Shown: in pieces, positions 1 to 64,000 of the stretch
Layout: each line of letters begins with the position of its first letter
Position numbering within the stretch: the first letter of the stretch is position 1
DNA from: Pedobacter endophyticus
GTDB taxonomy: Bacteria > Bacteroidota > Bacteroidia > Sphingobacteriales > Sphingobacteriaceae
Length of the DNA: 64,000 nucleotides
NCBI RefSeq assembly: GCF_015679185.1
Contig: NZ_CP064939.1
Coordinates: 3,038,001-3,102,000, forward strand
Reading direction: 5' to 3'
Notes under the pieces: model-generated
Seen by the model: the letters and a program-made list of their open reading frames with translations, nothing else
Told to the model about the DNA's origin: nothing
Database searches by the model: none
Made by a program: the position numbers and the translations under genes

Positions 1-8
1 TATAAAGC

Positions 9-114
9 AGGTCATTGGGCCAGCTTCCGTTATTACCTTGGTATAAAACAGAGGTCATTGGTCCAAAAGTATTTATTCAGGACTTCTAAAACGGAGGTCA
101 ATGGACCACTTTCC
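9..114. repeat. Three direct repeats at 43-bp spacing, probable IS21-type element end
   Basis: Three copies of a motif close to AGGTCATTGGTCCA begin at 9, 52 and 95, exactly 43 bp apart. Copies 1 and 3 continue into CTTTCC or GCTTCC. Phased multiple terminal repeats of this sort are a feature of IS21-family ends, where they serve as transposase binding sites. The outer tip may be the ACA near 133-135. The transposase genes would lie to the left of the window, so the family call is an inference from the repeats alone. Confidence 0.4.
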
Positions 115-201
115 ATGATTTATTATAGTTGGACAAACCGATTAATTTGAACCCTTTGCAACAATTTTAAATTATTTTTAAGCTCACTAATAAATAGAGT
201 G

Positions 202-315
202 TTATGAGGAAAATATTTTTGGCGTGACGGGGTCAATCACAGTCGGTTTACCCATATAAGTCTTATTATTCCATTTTTTTAACAACCTGGGAACATCATT
301 TAAAATGCCACGCAT
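202..315 (-). CDS. Possible 37-aa small protein
   Basis: An ATG-to-TAA frame of 37 codons containing KTYMGKPTVIDPVTP, with a protein-like composition despite the AT-rich surroundings. It is not recognised. It lies between the IS-like repeats and the AbiE-like toxin and could be a fragment of a larger gene or chance. Confidence 0.15.
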   Translation of the reverse strand: MRGILNDVPRLLKKWNNKTYMGKPTVIDPVTPKIFSS

Positions 316-427
316 GTCCAAAATTTTGGTTTAAAAAAACAAGAAAAGTTATACTATTAGTATCCCAATTATTGATTTTTTAAACCTATAGATAAAAATT
401 ATCTCTGAATTTAGGATATAAAAATAT

Positions 428-1453
428 TTAGCTATCAAATTCAAGACTAAACTTCCATGAAACCGAAGATAGCTTTTTTTTCAACTGCTCAATATTTTCA
501 ACCAGATCTTGAAAACTAGGTGGATTTTGTTCGTAAATCATTTCGCTTTTCATCTTGTTATAGTCGGCTTCCCAGGCTTTGATGAAATCAGCGTGCGGAA
601 TAGGATCTAATGTTAGTGGATTATGCTTGTTATAATCTACGCCACCAATTTTGGCATATTCATATCGATGGGCGACAATCGTCTCATATAAATTCTGGTC
701 TTCAATAGCAGATAGAATTTTATCATTTTGTGATAGGTGATAAACATCATACATGTGGCGACTCAATCGATCGACACGGATTTTTTCAACAGGCCGATTA
801 AACTCTTCATGTAGTAAAAACAATTTCTCCAAAAAAGTTCGTTCCGCATCAACGGTTGGCACACTAATAAAAGGGGACGCAAATTCTCCTTCTGGATAAA
901 TTTCATCTACAAGAGAACCAAATTCTTTTATCGAATATGGTTCGATTAAGGATCGGCAACTAATTTCAATCTGAACTCTTGGAAGCATATATCCTGGCGT
1001 TTCAATAATATTTGGATAGTGAATTTCAATTATCCTAGGGTCCTGATCACTCGCAACGGCATCAACAACCTTTAATTTTACGGCATCAAAACCTTTATTT
1101 TTAAAGAAAGCTTGTAACTCTTCAAAAAAAGCGCTTGTCGTATATTCTCCCGCAGTCTTTCTTAGGTTTGTACGTTCTTTTTTCGAGAGATTTCCTGTGA
1201 ATCCTAGAAATTTTCTATCAATTGCTAAGTCCACATCTTCAGAAAATCGTTCTATCAATTTCCAAGCCTTACTTAAAGATGTACCCCCTTTGAATACTAA
1301 AGCTCTTCCTACTTCCATTTCAAAGATAATACCAAGCGTTTGCACTACCCACCAATCCTTTTCGACAGCAAAAGCAGGCATTCCTGTTTGATTACTAATA
1401 GCATTAAAGATAGCTTCTTTTTCAGCTGGATTTATATCATAGAAATTAATCAT
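428..1453 (-). CDS. AbiEii/AbiGii-type nucleotidyltransferase toxin
   Basis: 341 aa from the ATG at 1453. That start is preferred over the one 30 nt upstream because it overlaps the stop of the preceding gene as ATGA. Residues about 55-62 read KGGTSLSK and 70-76 FSEDVDL, the GG[ST]...D.D active-site pattern of the AbiEii nucleotidyltransferase family (DNA polymerase beta fold). The known family comprises type IV toxins that modify cellular RNAs, tRNA in studied cases, and cause abortive infection. Length and the overlap with a winged-helix partner fit a complete toxin/antitoxin pair. The exact target cannot be read from the sequence. Confidence 0.88.
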   Translation of the reverse strand: MINFYDINPAEKEAIFNAISNQTGMPAFAVEKDWWVVQTLGIIFEMEVGRALVFKGGTSLSKAWKLIERFSEDVDLAIDRKFLGFTGNLSKKERTNLRKTAGEYTTSAFFEELQAFFKNKGFDAVKLKVVDAVASDQDPRIIEIHYPNIIETPGYMLPRVQIEISCRSLIEPYSIKEFGSLVDEIYPEGEFASPFISVPTVDAERTFLEKLFLLHEEFNRPVEKIRVDRLSRHMYDVYHLSQNDKILSAIEDQNLYETIVAHRYEYAKIGGVDYNKHNPLTLDPIPHADFIKAWEADYNKMKSEMIYEQNPPSFQDLVENIEQLKKKLSSVSWKFSLEFDS

Positions 1454-2043
1454 ATTGCTTTCTTCATTATTTTTTGTACCCATACTGGAGCCAAAGAAAT
1501 ATCATGTTCCAAATCTTTCCTATGCTCTTTTCTTAAAAGGGCAAGAATTTTTTTTTCTTCTTCTTCACTTAATTTACCATTTCCAATTTCCTTTAAAGCT
1601 TGGATAACCAGACGACTGATTTTCCCTTTTGCTAATAAGTTACTTGGAGTTGATTTTTTAAAAGTAATTGTTCTTTTCCCAATTTTTATTTCACGTGGGG
1701 AGCCATCCGTAAGCAAAACGATTTTCATCGGAAGTTGTGTACTTAGCCCTAAGGCATTTAAAGCATATATTCCTGTAGGAACTGTACGTATCTTATCACG
1801 TTTAGCAATTGCTTGGGCAATCTCTTCAACAGATGGTATAACAGCACCAATATATTTACTTTCTTTGGGTCTTACATAAATGCCTTGAGCCACGCGAACA
1901 ATCTCCTCTTTATCAGTCAGCCGTTCCAAAGCTTTCCTTACAGCTTCTGATGAACCACATTTACTAAAATCATCAGGAAAGAATAAAGTTCCCTTTGGCC
2001 TTCTCTTTATTAAACGTTCTATTTGTTTCTCTATACTTTCCAT
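1450..2043 (-). CDS. AbiEi-like (DUF6088-type) antitoxin
   Basis: 197 aa. The N-terminal 60 residues (KRRPKGTLFFPDDF, then EAVRKALERLTDKEEIVRVAQGIYV) form the winged-helix domain typical of AbiEi-like antitoxins. The C-terminal part contains LPMKIVLLTDGSPREIKIG and a lysine-rich helix. It is the first gene of a two-gene operon and overlaps the toxin start by 4 nt. In the family the antitoxin neutralises the toxin without direct contact and represses its own promoter by binding inverted repeats. The palindromes immediately upstream fit that, but the repression is inferred. Confidence 0.85.
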   Translation of the reverse strand: MESIEKQIERLIKRRPKGTLFFPDDFSKCGSSEAVRKALERLTDKEEIVRVAQGIYVRPKESKYIGAVIPSVEEIAQAIAKRDKIRTVPTGIYALNALGLSTQLPMKIVLLTDGSPREIKIGKRTITFKKSTPSNLLAKGKISRLVIQALKEIGNGKLSEEEEKKILALLRKEHRKDLEHDISLAPVWVQKIMKKAI

Positions 2044-2061
2044 TAGACCACACCTTTTATA

Positions 2062-2141
2062 TTGTCACAAATTTAATTAACATTTGTGACAACATCATCA
2101 TATTTTCTGTCACAAATATTGACAATATTTGTGACAGAAAA
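2062..2141 (-). promoter_or_regulatory. Inverted-repeat operator of the AbiE-like operon
   Basis: Two palindromes share the core TGTCACAAAT/ATTTGTGACA. The first has arms at 2062-2072 and 2082-2092 with a 9-nt spacer. The second is perfect, with 19-nt arms at 2103-2121 and 2123-2141 around a single central base. They lie 19 to 98 nt upstream of the antitoxin start, where AbiEi proteins are known to bind paired inverted repeats to autoregulate. The AT-rich arms make a terminator unlikely. Confidence 0.7.
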
Positions 2142-2396
2142 AAAATCATAAGCAACATTAAGAATAACATCTGAAATAGAATCATACTTAGCAACTATAT
2201 GATTAAGTTGTTGATTATCTTTAGTTATATGGCCTAAAACCAATCACGGCATCAAGTGCCGCATCTCGTGCGAGAAATTAAATTGATAGATCGTGTTAGT
2301 TTTAATATCCTCTTGTCTATAGATCTTTTGCAATACCTTTGTTGAAACTTTATAATCGATCAGATCTAGGAAATAAATCACACCTCTTTTTTCCAT
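2073..2396 (-). pseudogene. Possible gene remnant with one in-frame stop
   Basis: From an ATG at 2396 a frame reads 48 codons (MEKRGVIYFLDLIDYKV ... FSHEMRHLMP), hits TGA, and continues open for about 55 codons (LVLGHITKDNQQLNHIV ...) to a TAA at 2073. FSHEMRH resembles a histidine-kinase H box, but the match is short. The tail overlaps the AbiE operator, so homology, if any, should end near 2150. This is a tentative decayed fragment. Confidence 0.2.
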
Positions 2397-2538
2397 AAGC
2401 TTGTTATTTCGATCAGATATAAATTAAATGATTAAAATAACAAACAATTTGATCTGACTGACCAGGCAAACTAATGCTCGATGTCCCTGCTACTTTGCTC
2501 ACAATATACAAACTAAGCTAGCCTTAAAACAATACAAG

Positions 2539-2590
2539 AAAAGCAAGCTAACCTTGAATTACCATCCATTTTAAGGTTAGCTCGCTTTTT
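2539..2590 (+). terminator. Hairpin with T tract
   Basis: Arms at about 2539-2555 and 2573-2589 (core GCAAGCTAACCTT with AAGGTTAGCTCGC) differ at one pair, and TTTTT follows. It lies between the recombinase gene and the AbiE region. No plus-strand gene ends just before it, so it may serve another role in the mobile DNA. Confidence 0.4.
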
Positions 2591-2688
2591 GACCTTAAAT
2601 ATACAACGATCCAGCTCTTAATATTATGCGTTTAATCAGCGGAAAAGCTCTTCATAAACAGCAACTGTGTGTATTAACTAATATCAGT

Positions 2689-3960
2689 CTATCTAAATAG
2701 CTTCATAACTATCGTATCACCAGCATCCTCTTCATCCTTATTACGGTCCAGAAGTTTCTCCTGTAATGCAGACATCTCAGTACTAACTTTAGTATCGATA
2801 ACCTTCGCATAATGCTGTGTTGTTTTCAAGCTATTATGACCAAGCATTTGGGATACGGTCTCAATCGGAACACCATTTGAAAGGGTAATAGTGGTTGCAA
2901 AAGTATGCCTGGCGAGATGATAAGTAAGCACTTTAGTGATGTTACAAAGATCGGCGATTTCTTTCAGGTAACCATTCGTGCGTTGATTAGTGAGCACTGG
3001 CAACGCGACTTTTCTCCATCTGCATATCCTGTGATTCTTATACCTTTCAAGAATTACTTTCGCCTCATCCAACAAGGGGATATGACAGGGTGTTTCCGTT
3101 TTCTGCCGTTTAATGAATATCCATAAATTACCGTCATCACCCTTTGTAATCTGATCGGGGCGAAGCTGTTTCACGTCTATATAAGACAAGCCTGTATAGC
3201 AACTGAAAATAAAAATGTCACGAACAATGTTTAAGCGCTCAAGTGGAAATTCCCTGTTTTTGATCCTATCCAACTCTTCCATGTTTAGAAAAGTCCTTGC
3301 CTTAGCTTTCGCAGTATTTCGATAGTTTAAAAATGGATTCCCAACTATCCACCCGGCTCCAAGGCAATACAGCATGATTTTTTTCAGGTGAACAATATAT
3401 TTCCGGGCAGACATTGCATTATTTCCTCTATCTATTCTAAGAAATAGCTCATAATCGGTAATAAATTTAAAATCCACCTTTTTGATATTGATGTCCTGAA
3501 CCTCATATTTGAGCTGAAGAAATTGTTTAACATGTCTGATGGAACTTTGATAGGTTTGAAACGTGCTATAACTGTATCCTTTACCAATCAGTTTTTCCAT
3601 ATTGTCATTGTGCTTCTGATAAACTCTTAGCAGGCTGTGGTTAGACGTATTCTTTCCGGTAAGATGATCCCTCAAGACTACCGCTGTCACCTCATCTTCC
3701 TTTTCAACAAGAGTGGTATGAAACCGTCGAACTTTTGAGGCCAGCGTATCCAGATAATCATTAAGTTCCCGGATCTCCTCGCGCAGGCCAGTGCCTTTTC
3801 CTTTAAGCGCAGACCAGAAGCTGGGAACAATTTCCCTGCCGACAGAATATTCCGAATGTTTTCCTTTCACGGTAATCCGTAAATAGATGGGCATCATCTC
3901 GCCCTTGATAAAATTTTTTGGTCTTTTTAGATAGAATAAAAGATGAAAATTGTAACTCAT
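2689..3960 (-). CDS. Tyrosine recombinase / integrase (CTnDOT-like)
   Basis: 423 aa from the ATG at 3960 (MSYNFHLLFYLKRPKNF), chosen over an ATG 24 nt upstream because it begins the usual arm-binding domain. The order is arm-binding domain (IYLRITVKGKHSEYSVGREI), SAM-like core-binding domain (about 110-205), and catalytic domain. Catalytic boxes are CYTGLSYIDV, HLARHTFA, LGHNSLKTTQHYAKV with Tyr nucleophile. Box I has Ser where most recombinases have Arg. As I recall, IntDOT has the same Ser substitution, which places this protein in the Bacteroides mobile-element clade. Its 5' end faces the 3' end of tRNA-Arg at 4274, so that gene is the likely target. The far end of its element is not visible. 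Confidence 0.9.
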   Translation of the reverse strand: MSYNFHLLFYLKRPKNFIKGEMMPIYLRITVKGKHSEYSVGREIVPSFWSALKGKGTGLREEIRELNDYLDTLASKVRRFHTTLVEKEDEVTAVVLRDHLTGKNTSNHSLLRVYQKHNDNMEKLIGKGYSYSTFQTYQSSIRHVKQFLQLKYEVQDINIKKVDFKFITDYELFLRIDRGNNAMSARKYIVHLKKIMLYCLGAGWIVGNPFLNYRNTAKAKARTFLNMEELDRIKNREFPLERLNIVRDIFIFSCYTGLSYIDVKQLRPDQITKGDDGNLWIFIKRQKTETPCHIPLLDEAKVILERYKNHRICRWRKVALPVLTNQRTNGYLKEIADLCNITKVLTYHLARHTFATTITLSNGVPIETVSQMLGHNSLKTTQHYAKVIDTKVSTEMSALQEKLLDRNKDEEDAGDTIVMKLFR

Positions 3961-4273
3961 AATGATACATTTAAAATTAAACAAATGTACATTTGAGCCA
4001 GTGAGTCATCAAGATGTTCGTCAGTCGAACGAGCTGTAAATCAATATCTTACAAAATAATCCAGCACCCGAACATTTCGGAATAATTCTGGTTTTGATAT
4101 TTCAATCAATTTACTGACCTACAGTGTTTTACAAAAAATAGTCAATTTTCGACTCACTAAAATTAACCATTCAGAATGGTCGAAAACGAGTCTTAATGTG
4201 CTATAAAAACCAAAACAAAGCCTTGAAAATCAACGATTTGTGCAGCAATGTTCTGGTTTATATCTAAGGAAGT
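3961..4273. other. Noncoding spacer between recombinase and tRNA-Arg
   Basis: About 310 nt without a credible gene. TTTTCGACTCACT (about 4146-4158), the inverted GGTCGAAAACGAG (about 4176) and GTCAGTCGAACGAG (about 4020) are related short motifs that could be arm-type sites for the adjacent recombinase. That assignment is speculative. Confidence 0.3.
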
Positions 4274-4344
4274 GGTCCCGACGAGAATCGAACTCATATC
4301 TAAAGTTTAGGAAACTTCTATTCTATCCGTTGAACTACGGGACC
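4274..4344 (-). tRNA. tRNA-Arg(CCT), intact copy at left island end
   Basis: 71 nt, 5' end at 4344. Acceptor arms GGTCCCG/CGGGACC pair perfectly. The anticodon loop TTCCTAA gives anticodon CCT (4309-4311). The T arm is ATGAG-TTCGATT-CTCGT with a canonical T loop at 4286-4292. CCA is not encoded. The sequence matches 22920-22990 at every position outside the T loop, so it is both a functional-looking tRNA and one boundary (att site) of the integrated island. Confidence 0.9.
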
Positions 4345-4466
4345 AAATTGCGGCTCTTAAAAGCTAAAAAGCTAGTTTTACCACTTAATATCAATGAGTT
4401 AAAGACATTTCCAAGACTAGGATGCATCTGTTTAACATTAAATAATTTGAGCAAAGATAATAAAAT

Positions 4467-4519
4467 ATTTGGCGCAAGAAAACGGTTTTTACCGCCTATT
4501 TGGCGCATCTGTTGGCGCA
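4467..4519. repeat. Left arm-type repeats TTGGCGCA
   Basis: ATTTGGCGCA occurs at 4467-4476 and 4498-4507, and TTGGCGCA at 4512-4519. The last two are arranged exactly as the pair at 22868-22889 beside the right recombinase, with only two mismatches over 22 nt. Direct repeats at both ends of an integrative element, close to the att core, are the expected arrangement for recombinase arm-binding sites. The binding is inferred. Confidence 0.55.
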
Positions 4520-4675
4520 GAACCTTTTAAAAAAAGGATACGAAAAGTAATCTGTTTTGAACCTAGTAATCTATGCATATCCAGTTAAGCTATCAAACCT
4601 CATCTACTTCTTGGAGTACAAAAAAGTAAATACCTTTGTCGGAAGCAGAACTTGCTAGCTTAACCAAATTTAATC

Positions 4676-5551
4676 GTGACTGAATCGCAAAAAATAAAAT
4701 TGTTTTCTGGCAAGGCTATCCTTGATTGCTCTTCTCAAGAGTTCGAAAATCTCATTGCTAAAACCAAGAAGTTACTCAATGTCAACCCAAGGCTTAAATT
4801 GACTGCCACAGAACTTGAAAAACAAATAGACAGGCTATTCCAAAGTTTAAAAGACTTTAAGCCAACGCAATCAGAACGCAAATACCGTCCAGAACATCGC
4901 GAGGGATTTGCTGACTTCATTAAAAAAATGGTTAAGCTATTAGCATCTTTGGAATTGCCCATTAATAACGATGATCCTATTGAGATAAAAATTAATCTTG
5001 GTACTAGTCTGCAACCAATTGTAAAGAACTTTAAACTACCAGCCTCACCAAGGGGCAACAAGCATCTTCTCGAGTCATTCAAAGAATTTATAAAGGGCTA
5101 TTACGAAGACAATCCACCTTTCAAATATTACAAGGGGTTAGACGAAAAAATTAGCTTGGAGTATTTACAGAAACAAATTGATGCTGACACAAGACGCAAT
5201 CAACCCGTAGAGCAAAAACTTATAAACCGTTTTTATTTTGATTTACACTTAATAATACTAGCAACTATTAAAGAATTTCCACAATTTTCAAAGTCGATAA
5301 CTCAAGCCAAAGGTATTTCAAATGCACAAGGTGAATTCATTCTTAAATTCCTTCGCCTTTTAGACTATGAAAAAGTTTATAAGTCTTTCGGAAGTAATAA
5401 ATCAAATGAGGATTTTATCAAGATTAAACCACAACTATTGGGAGACTCTTTAGATTACGTAGGTGATCTCAAGCCGGAAGTAAAACAGCTTCGTAATGAT
5501 CTACAGTTATATAAACATGCAAGAGAATCTTTTCTGGCTAAAAAAACTTAA
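4676..5551 (+). CDS. Hypothetical protein, first cargo gene of the island
   Basis: 291 aa from a GTG start (GTGACTGAATCG). No family is recognised. The protein is hydrophilic, rich in Lys and Leu, largely helical in appearance, and has no signal peptide or membrane segment. The central segment (about 140-190: GYYEDNPPFKYYKGLDEK) is aromatic-rich. It is followed 88 nt later by a second unrecognised gene on the same strand. Its position next to the att end suggests an element maintenance or regulatory role, but nothing in the sequence proves it. Confidence 0.7.
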   Translation: MTESQKIKLFSGKAILDCSSQEFENLIAKTKKLLNVNPRLKLTATELEKQIDRLFQSLKDFKPTQSERKYRPEHREGFADFIKKMVKLLASLELPINNDDPIEIKINLGTSLQPIVKNFKLPASPRGNKHLLESFKEFIKGYYEDNPPFKYYKGLDEKISLEYLQKQIDADTRRNQPVEQKLINRFYFDLHLIILATIKEFPQFSKSITQAKGISNAQGEFILKFLRLLDYEKVYKSFGSNKSNEDFIKIKPQLLGDSLDYVGDLKPEVKQLRNDLQLYKHARESFLAKKT

Positions 5552-5639
5552 ATCGGTTTCCCTGTATTTTAGCCCACGCCCCTTCGATCTTGATCTACTT
5601 TTGGAGTATTAAAAAAATAACTAATACAAAAAAAGAGAT

Positions 5640-6029
5640 ATGAAAAGATCATACGAAGACCTTATAAAGGCACAAGAAACAAAAAAAGAAGAAGCAGGCA
5701 ACCCAATCTTTACAGACAACAGCGCAGAAGGCTACTTTTCTAAAGCAGAACTAGTGGAATTTATGACTAATGCCCTACCATGGCAAAATAGGCATCTTGC
5801 AAGCTTGTTCAATCACATGAAAAGAAATGGCAGCCTAAAAAGCAGACCTGCACATATAATTGAAATGGGAAAGTCAAGTACATGGCTAAATTATTCAGAT
5901 GGCAGAGTTCCCGTAACTTTAAGAATCTTTCATTTCTCAAATATGAAAGCATTGATTGATGACTATGCAGCTGGCATATTAAGAATAACAAACACGCTCG
6001 AAGAACTGTATAACGAAGCGTTAGCCTAA
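5640..6029 (+). CDS. Hypothetical protein, 129 aa
   Basis: A small soluble protein with an acidic N terminus (NPIFTDNSAEGYFSKAELVEF) and a central segment RHLASLFNHMKRNGSLKSRP that could form a helical nucleic-acid-binding element. No family is recognised and no signal peptide is present. A strong terminator starts 6 nt after the stop, so this gene closes the first transcription unit of the island. Confidence 0.7.
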   Translation: MKRSYEDLIKAQETKKEEAGNPIFTDNSAEGYFSKAELVEFMTNALPWQNRHLASLFNHMKRNGSLKSRPAHIIEMGKSSTWLNYSDGRVPVTLRIFHFSNMKALIDDYAAGILRITNTLEELYNEALA

Positions 6030-6034
6030 ACCCT

Positions 6035-6062
6035 AAATGGGTGGCATTCTGCCACCCATTTT
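6035..6062 (+). terminator. Strong intrinsic terminator
   Basis: A perfect stem AAATGGGTGGCA / TGCCACCCATTT with a 3-nt loop and TTTT end, immediately after the stop at 6029. Confidence 0.85.
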
Positions 6063-6126
6063 CACAATTAATTCATTACTAAAATTTTCGGGCTAAAATA
6101 GCTCATGGATATCTTATGCTAAAAAA

Positions 6127-7962
6127 ATGAAATATATAGAGAAAAAAATAAAGGAACATCAATATCTATCTGATATTATGAAGCAATTAGCTAGAAATTG
6201 CATCTATCAAAAACCAACTGGTCGAGGTATCACTCATCTCGAAATCTGTACAGACCGAGACAGCGTAATTGTCGAGACAAACAAGCCAGTAATTCAAGGA
6301 AAGTGTTCAGAATTTAATAAGGGAAACCGGCGAAAACTCAAGATCAGGGGTGTCTATGAAGGCGTCACTGTCCAGGATATTATAGATTATTTGCAATCAG
6401 ATGTTGAGTACAAAAAGATAATCACAACGCCTGAAAGTTATTTTAAAGTTGTTGAAGCTATTGTGGTACTTGAGATGGAAAAAGAGTTCTATAGCAAATA
6501 CTTCTTCTTGTTTGATGAATGTGAACATACTATACAAGATGTCGATTTCAGAGAATATATCACTTATCCCATTGACGATTTTTTCAAGTTTAAAAACAAA
6601 GCGTTTGTTTCAGCTACCCCTATAGTTCCATCAGATTCAAGGTTTGAAATGCAGAAATTTAAATTCGTTAATATTATTCCTGATTACAATCATGTTCAGG
6701 ATTTGAATTTAATCGTGACAAACAATTGTCTTTTATCACTTAACGAATACTTAAAAAGAAACAAGCGTAAGCAGTATTTTATCTTTTTAAATTCAACCAA
6801 AGCCATAATAACCGCTATTAATTTCCTAGGTGTATCTCTCGATGATAGCTATATATTTTGTTCTGAAGAGAGCAGGAATAAACTTAAGCTAAATAAGATA
6901 ACTAATGCCGAATCCACTTTGGTTAAAAGTGAGCACTTTCGACAGTTTAATTTTTTTACTAGCAGATTTAATTCCGCAGTTGATATTCTTAACGTAACAG
7001 ATCCGGAGATAGTTATTATCAGCGATCTTTTCCTTGCTCAACACAGTATGGTTGATCCATTCAGCGAAGTCATCCAGATTGTTGGACGTTTTCGCAAGCC
7101 AAAAGATGGGGCAATTAAAAGATATATCACACACATAACGAACATCGATGAAAATCTAGGAGCACTTTCTGAAAAGGAATTGATTGAAGATATAGAGAGA
7201 TTAAAAAGTGTGCATGACACCTTGACAAGTTTTCTTCAAGCAAGTACTACATCATTTGCTAGGACAATTGTCAATGAAATGCTTTTGACAACTACATTTG
7301 CAAAATTTGTAAATGCAAATGGGAAAACAAAACCCTTTATGATTGATAACGCCAAATTTAGGAACAAAGTGAAGCACTATTATCAAAAAAAAGAGCTACT
7401 ACTGCAAGCTTATCAAAATACCAAAATGTTTAATACGAATCTGCTCACGGAAGAATACAAACTGACGGATGAAATTCGTTTGCAAATAAAGGAATCCAAA
7501 AATGCGTTGAAAACATCGATGGAACTTCTCCTGCCGATTTTGAGCCAGCTTGAAGCAGAGGGCATAGATAAGTTGGAAGTACAGGATCAATTGAATCAAA
7601 TAAAACAAGAGCATCCAACAACCTATGGTGCTTTCAAAACAATAGGTTTTGAAAGAGCAAAGGAACTTCATTTCTCCTACAGTCTAATTCAGCGAGAAAT
7701 TGGACGCGTTAAGACTTTGAATGAGGGAAATAACTTTAAATTTCTTTCAGATATCAAGACACGATTTACAGTATTCCAAAAATACACATTGAAGCAGATT
7801 AAAACCAAGCTAAAATCTCTTATGAAAGAAAATAACCTCACTAGGCTTACACCTGGGATCGAGCTATTGGAAAAATATTTTGAGGTATCTGCAAGAGAAT
7901 ATATCGGATCTGAAAATGGAAAACCGATTTATGGTTATACTATCTTAGGTGTAAAAATCTAA
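6127..7962 (+). CDS. Degenerate SF2 helicase-like protein
   Basis: 611 aa. Helicase-like landmarks occur in order: KPTGRGIT at about 29-36 in the P-loop position, DECE at 130-133 (motif II), SATP at 162-165 (motif III), and QIVGRFR near 318 (motif VI). The P-loop lysine is replaced by Ile and the usual spacing is compressed. This suggests either a family with altered nucleotide binding or a protein that has lost ATPase activity. The C-terminal 270 residues are helical and Lys-rich with no recognised domain. Similar proteins are known to me from Bacteroidota mobile elements, where a replication role is assumed. It stands alone between a terminator and a palindrome, so it is likely its own transcription unit. 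Confidence 0.7.
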   Translation: MKYIEKKIKEHQYLSDIMKQLARNCIYQKPTGRGITHLEICTDRDSVIVETNKPVIQGKCSEFNKGNRRKLKIRGVYEGVTVQDIIDYLQSDVEYKKIITTPESYFKVVEAIVVLEMEKEFYSKYFFLFDECEHTIQDVDFREYITYPIDDFFKFKNKAFVSATPIVPSDSRFEMQKFKFVNIIPDYNHVQDLNLIVTNNCLLSLNEYLKRNKRKQYFIFLNSTKAIITAINFLGVSLDDSYIFCSEESRNKLKLNKITNAESTLVKSEHFRQFNFFTSRFNSAVDILNVTDPEIVIISDLFLAQHSMVDPFSEVIQIVGRFRKPKDGAIKRYITHITNIDENLGALSEKELIEDIERLKSVHDTLTSFLQASTTSFARTIVNEMLLTTTFAKFVNANGKTKPFMIDNAKFRNKVKHYYQKKELLLQAYQNTKMFNTNLLTEEYKLTDEIRLQIKESKNALKTSMELLLPILSQLEAEGIDKLEVQDQLNQIKQEHPTTYGAFKTIGFERAKELHFSYSLIQREIGRVKTLNEGNNFKFLSDIKTRFTVFQKYTLKQIKTKLKSLMKENNLTRLTPGIELLEKYFEVSAREYIGSENGKPIYGYTILGVKI

Positions 7963-7982
7963 ATTTTTATTGATTCAAATAT

Positions 7983-7998
7983 GGGGGTATATACCCCC
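7983..7998 (+). terminator. GGGGGTATATACCCCC palindrome after the helicase-like gene
   Basis: A perfect 16-nt palindrome 20 nt after the stop codon, followed by TTTAAT. It could act as a terminator. The same core with the same TTTAAT tail recurs at 21671 next to the right recombinase, which hints at a protein-binding site. Confidence 0.45.
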
Positions 7999-8657
7999 TT
8001 TAATCAAGCGATAAGAAATTGAAAAGAATGGAATGGCGATGTTATAGAATCTACAGATGGTCGTTTGACTACATTAAAAATATAAAATGGAGCTTCAAAT
8101 ATGAGCAGATTCTAGCAGTTTCAATAACTCATTTCGCCCTTTAAAAGCGAAATCAAAAAGCCGCTCAAAACCACAAAAACAGCTTTTGGATTAGTCATTA
8201 TTGAACGCATACCCCAGGAATATCAGGGGTTTTTGAACAGGTGAAAGATTACGTCGTTTTGCTTCTACGAAAACGGTTGCACAGCACACTAAGTTGTCTT
8301 GGACTAATCCCATCGGCAAGCTGGGTAACAAAGATCATCAAAAATTAAATTTTTGAGAGCGTAAGCTAATACCCACCCCTCCCATTGAAATTTTGGAAGT
8401 CATTTTCGTTTGGAGCTTGCTTTCAAACTGCGTAAACCCCTTTTGTTTTAAAAGGTAAGGAGTCGATCTAATATCTATAAGACGAGTGCTTCAGATTATC
8501 CAAGATAGTTTGTGTTGTGCGAGGCATCAGAGTGCCGACTGAAGCCCCCGACTAGGTTTTGATGAGAAGCAAAGAGTTTTAGCCAAGCTATCGCTACATA
8601 CAAACCTCGATTTTAAAAAAAAGAAACACCCAGAATTTAAAACCCACAAGCAACAAA
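7999..8657. other. Long noncoding stretch in the island
   Basis: About 660 nt with no credible gene on either strand. It holds a weak hairpin ACCCC ... GGGGT followed by TTTTT (about 8211-8236), a stem CCTTTTG/TTTTAAAAGG near 8441-8457, and a GC-richer segment around 8518-8610 (GCGAGGCATCAGAGTGCC). The last is conspicuous in this AT-rich island and might be an origin or an RNA, but no function is recognised. Confidence 0.3.
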
Positions 8658-9152
8658 ATGAAGAACTTTGAATCAGCTAACCAAGAAACTGAGCTAAGAA
8701 ATGAGCCACAACGACCAGTCTTGAAGAACTACAAACTGGCAAGGCGAGCATTGCCATTGGAAAAAGCAATAAATGAAGGAATGGAATATATGTACCATGA
8801 TCTGTTGAAACGGATCAAAAAGATGTACAGTACCTTGCCAAATGAAGCGGACAGGTTGGTTGTGGAGATTGACTGCAAGAATGACCCGTTTGACCCCGAT
8901 GGTCTTTGGTGTTTTTTCACTCCACACTTATACTATCATGTCCGATGCAACTACGTTGAGAGGTACGAAGTTGATTACCAATTCCACAACTGCCCATTCG
9001 AGAATGAAATCCGTGCTTGGTTTAAAAGGGTACTGCACCCTATGTACACCAATGAGGTGAGCAAGAAGCCAGACTATCCAACATTTTATCAAAGAGTACT
9101 GGCTTATCAACCAAAGGAACGAATTTACACACTTGATTATTGCAAGATTTGA
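8658..9152 (+). CDS. Hypothetical protein, 164 aa
   Basis: Not recognised. The protein is hydrophilic and Tyr/Phe-rich, with CFFTPHLYYHVRCNYVERYEV in the middle (about 84-104) and four cysteines, but no clear metal-binding pattern. No signal peptide or membrane segment is present. A hairpin with a T tract 33 nt after the stop marks the end of its transcript. It is preceded by 695 nt of noncoding DNA that may contain its control region. Confidence 0.65.
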   Translation: MKNFESANQETELRNEPQRPVLKNYKLARRALPLEKAINEGMEYMYHDLLKRIKKMYSTLPNEADRLVVEIDCKNDPFDPDGLWCFFTPHLYYHVRCNYVERYEVDYQFHNCPFENEIRAWFKRVLHPMYTNEVSKKPDYPTFYQRVLAYQPKERIYTLDYCKI

Positions 9153-9184
9153 CTTCGATTGAATAGCATTCGACTTACACTAAT

Positions 9185-9209
9185 GCCAGGTTTTACAACT
9201 TGGCTTTTT
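9185..9209 (+). terminator. Terminator hairpin
   Basis: GCCAGGTTTTACAACTTGGC followed by TTTTT. The stem has small bulges. It lies just downstream of the gene ending at 9152. Confidence 0.6.
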
Positions 9210-9288
9210 GCGTTTCAGTCAAATTGCATTTAATCAAGCGTAGTACCTTTTAAAACAGACACTTCACATTAACCACAAAGCAATTCAC

Positions 9289-9320
9289 AGGCACTCTTCA
9301 CAGGGTGCCTTTTCTTTTTA
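9289..9320 (+). terminator. Hairpin upstream of the next gene, possible attenuator
   Basis: AGGCAC (9289-9294) pairs with GTGCCT (9305-9310), and TTTTCTTTTT follows. It ends about 24 nt before the start codon at 9344. A terminator placed there would act either as a backstop for the upstream gene or as a leader attenuator. Confidence 0.45.
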
Positions 9321-9343
9321 CATACTTTTTAATTCTTAAAACA

Positions 9344-9856
9344 ATGAAAACACAAACCAAAGCGAAAGCACAGTCCAAAACACAGTACGTTGCCATTACA
9401 ACTGATGTGCAACAAGTAAACCAACAAGTTGAAAAAGCCTACACCTTGATGGTTGAAGCTGCAACAGAACTACTAAAACGATTTGATGTTGCCAAGTTCC
9501 GAACCTATGCACTAATGGATCACACCAAGAACGAGCAGAACACAAATCTGGTAAAAGAGTACCTAAGCTACTTTCACAACATCACTTTGTCAATGTCACC
9601 AAAAGATGGCAGATTCTACATCTTTATAGATCTCGGCGAAGAAGCTTTGCAGAAGTTCGGCAGCACTTTGACCAACAACCTACTTAGAGAGTGCTACAGA
9701 CTTACGCAATCGAATGACAACACCACTGGAATTGAATATTCGTTAAGGGTAAACTATTTGGCCGGTGAAAGCCTACATAATTTCTACTATCGCAGAATTG
9801 TCGAGGGTGAAACAGGCTATGTTTCTATTCTAACCGTTGAGAAAGACGCAGCTTAA
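9344..9856 (+). CDS. Hypothetical protein, 170 aa
   Basis: The ATG at 9344 (MKTQTKAKAQSKTQ) is preferred over one 39 nt upstream, because the extra residues are hydrophobic and fall in the leader hairpin. The protein is soluble and polar. It contains FYIFIDLGEEALQKF (about 95-109), suggesting an alpha/beta fold. No family is recognised. It is followed by about 110 nt and then the structured RNA candidate. Confidence 0.65.
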   Translation: MKTQTKAKAQSKTQYVAITTDVQQVNQQVEKAYTLMVEAATELLKRFDVAKFRTYALMDHTKNEQNTNLVKEYLSYFHNITLSMSPKDGRFYIFIDLGEEALQKFGSTLTNNLLRECYRLTQSNDNTTGIEYSLRVNYLAGESLHNFYYRRIVEGETGYVSILTVEKDAA

Positions 9857-9968
9857 AAAATTATGCACAGGAATGCGATTAGTTCATTTCTCTTTATTAG
9901 ATTTGAAAGATGAAATAAACAAAAGAATAATTACATATTAAAATATAAGCGTTAGCTTCTCTACTTGT

Positions 9969-10078
9969 AACTGGAACCTAGGAAATTCAAGAAGTAAAAC
10001 AAGATAGATTAGACTGGTGCCCACGCGAAAGGCGTAGGGCTCAGCCTGTCTGTTTACTTGCCTCCTAGGGCTCCAGTT
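9969..10078 (+). ncRNA. Structured RNA candidate, nested five-stem hairpin
   Basis: Five stems nest without conflict: AACTGGA/TCCAGTT (9969-9975 with 10072-10078), CCTAGGA/TCCTAGG (9977-9983 with 10063-10069), AAGTAAA/TTTACTT (9992-9998 with 10053-10059), AGACtGG/CCtGTCT (10011-10017 with 10045-10051), and GCCCACGC/GCGTaGGGC closed by a GAAAG loop (10019-10040). The segment is GC-richer than its surroundings and carries no gene. It ends 81 nt before the next start codon. No known RNA family is recognised and no reverse transcriptase is nearby. The strand is assumed to be that of the neighbouring genes. Confidence 0.5.
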
Positions 10079-10159
10079 CAGATGTATGGTTGTTGTCCCT
10101 ACGCTTATTGCATTTATTATATCAAACTATGGGACAGTTTGAGCTTATCTTAAATTAAT

Positions 10160-10537
10160 ATGTTAAAGGAGTTTCTCTCAATTTGTGTGCTGCTTGCATG
10201 CAGCTACGGGGTTCATTCACAAGTGCTTTATGTACCAAACCCACTTCCCTCAAACAATGGCTATCTGAATCAACAACAACAATCAGATCAGGAAGCGCAG
10301 GTTTTGACAGCCTACTCGATAAATCCAACAACCCAATCTGTATTGAAGTATCGAATCAAGGTAGTAACTTATAATAAGGTAACTAAGATCATAAGTTACA
10401 AGCCATTAAGTTCCGAGTACTGGTCTAATCTTGCTCTACCTATAACTGCAACTCGTATCTCGATGTATGACCCGCTTGCAGAACAGTTCGAATACAAAGT
10501 TTACCTGACGCCCTTGTTAGCCAATATATACTTTTAA
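10160..10537 (+). CDS. Secreted hypothetical protein, 125 aa
   Basis: The N terminus MLKEFLSICVLLACSYGVHS is a signal peptide, probably cleaved after HS-Q. The mature part is Gln/Asn-rich at first (NGYLNQQQQSDQEAQ) and then beta-like. No family is recognised. The next gene starts 4 nt later and is also exported, so the two form an operon of periplasmic or secreted proteins, which is unusual cargo for a defence island. Confidence 0.65.
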   Translation: MLKEFLSICVLLACSYGVHSQVLYVPNPLPSNNGYLNQQQQSDQEAQVLTAYSINPTTQSVLKYRIKVVTYNKVTKIISYKPLSSEYWSNLALPITATRISMYDPLAEQFEYKVYLTPLLANIYF

Positions 10538-10540
10538 TAG

Positions 10541-11035
10541 ATGAAGAAATTACTACTACTGGTGTTGATTGCAGTATCAATATCTGCCTTCGGGCAGAAG
10601 TTTAGCTATAGCAAACGTATAAATGGGTTGTGGGGTAATTGGGAAACTCCATCCTATAATATGTTTGTCTATAAGTTGATTGGAACTACGGATATATATA
10701 ACGAGTTCATTATTTATGGAGCCTACGACCATCCATCGAAATACATTTTAAAGGTTATTATGTTAGGTCAAGTTGTTGAAACTGATAAAAAGAAAAGGAA
10801 GGAAGCAATCAAGTCTGGTAAGTGGTATGAATATCCAGCTATGGTTGAGTATTACACAGCTAATATGTCTGACCGTTTCAAGGATATCATAAATCGATGG
10901 CCTTTGGATGGATACAACACCGATTTTGAGAAACACTATGTTCCAGCCACTGTTACGATTCCGCCCTATAAGGATAAGCCAGTGAACTACAATATATGGT
11001 TCGAAGAGTTAGGTTTGGCTATACAACTTAAGTAG
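10541..11035 (+). CDS. Secreted hypothetical protein, 164 aa
   Basis: A signal peptide MKKLLLLVLIAVSISAFG-Q is followed by an aromatic, beta-rich mature domain (FSYSKRINGLWGNWETPSYN). No family is recognised. It is translationally close-coupled to the upstream exported protein (3-nt gap). The role is unknown; the paired signal peptides suggest the two products act in the same compartment. Confidence 0.68.
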   Translation: MKKLLLLVLIAVSISAFGQKFSYSKRINGLWGNWETPSYNMFVYKLIGTTDIYNEFIIYGAYDHPSKYILKVIMLGQVVETDKKKRKEAIKSGKWYEYPAMVEYYTANMSDRFKDIINRWPLDGYNTDFEKHYVPATVTIPPYKDKPVNYNIWFEELGLAIQLK

Positions 11036-11085
11036 AATCGACTTTGTGATGTTTGTACACAAACAATTAATAGAAAACAAGTTTT

Positions 11086-11229
11086 ATGAATCTAATAATT
11101 ATAAGCTTAACAATCATAGTTAGCTTTTTTATCATAAATGTGCAAGTAGCAAAGAGAAAGAAAGGAACAGTGAAGGAAAAAACACTTCTTATCCCGTGTA
11201 GTAGCCTGATATTAGATTACAGGTCTTAA
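11086..11229 (+). CDS. Possible 47-aa single-span membrane peptide
   Basis: The ATG at 11086 opens a frame with a hydrophobic N terminus (MNLIIISLTIIVSFFII) followed by a basic segment (AKRKKGTVKEK). This is a normal pattern for a small membrane protein anchored with its basic end inside. It lies 50 nt downstream of the secreted pair on the same strand. Support rests on composition only. Confidence 0.3.
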   Translation: MNLIIISLTIIVSFFIINVQVAKRKKGTVKEKTLLIPCSSLILDYRS

Positions 11230-11335
11230 ATGTAACCACAATTAACTTTGATTCCACTATTTCGTACGGTATTCAAAAATCCTATGGCTATTTAAGGAGA
11301 TAGACCAAGTCCTAGCAACAAATTATAAAGATTTG

Positions 11336-11527
11336 ATGTACCTATATTTGCACTTAGATAATGGCAAGAACATAGCTCATATTAGTATTAGAGAAGAGCT
11401 ATACAATGAGTTAGTACTTGAGGTTGATTATTTCTTTATGGCAAGGTTAGCTGCACCATCACCTAATGATAACAAAGTGTATTATCTTCCATCAGGCCTA
11501 GAGGAGGAGATGATGGGCTACCATTGA
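11336..11527 (+). CDS. Small hypothetical protein, 63 aa
   Basis: The ATG at 11336 is preferred to the TTG just before it. The sequence MYLYLHLDNGKNIAHISIRE and a following FMARLAAPSPNDNKVYYLP look like a small soluble domain, perhaps a fragment. No family is recognised. A hairpin lies 29 nt after the stop. Confidence 0.4.
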   Translation: MYLYLHLDNGKNIAHISIREELYNELVLEVDYFFMARLAAPSPNDNKVYYLPSGLEEEMMGYH

Positions 11528-11556
11528 TTTTGATAAGCCTAGACGTCATCCTAATT

Positions 11557-11604
11557 CCCTCCCTCTCTCATTTGGTGGCTTACAGCGAGAAAGGGAGGGT
11601 TTAG
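11557..11604 (+). terminator. Hairpin CCCTCCC/GGGAGGG
   Basis: Arms at 11557-11569 and 11587-11599 with one internal mismatch and a 17-nt loop, followed by TTTAG. It probably ends the transcript of the small gene at 11336. Confidence 0.45.
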
Positions 11605-11680
11605 TCTTTGTAGTGGTGCAAGATGGCATTTGTTGTGCTTGCTTTATAAGGTACTGCGTTCACTTTTCAGCCGGTGGTTC

Positions 11681-11878
11681 TTAGCAAAGGGCAGTGCTAG
11701 TAGGTAGGTAGATCGGAATTCCGCCATGTCTAATGCCACTTAAAACACATGCCATTGCTTTGCACGGCATGGTTTTAATTTTGGCAAAGCGGATGGCTTC
11801 ATGAGCCTTCTCTCTATCTTTATCTAGGATTTGCTTCGCTTCATCCTGGATAAATCTATTCAGGCTCCACTTTTCAGC
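11681..11878 (-). pseudogene. Possible gene remnant without a start codon
   Basis: A 65-codon open stretch on the minus strand reads protein-like (KWSLNRFIQDEAKQILDKDR, then AHEAIRFAKIKTMPCKAMAC) and ends at a TAA at 11681. It is preceded directly by TGA, and no start lies in a sensible place. A neighbouring frame (FDYAGELKSGA) could be its frameshifted continuation. No family is recognised. The rest of the 11528-12146 spacer shows nothing clear. Confidence 0.2.
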
Positions 11879-12146
11879 TCACCTGCGTAATCGAAAATGC
11901 TGCGCTAACGCTTGTGTTAAAACATAGATCGAATCTCGCTGTTTCACAGCTACTAATTCTCACACATTTTCTCTGTTCGCATTTGGTGAGCAACATCATT
12001 TGCAAGTGTCAAGGGGAAGCATTAGTTTAGTGTTTAATTAATTGCTTTTATCTCTATACACATTGTTATCTACTGCACCACCTAACTGACAGGTAATAAC
12101 AATCGTTAGCATAACTGCGAAGAATCAAACAATCAAGATAAACAAG

Positions 12147-12683
12147 TTGGATACCGAAGAACTATCAGTAATTCAAATACTGAACAAGATGTATGAGCAT
12201 TCTGAAGAAATGCTTAAGCTAGGTGAAGCAAAGAACACGACTTTAATAGCATTTAACGGTGCTATAATAGTTGGGATTATAGCAGTATTTAAAGACATAC
12301 CACATGGCTTTCTTGTATATTATGCGATGTTCAGCATTTTCATGTGTGCCATTTCAATGTTTGTATGTTTTGCCTCACTTGTAGCTAAGGTATTACACAA
12401 GCCTTATAAAACCAGTATTCGTCAAAGCGACAACATCCTCTTCTTTGGAACCATTGCAAAACTATCTCACGGCCAGCTAATCGATAAATTAAAGGAGAGG
12501 TACGGCTTGGAGAATGTTAATGTTCCTTTTGAGGAAGATAAAGCAAAGCAGATAGTTGTAATAGCACAGATCGCAGCGAGAAAGTTCAACCTATTTAATA
12601 CAGCAATCGCTTTTATGTTTAGTGGCTTATTGACGCCGTTAAGCTACTTAGTATACTTAATATTTTTAGACCACGATAGATAA
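12147..12683 (+). CDS. pycTM: Pycsar effector, three-span membrane protein (PycTM type)
   Basis: 178 aa, start in TTGGATACCGAAGAA read as initiator TTG. The N-terminal helix LSVIQILNKMYEHSEEMLKL runs into EAKNTTLIAFNGAI, the pattern that begins the PycTM/DUF5706 effector family. Membrane segments lie at about 32-48, 54-82 and 151-174, separated by a soluble linker (85-148) that would face the cytosol. In known Pycsar systems the effector senses cCMP or cUMP made by the neighbouring cyclase during phage infection and damages the inner membrane. The cyclase gene follows 6 nt after the stop, which supports the call strongly. Confidence 0.85.
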   Translation: MDTEELSVIQILNKMYEHSEEMLKLGEAKNTTLIAFNGAIIVGIIAVFKDIPHGFLVYYAMFSIFMCAISMFVCFASLVAKVLHKPYKTSIRQSDNILFFGTIAKLSHGQLIDKLKERYGLENVNVPFEEDKAKQIVVIAQIAARKFNLFNTAIAFMFSGLLTPLSYLVYLIFLDHDR

Positions 12684-12689
12684 ATTGAA

Positions 12690-13433
12690 ATGGGATTAAA
12701 TTCAGACATAACAACTAAAGTTAAAGACATATTAGATGGTAATTTTAACATCGAGGATGTTACCTATGTGCCAGAGATAAGTAATCCAAAGCTAACCTTC
12801 AATAACACAGGCTTACGTTTTGAAGCTACAACATTATTTATTGACTTGAGAAACTCGACTGGTATTCTTAACGCTCATAATAAGTCTACTATTGCAAAGA
12901 TTCATAAAGCATACCTGTTCACAACCGTAAAAGTTGCCACGTCACTTGGTGGTGAAGTAAGAAGTTTCAATGGTGATAGTGTTCTAGCATTCTTTCAAGG
13001 CACAACCAAAACTACACTTAGTAATGCAGTAAAAGCTGCAATGAAGATTAAATATATGATCTCAAATACAGGTAGTGGAATAAACTCCATGCTCGCCAAG
13101 TATTCGGCAGTTGATTTTGGTATAGGATTAGATGATGGTCGAGTTCTATGCGCCAAGGTTGGCGTCGGAGGCGACGCGAATACCAAGGATTTGATCTGGA
13201 TAGGGAACGCAGTTAATAAAGCAGTCGTTATCAGTGACGAGTGCAAGTCTCCATATCACATTGGCATATCAAGTTATGTATACAGTAATTTAAATGATGA
13301 AGTCAAATTCGGCACTCAAAAAGATCCTTGGGGTAGAGAAGTAAAAGTTGATATGTGGACTGCTTATTATGTAACATATAATGGCAAGAGGGAAACGTTT
13401 TATAAGACAAATTGGTATTGGGAGGTATCTTAA
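12690..13433 (+). CDS. pycC: Pycsar pyrimidine nucleotide cyclase (PycC)
   Basis: 247 aa class III nucleotidyl cyclase domain over almost the whole length. The two metal-binding aspartates are visible in LFIDLRNST (Asp52) and FNGDSVLAFF (Asp96), and the conserved IGNAVNKA lies at about 171-178. In standard class III cyclases an Arg stands four residues after that Asn; here the position is Val180. Stand-alone cyclases of this type next to a PycTM protein are Pycsar enzymes that make cCMP or cUMP on phage infection. Which of the two is made here cannot be told from sequence alone. It sits between the effector (6-nt gap) and a third membrane gene (35-nt gap). Confidence 0.87.
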   Translation: MGLNSDITTKVKDILDGNFNIEDVTYVPEISNPKLTFNNTGLRFEATTLFIDLRNSTGILNAHNKSTIAKIHKAYLFTTVKVATSLGGEVRSFNGDSVLAFFQGTTKTTLSNAVKAAMKIKYMISNTGSGINSMLAKYSAVDFGIGLDDGRVLCAKVGVGGDANTKDLIWIGNAVNKAVVISDECKSPYHIGISSYVYSNLNDEVKFGTQKDPWGREVKVDMWTAYYVTYNGKRETFYKTNWYWEVS

Positions 13434-13468
13434 CACATATTGCACAATCCTTTTAACATAAATTTGTT

Positions 13469-13951
13469 ATGAAAGCAGAAGAATTAAAGCTACTTACAGA
13501 AATTAGTAACTCTTTGAAAGCGATAAACGCTAGACAGGAAACTCAGGAGCTATTCGCTGAGTCAAACAAATTATTTGATCGATCAGATGCCAGAGTTGAG
13601 AACGCGACAAATCAAATACAAAATACGTTTGATCGCATACATGACAAAGTATTCAACTTCAACAACGGACTGATCGCTGCATACCTCTTACTTGGTTCTT
13701 ATCCAAGTGAGCGACCAATTCTACCGTTATGGACAACCATATTTCCTGTGTTGGTAATGGCACTTATGATTTATGTTGACGTTAGGCAGATGGGGATCCA
13801 TAGGTTTGCAGCAAATGAACAACAATGGACAAATGCAGAACGTGATAGTTATGGAGGCAAGATTGATTCGCAAACAAGGCTATCCTTGTTCAGCATGTTC
13901 CTGTCGGTTTGTTGCTTAGCGTATCTAGTTGTGAAATTAGGAGTCGCTTAA
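13469..13951 (+). CDS. Membrane protein, third gene of the Pycsar operon
   Basis: 160 aa, not recognised. The N terminus (about 1-60) is a polar amphipathic helix with coiled-coil character (LFAESNKLFDRSDARVENAT). Hydrophobic segments follow at about 63-78 (weak), 86-104 (LWTTIFPVLVMALMIYVDV) and 138-157. The two-spans, cytosolic-linker, one-span layout repeats that of PycTM upstream, although the sequences are not obviously related. Close spacing and shared strand suggest co-transcription with the Pycsar pair. It may be a second effector or a regulator, which is inference. Confidence 0.65.
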   Translation: MKAEELKLLTEISNSLKAINARQETQELFAESNKLFDRSDARVENATNQIQNTFDRIHDKVFNFNNGLIAAYLLLGSYPSERPILPLWTTIFPVLVMALMIYVDVRQMGIHRFAANEQQWTNAERDSYGGKIDSQTRLSLFSMFLSVCCLAYLVVKLGVA

Positions 13952-13984
13952 AAGGATAATCTCTCTCTGCAAACTAACTGAAAC

Positions 13985-14187
13985 TGCACTTTTTCTTATC
14001 ATATCTGTTTTATTAACCCCCCCCGGAATTTAATATGTGCGCACCTGCTTGTTGTTATAAAAGGTAAACAGTTGTACTGGAATGCGTTCTACCTTATAAA
14101 TACAATATCCAATAACACAGCACTCGAGCATATCCAAAAACTTATCTCTTTCCTCTTAAAAGTATGTAAAGTATAAAATCTTGGATA
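13985..14187 (+). repeat. Noncoding island repeat, copy A
   Basis: About 200 nt aligning over its length with 17557-17753. Blocks shared by both are TTTTCTTATCATA, CTGTTTTATTAACCCC, TGTGCGCA, ACCTTATAAA, CTCGAGCATATCCAAAAAC and TTGGATA. The end block contains an inverted pair ATATCCAA ... TTGGATA. It lies after the Pycsar operon and before the membrane-protein gene at 14402. The remaining 14188-14401 shows no further structure. Confidence 0.7.
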
Positions 14188-14401
14188 CAGACTGCTTGAC
14201 GATAGAATTGTAATACCTTCTAAATCACTGCGCCGCTTCGACGAACTTTGATGCAACGACCTTCGCTCAATACGCATTACGGTACGCAACCAAATCTCCT
14301 ATCTCGACTGTAATATTAAATAGCACTAATTCTTAATCATGCATGTTCATTTAATGGCAAATATTCACTATGTTTAACAAACAAGTTGGTAACTATATTA
14401 T

Positions 14402-14878
14402 ATGAGTTTTATTACAACAATGCGGACATTAAATTCAGTGAACATTGCACTATTGGAATTGATTGCAACAGTAATTGGCGGACTGTTTGCATTGTTGCTG
14501 TTATATAGAGGTAATCAAGATAAAAAGCTTACTCAGCTACTTAATATATACGATCGGCTTTATAGTGATCCTGATATAGCAAAGGCTCTTTATGCCATTG
14601 ATAAGGGATCTGGGTTAGAAGAATTGGCATCGAAACAAGTTTCTGAAAAATACCATGTTGCTGCTTTAGAGATGGAGACAGATAAGCTACTTAAGTATTT
14701 AGATTTTATTGGGGCATTAGTTAAAACAAAGAAACTTTCACTTAAGGATCTGAAGCCCTTTTCATACGAACTTTCTATTATAAAGGATAACGTACAGTTA
14801 ACTGCGTACAGGAACTACCTTAGTTCTATCAAAGTCAATCTTAACAATTTACACTACCTTTTGGAAGAATTTCCTTAA
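14402..14878 (+). CDS. Single-span membrane protein, 158 aa
   Basis: One N-terminal membrane segment (about 16-36, LLELIATVIGGLFALLLLYR) is followed by a soluble helical domain containing LLNIYDRLYSDPDIAKALYA and a leucine-rich C terminus. The layout resembles small DUF4760-like membrane proteins, but I do not recognise it firmly. It is preceded by noncoding repeat copy A and followed by about 290 nt with no clear gene, so it is probably a single-gene cassette. Confidence 0.65.
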   Translation: MSFITTMRTLNSVNIALLELIATVIGGLFALLLLYRGNQDKKLTQLLNIYDRLYSDPDIAKALYAIDKGSGLEELASKQVSEKYHVAALEMETDKLLKYLDFIGALVKTKKLSLKDLKPFSYELSIIKDNVQLTAYRNYLSSIKVNLNNLHYLLEEFP

Positions 14879-15170
14879 ATCAGCCTTTCCTTCATACTCA
14901 TTGTACGATCTTAAACTTAACATGTCAGTCAAAGGAACATAAAATACATGGAACTTCGCTGGTTCAGAGCTGCTGATACTCACATTTTCTTAGTCAACAA
15001 TGCAGTTTGCATACTTATATTTGAGTATTTACGGTTTAACATATTGAAATCATTAAATGCTTCGATATCTTCGTAATGTAAGTGGTAGAAATAGGAAATG
15101 TTAAACTATAAAAGACAGCAAAGCAATAATCGATAAGATAATTAAGATATTAAATTAATTAAAGAATCAA

Positions 15171-15992
15171 ATGATTAAATTTTTAGACGGCGATGCAATT
15201 AGCGCCAAAATAATTCAAACCATAAGAGAAGCAAATCAATATTTGACATTTGTTTCTCCTTATATAAAGTTAAACGATAAAGTTAAATCAGAACTGACCT
15301 ATTTAGTGAGAACTAAGCCAACTGTCGAAATTAAGATTGTGTTTGGAAAGAATGATAAAAACCCCAATAAAAGCCTAAGTAATGATGATTTCGAGTTTTT
15401 TAAAACTTTGGGAAATATACGAATTAGTTACGTTAAAGAACTTCATGCTAAAATCTTTTGCTCGGAAGCTCGGCTGATGCTAACGTCCCTAAATTTGCAT
15501 GAGTATTCTCAAACAAATAACTTTGAAGCTGCTTTTGTTATTGAACACTCTGGCACTATACTCGGGTCATTAGTTTCAAATAAAGCAGAAACCGCATGGG
15601 AAGAAGCTTTAGATTTTGTTGATAAAGTAATTGAAAGCTCGATACCAGTTTACCATAAAGGAAAAGTATACGAAACTTCATGGTTAGGGTTTTCTGCCAA
15701 ATTAGTCGAGGAATATGATGAAGATAATTCTGAAACCTTTTTTAAAAGGACATTGCCTGCTAACGATTCTGTAAACTTTGGTTTTTGTATAAGAACAGGT
15801 GTAAACATACCTTTCAATATTAAAGCTCCGTTTTCCGATATTGCATATAAATCATGGAAACGATACGGAAATGAAAGCTACAAAGAAAAATATTGCCATT
15901 ATTCAGGGGAGGCCAGTGATGGTGAAACTTCTTTGAAATCGCCAGTCTTAAAAAAGAATTGGAAAGAAGCGAAAGCGAAATTTAACTTCTAA
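15171..15992 (+). CDS. PLD-superfamily nuclease-like protein
   Basis: 273 aa. The N-terminal 160 residues form a phospholipase D-like domain. VSPYIKL (about 28-34) is the usual first strand, and ELHAKIF (90-96) supplies the H.K pair, followed by TSLNL (105-109) and NNFEAAF. A single HKD-type motif of this form is typical of nuclease-like PLD proteins that dimerise to make an active site. The C-terminal part (about 180-273) is unrecognised. It is a single gene with spacers of about 290 nt on both sides. A defence or DNA-repair role is plausible from context only. Confidence 0.8.
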   Translation: MIKFLDGDAISAKIIQTIREANQYLTFVSPYIKLNDKVKSELTYLVRTKPTVEIKIVFGKNDKNPNKSLSNDDFEFFKTLGNIRISYVKELHAKIFCSEARLMLTSLNLHEYSQTNNFEAAFVIEHSGTILGSLVSNKAETAWEEALDFVDKVIESSIPVYHKGKVYETSWLGFSAKLVEEYDEDNSETFFKRTLPANDSVNFGFCIRTGVNIPFNIKAPFSDIAYKSWKRYGNESYKEKYCHYSGEASDGETSLKSPVLKKNWKEAKAKFNF

Positions 15993-16288
15993 CCTTTCAG
16001 GAAAATTTATTTTAATAGTAATAAATTTGTAGTCAGACTGCTATGGATTCTCAGGGAAGGGAATGATTTAGCAAAAGTCCGGCAGCAAGATTCGAGTATA
16101 GTTTGGAGCGAAACGGACAGTACACTTGTAGTGAAATACGCATCCATAATCTGGTAAAAAATTGGCTCGTTTATTGATATTAGACTATTCTAGTTTGGCC
16201 TGTAGAATACAGCGAAAATCAAGTCGCTTCAGGAACAACCACTCTATAATTCCATTTTTTGCTTAAACTTTAATTTCGGAAGATTGAT

Positions 16289-16900
16289 TTAGTTTGGTTT
16301 TGTCGATTTTGTTCTTGTCAATTCGATTTCAGCTATTTCAAGTTGAATCGATTGCAATCGGTCTTGGGGTTTCTGAATTTTACAATACCATAAAGCACCC
16401 CCAATGATAAGCAGTAAGAAGCCGAGCAAAATTCCAGCATTTGCCTGCCTGAGATTCGACTCAGTGGAATCCAAAATCGAATTTAATTCCGTCGATCTGA
16501 GTTCAGACTGAACAACATCTTTGGTATGCTTTTTAATTAGGCTGTCTAATCGTTTGCTATTTTCATTGATCTGAGCCCGGTATCGCCGTTTTTGTTCATC
16601 AATTATCTCAATTTCCCTAGGATCTTTTTTTTTCCTAATTAATTCAAGGTAAAGTTTGTCTGCATCCAGTATTTCCTTTTGTTTGTCTTGATAATTTATT
16701 AAGTGGGCTCTATCAACTATTGAATCTAACTTAAAATAAGTTCTCTGTAAAATTCGTATTGAATCAACAGTGAATTTCTGTCTAGCAAGGCGAGTATTTT
16801 GATTTTGCACAGTGTAAACACTGTAAATCATTAGCACTAAACCTCCGATAAATAAAAATTTATAAAGACTATCGGTAGGAATTGATGGGAGAGAAAACAT
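16289..16900 (-). CDS. Two-span membrane protein with long periplasmic-type helix
   Basis: 203 aa. Membrane segments lie at about 12-30 (LYKFLFIGGLVLMIYSVY) and 155-173 (AGILLGFLLLIIGGALWYC), separated by about 120 residues of charged helix (SIRILQRTYFKLDSIVDRAH ... RRYRAQINENSKRLDSLIKK) with coiled-coil character. A short basic tail follows. No family is recognised. It is on the opposite strand to the surrounding cargo and precedes another small membrane protein on that strand, so the two may be a separate cassette. Confidence 0.65.
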   Translation of the reverse strand: MFSLPSIPTDSLYKFLFIGGLVLMIYSVYTVQNQNTRLARQKFTVDSIRILQRTYFKLDSIVDRAHLINYQDKQKEILDADKLYLELIRKKKDPREIEIIDEQKRRYRAQINENSKRLDSLIKKHTKDVVQSELRSTELNSILDSTESNLRQANAGILLGFLLLIIGGALWYCKIQKPQDRLQSIQLEIAEIELTRTKSTKPN

Positions 16901-17015
16901 ATAGCTAATTTACGTTCGTTTGTGAGAAGAAGATTTTTGAAAGCTTAAAATGTCTTTATGAAATTAAGTTAGATTCGGGATGCATAAAGTTTTTTATTTT
17001 GACTATGCATATAGT

Positions 17016-17243
17016 TTATTCATTATTCCTAATAAATAAATAGTAAATCACGTATAACCAACTTAACATCCCAGCGATTGCAGAATACAATACGGACTTT
17101 GTGCTACTCCAACATATAGAGACTGCTAGTGCGCTACCAATTCCAATACCATTACCGATAGCTGTGTTAGATATTTTAGAATCATTAGCTAAACAAGGGA
17201 GCGTAAAAACTATAAATAGGGATAATAAGAGCAATTTTTTCAT
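17016..17243 (-). CDS. Small exported or membrane protein, 75 aa
   Basis: The N-terminal MKKLLLLSLFIVFTLPCLAN is a signal peptide or first span. A glycine-rich stretch TAIGNGIGIGSALAVSIC and a final hydrophobic segment AIAGMLSWLYVIYYLFI follow. No family is recognised. It lies 45 nt downstream of nothing obvious and on the same strand as the 203-aa protein upstream of it. The size is close to that of holin-like or small stress peptides, but no specific match is claimed. Confidence 0.55.
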   Translation of the reverse strand: MKKLLLLSLFIVFTLPCLANDSKISNTAIGNGIGIGSALAVSICWSSTKSVLYSAIAGMLSWLYVIYYLFIRNNE

Positions 17244-17556
17244 TTTATAAATGTAGAGTATTTTTTATGAAATTAGGGTTTGTGTAGATCACAAAATTAA
17301 GAGGCCATAAATATGTTTTTGGACTAAATTCACCAATTTCATTCCTTATAGAGCATGTTGGTTTTTGAACTAAGAGTAACACATATTTTCTTTTAAGAGG
17401 CACTTTTAAGTATAATTTCAATCCTCCGTCAATACTATAGTTAAGTTTATATAATACGTTTGTTGGCTAGATAGTTATTTTCTAAAATGATACGTCAAGT
17501 TTTCGAATTGGGATAATGTTGACTTGAAACCCTTGAGTAACATCTATTATGTACGA

Positions 17557-17753
17557 TGCACATTTTTCTTATCATACCTGTTTTATTAACCCCTTTATAA
17601 GGAATTGTGCGCAGTTGCTTATTCTTATAAAAAGCAAAAGTTTTATTAATTGCTGTTTACCTTATAAACACAACATCGACAACACATTCCTCGAGCATAT
17701 CCAAAAACAGAACATCCTCCCTTAAATAGACGTAAAGTTAAAAATTTTGGATA
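17557..17753 (+). repeat. Noncoding island repeat, copy B
   Basis: Partner of the repeat at 13985-14187 in the same orientation. Here the terminal inverted pair is perfect over 10 nt (ATATCCAAAA at 17697-17706 with TTTTGGATAT at 17745-17754). It ends 86 nt before the lipoprotein gene at 17840. A short third match (ATTGTGAGCAGTT-ACCTTATAAA, about 21603-21625) lies near the right recombinase. The rest of the 17244-17556 spacer is featureless. Confidence 0.7.
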
Positions 17754-17839
17754 TTGGTAAGATGGATTAATCGACTTGCAATCATCACTCATTCTTTTAT
17801 ATTTGCATAACTAAATCTCTCTATTAAATTAAACGCTCA

Positions 17840-18340
17840 ATGAAACAATACATCTTTTATTTATTGGCAGCAATAATAATGCTATCTAGCTGCACCACTA
17901 ATTACTACCTTACTGTTTCTGATACTGAAACGCCAATCTATTCAACAGACGATGGTTACGAAAAGGTGGCATTGATTGAGGCAGGTAAAGGATTCATCAG
18001 TAAAGGTAAATCATCGAGAACGGCAACAAGTTATGGGCTATCAAATGGCTACAGTCCGTATATATTAACTTGGAAACCACTTAAAAAGCTAACGAAGAAG
18101 CAACTTGCTGAGTTAGTCTTTACCACTAATTATGGTTATACCTATAGCGGTGTACCAACTTCTGATTACAGATATGGTAGGTTATTAAAAACCTACCCCA
18201 GTTATACTCCATCAGCCGAGCCTAGATCCACAACTAAATCCACTGGATCATCAGGTGGAACTGTACATGTAAAAGGTTACACTCGTAAAGATGGTACTTA
18301 TGTAAGACCACATACAAGATCAGCTCCTAGGAGACATTAG
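17840..18340 (+). CDS. Lipoprotein with GYTRKDGTYVRPH tail, first gene of a defence-like operon
   Basis: 166 aa. A lipobox (MLSSC, Cys at about 19) marks a lipoprotein signal. Positions 20-100 contain an SH3-like beta region (DTETPIYSTDDGYEKVALIE). The C terminus is low-complexity Ser/Thr followed by VKGYTRKDGTYVRPHTRS, a short motif often seen at the ends of exported bacterial proteins. The next gene, a HEPN-domain protein, starts 17 nt later on the same strand, so an exported lipoprotein appears to be co-transcribed with two cytosolic defence proteins. Its role there is unknown. Confidence 0.72.
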   Translation: MKQYIFYLLAAIIMLSSCTTNYYLTVSDTETPIYSTDDGYEKVALIEAGKGFISKGKSSRTATSYGLSNGYSPYILTWKPLKKLTKKQLAELVFTTNYGYTYSGVPTSDYRYGRLLKTYPSYTPSAEPRSTTKSTGSSGGTVHVKGYTRKDGTYVRPHTRSAPRRH

Positions 18341-18357
18341 ATTTCATTTATACCATT

Positions 18358-19299
18358 ATGGCCGTATTTAAACTATATTCAAAACGACAGAAAGAACTGA
18401 GGGGCGAGGTATCTGAGGTATTCACTTATGATAATTTACCAAGTGCATTAAGAGTTCAGGTATCACTTATCATTGACGATGCTTTTGGGGTCGATATAGG
18501 TCGTTATGGCAATGATAACAAGCCAGAAAAAGGGTTTGCCATGATTCACGAAATCATATGTAGAGAATATGGTGTATTTGAATTAGGTATTAATGACACT
18601 GGATACGCTCGTAGTGGCCGAGCGCAGCTTAAGAATCAATTACTTTACTCTCCAGAAACAGATAAGGTTTTAGATGTTATAGAGTTTTGTTTCAAATACA
18701 TCACTAACATAATAGGTAAAGGTCTATATCGCTACAAAGAGACAACGGACATTAAATTAACACCTGATGATGCTGTTGATGAGTTAAACATTCGATTCAA
18801 AGAGCATGGAGTTGGATATCAGTTTGAGTCAGGTGAAATAATACGTGTTGATTCAACGTACGTTCATTCAGAAATAACTAAACCTGTGTTAACATTACTT
18901 TGGAATGAACGATTTAAAGGAGCAAATGAAGAATACTTAAAAGCACATGAGCATTACAGGCATGGTAGAAATAAGGAGTGCTTAACTGACTGTTTAAAAG
19001 CTTTTGAAAGCACAATGAAGATTATCTGTGAAGAGAAGGGTTGGGCTTACAGCCAAACTGATACTGCCAGTAAACTTATAAATGTCTGTTTCGCAAATAA
19101 CCTAATTCCTTCGTTTACACAGAATCAATTCTCGTCACTTCAAAACCTACTAACAACTGGAATCCCTACGATAAGAAATAAAGTAGGGGGACATGGACAA
19201 GGCCAAGTACCTCTGAAGGTAAATGACGGGTTGACTAGATATGGATTAAATTTAACTGGCACCAACATCATTTTCTTAATTGAGCAGAGCGAATTGTAA
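18358..19299 (+). CDS. STM4504/AbiJ-type protein with C-terminal HEPN domain
   Basis: 313 aa. The N terminus LYSKRQKELRGEV and YDNLPSALRVQVSLIIDDAF matches the start of STM4504/CBY_0614 and AbiJ N-terminal-domain proteins. The C-terminal half (about 195-300) is an abortive-infection HEPN domain: KAHEHYRHGRNKECLTDCLK, then IRNKVGGHGQG, which supplies the R...H ribonuclease motif. Such proteins are thought to cleave RNA and stop growth during phage infection. It lies between a lipoprotein (17-nt gap) and an OLD-like ATPase (42-nt gap). The ATPase may act as sensor or control partner, which is inference. Confidence 0.8.
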   Translation: MAVFKLYSKRQKELRGEVSEVFTYDNLPSALRVQVSLIIDDAFGVDIGRYGNDNKPEKGFAMIHEIICREYGVFELGINDTGYARSGRAQLKNQLLYSPETDKVLDVIEFCFKYITNIIGKGLYRYKETTDIKLTPDDAVDELNIRFKEHGVGYQFESGEIIRVDSTYVHSEITKPVLTLLWNERFKGANEEYLKAHEHYRHGRNKECLTDCLKAFESTMKIICEEKGWAYSQTDTASKLINVCFANNLIPSFTQNQFSSLQNLLTTGIPTIRNKVGGHGQGQVPLKVNDGLTRYGLNLTGTNIIFLIEQSEL

Positions 19300-19341
19300 A
19301 TCAATCTAGCTTATCCATAATTACTTAATCATTTATAAGCA

Positions 19342-20841
19342 ATGGCAATATCTAACCAAGTCTTAAAGCAAATAGAGATTCATCAGCTCAAAGGACTGAA
19401 AGACTTAACTATCGACTTTACTCAACACCCACTAACAGCTATTCTCGCGCCAAACGGTATGGGTAAGTCTACAATACTCCATGCTATTGCTTGTATCAAT
19501 AATCCAGTAACTGTCCCAACCTCAACTGTAAACCATCGTTTAAGTGAGTTTTTTACTCCTACAACACATTCAATTTGGACAGGTAGTAGCTTTATGGTAA
19601 CTCAGGACTACCAAAATGCTGCAATTACTAGTAGAGATGTAAGGACTCACTTCAGAAAAGTAGTTGGACGATGGGCACCAAGATATGTAACTCGCATTGA
19701 AAGATATGTATCGTACATCGGTATTAGAACATGTGTCCCAATGATTGAATTAGAAACGCAACAAGCGCGTATACAATTTAATACCACGCCACTTACGGAT
19801 GCTCATTCTACAAGGGTAAGGAATGCTGCAGGCTATGTGATGAACAAAGTGTACAATGAGTATAACGAGCATAAGACTGGTTGGAATAAAAGCTACATTG
19901 GAGTTTCCGTCAATGGGATTTCTTACTCTTCATTAAGTATGGGAGCTGGTGAGCAAAGAGTCTTTTTTATTCTGTCTGAGGTTTTTAGAGCACCGAATTA
20001 TGGATTGATTATAATTGATGAACTTGACTTATTATTACATGAGGATGCACTATTTAGGCTTTTGGAAAAGCTTAATGAAGTCGCTAGTAACAAGCATCTT
20101 CAGATTGTTTTCACTACTCATGCGCTGTCTATTTTGACATTGGATTACATAGCATTTAGGCATCTCTATCAAACTCCATCTAAAACTCTTTGTTTTAGTG
20201 ATACGAAACCTGATGCCCTACAAAGATTAACAGGACATCAACTTAGACCACTTGAGATGTTTGTCGAGGACGATCTTGCTTATGCTATCGTAAAGAAGAT
20301 TGGTTCTGAAGAAGGATTGTCGAAGTATATGTCAGTTAAGAAGTTTGGGGCTGCCATAAATTGCTTTACTACAGTTGCTGGAGCCATACTAAACCAGCTT
20401 GACAACTTTCAAAATATGCTTTTTGTTCTTGATGGGGATGAATATAGTTCAGAAGAATTAAAAATACGAATGATTGGTAAGGTATTGACAGGCACATCTG
20501 AAGAGAATATACTTCAGCGAGCCTCTGCGCTGGAGAAAATTACTCAGTTGATACTACCTGTTGGGTTCCATCCTGAGTTTTATTTTTATAATGTCATCTG
20601 TGAGCTAAACAATGGAGATCTGACTGTTGAGCAAAGAGAAATTGTAGATGCAGCAAGGCAAATTGGTAATCCTGGCGATGAGCATAGGTATTTCAATGAT
20701 GTCATTGTGAGAATGGATTTTACAAGGGAAGTAGGATTGAATAAACTCGTAGATCTGCTAAGCATTACTCCACAATGGGCTTCGATAAGTCAGAATATTA
20801 GGCAATGGCTTGACGAAAAAAGAGAGGTTGTTGTAGAGTAA
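19342..20841 (+). CDS. OLD-like AAA ATPase with TOPRIM-type nuclease domain
   Basis: 499 aa. The ABC-type ATPase has Walker A APNGMGKST (36-44), signature SMGAGEQRV (about 200), Walker B LIIIDELDLLLH (about 225) and the switch histidine in FTTHALSIL. After about 300 come FVEDDLAYAIV and LFVLDGDEY, the Glu and DxD elements of a TOPRIM domain. This is the OLD-family layout, used by several anti-phage nucleases such as Gabija GajA and some retron effectors. No UvrD-like helicase partner (GajB) or reverse transcriptase is adjacent; the partner here is a HEPN protein. It ends the operon, and 260 nt of noncoding DNA follows. Confidence 0.82.
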   Translation: MAISNQVLKQIEIHQLKGLKDLTIDFTQHPLTAILAPNGMGKSTILHAIACINNPVTVPTSTVNHRLSEFFTPTTHSIWTGSSFMVTQDYQNAAITSRDVRTHFRKVVGRWAPRYVTRIERYVSYIGIRTCVPMIELETQQARIQFNTTPLTDAHSTRVRNAAGYVMNKVYNEYNEHKTGWNKSYIGVSVNGISYSSLSMGAGEQRVFFILSEVFRAPNYGLIIIDELDLLLHEDALFRLLEKLNEVASNKHLQIVFTTHALSILTLDYIAFRHLYQTPSKTLCFSDTKPDALQRLTGHQLRPLEMFVEDDLAYAIVKKIGSEEGLSKYMSVKKFGAAINCFTTVAGAILNQLDNFQNMLFVLDGDEYSSEELKIRMIGKVLTGTSEENILQRASALEKITQLILPVGFHPEFYFYNVICELNNGDLTVEQREIVDAARQIGNPGDEHRYFNDVIVRMDFTREVGLNKLVDLLSITPQWASISQNIRQWLDEKREVVVE

Positions 20842-21103
20842 TAAGTATTGTACCATAAACACCTATAATGTAGTTAGTACTTCCCATAAACGATGGCATG
20901 CGTTAGCTTTACGTGTTAGGAAGTAAGTGATAGCGAGTATCTGTCTAACTACTGCACCAATTTAAGCTTGTCCCACCAATACGTTTAAAGGAACTACGGC
21001 ATAAACACTCATGTGGCAACCTCACTGTCCATTTATTCCGTTCCTCCTTTACTTAATTGGTTCGAAAGCTTGGTACTTGTGCCATATTTAAATAGATACA
21101 ACT

Positions 21104-21559
21104 ATGGTACAAGAACAATTTAAGGTAGCTGAAGTGCAAGTAAGCTACAAACCAGATTACAACATTAGTGAACGTCCTAAGATAAGCTCGTCTCAACAAA
21201 CGTATTGCCTTTTAAAACAACAATGGGATATGGGTAGAATCTCGTTTCTAGAAGAGTTTAAAGTCATACTCCTTAACCGAAGTAACCATGTGTTGGGGAT
21301 AGTAGATATATCAATGGGTGGTGTCAGTGGTACTTATGTTGATTCAAAGCTAGTGTTTGCTGTTGCTTTAAAAGGTAATGCGTCTGGAATAATAGTCACC
21401 CATAACCATCCTAGTGGATCAATCAGACCGAGTGAGGCAGATATCAAGTTAACGAAACGATTGATAGAATGTGGAAAACTACTTGATATTAATGTCTGGG
21501 ATCACATCATTTTGAGCGAAAACTGCTATTACAGCTTTGCTGATGATGGAATGATATAA
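21104..21559 (+). CDS. RadC-like JAB/MPN domain protein
   Basis: 151 aa, mostly a single JAB1/MPN metalloprotease-like domain. The metal site THNHPSG ... SEADIKLTKRL gives the HxH...S...D pattern of RadC proteins, and DHIILSENCYYSFADDG is the family's usual end. The N-terminal helix-hairpin-helix found in full-length RadC is absent, as is common for copies on Bacteroidota mobile elements. The role of such copies is not known despite the DNA-repair name. It is followed by a strong terminator and lies between the defence cargo and the recombinase. Confidence 0.9.
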   Translation: MVQEQFKVAEVQVSYKPDYNISERPKISSSQQTYCLLKQQWDMGRISFLEEFKVILLNRSNHVLGIVDISMGGVSGTYVDSKLVFAVALKGNASGIIVTHNHPSGSIRPSEADIKLTKRLIECGKLLDINVWDHIILSENCYYSFADDGMI

Positions 21560-21563
21560 CTTG

Positions 21564-21593
21564 AAACCGCTTGAAAAATTCAAGCGGTTATTT
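21564..21593 (+). terminator. Intrinsic terminator after the RadC-like gene
   Basis: Perfect 11-bp stem AACCGCTTGAA/TTCAAGCGGTT with a 3-nt loop, then ATTT. It starts a few nt after the stop codon at 21559. Confidence 0.8.
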
Positions 21594-21670
21594 ACTTAAT
21601 TCATTGTGAGCAGTTACCTTATAAATGAGTCATCAAATCGCTTCTCTTAGCTTTCACTTTTCTTTTATTA

Positions 21671-21683
21671 GGGTATATACCCC
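21671..21683. other. GGGTATATACCC palindrome near the right recombinase
   Basis: The palindrome is followed by CGTTTAATAAAAC and matches the core and tail of the palindrome at 7983. It lies 68 nt beyond the 3' end of the recombinase gene. It may be a terminator for that gene or a binding site for an element protein. Confidence 0.35.
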
Positions 21684-21750
21684 GTTTAATAAAACAGTAA
21701 AAATTGTAATCGGGTGAACCTAACGTTTATTTGTTCCCCAATAGGTTACC

Positions 21751-22866
21751 CTATAATTCGGGCAAAACATCTTTTAGCCTTTCATCGTTGATTTCTCCCA
21801 ATCCCCTTAAATAGTTTAGAGTGACAATCATATTTGAATGTTGTAAAAGTTGTTGCAGGACATGTAAATCTTTCGTTTTCTGATAAACTCCGATTGCAGC
21901 AGTATGACGAAATGAATAAATTGTTTGATTAGGCTCCAATAATTTCGCTTTGATCATCTTTGTTTTAGCTTTACCCCACATTAAGTTGAAATAACCAACG
22001 CTATAAGGTTCTTTGGTCAGAGTGAAAATATTCAACTCTTTATCGCTTATCCCATCTAGTCGTTTCTCTAGCAAAACCTTAATATATAATGGTATATATA
22101 CTGTCCTTATTCGCTTGCTTTTATTTTCACTGCCTGATAATTGAATTTGAGAAAAGTCCTTGACGAAATGCTTTATCTTCAATAGTCTTATTTCGTGATG
22201 GGGACGAAGTAAACACCCGTACGTTAGGATGCAACACAGATGTAAATTAGGATAAGTTGTCTCCAAAAATTCTAAAACCGTATTCAGTTGATCCTTTGAA
22301 TACGGGATATGTAAACAGGCCTTCGCCCTTGCAGGTTTCGTTGATTTCACGACATTAAAACTGGCATAACCTTTTCTCACGAATTCATTTATCAGGGTAC
22401 TTAAACACCTTCTTCGGTTAATGTAATTTCGTTCACTGGACTGAAATTTTGCCAAGAAAGCATCAACAACAGAAAGTGGCAGACTATCACATTTATCATT
22501 GAGGTATATCTTTGGCACAAACTCAACAAACATCCTACATACAGCTTTTAAATTTCGCTTATATAAGTCGCATAGATTAGAGGAAAGTTTTTCAGCTAAA
22601 ACCTCTGCTAATGCATTTTGTAAAGAGGGTAGTTCGGACAATTTTGCAAACGGATTCCAACCTGCATTTAAAGCTTTCGTAAATTCGAATTGAAGTTGAG
22701 TAAGTACTCTTTTTTGGTCCCGAATAGTTGAACATTGATTGGGATTAATAACGAGGTTCAGTCGATTTCCGTTGTACTCGCGCAACCTCTTACCATTATA
22801 ATAAAAGGTTACATAAGCTCTTTCTCCTTGCTTTTTAGGAGTGACAATTTTGGGTTGTGTGAACAT
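21751..22866 (-). CDS. Tyrosine recombinase / integrase of the island
   Basis: 371 aa from the ATG at 22866 (MFTQPKIVTPKKQGERAYV). An ATG 24 nt upstream would include the arm-type repeats in the coding region, so the internal start is preferred. An N-terminal arm-binding segment (VTFYYNGKRLREYNGNRLN) and helical core-binding domain precede the catalytic domain. Box I LTYGCLLRPHHEI retains the Arg. Box II is YSFRHTAA, with Tyr in place of the first His. The end is LLQHSNMIVTLNYLRG with Tyr nucleophile. It lies 54 nt from the tRNA-Arg copy at 22920, the standard place for the element's own integrase. Confidence 0.9.
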   Translation of the reverse strand: MFTQPKIVTPKKQGERAYVTFYYNGKRLREYNGNRLNLVINPNQCSTIRDQKRVLTQLQFEFTKALNAGWNPFAKLSELPSLQNALAEVLAEKLSSNLCDLYKRNLKAVCRMFVEFVPKIYLNDKCDSLPLSVVDAFLAKFQSSERNYINRRRCLSTLINEFVRKGYASFNVVKSTKPARAKACLHIPYSKDQLNTVLEFLETTYPNLHLCCILTYGCLLRPHHEIRLLKIKHFVKDFSQIQLSGSENKSKRIRTVYIPLYIKVLLEKRLDGISDKELNIFTLTKEPYSVGYFNLMWGKAKTKMIKAKLLEPNQTIYSFRHTAAIGVYQKTKDLHVLQQLLQHSNMIVTLNYLRGLGEINDERLKDVLPEL

Positions 22867-22867
22867 G

Positions 22868-22889
22868 ATTTGGCGCATCTCTTGACGCA
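22868..22889. repeat. Right arm-type repeats
   Basis: ATTTGGCGCA at 22868-22877 and TTGACGCA at 22882-22889 repeat the pair at 4498-4519 with two mismatches over 22 nt and identical spacing. They lie just upstream of the recombinase start and 30 nt from the tRNA-Arg copy. Confidence 0.6.
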
Positions 22890-22919
22890 ACCCATTATGA
22901 AAACATCGTAACTCACTGT

Positions 22920-22990
22920 GGTCCCGACGAGGGCCTGCCTCATATCTAAAGTTTAGGAAACTTCTATTCTATCCGTTGAACTACGGGACC
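22920..22990 (-). pseudogene. tRNA-Arg(CCT) copy with replaced T loop, right island boundary
   Basis: 71 nt, identical to 4274-4344 in acceptor, D and anticodon arms, T stem and anticodon CCT. The exception is the T loop (22932-22938), which reads GCAGGCC in tRNA sense instead of TTCGATT. Loss of the TTCxA loop should abolish normal tRNA folding, so this copy is probably not functional. It adjoins metG, the chromosomal side. It is best read as an attachment site left by integration, with the intact gene now at the far end of the island. Confidence 0.75.
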
Positions 22991-23048
22991 ATTTTTATTT
23001 TAGGTTTTAGATTTGGCTTTTTACTCTTCCCAAAATCTACAATCGTAA

Positions 23049-25157
23049 TTATCTAATTATGCTGCCTTCCTGAAATTTTGTGGTAGGCGCAACAAAAGTA
23101 AGTTTTCCTTCCGAATTTTCGGCCATTAAAATCATACCTTGTGATAAAATTCCTTTAATTTCTCGGGGAGCCAGGTTTACGATCATACTTACCTGCTTTC
23201 CGATGATGTCTACAGGGTTATAATATTCCGCTATTCCCGATACTACAGTCCTTTCATCAATGCCCGTATTTACAGTTAGCTTAAGTAACTTCTTTGTTTT
23301 TTCTACCTTTTCGGCAGCAACGATGGTCGCTACTCGAATGTCGATTGCTGAAAATTCATCAAAGTTAATGTTCTCTTTCGCGGGAATCGCTGATGCATTG
23401 TTCGCGGCATTGCTTGCTTTGCTTTGATTCAACTTTTCAATCTGGAACTCAATTTCAGCATCCTCGATTTTTTCGAAAAGCAAGGTAGCCTCGCCAATGT
23501 CGTGCCCACGTTTAAGCAGATTAATTGAGCCAGCATCTTCCCAGGTATGACCACCATTTTGCAACATCTTCATCAATTTCTCGGCCGTAAAAGGTAAAAA
23601 AGGCTCGATCAAAATCTGGATGTTCGCTGCAATTTGAATAGCCAGATTCAAAATTGTGCGTACACGGTCTTCATCTGTTTTAATCAGTTTCCAGGGTTCA
23701 GTTTCCGCCAGGTATTTGTTTCCTAACCGAGCAACATTCATCACCTCTGATAGTGCTTCGCGGAAGCGATAATTTTCAATCGACGCAGAAATTTTTGCAG
23801 GATAGGTTGCCAGCTCGTCTATCACAGCCTGATCTACCTCGGTAGTTTCCATTCGGGTAGGCACCGCCCCGCCGAAATACTTGTGTGTTAAAACCACCAC
23901 GCGATTTACAAAATTGCCCAAAATAGCAACCAATTCGTTATTATTTCTAGCCTGAAAATCCTTCCATGTAAAATCGTTGTCCTTTGTTTCGGGTGCAGTA
24001 GCCGTTAAAACATAGCGCAATACATCTTGCTTACCCTCAAACTCTCTCAAATATTCATTCAGCCATACGGCCCAATTTTTAGAAGTTGAAATCTTTTGCC
24101 CTTCGAGGTTCAGGAATTCATTCGCAGGCACATTATCTGCCAGCGTGTAATCGCCATGCGCCATCAACATTGCCGGAAAGATGATGCAATGAAAAACAAT
24201 GTTGTCTTTGCCTATAAAATGAACCAGTTTGGTTTCATCGCTTTTCCAGTATTCCTCCCAACCACATTTATCGTTTTCATAATTGTTGATGTAATATTCT
24301 TCTGCTTTGGGATTCCATACATCAAGCTTAGCATAATTACAAAGCTCTTTGGTTGCCGAAATGTAGCCAATTGGGGCATCGAACCAAACATAAAGCACTT
24401 TACCTTCCGCATCGCGAAGCGGCACACGAACCCCCCAGTCCAAATCGCGGGTCATGGCTCGAGGCTGCAGTCCCGCATTTAACCAGCTTTGACATTGGCC
24501 GTAAACATTCGGGCGCCACTCTTTATGGCTTTCGATATAAGCCCTTAAGTGGTCTTCATATTTATCTAATGGGAGAAACCAGTTTTTAGTCTCCTTCAAA
24601 ATTGGCTTATCTCCCGACAGGGTCGATTTTGGATTGATCAGATCGGTAGCGTTGAGCGTGGATCCGCAGTTTTCGCACTGATCGCCGTAGGCATTTTCGT
24701 TGCCGCATTTGGGGCAGGTACCGGTTATATACCGATCGGCAAGAAATTGTTTCGCGGTTGGATCGTAATACTGCTCTGTAACTTCCTCCGTAAAAACGCC
24801 TTTATCATACAGCGTTTTAAAAAAATCTGCCGCAGTTTGGTGATGGGTTTGGGAAGAGGTACGGTGATAAATATCGAACGATACACCAAACTCCTTAAAA
24901 GAATCGCCGATAATTTTGTGATATTTATCGACTACCTCTTGTGGGGTGATGCCTTCTCGTTTGGCTTTTAGCGTTATAGGCACACCGTTTTCATCCGATC
25001 CACAAATGAATTTTACATCCCGTTTATTTGAGCGGAGGTAACGGGCATAAATATCTGCAGGGATATAAACCCCAGCCAAATGGCCAATATGCACCGGCCC
25101 ATTCGTATAAGGAAGCGCCGCCGTTACGGTATATCTTTTTATTTTATTATTATCCAA
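23049..25157 (-). CDS. metG: Methionyl-tRNA synthetase
   Basis: About 702 aa from a TTG at 25157 ([20 protein letters not shown]). That start is preferred over an ATG 114 nt upstream, because the longer frame would overlap the divergent gene and add a non-family N terminus. Class I signature [10 protein letters not shown] lies near 20, a zinc knuckle [17 protein letters not shown] near 145, and [11 protein letters not shown] as the KMSKS equivalent near 335. The C-terminal tRNA-binding domain ([20 protein letters not shown]) is present. It charges tRNA-Met for translation. The TTG initiator is inferred from alignment of the N terminus with family habit. Confidence 0.95.
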
Positions 25158-25197
25158 AACAATTTTTATTAATTTGGCAAAGATAAGTGTTTTGAAG

Positions 25198-26097
25198 ATG
25201 ATAAAGCAGCCCCCGTACTTAAAAAAAGGAGATAAGATTGCCCTGGTTTGCCCGGCAAAGAAATTACCCAAGCCTATTGATAACGCAATTGCGACTTTAG
25301 AGCGCTGGGGATTAGAGGTTATTATCGGCGAAAGCGTATATGCGAGCCACCATCAGTTTGCTGGAACGGATAAATTACGGACCGACGACATTCAACGGTT
25401 TTTAAACGACCCCACCATAAAAGCCATCATCTGCGGTCGCGGAGGTTATGGCTCGATAAGAATTATCGACGATTTGGATTTTACGGCCTTTGAAAAACAA
25501 CCCAAGTGGTTTGTAGGCTTTAGCGATGTGACCATTATTTTATCGCACATTTTTGCACAAACGCAAACGCAGTGTTTACACGCACAGATGCCCTATACTT
25601 TTGATGACTCGACGGAAGAAGCGATTCAATCGCTAAAAAAATCGTTATTTGGCGAAGCTCAGCAATATCAGTATAAGAGCGAGTTTAAAAATAGAACCGG
25701 AAGTTGCGAGGGCCTATTAATTGGGGGTAATTTAACCTTACTCGCCATGATGCAGGGTTCGGTTTCAGAAATGAATTTTGACAATAAAATTCTGTTTCTC
25801 GAAGATGTTGGCGAACAGGAATACAGTATTGACAGAATGATGCGGATGCTAAAACGGGCCGGCAAGCTTGAAAACCTAAGCGGATTAATTATTGGTGCCT
25901 TTAATGAAATAGAAGAAGAAAAAATCTCATTCGGACAAACCGTCGATGAGGTAATTTGGCAGGTAGTAAAAGATTATAACTATCCTGTTTGCTTCAATTT
26001 TCCAACGGGACACATTGATAACAACCTAAGCATGGCCCTGGGCGCACAAGTGGCCTTGACGGTAGAAACTAATAACGTTCACTTTAAATATTTATAA
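25198..26097 (+). CDS. ldcA: Muramoyltetrapeptide LD-carboxypeptidase (S66 family)
   Basis: 299 aa from the ATG at 25198 ([20 protein letters not shown]). An earlier ATG lies inside the metG promoter region and is rejected. The S66 catalytic triad is visible: Ser in GFSDVT, Glu in [15 protein letters not shown], and His near the C terminus in TGHIDNN. The enzyme removes the terminal D-alanine from murein tetrapeptides in the cytosol during cell-wall recycling. It is divergent from metG (40-nt gap) and abuts the next gene without a gap (stop directly followed by ATG). Confidence 0.92.
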
Positions 26098-26505
26098 ATG
26101 GCAATTTTTGACAATTTAAGCAAGTACCGTAATACGGGCTTGCTGCTTCTTCGTATTGGTTTAGGCGTAATGTTCATCATTCATGGTTTTCCGAAACTGG
26201 CTGGTGGACCTGATGGCTGGACAGGATTAGGCGGCAGTATGAAAGTAATTGGGATCGACTTTTTCCCAATCTTTTGGGGATTTATGGCTGCCGTATCTGA
26301 AACTTTCGGCGGTTTTCTTTTAATTGTAGGTTTATTTTACCGCCCAGCCTGTATATTGCTGGTTTGCACTATGATTATTGCCGCAATGACGCATTTTGCC
26401 AAAGGCGATGGACTGCAAGGGGCAAGTCATGCAATTGAACTCGGAATTGTATTTTTCGGCCTGATCTTTATCGGGCCCGGGAAATATAGTGTGGATAAGA
26501 AGTAG
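26098..26505 (+). CDS. DoxX family membrane protein
   Basis: 135 aa with four hydrophobic segments. The DoxX pattern is clear: LLLRIGLGVMFIIHGFPKL near the N terminus and HAIELGIVFFGLIFIGPGKY at the end. DoxX-like proteins are small inner-membrane proteins linked to quinone or redox metabolism in some cases. Its function here is not defined. It starts right after the LD-carboxypeptidase stop and is closed by a bidirectional terminator, so the two genes form one operon. Confidence 0.92.
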   Translation: MAIFDNLSKYRNTGLLLLRIGLGVMFIIHGFPKLAGGPDGWTGLGGSMKVIGIDFFPIFWGFMAAVSETFGGFLLIVGLFYRPACILLVCTMIIAAMTHFAKGDGLQGASHAIELGIVFFGLIFIGPGKYSVDKK

Positions 26506-26548
26506 TGGAAACACTAACCGTATACTGGAAAGGTTAACGGATCAAAAT

Positions 26549-26583
26549 AAAAAAGGAGGCTGTAAATTACAGCCTCCTTTTTT
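26549..26583. terminator. Bidirectional terminator
   Basis: AAAAAA, an 11-bp perfect stem GGAGGCTGTAA/TTACAGCCTCC, then TTTTTT. It serves the DoxX gene on the plus strand and the SusD gene on the minus strand. Confidence 0.92.
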
Positions 26584-26601
26584 GGTTAATTTATATCTTT
26601 A

Positions 26602-28104
26602 CTACGGATTTTGAGGTCCGATGTTAGGATTAGCATTTATCTCATCGCGAGGGATCAAGAATAAGAATCTTGGATCTCCCGCTGGAATTTGCATTACGTT
26701 ATTTACTGAATTAGGTACAAAATTTGGAACAGTTGTTCTATCCAATCCTTGATTAAGCCTTTTCAAATCTAAGTATCTAAAACCTTCGCCCCAAAGCTCA
26801 ACCCTTCTGTGCATCATAATCTCATCGATTAAATTGCTCCCTGTTTTAGTTGATTTCACAGCGCTCAAATCCCTTTTAGAAACCAAAGCAAATAATGCCG
26901 TTTGTGCCAAAGCATCTTGATTACTTCTAGCGTAAGCCTCCGCCAGAATCAAGTGCATTTCAGCACTTCTCATCCAAGGCACATCGCCCAATGACGGGTC
27001 TCCAACAGTTTTCACAGAAAACTTTCTACTCATATACCCCACTCTTTTAAAGGATGTGGTTGGTAGTGGAAAGTTGGTGGGGGTTGGAATGGGTTCCCAC
27101 ATTTTCTTTCTCACATCTGTAGCTGAAATTTGTTTGTATAGCGCCGAATTAATCATTTTCGGTGTACCCCTCATATACGAAGTGTTCGCATTATAGGCAA
27201 TTTGCGCATAAAACGACCCGAACGTATCTCCCTGTTCCGTGGTTGGCATTGCACACCACATAAACTCCGAAAGGCTGTTGTTATTGAAACCGGTTTGATA
27301 ATCGCTTTGACTCATCAAAGGATATTTTCCACCGTCAATTACCTCCTTAGCATATTTAATAGCATTCGGATAATCTTGCATGGTAAGTGCTACTCTTGCT
27401 CTTAGGCCTTTTGAAACCCAAACATCAGCGTGGGTTTTGTTCACCTTAGTTGTTAGGTTTAGGGCTATAGCCTTATCTAAATCAGAAACGATTTGCGTAT
27501 AAATTTCTTCAACACTAACGCGAGGCTTCGCAACATCGGCAACTGTTAACACTAATGGCACGGCTAACTGCTTATTTGGCTTGGCAGTTGCATCATATCT
27601 TGTGCCGTAAAACTGTACGAGGTATGAATACGCATAAGCCCTTAATGTATAGGCCTCCGCTTTAATTCTATTTTTATCTGCATCCAAGCCTTGTGCCGCA
27701 TCAATATTTTCCAAAACATAGTTTGCATTATTGATGATGCGATAAAAAGTACGGTAGTAATAAAGATTACTTGCATGCGAATCGGTACGAGCAGCAACGT
27801 AAGTTCCCTCGCCGGTATTGGTAAACCAAGTAAGATTGGCTTGGTGCAAATCTTCTCCCATAAAATCTATTCCTAAAAGGATGCCCGCAACCCCTGGCTT
27901 GCCTTGGGCATTCGACGTAGTGGCTGTTGTTCGGGTAAACATGTATGCATAAATGCCATTAATTACAGCATTTGCATTAGTAGTTGAACTGAAGACGTCC
28001 TCGAAAGCCACCTGATTTGTTGGTGCAGTTTCGAGGTACTCCTTTTTACAACCCGGCGCTAGTAGCACCGTTAATAAGCCAGTAAATACTAAAAGCTTTT
28101 TCAT
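26602..28104 (-). CDS. SusD/RagB-family outer-membrane lipoprotein
   Basis: 500 aa. Lipobox LLAPGC (Cys19) is followed by KKEYLETAPTNQV, the standard N terminus of SusD-like proteins. TPR-like helices follow (NKTHADVWVSKGLRARVAL), and the C-terminal block EIMMHRRVELWGEGFRYLDL with KRLNQG is the SusD signature. It caps the TonB-dependent transporter encoded 24 nt upstream and binds its glycan or peptide substrate at the cell surface. No neighbouring glycosidase indicates the substrate. Confidence 0.95.
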   Translation of the reverse strand: MKKLLVFTGLLTVLLAPGCKKEYLETAPTNQVAFEDVFSSTTNANAVINGIYAYMFTRTTATTSNAQGKPGVAGILLGIDFMGEDLHQANLTWFTNTGEGTYVAARTDSHASNLYYYRTFYRIINNANYVLENIDAAQGLDADKNRIKAEAYTLRAYAYSYLVQFYGTRYDATAKPNKQLAVPLVLTVADVAKPRVSVEEIYTQIVSDLDKAIALNLTTKVNKTHADVWVSKGLRARVALTMQDYPNAIKYAKEVIDGGKYPLMSQSDYQTGFNNNSLSEFMWCAMPTTEQGDTFGSFYAQIAYNANTSYMRGTPKMINSALYKQISATDVRKKMWEPIPTPTNFPLPTTSFKRVGYMSRKFSVKTVGDPSLGDVPWMRSAEMHLILAEAYARSNQDALAQTALFALVSKRDLSAVKSTKTGSNLIDEIMMHRRVELWGEGFRYLDLKRLNQGLDRTTVPNFVPNSVNNVMQIPAGDPRFLFLIPRDEINANPNIGPQNP

Positions 28105-28128
28105 ATATCTTTTTCTTTAATATTTTAA

Positions 28129-31100
28129 TTACAATGATAGATTGATACCTACACTAATGGCACGGCTTTGCGGATAGGTATTTTGGTTAACACCATCAAA
28201 TGATTCGGTAGGGTTTAATCCTTTTCTTCTCGATTTTAAGTATAAGTTTTCACCAGTTACAAACAAACGAGCGCTTGATACATCGATTTTACTTAACCAA
28301 GCCTTTGGCAGGTTGTAAGAAAGGTTAACATTACGTAGTGCCACATATGAAGCATCAATCAGCCATCTGCTCGATGCGGCATTGATATTGGTCGAGTTGC
28401 CATAATCCAATCTTGGAATGTTAGAGCCCTTATTTGTTTGTGTCCAAGCGTTTAACACATCTTTGTGCAAAGAGCTTCCATACGATGACGTGCTGAACAA
28501 ACCTGCATAAACAGCGTCGTAAGCCTTACCGCCAATTTGATAATTGATTAAGAACGATAGCGAAACGTTTTTGTAACTGAATGTATTGTTAACAGAACCT
28601 AACAGATCCGGAACAGCTGAACCTGAATAATCATATTTAGCAAATGACTGGTTGGTTACATACTGAACCCCATTTACGGTACGAATATTTGCAGCTGCTG
28701 TTCCATCGGCCGGAATGTACAACGAAGATCCATCGTTAGGATCAACGCCTGCAAACTGCCTTAAATAATAATCATAGAAACTATGCCCTGCTTCTCTTCT
28801 TTTTGTACCCTTTACAATTGTCGGTGTTTCAGCAGGAAGCTCGGTAATTTTATTTTTAAAAATTGTCCAGTTCGTAATGAGGTTCCAGTTGAAGTTTGTA
28901 TTACGGATAAGGTCTCCGCCCAACTGAAGTTCTACTCCTTGATTATACATTGCACCAACGTTACGGTAAACACTCGTTACTGCTGATGATAACGGTTGGG
29001 GAACACTCAAAATTAGGTCGTTAACATTCTTTCTGTAAAACTCCACCTCGCCTGTTAACCTTCTGCCAAAAAACGAGAAACTTACTCCCGTATTCAGCGT
29101 ATTTTGTTTTTCCCAGGTCAGCTCGGGAGTTGCTACTGATGATAGGAGTACACCGCCTTCATTGTTGTTATTTGAGCCCAGATCGAAAAAAGCCCTATCG
29201 CCATAATACCTGGCATTGTCATCGTCATCAAGCAAAGCATTATTACCAACCTGGCCGTATGAAACCTTCAAACGTAAATCATCAATCCATGAGGCATCTT
29301 TCAAGAAATCTTCTTTATTCATTGACCACGAACCGCCTACTGAGAAGAAAGGGCCCCATCTTTTAATAGAAGAAAACCTAGATGAGCCATCGCGTCTGAA
29401 TGAAGCGTCGAAAAAGTACTTTTCATCATAGTTGTAACTTGCTTTAGAAAAATATGACTCAATAGCATCGTCATCTTTTCTTCCGGTTGAACCTGTCGAA
29501 GACACGAAGTTAGCCAGCGCGGTATTGCCTTGCGCCACGATATTAGTTCGATCGGCCTCAAATGTGCGATAGCTATAACTATAATTTTCATGACCCAATA
29601 ATGCGGTAATGTTATGAAGACCAATTGTTTTCTTATAATTTAAAATTTGGTTAAAGGTGTAAGATTTAATGGTATTGTTGCTCTGAAATTTATAACCATT
29701 TGAACCGGCACCATCACCTACTAAAGGATTTCTGTATCGATCTGCGTTATTGTTCCTCAAATCCATGCTAATTGCAGGGGTAAAGGTAAAATCCTTTAAA
29801 AATCTAACCTCAACAAACGATCTCGCACTAACTAAGCTTCTTCTATACAAATTATCGTTTAAAATGGTTTCATATACGACGTTACGGCCCGGCGATGCGC
29901 CTGAAGGACGATTGACTGCATCAGGATGAATGCCGTAATCGTACCATTGAGCCTCAGTTACGTTGTTATAGATCGGATTCCCAGTTGCATCAAAAGCATG
30001 CACGGGATAAATCGGCCCCATATTACGGGCAAAGCTGAATGCATTGATAAAGCTATTGTTGCTACCTGTTGAAGCATCACTAGCGATATTAGCGTCAGAC
30101 ATTGATCCAGAAAGGTTTAACCCTGTTCTTAACCAAGGTTTAAGCTGTGTGTTCACATTAACACGAGCATTGAAACGGCGAAAATCTGATTTTAGGATAA
30201 AGCCTTTATCGTTTAAGTATCCCAATGAAATTAAGTAATCCGATTTCTCGGTTTTACCTGAGGCGCTCACATTTGCATCTGTTCTCTGGCCGGTTCTTTT
30301 TAATGGTGCGTACCAATCGAAGTCGTTGTACAATAATGACGCGTTCGGGTTTAATTGTCCATTAGCATCTACTAACTCTTTAGCTGGCACATTAAATGGA
30401 TTATAAACCAAGCTGGTTGCAACATCATTACTCGCCTTTGCAGCTGCTGCTGCCTCACTTAATGGAGTTGAGGCAGAATACATGAGGTTGTTTTTTATGC
30501 CTTGCCAAACTGCCGGAAAGTACTCATAAGCGTTTAAAAGCTCATACTCTGGAATACCCCTTGTTGACCAGCCTTGACTAAAGCTCACGTTAATTACCGG
30601 GCTGGTCGCTTTTCCTCTTTTAGTGGTGATGATAACAACACCATTTCCGCCACGCGATCCATATAATGCAGATGATGATGCATCTTTAAGTACTGAAATA
30701 CTTTCTACATCGTTTTGATTGATATCGCCGATGCTGCCATCGTAAACTGCACCATCCAGTACGATTAAAGGCGAGCTAGAAGATGAGATTGAGCCAAACC
30801 CACGTATTCTGATTTCAGAATTCACCCCTGGTTGACCGTTTGACGCGGCCACATTGATTCCCGGAGCAGAGCCCTGAAGCGCTGAGGTTATGTTGGTTAC
30901 GGTACGTTTTTCGAGGTCCTTTGACGTAATACTTGAAACAGATCCGGTGATGGATTCTTTTTTCTGTGTACCGTAGGCAACAACAACAACATCGCCTAAT
31001 GATTCAGAACTGCTACTTAACCTAATGTTTACCGTGTTTGAAGAGGTGATAGCAACGGTTTCAGTTGTGAAGCCAATATAAGAGAATTGAATTTCGGTTG

Positions 31101-31302
31101 TGGAGGCGGTTATTCCGATTGAATACCGACCATCGTTCCCAGTTGTTGAACTTGCCGTTGAGCCAACAGCCTTTACACTAACCCCAGGTATCGGCAATCC
31201 GTCTTCGCTAGAGGTTACCGTCCCTGTAATTGTTCGGTCCTGGGCCATTGCACTGGATGCAATAAACAACAGTACGAACAAACTTCGTAAAAGTTTTTTC
31301 AT
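28129..31302 (-). CDS. SusC/RagA-family TonB-linked outer-membrane transporter
   Basis: 1057 aa. A signal peptide ending SSAMAQ precedes a carboxypeptidase-like beta-sandwich (about 22-105, ITGTVTSSEDGLPIPGVSV). Then come the TonB box (about 107, GDVVVVAYGTQKK), the plug (AGSSALYGSRGGNGVVIITT-type segment) and a C-terminal 22-strand barrel ending in an aromatic-free VGINLSL. It imports a substrate delivered by the downstream SusD. No sigma/anti-sigma or hybrid sensor gene is adjacent, so regulation is not visible. Confidence 0.95.
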   Translation of the reverse strand: MKKLLRSLFVLLFIASSAMAQDRTITGTVTSSEDGLPIPGVSVKAVGSTASSTTGNDGRYSIGITASTTEIQFSYIGFTTETVAITSSNTVNIRLSSSSESLGDVVVVAYGTQKKESITGSVSSITSKDLEKRTVTNITSALQGSAPGINVAASNGQPGVNSEIRIRGFGSISSSSSPLIVLDGAVYDGSIGDINQNDVESISVLKDASSSALYGSRGGNGVVIITTKRGKATSPVINVSFSQGWSTRGIPEYELLNAYEYFPAVWQGIKNNLMYSASTPLSEAAAAAKASNDVATSLVYNPFNVPAKELVDANGQLNPNASLLYNDFDWYAPLKRTGQRTDANVSASGKTEKSDYLISLGYLNDKGFILKSDFRRFNARVNVNTQLKPWLRTGLNLSGSMSDANIASDASTGSNNSFINAFSFARNMGPIYPVHAFDATGNPIYNNVTEAQWYDYGIHPDAVNRPSGASPGRNVVYETILNDNLYRRSLVSARSFVEVRFLKDFTFTPAISMDLRNNNADRYRNPLVGDGAGSNGYKFQSNNTIKSYTFNQILNYKKTIGLHNITALLGHENYSYSYRTFEADRTNIVAQGNTALANFVSSTGSTGRKDDDAIESYFSKASYNYDEKYFFDASFRRDGSSRFSSIKRWGPFFSVGGSWSMNKEDFLKDASWIDDLRLKVSYGQVGNNALLDDDDNARYYGDRAFFDLGSNNNNEGGVLLSSVATPELTWEKQNTLNTGVSFSFFGRRLTGEVEFYRKNVNDLILSVPQPLSSAVTSVYRNVGAMYNQGVELQLGGDLIRNTNFNWNLITNWTIFKNKITELPAETPTIVKGTKRREAGHSFYDYYLRQFAGVDPNDGSSLYIPADGTAAANIRTVNGVQYVTNQSFAKYDYSGSAVPDLLGSVNNTFSYKNVSLSFLINYQIGGKAYDAVYAGLFSTSSYGSSLHKDVLNAWTQTNKGSNIPRLDYGNSTNINAASSRWLIDASYVALRNVNLSYNLPKAWLSKIDVSSARLFVTGENLYLKSRRKGLNPTESFDGVNQNTYPQSRAISVGINLSL

Positions 31303-31411
31303 AATTTGAAATAGTTTTAATGATTAATAATTATTGTTGATACAATAACAGGATCATTAATTTCTATTTCATTCAGAAACTAACTACTACAACAATTGGG
31401 GAGAATGGCGT

Positions 31412-31419
31412 CAAATATA
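31412..31419 (-). promoter_or_regulatory. Probable promoter -7 element of the SusCD operon
   Basis: TATATTTG on the minus strand fits the Bacteroidota TAnnTTTG consensus and lies about 110 nt upstream of the SusC start. The rest of the 31303-31710 spacer contains no gene. Confidence 0.5.
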
Positions 31420-31710
31420 CACAATTTTGTTACAGCTGTTCCTGTTTATTTCCACATTATTTAAAGTCATTCGCCTGTCTGAAAATTGACAGTTACAACG
31501 CGTGCAAGCATCATTCGCTCAGTTCAGACATCAAGCTCTTTTAAAGCCACTGCAATTAGATAAAAACGCAAATCTGGTGAGCAGACAGTTCGGCCGCTGA
31601 CGTTTTAGGTTTTCTATCAACTGGCAATCAATCCCAAGAAAAAAACTAACAATTTCATGGCACACTTTGTCAATGACCTTTTTAATTTTGAAATATTTAA
31701 ATTATCCAAC

Positions 31711-32628
31711 ATGATTAAAAAGGGCTTTTCTCTTCTGGGAATATTTTTTTTAGGCATATTGTCTCTGCTTCCCTTGTCCATTTTATATCTATTGGCCGAT
31801 GTAGCTTATTTTGGATTATACCGTGTTTTTGGTTATCGAAAAAAAGTTGTTCGGCAAAATTTGCTCAAGGCCCTTCCCGAAAAACAGTTCGCCGAGATCA
31901 TTGAGATTGAAAAGCGATTTTATAAATATTTAGCTTCCCTGATTTTTGAGGTGGTTAAGATGAACAGCATCTCGAAAGCCGAAATAAAAAAACGATTTGT
32001 TTTCAAAAACAAGGAACTTGTTCAGCATTATCTCGATCGGGGCCAAAGCGTTCTGTTTTGCTCAGCGCATTATGGTAATTGGGAATGGGGAACCATGGGA
32101 ATTGGCCTTAACTTTAATGCCGACCACTACCCTATTTACAAACCTCTGAGCAACCCCGTTTTTGACAATTGGTTCAAAAAAACACGAAGTAAATTTGGCA
32201 ATAATTTAATAGCCATGCGGCAAACCATACGTGTGCTAACAGCCAACAAAGACAAGCCGGGTATTTTCAGCTTCGGCAACGATCAGGCACCTGCGAGGAA
32301 CGAATCTCACTACTGGACAACTTTTTTACATCAACAAGCATCGATACAACTTGGCATCGAAAAAATCGCCAAAAAAACCAACCAACCCATTTTTTATCTT
32401 AAAGTAACTGTGCTTAAACGGGGTTTTTATGAGGTTGATTGTGTTCCGCTTTGCTTAAAACCAAAAGAAACCGCCGAGTTTGAGATTACCGAATTACACA
32501 CACGCTTTCTGGAAGGGATTATTCGTTCGCGACCGGAATATTGGTTATGGAGCCATAGAAGGTGGAAGTATAGACCCCGAGAAAAATCGCCATTTTTATC
32601 TAAGGTAAAGCAGCCTGGCCAAACGTAA
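31711..32628 (+). CDS. Lysophospholipid / lipid A acyltransferase (LpxL/HtrB type)
   Basis: 305 aa from the ATG at 31711 (MIKKGFSLLGIFFLG). The ATG 54 nt upstream adds a non-family extension. One N-terminal membrane anchor (about 5-35) is followed by the acyltransferase catalytic motif AHYGNWEWG (H.4.E type) near 120. IFSFGNDQAPARNES and YWLWSHRRWKYRP near the end are family blocks. It adds a late acyl chain to lipid A at the inner membrane. The next gene is only 31 nt away on the same strand, though with an unrelated function. Confidence 0.9.
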   Translation: MIKKGFSLLGIFFLGILSLLPLSILYLLADVAYFGLYRVFGYRKKVVRQNLLKALPEKQFAEIIEIEKRFYKYLASLIFEVVKMNSISKAEIKKRFVFKNKELVQHYLDRGQSVLFCSAHYGNWEWGTMGIGLNFNADHYPIYKPLSNPVFDNWFKKTRSKFGNNLIAMRQTIRVLTANKDKPGIFSFGNDQAPARNESHYWTTFLHQQASIQLGIEKIAKKTNQPIFYLKVTVLKRGFYEVDCVPLCLKPKETAEFEITELHTRFLEGIIRSRPEYWLWSHRRWKYRPREKSPFLSKVKQPGQT

Positions 32629-32659
32629 TCGTTTATATTTGCTGGTGTAACTAATGCCA

Positions 32660-33850
32660 ATGAAAACTTTTAAAAAAGCAGCTGCTTTCCTTTTGCTCTC
32701 CGTCGTTTTAGTGTTTGCTGGTTTATTTGTTTGGCAGCCCTATTTAGCAAGGGTGTTGTGGTTTCGAACGCCGAATGCCAATACCTATAAAGCCTTTCCA
32801 CAGGCGGTAGTTCATAAGAGCGATACCGCATACCATTTCATCAACGTAAAAAGCAAACGAAATGATTTGGATACGCTGCTCGTTAAAGATGCAGATGGAC
32901 AGTTAATCCCTTTTAAAGCCTACTTCGAAAAAGGTAAACTAAACGCTTTTCTGGTAATTAGAAATGACAGTATTTTGTACGAACGATATAAATCGGGCTA
33001 CAGCGATAGCACACTGACTACGATATTTTCGGGCGCAAAAAGCATGGTTTCCATCTTGTTGGGTCAGGCTTTGAACGATGGCTACATCAAGAGTTTGGAT
33101 GATAAAGTAACGGCATATATTCCGGAACTAAAAAACAAAGAGGGTTTTAGAAATATTACGCTCAGACATCTTTTAGAGATGAAATCGGGCCTGGAGTTTA
33201 AAGATGCACTGGGTGGTGTAATTAAGGCTTTCTTTTCTGATGAGGCAAAGTATTATTACACGCACGACATGAAATCGGAGCTTTTAAAAACAAAGCTTGT
33301 TAACAAACCCGGAACGGTTTGGAAGTACAAAAGTATAGATCCGATTCTTTTGGGCTGGGCATTGGAAAACGCTACAGGCAAAACGGTTGCTGAACTTTTC
33401 GAGCAAAACATCTGGCGAAAAATTGGCACCGAATACAATGCTTCATTTGGGCTCGATCATCCCGAAGGACTGGCCAATACCGCAAGCAGGTTTCAGGTTA
33501 CAGCAATCGATCTTGCTAAGGTTGGGAGATTATATCTTAACAATGGCATTTATAATGGCAATCAAATTGTACCTGCGCAATGGGTAGAACAATCGATAAC
33601 TATCGGTAATGAAAAACCTGCATCTGCAAAAGGGTGGCAGCAGTCGGCGCATCATTTTCTCTGGTGGATTCCGCAGACGGGAGAGAATGGCGATTTTGCT
33701 GCAGAAGGCATGTTAGGGCAACGACTTTATGTAGATCCCCAAACAAATACCATTATCGTTCAGTTTGCAGATCGTGGCGCGGGCGATTATCCCTACCGTA
33801 AAATCAGCAGGTACCTGGCCGGATTACCATTCTCTTATCCAAAACCTTAA
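32660..33850 (+). CDS. Serine hydrolase of the beta-lactamase (class C-like) family
   Basis: 396 aa from the ATG at 32660 (MKTFKKAAAFLLLSVVLVF), with an N-terminal signal anchor. The catalytic SxxK is in FSGAKSMVS (about residue 128), the YxN-like element is YKS in WKYKSIDP, and the third box is near MLGQRLYVDP. The family contains esterases and D-aminopeptidases as well as beta-lactamases, so antibiotic hydrolysis cannot be assumed. It follows the acyltransferase closely and may be co-transcribed. Confidence 0.88.
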   Translation: MKTFKKAAAFLLLSVVLVFAGLFVWQPYLARVLWFRTPNANTYKAFPQAVVHKSDTAYHFINVKSKRNDLDTLLVKDADGQLIPFKAYFEKGKLNAFLVIRNDSILYERYKSGYSDSTLTTIFSGAKSMVSILLGQALNDGYIKSLDDKVTAYIPELKNKEGFRNITLRHLLEMKSGLEFKDALGGVIKAFFSDEAKYYYTHDMKSELLKTKLVNKPGTVWKYKSIDPILLGWALENATGKTVAELFEQNIWRKIGTEYNASFGLDHPEGLANTASRFQVTAIDLAKVGRLYLNNGIYNGNQIVPAQWVEQSITIGNEKPASAKGWQQSAHHFLWWIPQTGENGDFAAEGMLGQRLYVDPQTNTIIVQFADRGAGDYPYRKISRYLAGLPFSYPKP

Positions 33851-33977
33851 TTGTAGTATTTGAAACTGGCAGATCAGGGAAATAGCAGGTTTGGTACAAG
33901 CTTGCAATGACGCAGGAAATCAGTTAAAGCCAAGTTAGCAAACCTGTGAGGCGCCTTTATGGGTACGAATTAAAAAG

Positions 33978-34005
33978 AAACGGTTGGCAAAATTGCTAAC
34001 CGTTT
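33978..34005 (-). terminator. Hairpin downstream of the DJ-1/PfpI gene
   Basis: Stem AAACGGTT/AACCGTTT extended by GCAA/TTGC, with A/T flanks. It lies 34 nt beyond the stop of the gene at 34039 and could serve both directions. Confidence 0.65.
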
Positions 34006-34038
34006 ACTGAGTTAATTTAAAAGGTATGTAAAAACCGC

Positions 34039-34599
34039 CTAAGCATGTTGTCCCTCGTGTACTCCCTCTGCAAATTCCTCTACAATCTTATCGTTAAATG
34101 CTGGCAAATCTTTTGGTGTTCTACTGGTTACCAATCCCTGATCTACCACAACCTCTTCATCGCTCCAAACTGCTCCGGCGTTGATCAAATCCTGCGAAAT
34201 GTTTTTCACCGAAGTCATTTTTCTGCCTTGAACAACGTCGGCATTAATCAGGGTTTGTGGTCCGTGGCAAATAGCAGCGACAGGTTTCCCATCGGTAAAA
34301 AACGATTTAACAAATGCAATGGCATCTTCGTTTACACGCAGCTGATCGGGGTTAATTACTCCTCCCGGTAAAAGCAATCCATTATAATCATCAGCGTTAG
34401 CTTCGGTAATAGCTTTGTCTACATCAACTTCTATCGACCAATGATCTTGATCCCAGGCTTTTATTTTTCCGGTTTTTGAGGAGATAATGTGAACGGTTGC
34501 ACCCTCTTCTTTTAACCTTTTCACTGGTTCTGTTAATTCAACTTCTTCAAATCCACTTTCAGAAAGCACAGCTATAGTGCGGTTACTTAATTGTCCCAT
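34039..34599 (-). CDS. DJ-1/PfpI family protein (type 1 glutamine amidotransferase-like)
   Basis: 186 aa single-domain protein. IAVLSESGFEEVELTEPV is the first strand with the conserved Glu (about 17). The nucleophile elbow AICHGPQTL carries the catalytic Cys and adjacent His near 108. The PfpI/YhbO subgroup is linked to protein and nucleotide deglycation and to stress tolerance. Which activity this member has is uncertain. It is a single gene with a terminator downstream. Confidence 0.92.
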   Translation of the reverse strand: MGQLSNRTIAVLSESGFEEVELTEPVKRLKEEGATVHIISSKTGKIKAWDQDHWSIEVDVDKAITEANADDYNGLLLPGGVINPDQLRVNEDAIAFVKSFFTDGKPVAAICHGPQTLINADVVQGRKMTSVKNISQDLINAGAVWSDEEVVVDQGLVTSRTPKDLPAFNDKIVEEFAEGVHEGQHA

Positions 34600-34743
34600 A
34601 ATCTTTAATTTTAATAGGTGATATTTTAAAGACAGCGTGAGGAAAAATTTGTTTTCGAAAAAATGAGATTATCGGCCTTGCCCTTGCTCTAATACTAATT
34701 CAACAGCCTCCAAAAAGCACGCGAAAAAATGCGCTGGGTTGAA

Positions 34744-36327
34744 TCATTTTGAATTATCGAAAAGGCAGGCCGCCAGTTCTTCATCACGATGATATAGATC
34801 ATCGCGAAAATTTAACGCTCCGGCCTGATCAACCCACGCTGTAAAATAGCTGATGAAAATCTGCACGGGATGCTCAATCTTAATCCAGCGTTCAGTGTTG
34901 GCATTCATTGCGCTCACGATTTTTTTAGCCGTCCATTGCGGCTGCGCTTTTAGGAGATAGCTTGCCAGTTTAACGGGCTCGGCAACGCGGATGCAACCAT
35001 GACTAAACGCACGTTTTCTAAGCTCAAAAAGATCTTTGGCTGGTGTATCGTGTAGGTAAATGCTGTATTGGTTAGGAAAAATAAACTTCACCCGCCCCAA
35101 TGCATTCTTTGAGCCCGGTTTTTGCCGGATAACGGGCAGTCCATTTCGCCGTCCGGTTATCTCCATATTATGTTGGGCCAAATAACTCGGGTTTTCTTTA
35201 ATGCCTGGCAGGATTTCGTCTTTTACAATGCTTTCAGGTATATTCCAATAGGGGCTAAAAACGACATTTCTAATCTGATCGGAAAAAATTGCAGTCCGGT
35301 TAGCTGTTTTCCCTACAACAATATCCATGGCTATTGCCTCTTTGCCCCTTTCGTAAGCCCGCAGTCTAAATTCGGGAATGTTTACCACTACTTTCCGCTC
35401 GGCATCATCCACGGGCATCCACCGCATACGCTCCATATTAATGCGCACTTTCTCAATCTTTGTTGTTATCGGGATATTAATTGCTTTTATAAATTTAGGC
35501 CCGATAATGCCATCGTTGGCCAGACCATGCCTTTTCTGAAAGTTGATTACAGCGGCCTCAAATTCGCTACTATAGAAATTGGTCCCATCATCCTCAGGCA
35601 AGTCGCCAAGGGTATTTAGCCGGCATTTAACGGCCTGTACTATTGCGCCGGTATCTCCCAACTTATATAGTTTTCCATTATCGATAATGTCTGACCAGCG
35701 TGCCTCTTCTAATTTTTTAAGCCGATCTAACTTTTCTTTCATCGAATAATACATCGGGTAAATGGGAACAATATCCTTTAGTTCGGCACCTGCAACAAAC
35801 TGGTTAAGAATTTCAAATAGGGGAAGTCTTTTTCGCAATATATTCCATTGCAAATCTTTTGGGTTAACTTTTCCTGCATATGCATGATCGATAAAGTTCA
35901 AAAAAAGAGTGGTCATGGCCAGTTCTACCTTCTGCAAGCTAGTATCGGCAGATGCAAAGGTGTAATCGGGCTTGGCTAAGCTTACCATTCTCTTAAATAA
36001 GTTTGGGTTGCGGAGGGCGCTATCGGCAGAATAGCTGAGAAAATCCTGATAGTTGCTCCAAAATGTCAGCGCCTGCCTGGTAAGCCTCTGTTCATTAACC
36101 CAGGCATATTGGTAATCTCTTTCTGTGTAAAATTTTGTTATTAAAGCGGATTTACAGCTATCAATTTGTTCATCGAGTATAAAGCCAGCTAACTGATGCG
36201 CATCGAGGCGAAAATTGTTCCTTGCCGTTGGCAACATTGTCGCATCACCAGCGGTTTGTCCAATAGCATCGCTAAAGGCAAAGGCAAGAAACAATATTAA
36301 AGTGTAAAATTTACTGATATTCGGCAT
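34744..36327 (-). CDS. L,D-transpeptidase (YkuD domain, YcbB-like)
   Basis: 527 aa from the ATG at 36327 (MPNISKFYTLILFLAF), with a signal peptide ending near SDAIGQ. A long N-terminal scaffold (to about 215) is followed by a peptidoglycan-binding domain (KLGDTGAIVQAVKCRLNTLG, about 228-295). The YkuD catalytic domain follows, with HDTPAKDLFE and SHGCIRV carrying the catalytic Cys near 460. It cross-links or anchors peptidoglycan in the periplasm. Length and domain order match the YcbB group. Confidence 0.93.
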   Translation of the reverse strand: MPNISKFYTLILFLAFAFSDAIGQTAGDATMLPTARNNFRLDAHQLAGFILDEQIDSCKSALITKFYTERDYQYAWVNEQRLTRQALTFWSNYQDFLSYSADSALRNPNLFKRMVSLAKPDYTFASADTSLQKVELAMTTLFLNFIDHAYAGKVNPKDLQWNILRKRLPLFEILNQFVAGAELKDIVPIYPMYYSMKEKLDRLKKLEEARWSDIIDNGKLYKLGDTGAIVQAVKCRLNTLGDLPEDDGTNFYSSEFEAAVINFQKRHGLANDGIIGPKFIKAINIPITTKIEKVRINMERMRWMPVDDAERKVVVNIPEFRLRAYERGKEAIAMDIVVGKTANRTAIFSDQIRNVVFSPYWNIPESIVKDEILPGIKENPSYLAQHNMEITGRRNGLPVIRQKPGSKNALGRVKFIFPNQYSIYLHDTPAKDLFELRKRAFSHGCIRVAEPVKLASYLLKAQPQWTAKKIVSAMNANTERWIKIEHPVQIFISYFTAWVDQAGALNFRDDLYHRDEELAACLFDNSK

Positions 36328-36366
36328 GTGTGGTGTCAAAATGCGAAATAGGGTTTGCGTATTTTA

Positions 36367-36789
36367 TCAATTGGGCTTTGTTGTAAGCACCACGGTACCG
36401 ACTGGATATTGAATATCCGAGCTATCTTCGGCAGTTATGAAAAAGTAATCCGGCTCAAAAGGGGTAACCGTATTTAACTCGCCCTCTAAAGAACTGGAAA
36501 AGAAGCCGCTACTGCTTCTGAGTTGCCCGATATTTTTGGTAATCTGATTTTTTAATACGAGCCACACTACATACAGCTTTTTCTTCGGCTGAAGCCTCGA
36601 GGGCTCTGCCAGGTTGGTTACCTGAATTTTGACCGCATAATTATTATTATCATCCTTGCTTACTTTCACACTGCCCTTTGCCGCGGGTACCACGCTCGAA
36701 TTCAGAAACTTTGTGGTTGTAGAACACGAAAAAAGGGTGCAAACAAAACAAATACTGAGAAGCAGAATAACTGATTTTAAATTTTTCAT
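36367..36789 (-). CDS. Lipoprotein, hypothetical, 140 aa
   Basis: The ATG at 36789 (MKNLKSVILLLSICF) gives a proper lipoprotein signal with lipobox LFSC (Cys22). An upstream ATG would bury it. The mature part is a beta-rich domain (GSVKVSKDDNNNYAVKIQVT), perhaps immunoglobulin-like, ending in YPVGTVVLTTKPN. No family is recognised. It lies 39 nt upstream of the L,D-transpeptidase on the same strand, suggesting a shared cell-envelope transcript. Confidence 0.78.
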   Translation of the reverse strand: MKNLKSVILLLSICFVCTLFSCSTTTKFLNSSVVPAAKGSVKVSKDDNNNYAVKIQVTNLAEPSRLQPKKKLYVVWLVLKNQITKNIGQLRSSSGFFSSSLEGELNTVTPFEPDYFFITAEDSSDIQYPVGTVVLTTKPN

Positions 36790-37040
36790 TGAAATGATAA
36801 GGATGATTACAGGTTGATGTCGGTAAAAACCGAGCTTTGAAAGTACAAATACCAATAGGTTAACATCCCGTTTCCCATTTTAGTTTTCAATTTAATGATA
36901 AAGCATAGCCGCAGAGGATACGCAACCGATGATTACAGGTTTTGATGAAACTTTAGTATTCCGATTGGATAAATAATCAAACTCAATTATTCCATCGTTG
37001 TTATGGAATTAGCATTGTTGATAAAATTTGGGATAACACT

Positions 37041-37565
37041 ATGGAAAACGTTTTTTTTAGCAATTGGGAAAGTATAGGCCGAACCTTTTCTATTGGGATT
37101 CTTGCCTACGTTTCTTTGATGCTAATGTTGAGGATCTCGGGAAAGAGGACGCTATCGCAAATGAGAGAGTTTGATTTTATTGTTACGGTGGCGCTGGGCT
37201 CTACCCTTGCTTCTGTGTTGCTAACAAAGGAGATTTCGCTAATGGATGGCGCTGTAGCAATGGGTATTTTAATAGGCCTGCAATACATTTTGGCTTATGT
37301 TTCTGTGCGATCAAAAAAGTTTTCGAAATTGATCAGCTCAGAGCCAACGCTCCTGTTTTATAAAGGTAATTTTTTATGGAGCGCATTGAGAAAGGAAAGG
37401 GTTACCGAAGCGGAAGTGCGCTCAATACTGAGAAATAATGGCATTGTTTCAATCGAAGATGTAGAAGCGGTAGTGATGGAATCAAACGGACAGTTTACTG
37501 TTGTTAAAGAAGGAAATTTAAGCAGCGATGACTCACCATTAAGCGGCGTAAAAAGAATTGATTGA
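37041..37565 (+). CDS. DUF421 / YetF-like membrane protein
   Basis: 174 aa. Three membrane helices occupy about 14-90 (YVSLMLMLRISGKRTLSQM; REFDFIVTVALGSTLAS; MGILIGLQYILAYVSV). They are followed by the conserved cytosolic YetF domain (LLFYKGNFLWSALRKERVTE; VRSILRNNGIVSIEDVEAVV). The SGKRTLSQM and FDFIVTVALGS blocks are diagnostic of DUF421. The function of the family is poorly known. It is a monocistronic gene. Confidence 0.93.
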   Translation: MENVFFSNWESIGRTFSIGILAYVSLMLMLRISGKRTLSQMREFDFIVTVALGSTLASVLLTKEISLMDGAVAMGILIGLQYILAYVSVRSKKFSKLISSEPTLLFYKGNFLWSALRKERVTEAEVRSILRNNGIVSIEDVEAVVMESNGQFTVVKEGNLSSDDSPLSGVKRID

Positions 37566-37748
37566 TCTGCCGGGCCTCGTTCAACTAACAGGGTGCTTAC
37601 CGGAATGTGATTTTTTTGCTTGGCCTAAAGATCGTATTGACGTGTCCAAAATAATAATGTAAAGCAAAATTAAATAAACTTCCCTCTTTTTGGCCGATCC
37701 TTTTTTCGGTTGGTGCGCCGCTTGGAAAGATTCGGATAAACTTAAAGC

Positions 37749-37778
37749 AAAAAAGCCTCAACTTTTTCAAGTTAAGGC
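37749..37778 (-). terminator. Terminator of tRNA-Asp
   Basis: In minus-strand sense, GCCTTAACTT/AAGTTGAGGC with a 4-nt loop and one wobble pair, followed by TTTTTT. It lies 9 nt after the tRNA 3' end. Confidence 0.85.
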
Positions 37779-37786
37779 CTTTGTTG

Positions 37787-37860
37787 CGGAATGGACGGGA
37801 CTCGAACCCGCGACCTCCTGCGTGACAGGCAGGCATTCTAACCAGCTGAACTACCACTCC
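37787..37860 (-). tRNA. tRNA-Asp(GTC)
   Basis: 74 nt, 5' end at 37860. Acceptor GGAGTGG/CCATTCC has one wobble, the anticodon loop CTGTCAC gives GTC (37824-37826), the T arm is GCGGG-TTCGAGT-CCCGT, and the discriminator is G. CCA is not encoded. Confidence 0.96.
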
Positions 37861-37966
37861 GTTTTGTTTTCTTTTTAAAAGTTTAAACCTCTTTCCCCTT
37901 TCGAGGTTGCAAATATAGAGACAATATCGTTATCTGCAAACTTTTTTTTAAAATAATTATAAGTGA

Positions 37967-39040
37967 TTATCCCACAGCACCTTCCTGCATCTTCTCTGCA
38001 TTTTCGGCAAACTGAAGTGCATCAATTATCTCTTGTATGTCGCCATCCATAATGGCTGGGAGGTTATACATGGTTAAGCCGATACGGTGTTCGGTAACAC
38101 GACCTTGAGGATAGTTGTATGTTCTGATCTTGGCCGAGCGATCTCCTGTTGATACCATTGTTTTACGTTTAGCAGCAATATCGCCGTTTTTCTTTTGCAG
38201 CTCGATATCATAAAGCTTGCTTCTCAACATTTCCATCGCAATAACGCGGTTGCCCAATTGCGAACGTTCGCGTTGGCAAACCACCACAATACCCGATGGC
38301 TTGTGGGTTAGCTGAACCTTGGTTTCAACTTTATTTACGTTCTGCCCGCCGGCACCACCCGAACGCGATGTTTGCAGCTCAATATCGGCGGGATTAATGT
38401 ACAAATCAATTTCTTCTGCTTCTGGCAAAACGGCCACCGAAGCAGCTGATGTATGTACACGGCCCTGCGTTTCGGTGTCGGGCACACGTTGTACACGGTG
38501 CACACCGCTTTCATATTTTAACTGGCCGTAAACATCCTCGCCATTTACTTTCAAAATAACCTCTTTGTATCCACCCGCGGTGCCTTCGGTTACATCAACA
38601 GTTTCTACGTTCCAACCTTTGGTTTCAAAATAACGCGTGTACATTCGGTACAAATCGCCGGCAAAAAGGGCAGCTTCATCGCCTCCGGTACCGCCTCTAA
38701 TCTCAAATACGGCATTCTTGGCATCTTCGGGATCTTTTGGAATCAACATCAACCTAATGCGGCTTTCCATTTCCTCTTGCTGCGCCAACATTAAATCGAG
38801 TTCTTCTTTGGCCATCTCACGCATTTCGGGGTCTTTTTCTGTTGCCAAAATCTCCTTATTTGCATCAATGTTGCTCATCACATTTTTGTAGATTTTATAT
38901 TCATCTACAATTTTGCCCAAGTCTTTATATTCTTTGTTTAAAGCCGCAAACCGCTTCATATCCTGAATTACATCCGGATTACTCAACGATTCCTCTACGT
39001 CTTCCCAACGTAGCTTTATAGCCTCTAATTTATCTAACAT
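37967..39040 (-). CDS. prfA: Peptide chain release factor 1
   Basis: 357 aa, full length for RF1. The N-terminal helical domain ([20 protein letters not shown]) is followed by the central domain ([20 protein letters not shown]). The peptidyl-tRNA hydrolysis motif GGAGGQNVN lies near 230. The sequence around the PxT codon-recognition region ([18 protein letters not shown]) fits RF1, which reads UAA and UAG. No programmed frameshift is seen, as expected since that belongs to RF2. Confidence 0.97.
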
Positions 39041-39531
39041 AATATTTTATTCGAATTGAAACCCCTAATCCTACCAATGGTAAAAATTTAAGGAAATGCA
39101 AAAATAAGGAAAAAAGCTGAATTAGTTTGGAAAGGGACAACGCGACTTAATCAGTCATCCGATGAATATCGTTCGCTTTGCAGATATTCATCGGATGGAC
39201 TAATGAGTAAATGCTTCCTCTCGAGGCAACGAAATTTTACGCCTTGTAAGCCACCGCAAATAGCAGCAACAGCAATTCGTGCCTATCAATAAGGTTATTT
39301 TGTAACATGCTGTTTATAAGCCTCAGTATGAACGGTCGTCATTGCCAGCTTGTACCGATAGCTATGGGTAGGGAATCTTAATGCAAAAAAAGCGCAACGC
39401 GTTAGGATTCCCGCCTGCGCGGGAATGACGGCAAGAATAATTCCCGTCATCCGATAGCTATCGGATCATATTAATTTTTCTCCTAAAAATTAAAACGCAG
39501 GATGACAACATAAATGAAGGTGATGCGTATT
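39041..39531. repeat. Spacer with interspersed hairpin repeats
   Basis: No gene. It holds a hairpin with 15-bp arms (39156-39170 and 39183-39197, CATCCGATGAATATC), TACCGATAGCTATGGGTA (39353-39370), an inverted copy of the CCCGCGCAGGCGGGAAT family (about 39403-39430), and a perfect palindrome ATCCGATAGCTATCGGAT (39449-39466). These families recur at about 53037-53181 and 60411-60493. Confidence 0.75.
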
Positions 39532-40278
39532 TTAAGGGCTGATATAATACTCCAATTTCAAATCTTCCCCATTGAAAACGCCGTAAGAATTATAGTTTAG
39601 CCATTCGCCAATATTTACATAACGGCTTCCGTTACCTAAATCAATATCCAAAGGCAGGTGCCTGTGCCCGAAAACAAAATAATCGAAATGCTGTTTTTGC
39701 AACTGCTCCTTTGCATAAATAGCCAGCCACTCTTTATCCTCTCCTAAAAAGACTTCTTTTTTGGTTTGTGCGGCTCTGCTGCCCTGGCTCCAACTGGTAG
39801 CGATCCAAATGCCGAAATTGGGATGCAAACGAGCAAACAACCACTGGCAAAGCTCGCTTCTGAAGATTTTTCTCAAGAATTTATATTTACGGTCGCCCGG
39901 CCCCAAGCCATCGCCATGATGCAGATAGAATTTCTTTCCACTACGTTCAATGATTTTTTCATCACTGATGATTTCCATGCCGATTTCTTTCGTGAAATAG
40001 TCGCGAACCCACATGTCGTGGTTGCCCTTAAAGAAATAGATTTTGATGCCCGAATCGGCCATTGTGGCCAACTTGCCCTGCAGGCGGATAAAACCCTTGG
40101 GAATTACTCTGGCATACTCGAACCAAAAATCGAAGATATCGCCCATTAAGAATAGCTCGCTGCAGTTGGGCTCAATGAAACTCAACCAGCTTACAATCCG
40201 TTCTTCGCGGGTTCGGCTTTCGGCATTACTTGGCGTGCCTAAATGGAAGTCGGAAGCGAAATAAATGTTCTTAGCCAT
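39532..40278 (-). CDS. lpxH: UDP-2,3-diacylglucosamine diphosphatase (LpxH-type metallophosphoesterase)
   Basis: 248 aa from the ATG at 40278 (MAKNIYFASDFHLGTPSN). The upstream ATG is rejected because its extra residues come from a low-complexity repeat. Calcineurin-like metal motifs are in order: ASDFHLG, MGDIFDFW, KGNHDMW, and FGHRH near the C terminus. In lipid A synthesis the enzyme hydrolyses UDP-diacylglucosamine to lipid X at the membrane surface. The FDFWFEY block supports LpxH over other phosphoesterases. Confidence 0.9.
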   Translation of the reverse strand: MAKNIYFASDFHLGTPSNAESRTREERIVSWLSFIEPNCSELFLMGDIFDFWFEYARVIPKGFIRLQGKLATMADSGIKIYFFKGNHDMWVRDYFTKEIGMEIISDEKIIERSGKKFYLHHGDGLGPGDRKYKFLRKIFRSELCQWLFARLHPNFGIWIATSWSQGSRAAQTKKEVFLGEDKEWLAIYAKEQLQKQHFDYFVFGHRHLPLDIDLGNGSRYVNIGEWLNYNSYGVFNGEDLKLEYYISP

Positions 40279-40308
40279 GTGCGAGTTCAAAGGTAGGGAA
40301 AAAGTTGC

Positions 40309-40370
40309 GAGTTTGGAGGTGGGAGTTTGGAGGTGGGAGTATGGAGTTGGGAGTTTGGAGTCCGAAGTCG
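40309..40370. repeat. G-rich minisatellite in front of lpxH
   Basis: Tandem units close to GAGTTTGGAGGTGG and the shorter GAGTATGGAGTTGG, about four imperfect copies. It lies 30 nt upstream of the lpxH start and might affect expression if its length varies. Confidence 0.7.
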
Positions 40371-40443
40371 TGAGTCTCAAGTCGCTGCCTCATGGATTTG
40401 TCTTCGACTCCGCTCAGACTGACCCCTGTAATATTCTCCAAAA

Positions 40444-40477
40444 TAAAAAAGCGGCAATTCCCGTAGAAATTGCCGCT
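40444..40477 (-). terminator. Terminator of the second SusCD operon
   Basis: Stem AGCGGCAATT/AATTGCCGCT with an 8-nt loop. A-rich plus-strand flank gives TTTTTTATTT in the minus-strand transcript. It lies 34 nt after the SusD stop. Confidence 0.85.
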
Positions 40478-40510
40478 AATTACATTAGTTATTCAGGTTA
40501 AACCCCGTAC

Positions 40511-42046
40511 CTATTGTATCGCATCATTGTAATCATTTTCCCTTGCCGGGGTAACGATTTTCCAGTTGTTACGATCAGTTGGTTGGATGGTAGCGTTTAA
40601 TGGGCTTACAAAGTTACCGCCATCGGCATAGCTTTTCCTTTCAATTTTATCGCCCCATCTCTTTAAGTCGAAAAAGTCGAAGCCCTCGCCCCAAAGCTCA
40701 ATTGCTCTGTAGGTTTTAATCTCGTCTAAAAGCGCTGTGCCAGTTGCGGTACAGTTATAGTTCGGGTCTCTCAAACTGGTTTTCGTCAAACTGTTTAAAA
40801 GCGACTGAATTTCTGTTGCCGGCTTATTCTGATAGTACTTCGCTTCAGCCTCAATTAATATCATTTCTGAACTTCTGAAGTGGTTTAAGTTACCAACCCC
40901 AGGCAAATCAGTTGCAGAAAATTTAAACTGCATATAAGGATAAGATCTGGCTGCCGAAGCCATTGTTGGATACATTGATTTTGCATAATTGGTTAGCGCT
41001 GTGCTACCCTCGCCAGTTGTTGCGTTGTAGGCATAGGTTTTAGGATCTAAAAACAGTGCTTTCCTAATGTCGGTCGATGGAATTTTATTATACAACACTT
41101 TACTCATATACTTAGGATACGAAGTAACATTTGAACCCGAACCATTGTAAGCGATATAGGCGTGGAACGAATAAAAATACAAAGTCTCGTCAGTAGCACC
41201 ATAAGAACCCCAAATCCATTCGCTATTTGAGGTGTTGAAGCCAGATTTGTACTGAGCTACGCTCATTAACGGGAAGTTTTGTCTGGCCTTGTTTGCATAG
41301 CTTTCAGCTAAAGCATAATCTTGCTTATTTAACGCTGCCCTTGCGTAAGTTGCGTAAGCCACGTTAATATCGGTTAAATAAAACTGAGTTGCCGAACGCG
41401 TTTTGCCCGATGAAGTGAACAAGCTTATGGCCGTGTTCAAATCATTATAAATCAACTCGTAGGTTTGGCCCAAAGTAGAAAGTGGTAAATCGCCTGTTGA
41501 TTCATCGGTTCTCAATACCACTGCCGCTGTTGCACCGTTGTTTGAGTTTGCCCATCTGTCGCCGTACAATTGGGCAAGCATGGTGTAAGCGTAAGCTCTA
41601 AAAGTTAAAGCTTGTGCCTTGATGTACTGTTTATCAGCTTCTGGTCCTTCGGCTGCATCTACCCTATTGATAATGGTATTTGCATTTCCGATGATAGAAT
41701 AGTAATAAAACCACGGATAGTAGGTGTAAGTACTTATTGGGTTTCCATAATATTCCAAGTTGATTACGCTTGACCAACCTGGTAAGTTTACGCCGAAGTT
41801 GTTTCCCGCATAGTTACCGTACCACATTTTAATGGTTCCTTCGCCATTAAAGCCCTGGCTCGATATTTTTTGCTGGGTCATTAATTTGGCCAGACCATTT
41901 ACGGCAAGCGCTGCATTGGCCGTAGTACCAAAAACAACGTTGGGTGCGGTAGAGTTTGTAGGAGCAGTATTTAAGTACTCCTTTTTGCACGATGCAAATA
42001 TCGAAATAGCGACAATTGCAATAATATATTTATTTAAAGCTTTCAT
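40511..42046 (-). CDS. SusD/RagB-family outer-membrane lipoprotein
   Basis: 511 aa. Lipobox IFASC (Cys20) is followed by KKEYLNTAPTN. Middle repeats read QALTFRAYAYTMLAQLYGDR. The C-terminal EIKTYRAIELWGEGFDFFDL with KRWGDKIERKSY is the SusD signature. It pairs with the SusC-like transporter encoded 18 nt upstream. The N terminus resembles that of the SusD at 26602, so the two loci are probably paralogous. Confidence 0.95.
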   Translation of the reverse strand: MKALNKYIIAIVAISIFASCKKEYLNTAPTNSTAPNVVFGTTANAALAVNGLAKLMTQQKISSQGFNGEGTIKMWYGNYAGNNFGVNLPGWSSVINLEYYGNPISTYTYYPWFYYYSIIGNANTIINRVDAAEGPEADKQYIKAQALTFRAYAYTMLAQLYGDRWANSNNGATAAVVLRTDESTGDLPLSTLGQTYELIYNDLNTAISLFTSSGKTRSATQFYLTDINVAYATYARAALNKQDYALAESYANKARQNFPLMSVAQYKSGFNTSNSEWIWGSYGATDETLYFYSFHAYIAYNGSGSNVTSYPKYMSKVLYNKIPSTDIRKALFLDPKTYAYNATTGEGSTALTNYAKSMYPTMASAARSYPYMQFKFSATDLPGVGNLNHFRSSEMILIEAEAKYYQNKPATEIQSLLNSLTKTSLRDPNYNCTATGTALLDEIKTYRAIELWGEGFDFFDLKRWGDKIERKSYADGGNFVSPLNATIQPTDRNNWKIVTPARENDYNDAIQ

Positions 42047-42064
42047 TTGATTTTATTTTAAATG

Positions 42065-45000
42065 CTATAAACCAATGTTAATTCCTAGAGAAAATGTTCT
42101 GGCAGGAACAAATTCATTTTCGCTATAGCCGCCAAAAGTTTGCTGAGGGCTGTAACCTTTCATTCCTGTAAACGTTGCAAGGTTATCTACAAGGAAACTG
42201 AATGATAGCCTGCTCAGGTCTAGCTTTCTGGTTACGCTTTGCGGCACCGTGTAACCTAACGCGATGTTTTTGATTACGAAATACGAATTGTTTTGCAAAA
42301 ACCTGGTGCTAACGCTGCTGTTGTTGTATTGACTATTGGTAAAATTGATTTGTGGCGTAGCATCTGGATTAATTCGGTTAGGCGAAGTAAGTGTCATCCC
42401 CTCCGGAATACCATTCCACGAGTTTAACACATCTTTATGCACTGCAGATGGCGTAGCGGTTACGCTCATTAAGCCGATGTACGAATAATCGAACCCTTTA
42501 CCGCCAATTGAGTAATTAAACAAGGCAGATAGTGAGAAGCCTTTATAATCGAAGCTGGTATTGAAACTTCCCATCACATCAGGAACGCCAGAACCGCTCC
42601 AATCGCGTTTTGCGTAGGCAGCATTACGTGTGTAGTTTGTTCCATTTACATTAACCAAAAATTGATAATGTGCCCCAGTTGTATTGGTTGGGCTATAAGT
42701 AGCATCATCAGCATAATAAAGCGCCTGTCCTGTCATCATATCTACACCCGCATATTGGTATAAGAAGTAGTCGTAAACAGAATGGCCTTCCATATATTTG
42801 AACGGATTGGAAAGAATACCATTTGCCCTGTTCTCTTCGGGTAGTGCTACAATTTTGTTTTTAAGAAATGTTGCGTTTGCACCAAAATTCCATTTAAACT
42901 CGCTGTTTTTAATGATATCTACATCAGCAGAAAGTTCAATACCGCTATTTTTAACTTTTCCAATGTTCTTGGTTATTGTAGATACTGCACTTGTGGTACT
43001 GGTTGCACCGGCTGAAAGTGGCAGGTTAACATCAAATATTAACCCATCAGATCCTTTATCAAAATACTCAACAGTTAAATTCAATCTCTTGAAGAAACGG
43101 CCTTCCAAAGCAATTGAAGTTGCACGTTGTCCTTCCCACTGTAAATCTCTGGCCTCGTTTTGAGATTTGTACAAGGCAGCGATATTGTTGTTTTGCCCAA
43201 TGGTATATAAAGGAAGGTAACCGTAAAGATCAACACTTGCTATGTTACCTACTTTACCGTATGAACCCCTGATTTTCAAGTCGTTAACATAATCAGAAAT
43301 TGAGCTGAAGAAATCTTCTTTAGATACCAGCCATGTTCCACCTACTGACCAGAAATTACCCCATCTGTGTTCTGGATGCAACCTTGATGTACCATCTCTT
43401 CTAAACGATCCTTCAACAAAATATTTCTCCTTGTAGTTATAGCGCAATCTGCTTAACAAACTTTCTGTTCTGTCGTTGTGCTCATAGTCGGTTAAGTTTG
43501 TAATTTGCGTAAAGTTTACCAAATCAACCTGTCCGGCAAATGTTTCAGTTGTTTTGTAGCCATACAGATAATTATATCTGTAGAAATAACTTTCGTGGCC
43601 AACCAGGAAATCGAAGTTGTGATCGTTGATGCTTTTCTTATAAGTCAATTGCTGTTGAAGCGTCAATTCATTTCTTCTGTAAATCGTTCTCGAACCTCGT
43701 CCCTTATTCCCCGCACCATCGCCGATAATGGCATTGTTGTAGGTTCTTTGTTCAGAATTTCTCAATGAATTACTTGCAATGGTCGAAAATTTAAAATCCT
43801 TTAAGAAGTTGATATCAACATAGCCTTGAGAAATTAACGAATTTTGATACGTTCTATCCATGTTCAACTCGTTTTCCCAAATGATATGACGATTTACATA
43901 CTGTGTACGTGAGTTTGCTCCGCCATCATAAATTCTATTCCCAGTAGCATCTAAAATATAATCTCCCGTGGTTAAATTGTGTTCGTGAATGGGATAAATA
44001 GGCGCAATGTTCCTTGCATAGTTCCAGGGTGTAGTAAAGCCGCTACCACTACCTGTGGTATTGTTAGAAACCTGATAATTTCCATTTAGGCTGAAACCTG
44101 CCTTAATCCACGATCGTGGGCTAATGCTTCCGCTTACACGACCTGTAAAACGCTCAAAATCGGATGTTTTGATGTAACCTTGCTCATCCAGATAGCCTGC
44201 AGAGTAGAATAAATTCGACTTCTCATTACCAGCCTGGCCGCTTAAGTTGTAATCCTGACGGTATCCATTTCTGCTGATCGCATCGAACCAGTCTAAATCC
44301 TCAGCGTAACTGCCTTTAATTTGCGCATTTGGCAAAAGATTTCCGTTAGCGTCAAAAAGCTGATTATCGGGCAGGTTGAAGATATTGGTTCTCAAAATTG
44401 TAGGCACAAGATTGGCATTAACGGTTGCATTGGCTTGCGCTACAGTTAAGGTTGGATTAGCCGTTAACAACTGGTTGCGGTAGCCCAAAAACTCAACGCC
44501 CATATATTCTTGTGGCGTTACCTTGTCGTACTCAGGAATACCTCTGGTGTATAAACCCTGATTTACGTTTAAATTTAAGGTCGATTTTCCGTTTTTGCCT
44601 TTTTTCGTTGTAATTAAAATTACCCCGTTCGAACCCTTACTTCCATATAAACTCGATGATGTTGCATCTTTCAATACAGAAATCGATTCGATATCATTTG
44701 GATTAATATCATTTACACTTCCGGTATACACCACATTATCTAAAACGATTAAGGGAGTTGAGGTTCCGTTAATTGAACCATAGCCACGGATTCGGATGCT
44801 TGGTGCCGAACCTGGTTCGCCATAAGAGTTGTTGATTTGCAAACCCGGTGCAGAACCCTCTAAAGCCACAAGTGCGTTAGTTACAGGTCTCTTCTCTATG
44901 TCAGCTGCTGTAATAGATGATACTGAACCCGTAATGGCCTCCTTTTTAAGCGAGCCGTAACCAACTACTACAACTTCATCGAGGTTACGAACTGCATCTT

Positions 45001-45286
45001 GCAACTTAACAGTGTATCTTGCTTGGTCGCCAACTACAACTGTTTGGTCTTGAAAGCCTAGTGACTTGAATATTAAGGTTGCCCCTTTGTCTGCCGACAA
45101 GCTGAAGTTTCCGTACAAATCGGTTTGGCTTGAGGTGCTACTTCCTTGAATTACGATGCTCACATTAGGAATGGCGAGCCCTTCGTTATCCAATACTTTT
45201 CCTGTAATCTTCTGCGTTTGTCCGTACCCGTCAAAACTCAAAAATGCACACAAGAAGAAAATAAAAATTAGTAAATTTTTTTTCAT
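42065..45286 (-). CDS. SusC/RagA-family TonB-linked outer-membrane transporter
   Basis: 1073 aa. A signal peptide (FLSFDGYG-Q) is followed by a carboxypeptidase-like domain (ITGKVLDNEGLAIPNVSIVI). The TonB box region is LDEVVVVGYGSLKKEAITGS, the plug contains SSSLYGSKGSNGVILITT, and the barrel ends in TFSLGINIGL. It imports oligosaccharide or peptide ligands using TonB energy. As in the first pair, no regulator is adjacent. Confidence 0.95.
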   Translation of the reverse strand: MKKNLLIFIFFLCAFLSFDGYGQTQKITGKVLDNEGLAIPNVSIVIQGSSTSSQTDLYGNFSLSADKGATLIFKSLGFQDQTVVVGDQARYTVKLQDAVRNLDEVVVVGYGSLKKEAITGSVSSITAADIEKRPVTNALVALEGSAPGLQINNSYGEPGSAPSIRIRGYGSINGTSTPLIVLDNVVYTGSVNDINPNDIESISVLKDATSSSLYGSKGSNGVILITTKKGKNGKSTLNLNVNQGLYTRGIPEYDKVTPQEYMGVEFLGYRNQLLTANPTLTVAQANATVNANLVPTILRTNIFNLPDNQLFDANGNLLPNAQIKGSYAEDLDWFDAISRNGYRQDYNLSGQAGNEKSNLFYSAGYLDEQGYIKTSDFERFTGRVSGSISPRSWIKAGFSLNGNYQVSNNTTGSGSGFTTPWNYARNIAPIYPIHEHNLTTGDYILDATGNRIYDGGANSRTQYVNRHIIWENELNMDRTYQNSLISQGYVDINFLKDFKFSTIASNSLRNSEQRTYNNAIIGDGAGNKGRGSRTIYRRNELTLQQQLTYKKSINDHNFDFLVGHESYFYRYNYLYGYKTTETFAGQVDLVNFTQITNLTDYEHNDRTESLLSRLRYNYKEKYFVEGSFRRDGTSRLHPEHRWGNFWSVGGTWLVSKEDFFSSISDYVNDLKIRGSYGKVGNIASVDLYGYLPLYTIGQNNNIAALYKSQNEARDLQWEGQRATSIALEGRFFKRLNLTVEYFDKGSDGLIFDVNLPLSAGATSTTSAVSTITKNIGKVKNSGIELSADVDIIKNSEFKWNFGANATFLKNKIVALPEENRANGILSNPFKYMEGHSVYDYFLYQYAGVDMMTGQALYYADDATYSPTNTTGAHYQFLVNVNGTNYTRNAAYAKRDWSGSGVPDVMGSFNTSFDYKGFSLSALFNYSIGGKGFDYSYIGLMSVTATPSAVHKDVLNSWNGIPEGMTLTSPNRINPDATPQINFTNSQYNNSSVSTRFLQNNSYFVIKNIALGYTVPQSVTRKLDLSRLSFSFLVDNLATFTGMKGYSPQQTFGGYSENEFVPARTFSLGINIGL

Positions 45287-45472
45287 ACTTTGTTTAGGTT
45301 TAAAATGAAATATTTGCTAAACAATAATGCGAAGACCCCAATTTATTAGGCTCTGATTTGATAAGGGATTGTAAATAAGGATGATTTCGGTTTATTGTTG
45401 GCTGCAAAAATAGATTTTTTTTATCGGCAACAAAAAAATGTTGAAAAACTATTTAAACTCAAAACACTTTAT

Positions 45473-47599
45473 ATGAAAAAGCAACTTCTAATAGGTTTAT
45501 TTGCGTTAAGTTTCTTTGCTTGCAATCGAGAAAAGCACGCAGCAGAAAAAATTACATTGATGAAATATCCAGATACTAAAAAAGACAGCACAAAAGACAA
45601 TTATTTTGGGACAACGATAGCCGATCCTTATCGCTGGCTGGAAAACGACACCTCGGCCGAAACTGCCGCATGGGTAAAGGCGCAAAACAAGGTTACCCAA
45701 AACTATTTATCGCAAATTCCCTATCGTGATGATATTAAAAAACGCTTGACTGAGCTGTGGAACTACCCGAAAGAGAGTGCACCGTTTAAAGTTGGCGAAT
45801 ATTATTTCTTCAACAAAAATGATGGCTTGCAAAACCAGAGCATTTGGTTTATTAAAAAAGGCCTGGATGGAAAAGAAGAGGTTTTTCTCGATCCTAACAA
45901 GCTCACTGCCGACGGTACAGCCGCTGTTTCGTTACTTGGCTTTTCGCACGATAAAAAATATATGGCCTACTCGGTTGCCCAGGCCGGATCTGATTGGAGC
46001 AACATTTACGTGATGGACATTGCGGGCAAAACAAAGCTTGCCGATGAATTAAAATGGACAAAATTTTCGGGTGCGGCCTGGAGAGGTAACGGATTTTATT
46101 ACAGCAAATTCGATGAGCCGGTTAAAGGTACAGACTTATCGGCTGCCAATAAATTTCAAAAAGTTTACTACCACAAGCTTGGCGAACCGCAAAGCAACGA
46201 CCAATTGATTTTTGAGGATAAATCGAATCCTAACCTTTACTTCGGTGCCGATGTTACCGAAGATGAACGCTTTCTGGTTGTATATGCAAGCGCCGGAACT
46301 TCGGGAAATGCCCTTTTTTATCAGGATTTGAATGAAGAAAACGGCAAACTCGCACCACTGGTTACTGGTTTCGAAAACAACCACAGTATTGTTGATAATA
46401 TTGGAGACAAGCTGCTGCTAAATACCGATTTGGATGCCCCGAATAAACAAATTGTATTGGTTGACCCAAAAAATATTGATCCGAAAAACTGGCAGAAAGT
46501 TATCCCCGAGTCAAAACTTGCCTTAGAGGGCATCGGCACTGGTGGCGGTTTTTTATGGGCCTCGTACCTGAAAGACGCGAGCACCAACATTGTTCAGTTT
46601 GATTTAAACGGAAAAAAAATTGGTGAGGTGGAGCTCCCGGCAATTGGTACCGTTGATGCCTTTGGCGGATATAAAGATGACAAGGAATTCTTTTACTCGT
46701 TCTCTAACTTTACCACCCCGGGAACCATTTATCGCTATGATATTGCCAGGGCAGAATCTACGCTTTATAAAAAATCGGAGCTTAAATTTAATACCGATAA
46801 TTACGAAACGAAACAGGTTTTTTATCCGTCGAAAGACGGAACCAAAGTGCCCATGTTTATTGTGCATAAAAAAGGGATTAAGCTCGATGGCAACAATCCG
46901 GTTTACCTGTATGCCTATGGTGGCTTTCAAATTAGCTTAACGCCCGGATTTAGTTTATCGAGGATGTTATTTTTGGAGAAAGGCGGCATTTATGTTCAAC
47001 CGAGTTTACGTGGAGGAAGTGAATACGGCGAAGCCTGGCACAAAGCTGGAATGTTGAGCCAAAAACAAAACGTGTTCGACGATTTTATTGCCGCAGCAGA
47101 ATATTTGGTAAAAGAAAAATACACCAATCCATCTAAAATAGCAATTTCCGGAGGATCGAACGGTGGCTTATTGGTAGGCGCCTGCATGACGCAAAGACCC
47201 GATTTATTTAAGGTTGCCTTGCCTGCTGTCGGCGTTTTAGATATGTTGCGATACCACAAATTTACCGTCGGATGGGGTTGGGCGGTAGAATATGGCAGCA
47301 GCGATAAAAAAGAAGACTTCGATTATTTGATCAAATACTCACCGTTGCACAACATTAAAAGCGGCGTAAATTACCCCGCAACGTTAATCACCACCGCCGA
47401 TCACGATGACCGTGTCGTTCCCGCCCACTCGTTTAAGTTTGCAGCCACTTTGCAAGAAAAATATAAGGGCGATAATCCGATTTTAATTCGGATCGAAACC
47501 AAAGCAGGCCATGGTGCAGGTAAGCCAACAGCAAAACTGATTGAGGAAGCAAGCGATGTATGGAGCTTTGTTTTTCAGAATTTGGGGATGAGTTGGTAA
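45473..47599 (+). CDS. Prolyl oligopeptidase family serine peptidase (S9A)
   Basis: 708 aa from the ATG at 45473 (MKKQLLIGLFALSFFAC). That start gives a lipobox (FFAC, Cys17), so the protein is a lipoprotein of the envelope. An N-terminal beta-propeller (about 40-430, with DPYRWLEND at its start) gates a C-terminal alpha/beta-hydrolase. The catalytic Ser is in SGGSNGGLLVG, the Asp in ADHDDRVVPAHS and the His in KAGHGAGK. It cleaves proline-containing peptides. It is a monocistronic gene divergent from the SusCD operon. Confidence 0.94.
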   Translation: MKKQLLIGLFALSFFACNREKHAAEKITLMKYPDTKKDSTKDNYFGTTIADPYRWLENDTSAETAAWVKAQNKVTQNYLSQIPYRDDIKKRLTELWNYPKESAPFKVGEYYFFNKNDGLQNQSIWFIKKGLDGKEEVFLDPNKLTADGTAAVSLLGFSHDKKYMAYSVAQAGSDWSNIYVMDIAGKTKLADELKWTKFSGAAWRGNGFYYSKFDEPVKGTDLSAANKFQKVYYHKLGEPQSNDQLIFEDKSNPNLYFGADVTEDERFLVVYASAGTSGNALFYQDLNEENGKLAPLVTGFENNHSIVDNIGDKLLLNTDLDAPNKQIVLVDPKNIDPKNWQKVIPESKLALEGIGTGGGFLWASYLKDASTNIVQFDLNGKKIGEVELPAIGTVDAFGGYKDDKEFFYSFSNFTTPGTIYRYDIARAESTLYKKSELKFNTDNYETKQVFYPSKDGTKVPMFIVHKKGIKLDGNNPVYLYAYGGFQISLTPGFSLSRMLFLEKGGIYVQPSLRGGSEYGEAWHKAGMLSQKQNVFDDFIAAAEYLVKEKYTNPSKIAISGGSNGGLLVGACMTQRPDLFKVALPAVGVLDMLRYHKFTVGWGWAVEYGSSDKKEDFDYLIKYSPLHNIKSGVNYPATLITTADHDDRVVPAHSFKFAATLQEKYKGDNPILIRIETKAGHGAGKPTAKLIEEASDVWSFVFQNLGMSW

Positions 47600-48394
47600 G
47601 TTTATAAATAATTACAGATGGGCACAGATAACCACAGATTATGAAATAAGTGTTATCTGTAGCCATTTTTGCAGTTTCGCTAAAAAGGGCTTCATGCTGA
47701 GCGTAGTCGAAGCATCCCTTACCCATTTCGCACTGCCATTGGCCTACTCTGCCCCCATTTTTGAGCGCAGTGGGTTGTTGGCGCTCTGTGTTCCATCGCT
47801 TGAAGATTCTTCGTGCCTCAGAATGACAAAAAGTTTAAACGTCAGTCATATTGATTTTTTGAAAAATTAAAACCATCAATGAAAACGAAATAAGTAAACC
47901 GTCATTGCGAGGCACGAAGCAATCTACTCTCATTAAATAATATCTCGAATGAGATTGCTTCAATCGATGAAAAATCGATTTCGCTACGAAGTAGCCCCTT
48001 TGGGGCAAAGACGGAAATAAAACGTCATTGGTAGGAACGAAGACCACGGAGCAGCTGCGAGGTGAGTCTCTAACCAATTATTACAAAACCTGCGCCCTCA
48101 CAGCTCCACAAATTAGGCTTGTGGGTTATTGAAGTCCGATTTTCATCGCTTGCAGATTATTCGCTATGCTCAGAATGACAACAAGCCAGCGATGATCATA
48201 AAAACCAATTCCCACTAAATCTATAGACCAATTATAATTTGCTTTATACTGCACAAAACCCTTATCTTTCGCTTTTAATTGTCTTAAAACATATAAAATA
48301 CTGAATACAATAAGATTACAGAATTATCTAGAATATTTCTAAATAGAGATATTGATAAAAGTTTATTTTGTAACTTTGCGTCAAATTTTTTTGA
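47600..48394. other. Long spacer with degenerate repeats
   Basis: About 795 nt without a credible gene. It contains degenerate copies of interspersed motifs such as GTCATTGCGAGGCACGAAGC (about 47903), GAGATTGCTTC (about 47949) and TATGCTCAGAATGACAACAA (about 48166). The promoter of the following gene is at the right end. Confidence 0.6.
48352..48378 (+). promoter_or_regulatory. Promoter of the ferredoxin reductase gene
   Basis: TAACTTTG at 48371-48378 matches the Bacteroidota -7 consensus TAnnTTTG, with TTG at 48352-48354 as a possible -33 element 16 nt upstream. The start codon at 48395 lies 16 nt downstream, so the leader is very short. Confidence 0.6.
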
Positions 48395-49405
48395 ATGATC
48401 TCTACTGATATAGCCGTAATAGGCGCTGGTCCGGTTGGTCTGTTTGCCATTTTTGAAGCCGGTTTATTAAAAATGCGTTGTCATTTAATTGATTATCTTC
48501 CGCAGGTTGGTGGTCAGCTTTCTGAAATTTACCCGAAAAAACCGATTTACGATATTCCGGGTTACCCGTCGGTATTGGCTCAAGAGCTGATTGATAATTT
48601 GATGGAACAGGCTAAACCTTTTCATCCAACTTTTACGCTGGGTGAGCGTATTGAAGGCTTAGAAAAGCGTGGCGAAGCCGATTTCGTTTTAACTACCAAC
48701 ATGGGTACCGTTATCGAAGCCAAGGTTGTGGTAATTGCCGGCGGCCTGGGTTGCTTTGAGCCTCGCAAACCTGCGGTTGAAAACCTGGAGAATTTTGAGA
48801 ACGGTAAAGGCGTTAACTATATGATTCTTGATCCGGAAAAATACCGCGATCAGAAAATGGTTATTGCCGGCGGTGGCGACTCGGCCCTCGATTGGACAAT
48901 CTATTTGGCCGAGGTTTGCTCAGAATTAACGTTGGTACACAGAAGTGAAAGCTTCCGTGGGGCGCCTGATTCGGTTGCAAAGGTAATGGCCCTTGCCGAA
49001 AGCGGAAAAATCAACCTGGTTTTAAACAGCAACCTGCACGCCGTACACGGAACCGATAAACTGGAACAAGTTGAAATTGTTCAGAACCGCACTATGGAGA
49101 AAACCATTGTGGATGCCGATCATTTAATTCCACTATTTGGTTTGAGCCCGAAATTGGGCCCAATTGAAGACTGGAATCTGAATATTAGCAAAAGTGCAAT
49201 CGAGGTTAATACCGACGATTATTCTACAAACATACCTGGCATTTATGCCATTGGCGATATTAACACATACACAAATAAACTAAAGCTGATTCTTTGCGGT
49301 TTCCATGAGGCCGCCTTAATGAGTCATAGCGCTTACTCGTATATGAATCCGGGCGTTAAATACACCATGAAATATACCACTGTAAACGGAGTTTCAGAAT
49401 TTTAA
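48395..49405 (+). CDS. Ferredoxin/flavodoxin--NADP reductase, thioredoxin-reductase-like type
   Basis: 336 aa. The FAD-binding motif is AVIGAGPVGLFAIFEAG at the N terminus, the NADPH-binding motif is IAGGGDSALDWT near 158, and the FAD-contacting end is YAIGDINTY near 285. The CxxC pair of thioredoxin reductases is absent, which places it with the YumC-type reductases. It transfers electrons between NADPH and ferredoxin. A 2Fe-2S ferredoxin gene follows 64 nt downstream, which supports the assignment. Confidence 0.9.
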   Translation: MISTDIAVIGAGPVGLFAIFEAGLLKMRCHLIDYLPQVGGQLSEIYPKKPIYDIPGYPSVLAQELIDNLMEQAKPFHPTFTLGERIEGLEKRGEADFVLTTNMGTVIEAKVVVIAGGLGCFEPRKPAVENLENFENGKGVNYMILDPEKYRDQKMVIAGGGDSALDWTIYLAEVCSELTLVHRSESFRGAPDSVAKVMALAESGKINLVLNSNLHAVHGTDKLEQVEIVQNRTMEKTIVDADHLIPLFGLSPKLGPIEDWNLNISKSAIEVNTDDYSTNIPGIYAIGDINTYTNKLKLILCGFHEAALMSHSAYSYMNPGVKYTMKYTTVNGVSEF

Positions 49406-49443
49406 GCTTCGCATTAATTGTTTTAATAGAAAACTATTTTAGC

Positions 49444-49451
49444 TAAGTTTG
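49444..49451 (+). promoter_or_regulatory. Possible promoter -7 element of the ferredoxin gene
   Basis: TAAGTTTG fits TAnnTTTG and lies 18 nt before the start at 49470. The ferredoxin may thus be transcribed independently of the reductase. Confidence 0.45.
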
Positions 49452-49469
49452 CGCTGTTAAGCGAGAAAA

Positions 49470-49796
49470 ATGGAAAATAACATTACAATATATATGCAAG
49501 AGCCCGATGGTTCGGTTACGCCACACGAGGCGCCTACCGATATGGGCTTAAGTTTGATGGAGTTTTTAAAGGCTTCTGAATATGACATCTTAGCGACCTG
49601 CGGCGGCATGGCTTTATGTGCCACCTGTTGTGTAGACGTTTTGGAAGGCGAAGAAAAGCTTAACGAAATGAGCGACGATGAATATGCCATGTTAGATACT
49701 TTGCCCGATTTGCTGCCCAACTCTCGACTGGCTTGCCAGTTGCAGTTAAATAATAATATGGACGGCCTGAAAGTGAAACTTCATGGTGTAAGTTAA
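49470..49796 (+). CDS. 2Fe-2S ferredoxin (adrenodoxin type)
   Basis: 108 aa. Cluster ligands are CGGMALCATC, with spacing C-x5-C-x2-C, and a final Cys in RLACQLQL. This spacing belongs to vertebrate-type/adrenodoxin-like ferredoxins. Acidic residues around EGEEKLNEMSDDEYAML would interact with the reductase encoded upstream. It carries electrons in the cytosol; its downstream acceptor is not visible. Confidence 0.93.
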   Translation: MENNITIYMQEPDGSVTPHEAPTDMGLSLMEFLKASEYDILATCGGMALCATCCVDVLEGEEKLNEMSDDEYAMLDTLPDLLPNSRLACQLQLNNNMDGLKVKLHGVS

Positions 49797-50287
49797 TCCG
49801 TAGCAAACAAAATATTGAAGGCGATACTGAAAAGTGTCGCCTTTATTGTTTTAGGGTTTTTTCGTTTCTGTTATTAAGAATCTTTGGTCGAGACTTATAG
49901 TGCCCGCTGGTCGAGATTTCTAAGCCGCTTAGCCAACTCTTTAAGAGCGGGTTATTGCGTTCTGCGCCTTGTCGCGTGCAGATCCTTCGTTATACTCAGG
50001 ATGACAGTAAAACCCCGTTGGATTACAACCAAACTAAAACTACCGAATATTGATCGTTTGCTTTTCGACATTCCGGGCATACAGTTTGACAGCTCAATTA
50101 CTAGCCCGTACGTACGGAATGATTGCAAGCCACCCCATTGTGCGTTAAGATCCTCAGTCAAGCTGAGGATGACGACCGTTCATAGTTGGCGCTCCAATTA
50201 TTTTGCTAAACGCGTTGGTTGAAATCCTGCTGGTCGAGATTTCTAATCTCGACCTTAATAGCTGTGGATTTATAATCCACACCAAAA
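49797..50287. repeat. Spacer with hairpin repeats
   Basis: No gene. Hairpins GGTCGAGATT-tct-AATCTCGACC (about 50232-50254) and GTGGATT-tat-AATCCAC (about 50264-50280) lie side by side, a partial copy of the first is near 49910, and AGCTGAGGATGACGACCGTT starts near 50161. All belong to interspersed families seen elsewhere in the window. Confidence 0.7.
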
Positions 50288-52903
50288 CTACCGAATACCG
50301 ATCGTTTGCTTTTCCACATTCCAGCCATATACTTCAACGGCTAAATTATCGGTTGCATGGGTATATTCGACGGTAATTGTTTTACGCTCTCCGGGCAATA
50401 CCGTTACATAATTATCATCGTAAAATGATGGAAGTATCCGCTTACCCGACTCGGTATCAACTAAGGCAATGCGATTAAAGAACGCGACCGGATTGCCACT
50501 TGGGTTACTGAGCAGAACTTCGACTTTTCCTTTGCCCTTCTGCGTTGCAGTAGCTTCAAGTTTAGCTTGCTTAATGTGCTGCAAACCTTTATAGCCTCCA
50601 TCTTTATCGGCCAGCCAGTAAACATTATCGCTCAGCACTTCTTGTTTTTCGTTCAGCAGCTTAAGCGAAACGAACACACCATCCTTTTTATCGAGCTTCT
50701 TTAAGAATTCGTTCATTGGAAAAAATCGCCGAACAGAGGATGCTCCGATAGAGTTAAAAACCTGCGAATAAAAGTAATCTTTACCATCCATGTCGTAAAC
50801 CTTGGCCTGAACCATTAAGTTATGGCGATCTACCAATCCGTTATTTACAACGGTAACCATACTGTCGAGGGGGTTCATCATAATGTGCAAAGGTTCACTT
50901 CCTTTGCGTAAACCGTACAAACAAGCATTAGGATCGAGGTAATAATCGTACATCTGGCCACGCAAGGCAGTCCACGGGTTTTGAGTTTTCCAAATAATAG
51001 AACCTGTATACCAATCCCACATTTTGTTCGAAAAGCCTTCCATCAGCGCCCTGTACTGGTCGTAGTTAACCAGCTGTGCTTTCATGGCAAAATCCTTTGC
51101 ATCTTCTACCTTTCCATACGGCTCAATGTGTTTCCCATAAGGAATGTATTTATGGTAATTCCACACCGAATCAACTTTTCCGTCCGACTCAGGCGCAATC
51201 ATATTTTCGTTGGGGATAAACCTTGCCAGCGATTCATAATCGCCCACGCCCACGGAGCCGACTTCTGAATTATAGGGATATGTTTTTACAGCCCAGAAGC
51301 TTTTAGGGTCCTGAATGTTGTAAGGGCCATCGCCATTGCCGCCAATGGTGTTGTACGACATTTCATCACTGTTCGAGAAATCGAAAAACTTTCGTGTGCC
51401 ATCCAGGCGAGGCAAAATGTCGTTTTTTATCGGGTTTAATATGTCATCAGGAGGCGTAATCTCATTTCCGCCACACCAAAACGCCAGTGATGCATGGTTA
51501 CGGATCATTTTTACCTGATCTTCGATTGCTGTTAAAACCAGTAGGTGGTTATCAGGGTACTTTCTTCTTGTCCATTGGTCGTCCTTTTTTAACGGGTCTA
51601 CCCAACGGCCGTTACAATCGCCGCTGAACCAGAAATCCTGAAAAACCAACAATCCATATTTGTCGCAAGCGTTATAAAATTCCGGTCGCTCTAAAATTGC
51701 GCCGCCCCAAATCCTAATTAAATTGAGGTTCATATCTTTATGGTAACGCACTTCTGCATCGTAGCGGGCATCGCTAAAGCGCAGCATGGCGTCAGAGATA
51801 ATCCAGTTTCCACCTTTGATAAAAATCTTCTGACCGTTTACATAAGCGCCCATGCTCTGCGTATGTTCATTCCAGATATTATCGATCTGCCGAATGCCAA
51901 CGGTTAAATTTTCCTGATCCAACACCCGATTGGCGCTCAAAAACTTAATGTTGAGCGGATATAAATCTTGTTTTCCATATCCGTTTGGCCACCACAACCT
52001 AGGGTTTTCTATTGCCAGATCGGCAAACGTAATCTCGAATTGCTTATTTGCCGGAACGGTAACCGATTTACTTACGGTTTTGCCAGCCATTTGATATTGG
52101 AGAATGCCGGAAATGGCTTTCATTGTTGGATTTTCGACCTCGACAGAAACTTTTATTGTAGCGGGCTGCTGCTTTGCGTTGGGAATTCTTTTGCCGGGAA
52201 CCAATGTTACCACATGCGGGTTGAGGATGTTAACACCTTGCGTTTTCTCAATCGTAACTTTATCCCAAATTCCGGTATTACGATCGCGGATGGGCTGAAT
52301 CCAATCCCAACCTGCGGTGTATTGCGTGGTCAAATTTCGGGCAATGGTACCGTCGCCACCCTGACCGCCATTCGGGTTACCAACCACATCTGGTGGGTAA
52401 ACAATTACCGCTAAACGGTTTTTTCCTGTTGATGAAAGGTACTTAGTGATATTAAACCTCGCACGCAAATGCATACCCTCATGCGTTGCTGCGTTCACCT
52501 TTTTACCATTCAAAAAAATCTCGGCCTTGTAGTTTATACCTCTAAATTGCAACCAAACTTGTTCGTTTCCGACTGCCTTTTCGTCAAAATCTTTTACAAA
52601 CCAGTAGGTATAATAGTCGTTGCCCGTTTTATAAATATCGGGGATTTTCTCGGTATTCATCCCGTAAAATGGATCCGGCACCTTTTTATTATTCAGCAAG
52701 GTGGTTAAAACGGTTCCGGGCACCGTCGCTTGCATCCAGTTATCAAGTACGAAACCCGCTTTCGAAATCTGTGCGCCATCTACCTTAACTTCTTTGATAT
52801 TGTTGCAGAGCCAGCCGGTATTTAATTCGTAGCGTTGTTGGGCTTGAGCATTAAAAATGTATAGGGATAATAGAATAGCTAAAAATTTTCTCATGAATTT
52901 CAT
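50288..52903 (-). CDS. GH2 family glycosidase, endo-beta-mannosidase-like
   Basis: 871 aa from the ATG at 52903 (an ATG 9 nt further in is also possible). Signal peptide ends near FNAQAQ. A sugar-binding domain and Ig-like domain precede the TIM barrel. The acid/base Glu is in WCGGNEITPPDDI, and the probable nucleophile is Glu in YNSEVGSVGVG. The EVGSVGV block is like that of mannosylglycoprotein endo-beta-mannosidases, and exo-beta-glucosaminidases of GH2 are related. It probably acts on Man-beta-1,4-GlcNAc or similar bonds. GH92 and GH29 genes follow on the same strand, which fits N-glycan breakdown. Confidence 0.86.
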   Translation of the reverse strand: MKFMRKFLAILLSLYIFNAQAQQRYELNTGWLCNNIKEVKVDGAQISKAGFVLDNWMQATVPGTVLTTLLNNKKVPDPFYGMNTEKIPDIYKTGNDYYTYWFVKDFDEKAVGNEQVWLQFRGINYKAEIFLNGKKVNAATHEGMHLRARFNITKYLSSTGKNRLAVIVYPPDVVGNPNGGQGGDGTIARNLTTQYTAGWDWIQPIRDRNTGIWDKVTIEKTQGVNILNPHVVTLVPGKRIPNAKQQPATIKVSVEVENPTMKAISGILQYQMAGKTVSKSVTVPANKQFEITFADLAIENPRLWWPNGYGKQDLYPLNIKFLSANRVLDQENLTVGIRQIDNIWNEHTQSMGAYVNGQKIFIKGGNWIISDAMLRFSDARYDAEVRYHKDMNLNLIRIWGGAILERPEFYNACDKYGLLVFQDFWFSGDCNGRWVDPLKKDDQWTRRKYPDNHLLVLTAIEDQVKMIRNHASLAFWCGGNEITPPDDILNPIKNDILPRLDGTRKFFDFSNSDEMSYNTIGGNGDGPYNIQDPKSFWAVKTYPYNSEVGSVGVGDYESLARFIPNENMIAPESDGKVDSVWNYHKYIPYGKHIEPYGKVEDAKDFAMKAQLVNYDQYRALMEGFSNKMWDWYTGSIIWKTQNPWTALRGQMYDYYLDPNACLYGLRKGSEPLHIMMNPLDSMVTVVNNGLVDRHNLMVQAKVYDMDGKDYFYSQVFNSIGASSVRRFFPMNEFLKKLDKKDGVFVSLKLLNEKQEVLSDNVYWLADKDGGYKGLQHIKQAKLEATATQKGKGKVEVLLSNPSGNPVAFFNRIALVDTESGKRILPSFYDDNYVTVLPGERKTITVEYTHATDNLAVEVYGWNVEKQTIGIR

Positions 52904-53495
52904 TAATTTATACGGTGAAAATACGAATTTAAGATCGCTGCGGGTATACAAAGTTAACCAGGCGTCCGGTTATATAGTTGTCTAACGAACTGTTGTCATC
53001 CTGAATTTTAATTTATTGCATAAAAAAACCAATATGATCCGATAGCTATCGGATGACGTAAATTATTCCAGTCGTCTTTCCCGCGCAGGCGGAATCTTAA
53101 AGCGAGAGCAGAAGCATAGCATTAAGACCCTCTACCGATAGCTATCGGTACAAGCTGAGGATGACGGCCGTTCATGGTTGTCGTTGCATTCGCTCGGCTG
53201 ACAAACAAATTAAGTAGCTTAAAATCAATAAACTAACAAATAGCATTGATGGTGGTGTAACGCATGACGCGATACTTCGGGGAAGGATCCCCATGCGATG
53301 GAACGCAGCACGCCAAGAAACCGCCACTGAGCGACGGTTATTTGCAGGCCGCTGGCGCCACCAATCAAGTGTTAGTCGACATTTGCAATTTCGGCCTAGC
53401 TAATGCTGGATTTAAAATCCAGAGCTAAGGGAGTTATGTACATCCTGACTAGCTATCGGACAAACACTCGCCAGTCTATTTAATTCTTCGGGAAC
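52904..53495. repeat. Spacer rich in interspersed repeats
   Basis: No gene. It holds ATCCGATAGCTATCGGAT (53037-53054), a CCCGCGCAGGCGGAATCTTAA unit (about 53080-53100), TACCGATAGCTATCGGTA (53133-53150), AAGCTGAGGATGACGGCCGT (about 53153) and a GCTGGATTTAAAATCCAGAGC hairpin (about 53405). The mosaic differs from that of other spacers in order but uses the same parts. Confidence 0.75.
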
Positions 53496-55754
53496 CTATT
53501 TACCCGAAACCGGCCTGTCGCTGGCTGTTACGCCCCAGGTTTTTGATGGTTCGCCACCCATAAAAATTTGCATTGAACCGCCATTTGCGATGGTTTTATG
53601 TAAGATATATGATTTTGAATAAGGCTTGCCATTAACCACAATGCGTTGAATATATTTGTTTTCGGCACTGTTATTAACCACTTTAATATCGAACTTTTTA
53701 TTTGCTGAGAGCTGAATGGATGCGCTGTTAATTAACGGACTGCCGAATACATAAGCGCCATTTGCGGGGTTTACAGGGTAAAATCCCATTGCCGAAAATA
53801 CATACCAGGCGCTCATTTGGCCAACGTCTTCATTTCCGCACAAACCATCAGGCTTTGAAGTGTAAAATTCGCGATCAATCTTCCTGATCAGATCTGCGGT
53901 TTTCCAAGGTTGGCCGGCATAGGCATACAAATACGGGATGTGGTGCCCCGGCTCGTTTCCTTGTGCATAGTTTCCGATCAAACCCGAGATATCAGGCGAA
54001 CTGTTTTCGCCGAGTTCTGCCTTTACCGAAAATAGCGAATCCAATTTGTTTACAAAAGGTTTATCACCGCCGAACAAGACAATTAATCCTTCTACATCTT
54101 GTGGTACGAGCCAGGTGTATTGCCAACCATTTCCTTCTGTGTAGTCATCTTCGCGGTGCTTGGAAGCAAAAGGGCTAAACGGCGATCGCCAACTGCCATC
54201 GGCAAGCTTGGGCCTCATAAACTGCACATCTTTATCAAAATACTGATTATACAGTTGTGCTCTTTTGCTAAAGTACGCATAATCGTCAGTTTTCCCCAGC
54301 GCTTTCGCAAACATAGCAATGCAGTAATCATCGATAGCATATTCGAGTGCCTTGGCAACAGATTCGTTTACCTTATCGGCAGGAATGTATTTAAGCTGCT
54401 GAATGTAATCGATGCCGTTTGTTTTTTGCATGGCCGATTGCTTTACCGCCTCGAACGCCAGATTTGCATCAAAGCCGCGATAGCCTTTCAAATAAGCATC
54501 AACAACCACCGGGACAGCGTGGTAGCCCACCATGGTATTGGTTTCGCTGCCCATTAAATGCCAAACAGGAAGCTTGCCTTGCTGCTTGTAAATGGCTAGC
54601 ATTGTATTTACTACGTCGCTTACACGGTCTGGATGCAAAATGGTATACAATGGGTTTGCAGCACGGTAAGTATCCCAGAGTGAAAAAGTGGTATAGTTGG
54701 TAAAGTCTGCCTTGCGGTAAATCTTTTTATCTGTGCCGAGGTAATCGTTGTTTACATCGTTAAAAAGCGATGGCGCAATCATGGTATGGTATAAAGCGGT
54801 GTAAAACACTTTTTTGGTGGTTGCAGAGGCATCAATTTTCACCTTCGCGAGCTCCTTTTCCCATTTTGCATCGGCACTTTTGGTGGTTGCCAAAAAATCC
54901 CATGCTGGCAATTCGGCTTTTAGGTTGAGTATTGCATTTTCGATACTTACAGGAGACAGCGCTACCTTAATTTGAAGCTTGTTGTTATTAATCGATGCGA
55001 AATCGATAACCGCCTTTAACTTTTTGCCTTTTACATCCTTGCTGTTTCTAACTTGTTCGTCATCGTAAATTGAGCACTTTGTAATCGGCTGCGACAGCTT
55101 AATTACAAAGTATAACCGCTGATCGCTTGCCCACCCTTTCGAGTTGCGATGCCCAACAATTGTTGTTGCATCGAGCTGCCTGAGCGAGGCATTTTGTGGT
55201 TCATCCCATCCTATGCCTTCAACTAAATCGATGATGATATGTGGTGTTGATGCATTTTTCGGGAAGGTGTATTGGTGGAAGCCTACACGCTCGGTAGCGG
55301 TTAGCTCGGCCTTAATGTGATATTTATCGAGCACCACGCTATAATAACCTGCCTTTGCAACTTCATTTTGGTGAGAGAACTTGGAGAGATATCCCGATTC
55401 GTCGTCGGCCGTTTTCCCTTTTTGCAACAGGGTGTTGCCAGTGGCGGGCATGATGGAAATATCGCCCAGATCGCCGATTCCGGTGCCACTTAAATGGGTA
55501 TGGGCAAAGCCGGTGATGGTATTGCTGGCGTAATTATAACCGCTGCACCAATCCCAACCCTCCATGATGTTGTTGGGCCCGAGCTGCACAGCCCCGAACG
55601 GAACATTGGCACCAACGAAAACGTGCCCGTGTTTTGCTGAACCGATCATGGGATCGACAAATTGGGTAAGCTTGTTTTTTTGCTGTGCAAATACTGCTGA
55701 TGATCCGATTGAGGTTGTTAACAACAAAACGGATAAAATTCTTTTGTAATGCAT
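53496..55754 (-). CDS. GH92 alpha-1,2-mannosidase
   Basis: 752 aa with a signal peptide ending SSAVFA-Q. The GH92 N-terminal block is VDPMIGSAKHGHVFVGANVP, followed by GPNNIMEGWDWCSGYNY and FAHTHLSGTGIGDLGDI. The C-terminal catalytic part contains EGNGWQYTWLVPQDVEGLI and CGNEDVGQMSAWYVFSAMGF. GH92 enzymes are calcium-dependent exo-mannosidases that remove alpha-linked mannose from N-glycans or yeast mannan. It lies downstream of a GH29 gene and upstream of the GH2 gene on the minus strand. Confidence 0.95.
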   Translation of the reverse strand: MHYKRILSVLLLTTSIGSSAVFAQQKNKLTQFVDPMIGSAKHGHVFVGANVPFGAVQLGPNNIMEGWDWCSGYNYASNTITGFAHTHLSGTGIGDLGDISIMPATGNTLLQKGKTADDESGYLSKFSHQNEVAKAGYYSVVLDKYHIKAELTATERVGFHQYTFPKNASTPHIIIDLVEGIGWDEPQNASLRQLDATTIVGHRNSKGWASDQRLYFVIKLSQPITKCSIYDDEQVRNSKDVKGKKLKAVIDFASINNNKLQIKVALSPVSIENAILNLKAELPAWDFLATTKSADAKWEKELAKVKIDASATTKKVFYTALYHTMIAPSLFNDVNNDYLGTDKKIYRKADFTNYTTFSLWDTYRAANPLYTILHPDRVSDVVNTMLAIYKQQGKLPVWHLMGSETNTMVGYHAVPVVVDAYLKGYRGFDANLAFEAVKQSAMQKTNGIDYIQQLKYIPADKVNESVAKALEYAIDDYCIAMFAKALGKTDDYAYFSKRAQLYNQYFDKDVQFMRPKLADGSWRSPFSPFASKHREDDYTEGNGWQYTWLVPQDVEGLIVLFGGDKPFVNKLDSLFSVKAELGENSSPDISGLIGNYAQGNEPGHHIPYLYAYAGQPWKTADLIRKIDREFYTSKPDGLCGNEDVGQMSAWYVFSAMGFYPVNPANGAYVFGSPLINSASIQLSANKKFDIKVVNNSAENKYIQRIVVNGKPYSKSYILHKTIANGGSMQIFMGGEPSKTWGVTASDRPVSGK

Positions 55755-55851
55755 GTTTAATCTTTAGGTAAATAAACGCTAAGGTAAAACGTTTTATGTC
55801 AAGTTTTGTGTCACAATATAAATAGAGATCAGTGTTTGCAACAGCAGCCTA

Positions 55852-57177
55852 TCACTCAGACACTTCTAAAACAACCACATTGTCTTCATCATTGTTAAAG
55901 GCGGTGGATATTTGGTAAAGGCCTTTTTTAAGCGAATAATTTACGGGTGCTTTTCCTTTAAGCAAATAGGCTTTCTTGATCTTTTTGAAGCCCACCGGAG
56001 TAAAGGCTACGGTGGTGAGTTTGCTATCGAGAATGTGTAGGTAAATCTTATTTCCGGCCTGTGTCATGCTCCAATTATCACTCGGCTTTACATAACCTGC
56101 GTTGGTATTGTAAATGCTTTCGCCGTAGGTTTTGAGCCAATTACCCATTGCAGCCAAGCGATCTTGAAACTCCGGCTGGATTTTTCCGTTTGGCATTGGG
56201 CCAACATTCAGCAGCAGGTTAGAACCCAAACTTGCCGCCCGAACCAGCATGTTTATCAGCTTTTTTTCGGATTTATAAGTAGTATCGCTCAGGTTGTATC
56301 CCCATGAATTGGATATGGTTTCGCAGGTCTCGAGCGGAAGCTGATCAGACGGTTTCTGAAAACTCAGCCCCGACTTATTTTCTCCTGGCAAATCGCGTTC
56401 AAACATTTGAAAATCTTCTCCGGCAAAGGGTGTTAAATGGTGGTTATTGCCAATCATACACTGCGGTTGCAGCTTGTGTATTAAATCGTAAATCTCATTA
56501 TACTTCCAATCTATCCTGGATTTGCGGTCTTTGGCACCTTCGGGTGCTGTTTGATCCCAATGGCCATCAAACCAAATCCCACCTATTTCACCATAATTGG
56601 TTAGTAATTCTGTTAGCTGGTTCTTCATAAACTGCAGGTAACTGGCGTAATCGCCCTTTCCTTTCCTACCCGAATGTTGGCCTGTTCTTCCGGTTTGGTG
56701 AGGATAATCTTCCCGTCGCCAGTCTAAGAGCGAATAATACAGATAGAGCTTTATTCCTTGTTTATGGCACTCGTCGGCCATCATTTTTACCACATCCTTT
56801 TTGTAAGGGGTATTCATGATGTTAAAATCCGAGTACTTTGTATCCCACATGCTAAACCCATCGTGATGCCGGGTAATCAGCGTGATGTATTTCATTCCGG
56901 CATTTTTAGCCATGCTTACCCATTGCTGGGCATTAAAATCTATCGGGTTGAAAAAATCTTTGAGGTTGGTGTAATTATGCACGGTGAGCTTTCTCTCGTT
57001 CATTACCCACTCTCCGCTTCCGGGAATGCTAAATGGCCCCCAATGGATAAATAATCCGAAGCGGGCATCATTAAACCATTCCCTTTGTTTTAGGTTTGAG
57101 GCAGAAGGCACGTAATCTTGTGCATGTAACTGAAGGGTTAAAAGCAGGCCAAGGCCCACCAGAAATAATTTTCTCAT
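55852..57177 (-). CDS. GH29 alpha-L-fucosidase
   Basis: 441 aa with signal peptide MRKLFLVGLGLLLTLQLHA-Q. Family blocks are WFNDARFGLFIHWGPFS, ITLITRHHDGFSMWDTK and GIGGIWFDGHWD-type segment, whose Asp (EIGGIWFDG) is the nucleophile. The C terminus is a short beta domain. It removes alpha-linked fucose from glycans, acting in the periplasm or outside. Gene order with GH92 (97-nt gap) and GH2 suggests a glycoprotein-glycan utilisation cluster. Confidence 0.94.
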   Translation of the reverse strand: MRKLFLVGLGLLLTLQLHAQDYVPSASNLKQREWFNDARFGLFIHWGPFSIPGSGEWVMNERKLTVHNYTNLKDFFNPIDFNAQQWVSMAKNAGMKYITLITRHHDGFSMWDTKYSDFNIMNTPYKKDVVKMMADECHKQGIKLYLYYSLLDWRREDYPHQTGRTGQHSGRKGKGDYASYLQFMKNQLTELLTNYGEIGGIWFDGHWDQTAPEGAKDRKSRIDWKYNEIYDLIHKLQPQCMIGNNHHLTPFAGEDFQMFERDLPGENKSGLSFQKPSDQLPLETCETISNSWGYNLSDTTYKSEKKLINMLVRAASLGSNLLLNVGPMPNGKIQPEFQDRLAAMGNWLKTYGESIYNTNAGYVKPSDNWSMTQAGNKIYLHILDSKLTTVAFTPVGFKKIKKAYLLKGKAPVNYSLKKGLYQISTAFNNDEDNVVVLEVSE

Positions 57178-57200
57178 AAAAAGTAATTTGGTTAGTTTTT

Positions 57201-58892
57201 TTAGTCTATTGAAGCGGTTGCCTTTGTGGGCTTCCCGATCACCTTGTAATTACCATCGCCCTTTAATATGGCCAGTATCTGCGCTTGATTGGCAAACAGT
57301 TTCCTGGCAGCGGCCAGTTCCTTATCGTACTGAAAGCTTTGTTCTATCCTGCCTTTTTCGTAAAAATAACGGCTAATTATCTGTGTCTCCAAAACCCGCT
57401 TAATTTCAGCCTTGTGGCTGGTCAAATCGGTTTTTTTCGAAGAAGTTAACCTGGCTTTGAGATTATTGAGGTCGGTTTTTACTTCAACTGATTTATTTTC
57501 CTTTTCGGCTGATGCCTGCAATTCTGCAAGCAATCGTTCGGTGCGGCTTTGGTAGCTCAAATCTTTCTCAACCAGCGTATTCGCAAAAGCGGTATAATCG
57601 GCGTCGGAGATTTGGAAATCTTTTGCAGCTGCTAAACTCGGCTTTTGCTTTTTATATTGGTTTGCAAAGGCGAAGAACAGGTTTTTGTTAATGAGCGAAA
57701 GGGTAATGGGGCTTAACTTATCAGCGTCGACCACAATGTCGGGATAGACGCCATTTCCACTGTAAACGTTTCTGCCAGTTTTTGTGGGATACATCGTCAT
57801 TGTAGAATCTGCAAAGCGTTCTGCCATGCCATTGGCATCTTTATGGGCGTAATCTAACTTTTGAATACACCTGCCTGATGGCGTGTAGTATTTTGCAACT
57901 GTTACTTTAACTAAGCTGTTATACGGCAAGTTAAACGTTTGCTGCACGAGGCCTTTTCCATAGCTTCGCTGGCCAATAATAATGCCGCGGTCTAAATCTT
58001 GCAAGGCGCCGGCAACAATTTCTGAGGCTGAGGCAGAATTGCCATTTACCAAAACAACGAGGGGCAAACTCGCCGCAACGGGCGCTGCAAAGGTTTTGTA
58101 GGTAATGGTTTTTTCAACGTTTTTCCCTTTTTGTGTAACCACTAATTGGTCTTTAGCTACAAAAAGGTTAACGATTTTAACGGCTTCTTGCAGAATCCCA
58201 CCACCATTGTTCCTTAAATCGAGTACAATGCCCTTAGGGTTTTCTTTTTGAATGGCCATAAGTGCATCTTTAACTTCCTGCCCGGCATTTTCTAAAAATT
58301 TATCTAACTTAATGTAGCCTATGCCATCGCCCACCATACCTGAGTAGGATACGTTTGGCTGCTTAATCTCATCACGCACCAACTTTTTAGGCATCTCCTT
58401 GCCATCTCTCAATAAAATAAGGTCGACAGGCGTTCCTTTAGGGCCGCGTAAAAGTTGACTGACCTCAATCCGCTCTTTTCCCTTCACTGCGATACCATTA
58501 ATGCTTACGATCTGATCGCCGGCTTTTACATCACTTTTATTTGCAGGATAGCCCTCGCTAACCTCATTTACAAACAACCTGCCCTCTATAAATACAGTGC
58601 TTGCCCCAATGCCGCCATATTGTGTGCTCACGTATTTAAGCTTATAATCTTCAATTTCAGATTCTGGAACGTATTCGGTGTAGGGGTCTAAGCTTTCCAA
58701 CATGGCATCGATACCCGTTTTCATGAGCAGCGGAGCATTGGTGTCATCAACGTAATTGATATTGATCTCTTTGTATAATGAGGCGAAAATATCGAGGTTT
58801 TTAGATACCAGGAACAAATCTTCTTTAAAAGAAAAGGATAGGATAGCGAAGCCGAACGTGGCTGCTAAAAGACCGTATTTTAGTTTTTTCAT
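57201..58892 (-). CDS. S41 family carboxy-terminal processing protease
   Basis: 563 aa. An N-terminal hydrophobic segment (MKKLKYGLLAATFGFAILSF) anchors or exports it. A PDZ domain (YGGIGASTVFIEGRLFVNEV to GAVKAGDQIVSING-type region, about 90-170) is followed by the S41 catalytic domain. The Ser is in NSASASEIVAG and the Lys in YGKGLVQQ. A long helical C-terminal extension is present. It is 24 nt upstream of the GH29 gene on the same strand, though CtpA-type proteases are usually unrelated to glycan use. Confidence 0.93.
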   Translation of the reverse strand: MKKLKYGLLAATFGFAILSFSFKEDLFLVSKNLDIFASLYKEININYVDDTNAPLLMKTGIDAMLESLDPYTEYVPESEIEDYKLKYVSTQYGGIGASTVFIEGRLFVNEVSEGYPANKSDVKAGDQIVSINGIAVKGKERIEVSQLLRGPKGTPVDLILLRDGKEMPKKLVRDEIKQPNVSYSGMVGDGIGYIKLDKFLENAGQEVKDALMAIQKENPKGIVLDLRNNGGGILQEAVKIVNLFVAKDQLVVTQKGKNVEKTITYKTFAAPVAASLPLVVLVNGNSASASEIVAGALQDLDRGIIIGQRSYGKGLVQQTFNLPYNSLVKVTVAKYYTPSGRCIQKLDYAHKDANGMAERFADSTMTMYPTKTGRNVYSGNGVYPDIVVDADKLSPITLSLINKNLFFAFANQYKKQKPSLAAAKDFQISDADYTAFANTLVEKDLSYQSRTERLLAELQASAEKENKSVEVKTDLNNLKARLTSSKKTDLTSHKAEIKRVLETQIISRYFYEKGRIEQSFQYDKELAAARKLFANQAQILAILKGDGNYKVIGKPTKATASID

Positions 58893-59343
58893 TCCTTAAA
58901 TGTTTTTCAGGCGGGCTTCTTCAAAATTGTATCGCTACCGATTTGATTGGCACAAGGGTAAATGTACAAAAACCAGCAAACATTAAAAAAGCTTATTGCT
59001 TTGAGGGCGTAAAATAACTACATCCGTTGACTGAAGTCAACGGCAATGATTGATATTTTGGAAAGAAGAGCTTTTAAGCGAATCGTCATTGCGAACTGAA
59101 GCGACGCCTAAGTAGGAGGGTGAAGCAATCTGGTTTCAATTTGTCCGAAGGAAAAGAAATTATTATCTTAAAGCCTGTTTCCTGTGGTATCGGCCAATGC
59201 CTTTTGGATAGTGAATATTTTTAACCGTTGACTGAAGTCAACGGCAATGAGATGAAGCTATGATACGCATTTTGAGTAGCAAATGATTTTTAGTCATCGA
59301 CTGAAGTCGACAGCAATGAATGCTATTTCGGTGAATCGAATTC
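58893..59343. repeat. Spacer with three CCGTTGACTGAAGTCAACGG hairpins
   Basis: Perfect palindromic units at 59023-59042 and 59225-59244, and a variant with ATCGACTGAAGTCGACAG at about 59296-59313, each followed by CAATGA. They surround a duplicated gene tail (59166-59217). No complete gene is present. Confidence 0.8.
59166..59217 (-). pseudogene. Duplicated 3' tail of the 71-aa gene
   Basis: 52 nt matching 59342-59393 with few mismatches. In minus-strand sense it reads FTIQKALADTTGNRL and stop, against FTIQKALADTKGNRL and stop in the intact gene. The reading frame is conserved, but the upstream part is missing and replaced by hairpin repeats, so it is a remnant of a tandem copy. Confidence 0.75.
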
Positions 59344-59559
59344 TTAAAGCCTGTTTCCTTTGGTATCGGCCAATGCTTTTTGGATGGTAAATTCGATGTA
59401 AGTGCGGTCGCGTTTTACCAGTCGCATTAAATCTGCTACCAACTGATCTTCGTTGCCTGGTGTAAAATCTAAGGGTTCGTTGGCCAGATCGCGGTACTTG
59501 CGCAAGAATTTGGTTTTTACCTTAAATGCGGTTTCGGGAGTAAGTTGAAAATTAGCCAT
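59344..59559 (-). CDS. Small conserved-looking hypothetical protein, 71 aa
   Basis: MANFQLTPETAFKVKTKFL opens a short, charged, helical protein with LADTKGNRL at the end. No membrane segment. No family is recognised. Conservation of the duplicated tail next to it in the same frame suggests it is a real gene. A TA-rich spacer separates it from the divergent outer-membrane barrel gene. Confidence 0.65.
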   Translation of the reverse strand: MANFQLTPETAFKVKTKFLRKYRDLANEPLDFTPGNEDQLVADLMRLVKRDRTYIEFTIQKALADTKGNRL

Positions 59560-59727
59560 ACAGATTTATTTGCTGCAAAAGTAAAAAATATTTATATAGG
59601 TTGGAGCCATTTTATAGGAAAGTAAGAAAAGCTTTGCAGGTTTATTATTTCTTGCACGATAATTGTGTTAAATCGCCGTTATAAATCGAAAAATTTATAC
59701 ATCCCTATTTTAAACTAAAAGAAAATT

Positions 59728-60330
59728 ATGAAAAAGATCATCCTATCTGTTGTTTTCCTAACTGTTTGTTGGGCAACATCACAAGCACAAACTTTTAACC
59801 TGGGTATTAAGGCAGGCGTAAACCTTGCAAAAATCAATGCCGATTTTGCCAAGGAAGAAAACAGGCTTGGCTACCAGGTTGGTGCATGGGCACGCGTTGG
59901 TGGTGCCAGTTTTTATGTACAGCCCGAAGCCTATATTGGAAGCAAAGGAAACAAGTTCATTAGCATCACCCAAACGGATGGCAATGAAGTTTCGGCAGAG
60001 GGTAAGGTGAAATTCACAACGTTAACGGTACCTGTTCTGTTCGGTACAAAGTTCGGAGCCAACAACCTTAACTTTCGCTTAATGGCTGGTCCGGCGATTT
60101 CGTTTGTACTGGATGAAAATTCGAGCTTCAGTTCTGCTTACCAGCAAGCAACTGATTTTAATGATTACAAAAACCAGGCTTTTGCCATTCAGGCGGGTGC
60201 GGGCGTTGATGTTGGCGCTATTTCTGTCGATTTGCGTTACGAAGCTGGCTTAACAAACATTAGCAACAGCGATAGGTATAGCCAAAAACAAAATGTGTTT
60301 CAGTTGAGCTTAGGACTTAAGGTTTTGTAG
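59728..60330 (+). CDS. Outer-membrane beta-barrel protein (porin family)
   Basis: 200 aa with signal peptide MKKIILSVVFLTVCWATSQA-Q. The mature part is a small barrel starting with FNLGIKAGVNLAKINADF and alternating hydrophobic strands up to FQLSLGLKVL. This is the OmpW/OmpA-like 'porin family' layout common in Bacteroidota. Substrate or partner is unknown. A terminator follows 20 nt after the stop. Confidence 0.9.
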   Translation: MKKIILSVVFLTVCWATSQAQTFNLGIKAGVNLAKINADFAKEENRLGYQVGAWARVGGASFYVQPEAYIGSKGNKFISITQTDGNEVSAEGKVKFTTLTVPVLFGTKFGANNLNFRLMAGPAISFVLDENSSFSSAYQQATDFNDYKNQAFAIQAGAGVDVGAISVDLRYEAGLTNISNSDRYSQKQNVFQLSLGLKVL

Positions 60331-60351
60331 AAAAACCAGAATGAATAAAAG

Positions 60352-60379
60352 AAAGGCTGCCAATTTGGTGGCCTTTTTT
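60352..60379 (+). terminator. Terminator of the barrel gene
   Basis: Interrupted stem AAAGGC-TG-CCAA/TTGG-TG-GCC followed by TTTTTT. Confidence 0.75.
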
Positions 60380-60766
60380 GTTTCGTGTGGACACATCTTA
60401 CTCCATAAGTCGTCATTCCCGCGCAGGCGGGAATCTTAAGGCTTTTCCATTAAGATCCCCAGTCAAGCTGAGGATGACGACCGTTCATAGTTGTCGTCCG
60501 ATTTATTTGGCTAAACATTATTTTAAATGGCTGTTATTCAGTCGGCTATCGAAACATAAGCCCGGCCTCGCAATGACGGAAATAAAACGTCACCCTGAGC
60601 GGAGTCGAAGGGCTCATCTAAACGCCACAGACCTTGCGCTTCAAAGAAATAATAAAGCGAAAACTTTGTTAATTTAGTGCCTCCCTCAAACTTGTAAAAA
60701 TGCCATTACAGCAGGCCGTTAACCTTAAAAAATGCTGATTTTTATAGAAATCATTAAAAATCATCC
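60380..60766. repeat. Spacer with interspersed repeats
   Basis: No gene. It contains CGTCATTCCCGCGCAGGCGG and continuation (about 60411-60440), AAGCTGAGGATGACGACCGT (about 60465) and CCTGAGCGGAGTCGAAGGGC (about 60593). These are members of the same families as in other spacers. Confidence 0.7.
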
Positions 60767-62605
60767 ATGAAATATCTTTGTCTTTTTCTTTTTGCATTGC
60801 TGTTTTCGTTCACTGTAAATGCTCAAAATTTTAAATATGCCTTTGTAACCGACACGCATGTTGGTTCGCCAACTGGTGAGGAAGATTTAAATCGAACCGT
60901 TGCGGATATTAATGGGCTGAACGACATCGATTTTGTGATTGTAACGGGCGACGTAACTGAAATGGGCACCAACAACGAGCTTAAGTTGGCAAAGGGCATT
61001 TTATCGAAACTCAATAAGCCATATCATATCATCCCCGGAAACCACGATACGGGATGGTCCGAGTCGGGAGGGGTAAATTTTATAAAGGAATTTGGTGGCG
61101 ATAAGTTTACGTTTGATTATAAAGGTTATCGTTTTATTGCCTGTGCTTCTGGCCCTTACGTAAGGATGAGTGATGGGCATATCCCCAGAGACGCAACTGT
61201 TTGGCTCGACAGCTTGCTCAAGGCAACACCTAAAAACATGCCGATTGTTTTTGCCAATCACTACCCGTTAGATAATAGTTTGGATAATTGGTACGAGGCA
61301 ACGGATCGGTTGAAGAAATACAACATTCAATATGCCATTTGCGGCCATGGCCACAATAACCACCCCTACAATTTCGAAGGCATTGAGGCAACAATGGGTC
61401 GATCTAACTTAAGGGCGAAAGACAGTATTGGGGGTTATAATATTGTAACGATGACAAAGGATTCGGTGTTTTTTCAAACCAAAAAACCGACGGAGGAAGT
61501 TCTTCCCGCCTGGCGGAAGATTGCGTTGAAAACCTTTCGGCCGGATGCTAAAAAATACGAGCGTCCTGATTTTTCAATTAATACCAAATATCCGAATACC
61601 AAAGCGTTATGGACGTATCACTCAAACGCCAATGTAGTCAATACGCCAACTTTTACAGGCAACAATGTCATTTTTGGTAATAGTTTAGGATGGGTTGAGG
61701 CTTTAAACAAAAAAACCGGCAAAAAAGTATGGACATTTAAAACAAAGGGAGCTATTTATTCTTCGCCGGTGGCTGTGGGTAATCTGGTGATTTTCGGTTC
61801 GGGTGATGGAACTATTTACGCCCTGAATGCGAAAACTGGTAAAGCCATTTGGCAAAAGGCTACGGCCAATTCGGTGTTGGGCTCTCCTGTGGCTGCCGAT
61901 GGGCATGTATTTATAGGCGGTAGCGACAATAATTTCAGAGCGCTGGATGTTAAAACGGGCAAAGAAATTTGGGCTTTTAATGGCGTTGAAGGTTCTATTG
62001 TTGGCAAACCGCTGATTTACCAAGGTAAGATTATTTTCGGCTCGTGGGGCAGGCATTTATATGCGCTCGATATAAATACAGGCGCTTTGGTATGGAAATG
62101 GGATAACGGTCACGCCAACAGGATGTTTTCGCCTGCGATGGTAACACCGGTTGCTTATAAAGGCATTGTTTACATTGCAGCTCCCGACCGGTATTTGACG
62201 GCGATTGACGCCTCGAACGGCAGCACGCTGTGGCGCAACAAGGAGGCTACGGTTAGGGAATCAATCGGCCAATCTGCAGATAGCACCATTATTTATGGCA
62301 AAACCATGCAAGATGAAATTGTTGCTTATAAGGCGCAGGCCCAAGATCCGGGCGTACTTTGGCGATTGAATGTAGGTTTCGGCTATGAACATGTTCCTTC
62401 TATGTTGATAGAAAAAGCCGGAAATGTGTTTTTTGGCACCAAGAACGGCGTTATTTATGCGATCGACCCTAAACAAAAAACCACCGTTTGGGCACATAAA
62501 ATTGATAACTCAATGGTAAATACGGTAAATGTGATCGATGGCAAAAATGTATTGGCGAGCACAATGGATGGTAAGGTGGTATGGTTGGAAGTAGCCTCTT
62601 CCTAG
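60767..62605 (+). CDS. Metallophosphoesterase fused to a PQQ-like beta-propeller
   Basis: 612 aa with signal peptide ending TVNA-Q. Residues about 20-240 are a calcineurin-like phosphoesterase: FVTDTHVGSP, VIVTGDVTEMG, IIPGNHDTGW, VFANHYPLD and ICGHGHNNH. From about 270 a propeller of repeated blades follows (ALNKKTGKKVWTFKTKGAIY; ALNAKTGKAIWQKATANSVL; ALDVKTGKEIWAFNGVEGSI). The architecture points to an exported hydrolase with a binding propeller. The substrate is unknown. Confidence 0.88.
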   Translation: MKYLCLFLFALLFSFTVNAQNFKYAFVTDTHVGSPTGEEDLNRTVADINGLNDIDFVIVTGDVTEMGTNNELKLAKGILSKLNKPYHIIPGNHDTGWSESGGVNFIKEFGGDKFTFDYKGYRFIACASGPYVRMSDGHIPRDATVWLDSLLKATPKNMPIVFANHYPLDNSLDNWYEATDRLKKYNIQYAICGHGHNNHPYNFEGIEATMGRSNLRAKDSIGGYNIVTMTKDSVFFQTKKPTEEVLPAWRKIALKTFRPDAKKYERPDFSINTKYPNTKALWTYHSNANVVNTPTFTGNNVIFGNSLGWVEALNKKTGKKVWTFKTKGAIYSSPVAVGNLVIFGSGDGTIYALNAKTGKAIWQKATANSVLGSPVAADGHVFIGGSDNNFRALDVKTGKEIWAFNGVEGSIVGKPLIYQGKIIFGSWGRHLYALDINTGALVWKWDNGHANRMFSPAMVTPVAYKGIVYIAAPDRYLTAIDASNGSTLWRNKEATVRESIGQSADSTIIYGKTMQDEIVAYKAQAQDPGVLWRLNVGFGYEHVPSMLIEKAGNVFFGTKNGVIYAIDPKQKTTVWAHKIDNSMVNTVNVIDGKNVLASTMDGKVVWLEVASS

Positions 62606-62744
62606 CCTCTCCCTATCAACGTTTGTGGGTTACTTTCTGAAGTGCAGGTCCCTCTCCAGAAGAGAGGGAAACAAAGATCCTCTCCCTATCAACGTTTGTA
62701 ATTTAGTTTCTGAGGTGCAAATCCCTCTCCAGAAGAGAGGGAAA
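62606..62744. repeat. 73-bp tandem duplication after the phosphoesterase gene
   Basis: Two units starting at 62606 and 62679 share CCTCTCCCTATCAACGTTTG, then TTTCTGA-GTGCA and CCCTCTCCAGAAGAGAGGGA, which is itself a short hairpin. A further CTCTCCCGGAGAGGG hairpin lies near 62788-62802. Confidence 0.75.
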
Positions 62745-62853
62745 TGGAAGTACGTGGGTTCAACCCGCTGCCCTTCAAAAACCCGCTCTCCCGGAGAGGG
62801 CCATTACTGAAATTGCCTTACTACGTCCTTTCAAAGGGTGAGGCTTGAAAACT

Positions 62854-62892
62854 AAAAAACCTCCGCCAAACTTTATGTTCGACGGAGGTTTT
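62854..62892. terminator. Bidirectional terminator
   Basis: AAAACCTCCG (about 62856-62865) pairs with CGGAGGTTTT (62883-62892) around a 17-nt loop. It separates the plus-strand phosphoesterase from the minus-strand SusD gene. Confidence 0.75.
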
Positions 62893-62912
62893 AACATAAT
62901 TAGTTGTTTACG

Positions 62913-64000
62913 TTACCATCCGGGGTTTTGCTGTAGCGTTCCTGCGGGGTACAAACTAATTTGGCCAGTTGGAATTGGCGACAAATAGTTCTTCGGGTCG
63001 ACAAACGTTCTGGTTAAGTTGGCTGCGTACGGAATGATGTAACCTTGCGCATTTCTGAGCACCTTGCCATTATCGGGCACTTTGGCACCTAAGAAAGCAT
63101 CAACATTTTTGGCTCTATCCAAATATTGTCCTTTTTTCCAGCGCAAAATATCCTGATATCTAAACCCGTTCATCATCAGTTCTACTCTACGCTCGCGTCT
63201 TATTTCCCACATTAGCGGCGAAACATCGGCATCTCTTTTAGGGTCTACAATGGTAACTCCACCCGCAGCTACGTTTCCGCCACCTAGCACAGTGAGTTTT
63301 GCAATTCCCGCCCTTGTTCTTAACAAGTTAATTGATTTATCCATGTCGGCCTGAGTAAAGGCTAGCTTGCCCAACTGATCTAAAATTGCGGTGATCTCAG
63401 CATAATTAAGTAAAACTTCGGAGTAGTAAAAAATCGGCGCATCGGTTTCATTGTACGGTGCCAACTGGTTCGACGCAGGGTTTAAAAACTTAGATGGACG
63501 ATAACCTGTGCTTGAGCTGTAGCCATTTACCAAAGTTCCGTTATAGGCTAAAAAGTTATCAACGGTGGCCAACAGGCGATTATCTCTGTTTGTTCTCACA
63601 GCTGCAATGGTGTTATCTCCCTGATAAAGCGGCGATTGTCCAATTGGTAAACCATCGGTTGCAGGATACGCTTCTACCGCCGATTTCGTTAAGCCACTCA
63701 TTTGGGTTGTGCTGTTGGTATAGCCAATTACAGAGTGAGTGAGTACGCCAGCCAGGTATTTTTTATAAAGCAGCACCTCCTTGTTACCAGCTAAATCCAT
63801 CGAGCTGTAAATGCTTCTGTAATCGGCATTCAAGATATATTTTCCGGTCATCAGCTTTTCGCAGGCGTCTTTACCCTGAGTTAAAAACTTATCAGCATCT
63901 GGCAGCGACAATTCGGTATGGTACACCCTGTAAGAACCCTCAAAAAGACAGATTCTTGCTTTTAGGGCCAGGGCTACGTCGCGATTTACCGTATTGTCGC
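62913..64000 (-). CDS. SusD/RagB-family lipoprotein, 3' part only
   Basis: Partial: the frame stays open to the window edge, reading RDVALALKARICLFEGSYR upstream of the first internal start-like codon. The visible 360 residues include the SusD signature EIRRERRVELMMNGFRYQDI with LRWKKGQYLD, and the usual end YLSPIPTGQISLYPAGTLQQ-type segment. The upstream part and a partner SusC are expected beyond the right edge. This third SusD is close to the GH2/GH92/GH29 genes and could serve the same glycan locus. Confidence 0.92.
   Translation of the reverse strand, partial: DNTVNRDVALALKARICLFEGSYRVYHTELSLPDADKFLTQGKDACEKLMTGKYILNADYRSIYSSMDLAGNKEVLLYKKYLAGVLTHSVIGYTNSTTQMSGLTKSAVEAYPATDGLPIGQSPLYQGDNTIAAVRTNRDNRLLATVDNFLAYNGTLVNGYSSSTGYRPSKFLNPASNQLAPYNETDAPIFYYSEVLLNYAEITAILDQLGKLAFTQADMDKSINLLRTRAGIAKLTVLGGGNVAAGGVTIVDPKRDADVSPLMWEIRRERRVELMMNGFRYQDILRWKKGQYLDRAKNVDAFLGAKVPDNGKVLRNAQGYIIPYAANLTRTFVDPKNYLSPIPTGQISLYPAGTLQQNPGW

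Follow-up and report, generated by a model that had tools for sequence, protein, structure and literature searches.

Known leader RNAs and Bacteroidota RNA motifs

put RNA and the LoaP leaders are processive antitermination RNAs, structured RNAs that head accessory operons, and the element described here resembles them in that placement. It also resembles riboswitches and attenuator leaders in its 5' position, its own putative promoter, a covarying pseudoknotted fold and the U-run or start codon behind it, and differs from them in that its downstream genes are unrelated and no Rfam family matches it. Several Bacteroidota RNA motifs are published Rfam families, including Pedo-repair (RF01715), 6S-Flavo (RF01685), Flavo-1 (RF01705) and Bacteroidales-1 (RF01693) (PMC2864571), none of which was returned at the element by our Rfam 15 scans. 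Additionally, a human-microbiome survey (PMC8040213) reports HMP2_4078, HMP2_1032 and HMP2_4205, palindromic Bacteroidetes candidate RNAs of 106-132 bp near phage integrase, TonB or TPR genes; the part of its text drawn on here describes no pseudoknot, leader role or family for them. Compared by description only, these candidates may be partial sightings of the hairpin reported below.

A structured RNA in an island of Pedobacter endophyticus

The window, the whole 64,000-nucleotide stretch of DNA that was analysed, carries the element on an 18.6-kb island between tRNA-Arg(CCT) and a duplicate of that tRNA. The initial annotation described positions 9969-10078 as a noncoding, GC-richer rod of five stems, three of them perfect 7-bp helices, with a GNRA-like tip, and this description holds. 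The plus strand folds into a single rod (-46.1 kcal/mol, z -5.5, with 0 of 200 dinucleotide shuffles as stable) that contains the helices AACTGGA/TCCAGTT, CCTAGGA/TCCTAGG and AAGTAAA/TTTACTT and the tip GAAAG. The preceding gene ends at 9856 and the next start codon is at 10160; the segment between them has a GC content of 48%, compared with 37% in the region and 22-25% right beside it. Both genes behind it (10160-10537 and 10541-11035) have signal-peptide-like starts, in keeping with the secreted-protein pair first noted there.

The minus strand folds similarly (-45 kcal/mol, z -4.95), because the segment is a near-palindrome. It is the strongest 110-nt fold found in the island; since other island windows reach about -38, folding energy alone is no proof of an RNA, and the proof is covariation. 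The hairpin as originally drawn stands, and its boundaries and pseudoknots had been missed: 9969-10078 is only the inner hairpin, whereas the whole RNA spans 9943-10106, is closed by an outer stem and contains a pseudoknot. Pairing probably continues to 10138, through a likely second, downstream pseudoknot to 10131-10138. The parts of the locus are as follows.

6127-7962, plus strand: island-core gene c0, conserved, with helicase-like motifs DECE and SATP and no database match
8658-9152, plus strand: island-core gene c1a, conserved
9344-9856, plus strand: island-core gene c1b, directly upstream of the RNA; its family recurs in 23 leader loci
9898-9905, plus strand: promoter match TAGATTTG to the Bacteroidota -7 element TAnnTTTG (consensus match)
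9943-10106, plus strand: full conserved RNA unit, model R1 positions 1-158 (141.3 bits, E 2e-37)
9947-9952, plus strand: 5' strand of closing stem P1, AAGCGT, partner 10101-10106 (relatives' alignment, covariation)
9964-9968, plus strand: 5' strand of pseudoknot PK1, CTTGT (complementarity tests in two sets)
9969-9975, plus strand: P2a 5' strand, AACTGGA, partner 10072-10078 (fold, covariation)
9977-9983, plus strand: P2b 5' strand, CCTAGGA, partner 10063-10069 (fold, covariation)
9992-9998, plus strand: P3 5' strand, AAGTAAA, partner 10053-10059 (fold, covariation)
9999-10003, plus strand: PK1 3' strand, ACAAG (complementarity tests in two sets)
10019-10040, plus strand: P5 terminal hairpin, GCCCACGC-GAAAG-GCGTAGGGC (fold, covariation)
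10053-10059, plus strand: P3 3' strand (fold)
10063-10069, plus strand: P2b 3' strand (fold)
10072-10078, plus strand: P2a 3' strand (fold)
10092-10099, plus strand: candidate PK2 5' strand, GTTGTCCC, in the bulge ahead of the P1 3' strand (complementarity)
10101-10106, plus strand: P1 3' strand, ACGCTT (relatives' alignment, covariation)
10131-10138, plus strand: candidate PK2 3' strand, GGGACAGT, ending about 21 nt ahead of the start codon (complementarity)
10160-10537, plus strand: first gene behind the leader, 125 aa, with a signal-peptide-like start and no Pfam match
10541-11035, plus strand: second gene behind the leader, 164 aa, with a signal-peptide-like start

Relatives across the phylum

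Relatives found by blastn within the same bacterial family are 71-78% identical to the element. Some are reverse-oriented; once turned, all align from ATATAAGCG to ACGCTT, well beyond 9969-10078, and at L011, L013, L014, L015 and L019 the alignment and gene context are consistent only after reverse complementation. With a covariance model of 158 positions (R1), built from ten relatives, full-length matches were found in 258 of 400 genomes from the family, in 94 of 395 from the class (56 of 196 genera) and in 31 of 296 from the phylum; the matches listed with an E value under 0.001 span the full length. Scanning named genomes with a sequence pattern added 48 loci, every one confirmed by R1, from Pedobacter, Prevotella, Porphyromonas, Bacteroides, Alistipes, Runella, Niabella and others. 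Searches of plasmid, phage and viral sequences were negative in three forms: blastn with the window element as query in plasmids and phages, blastn of relative L206 against plasmids and of relative L203 against phages, and pattern and c1b protein searches of viral contigs.

Genomes carry up to seven copies, diverged from one another. One 1.9-Mb genome (G943) holds seven promoter-RNA cassettes (L212-L218), mostly 76-88% alike, ahead of unrelated genes that often encode exported proteins. Near other leader copies we also observed a Flavo-1 RNA (L127, 9651-9728) and a group II intron match (L144, 322-420).

The window and 20 loci with relatives were scanned against the 4,227 families of Rfam 15 at gathering and permissive thresholds, and no family matched the element in any of them; the top permissive match in the window was KCNQ1OT1_5 (18.6 bits against a gathering threshold of 120, E 2.3). 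This agrees with the original remark that no known family could be recognised, and our literature search likewise found no description of this leader RNA. 6S RNA was considered and set aside, there being no Rfam hit. Given the absence of an Rfam 15 match, this is a previously uncatalogued RNA family across the Bacteroidota. An RNA of about 160 nt that occurs in hundreds of genomes of a phylum with a central place in both gut and soil, and that is missing from Rfam, represents a large annotation gap.

Covariation and pseudoknots

Every major helix of the RNA covaries. Among 90 sequences, 33 of 37 pairs show changes on both sides. The cells changed in this way number 565, compared with 180 after shuffling and 67-136 when the pairing was slid; in a second set, of 50 sequences, the corresponding counts were 286, 110 and 22-48. 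Both alignments were made by fitting to the model and are biased toward it; even so, the slid and shuffled controls are far lower. The stems are thus kept in homologues by compensatory changes, the check proposed when a structured RNA was first suggested here, and that suggestion is upheld.

These data bear directly on the proposal, made in the initial annotation, that the hairpin might be a MITE-like palindrome. A functionless MITE or REP-type element would account for a palindromic hairpin present in several copies per genome. However, blastn finds no second copy in the window's own genome, where the two further R1 copies are very divergent, and for these reasons the proposal is unsupported. 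Within other genomes, too, copies are highly diverged with the structure still kept, and the strong stem covariation in both sets leaves this explanation hardly credible.

The covariance model cannot hold a pseudoknot, so PK1 was tested with its paired segments taken without alignment. The stretch that separates the 5' strands of P1 and P2 is complementary to one inside the hairpin: CTTGT/ACAAG in the window, and TCTCGT/ACGAGA, GTTCCG/CGGAAC, GCCTCGC/GCGAGGC and GTTCGC/GCGAAC elsewhere. Complementarity was 16.55 within sequences compared with 13.41 (maximum 14.31) when partners were swapped between sequences, and in the second set 15.73 compared with 12.44 +/- 0.37. Because complementarity is higher within than between sequences in both sets, PK1 is well supported as a real crossing pseudoknot.

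A second pseudoknot, PK2, probably pairs the bulge ahead of the P1 3' strand with a segment often 20-30 nt behind P1. Its overall complementarity was 14.52, compared with 12.77 +/- 0.25 in swaps, and it is supported also in the non-island and named sets; in the island group alone the value (14.14 compared with 13.55, maximum 14.37) is inseparable from the swap control. In G943, six of the seven copies carry AGTCCC ahead of P1 and a matching downstream GGGACT.

Compensatory change in a crossing pseudoknot also weighs against an element acting as DNA, such as an attC-like hairpin recombination site or a replication or transfer origin of mobile islands at which cargo is inserted. Such a site would fit the near-palindromic sequence, the variability of everything 3' of the hairpin in islands, and the bounded homology with unrelated flanks seen in locus pairs such as L025/L026. 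Yet the element has a predicted promoter and a characteristic spacing to start codons, lies mostly at the 5' end of genes, occurs once per locus with no gene-site-gene arrays seen, and is not confined to such islands, being present at SusC and restriction loci as well. We therefore rate a DNA-level function as very improbable. An integron attC site specifically was rejected on its single copies, the lack of gene-site arrays and a position mostly at the 5' rather than the 3' end of genes.

Position of the RNA and its probable action

Upstream of 90 RNAs, TAnnTTTG occurs 74 times compared with 6.7 expected in shuffles, and in the window it lies 45 nt ahead of the conserved unit, as a consensus match only. 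A same-strand gene follows at 123 of 159 loci, the other 36 having no same-strand gene of 90 aa that starts within 450 nt, and the start codon falls 40-80 nt past the RNA in 68 of 124. Of 104 non-island copies, 49% have a U-run of five or more beginning exactly where P1 ends, compared with 1-9% at other offsets; none of 35 island copies, the subtype to which the window copy belongs, has one there. Promoter matches, start-codon spacing and U-run agree in indicating that the plus strand is the transcribed one. Judged from comparative sequence, 9943-10106 is a conserved unit of P1, a long P2-P3-P5 hairpin and the inner PK1, all kept by compensatory changes, and it stands behind a predicted Bacteroidota promoter and ahead of a same-strand gene at short spacing.

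We suggest, with somewhat better than even confidence, that the element is a new cis-acting structured leader RNA that switches expression of the gene behind it, probably at translation or termination. This is in line with the regulatory leader named among the original possibilities, for which promoter, start-codon spacing and same-strand genes all speak. The RNA would be transcribed as the 5' part of an mRNA, and its folding and unfolding would alter expression of the following gene. In the island subtype, including the window copy, control would most likely act on translation, because candidate PK2 ends about 21 nt ahead of the start codon. Where a U-run follows the closing stem directly, as it does in about half of the other copies, folding would end transcription by attenuation. 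The trigger may be a small molecule, a protein or the state of the ribosome or RNA polymerase, the step of this scheme that we hold least firmly.

Several observations run against a cis-acting leader. A metabolite riboswitch would not usually precede genes without a common pathway, as this RNA does; 36 of the 159 loci lack a suitable same-strand gene, PK2 does not stand out from its control in the island group, and the window's promoter is a consensus match. In the half of the non-island copies that have them, P1 and the U-run may equally well form the 3' terminus of an independent small RNA. Such an RNA, trans-acting or structural, self-terminated and acting elsewhere with accessory genes merely downstream, would account for the U-run that immediately follows P1 in 49% of the copies outside islands, for a promoter of its own (a consensus match) and for the compact, complex, pseudoknotted fold. 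It does not account for the way same-strand start codons cluster at a short distance, for genomes with a number of diverged copies ahead of unrelated genes, for an island subtype without the U-run or for the enrichment of exported proteins behind the RNA, and we consider it unlikely.

Genes behind the probable leader

Judged by a simple hydrophobicity criterion, 62 of 123 first downstream genes (50%) begin with a signal-peptide-like sequence, compared with 185 of 924 background ORFs (20%); the p value of 4e-12 is approximate, as the sequences are related and some genomes appear twice. A lipobox is found in 20% of these genes compared with 4% of the background. Island loci follow the order helicase-like c0, c1a, c1b, RNA and then variable cargo. 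At non-island loci the RNA lies behind a divergent XRE regulator and ahead of TlpA/SusC operons, or ahead of restriction-modification, SNF2/DISARM-like or other genes, and Bacteroidales copies precede restriction-modification and DISARM-like genes. At the loci from named genomes, most genes upstream of the RNA differ in kind from those behind it (enzymes of amino-acid and carbohydrate metabolism, peptidases and the like), and a few are defence-like.

The genes behind the RNA are unrelated to one another and share no common pathway, and for that reason the partnership with a toxin or defence protein that had been offered as an option is unsupported as a general role. An RNA that licenses expression by processive antitermination (of the put RNA or LoaP/RfaH type), through polymerase read-through of long accessory operons, would explain why a modular promoter-RNA cassette is copied ahead of unrelated genes and why it heads cargo, SusC and restriction operons. 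However, many copies precede short units of one or two genes, which makes this reading distinctly unlikely.

For the leader as an expression switch, the seven cassettes before unrelated genes in G943 argue for control by a shared signal rather than by product feedback. More tentatively, and on balance doubtfully, the family may form a phylum-wide switch with a single trigger, whose regulon would comprise surface lipoproteins, nutrient receptors, mobile-island cargo and phage-defence genes. If so, Bacteroidota would turn accessory surface and defence functions on and off together. The question raised is what single signal would control such unrelated accessory genes. The leader shows where surface, island and defence operons have their promoter and first gene, and it supplies a ready search model.

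The surrounding island

The island is flanked by the tRNA-Arg(CCT) gene (4272-4344) and its near-complete duplicate (22919-22990), which are identical over at least 30 bases, and a tyrosine recombinase (21751-22890) at the right end adjoins the duplicate. The core genes c0, c1a and c1b (6127-9856) recur across many related islands. They received no assignment in Pfam, NCBIfam and PHROGs profile searches, c0 and c1b had no match in a PDB profile search, and an AlphaFold model of c1b made without an alignment (pLDDT 41) was too low in confidence for use. A retron ncRNA was rejected, as no RT domain was found among the longer, annotated island genes that were scanned.

The same island carries a Pycsar anti-phage pair (12147-13433), consisting of a PycTM-like effector (12147-12683) and a PycC-like cyclase (12690-13433). 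An AbiJ-N-terminal-domain protein followed by a HEC-04/AAA_15-like ATPase (18358-20841) may be a second defence unit. To the left of the tRNA, at 428-2043, an AbiEii-like nucleotidyltransferase adjoins a candidate antitoxin partner.
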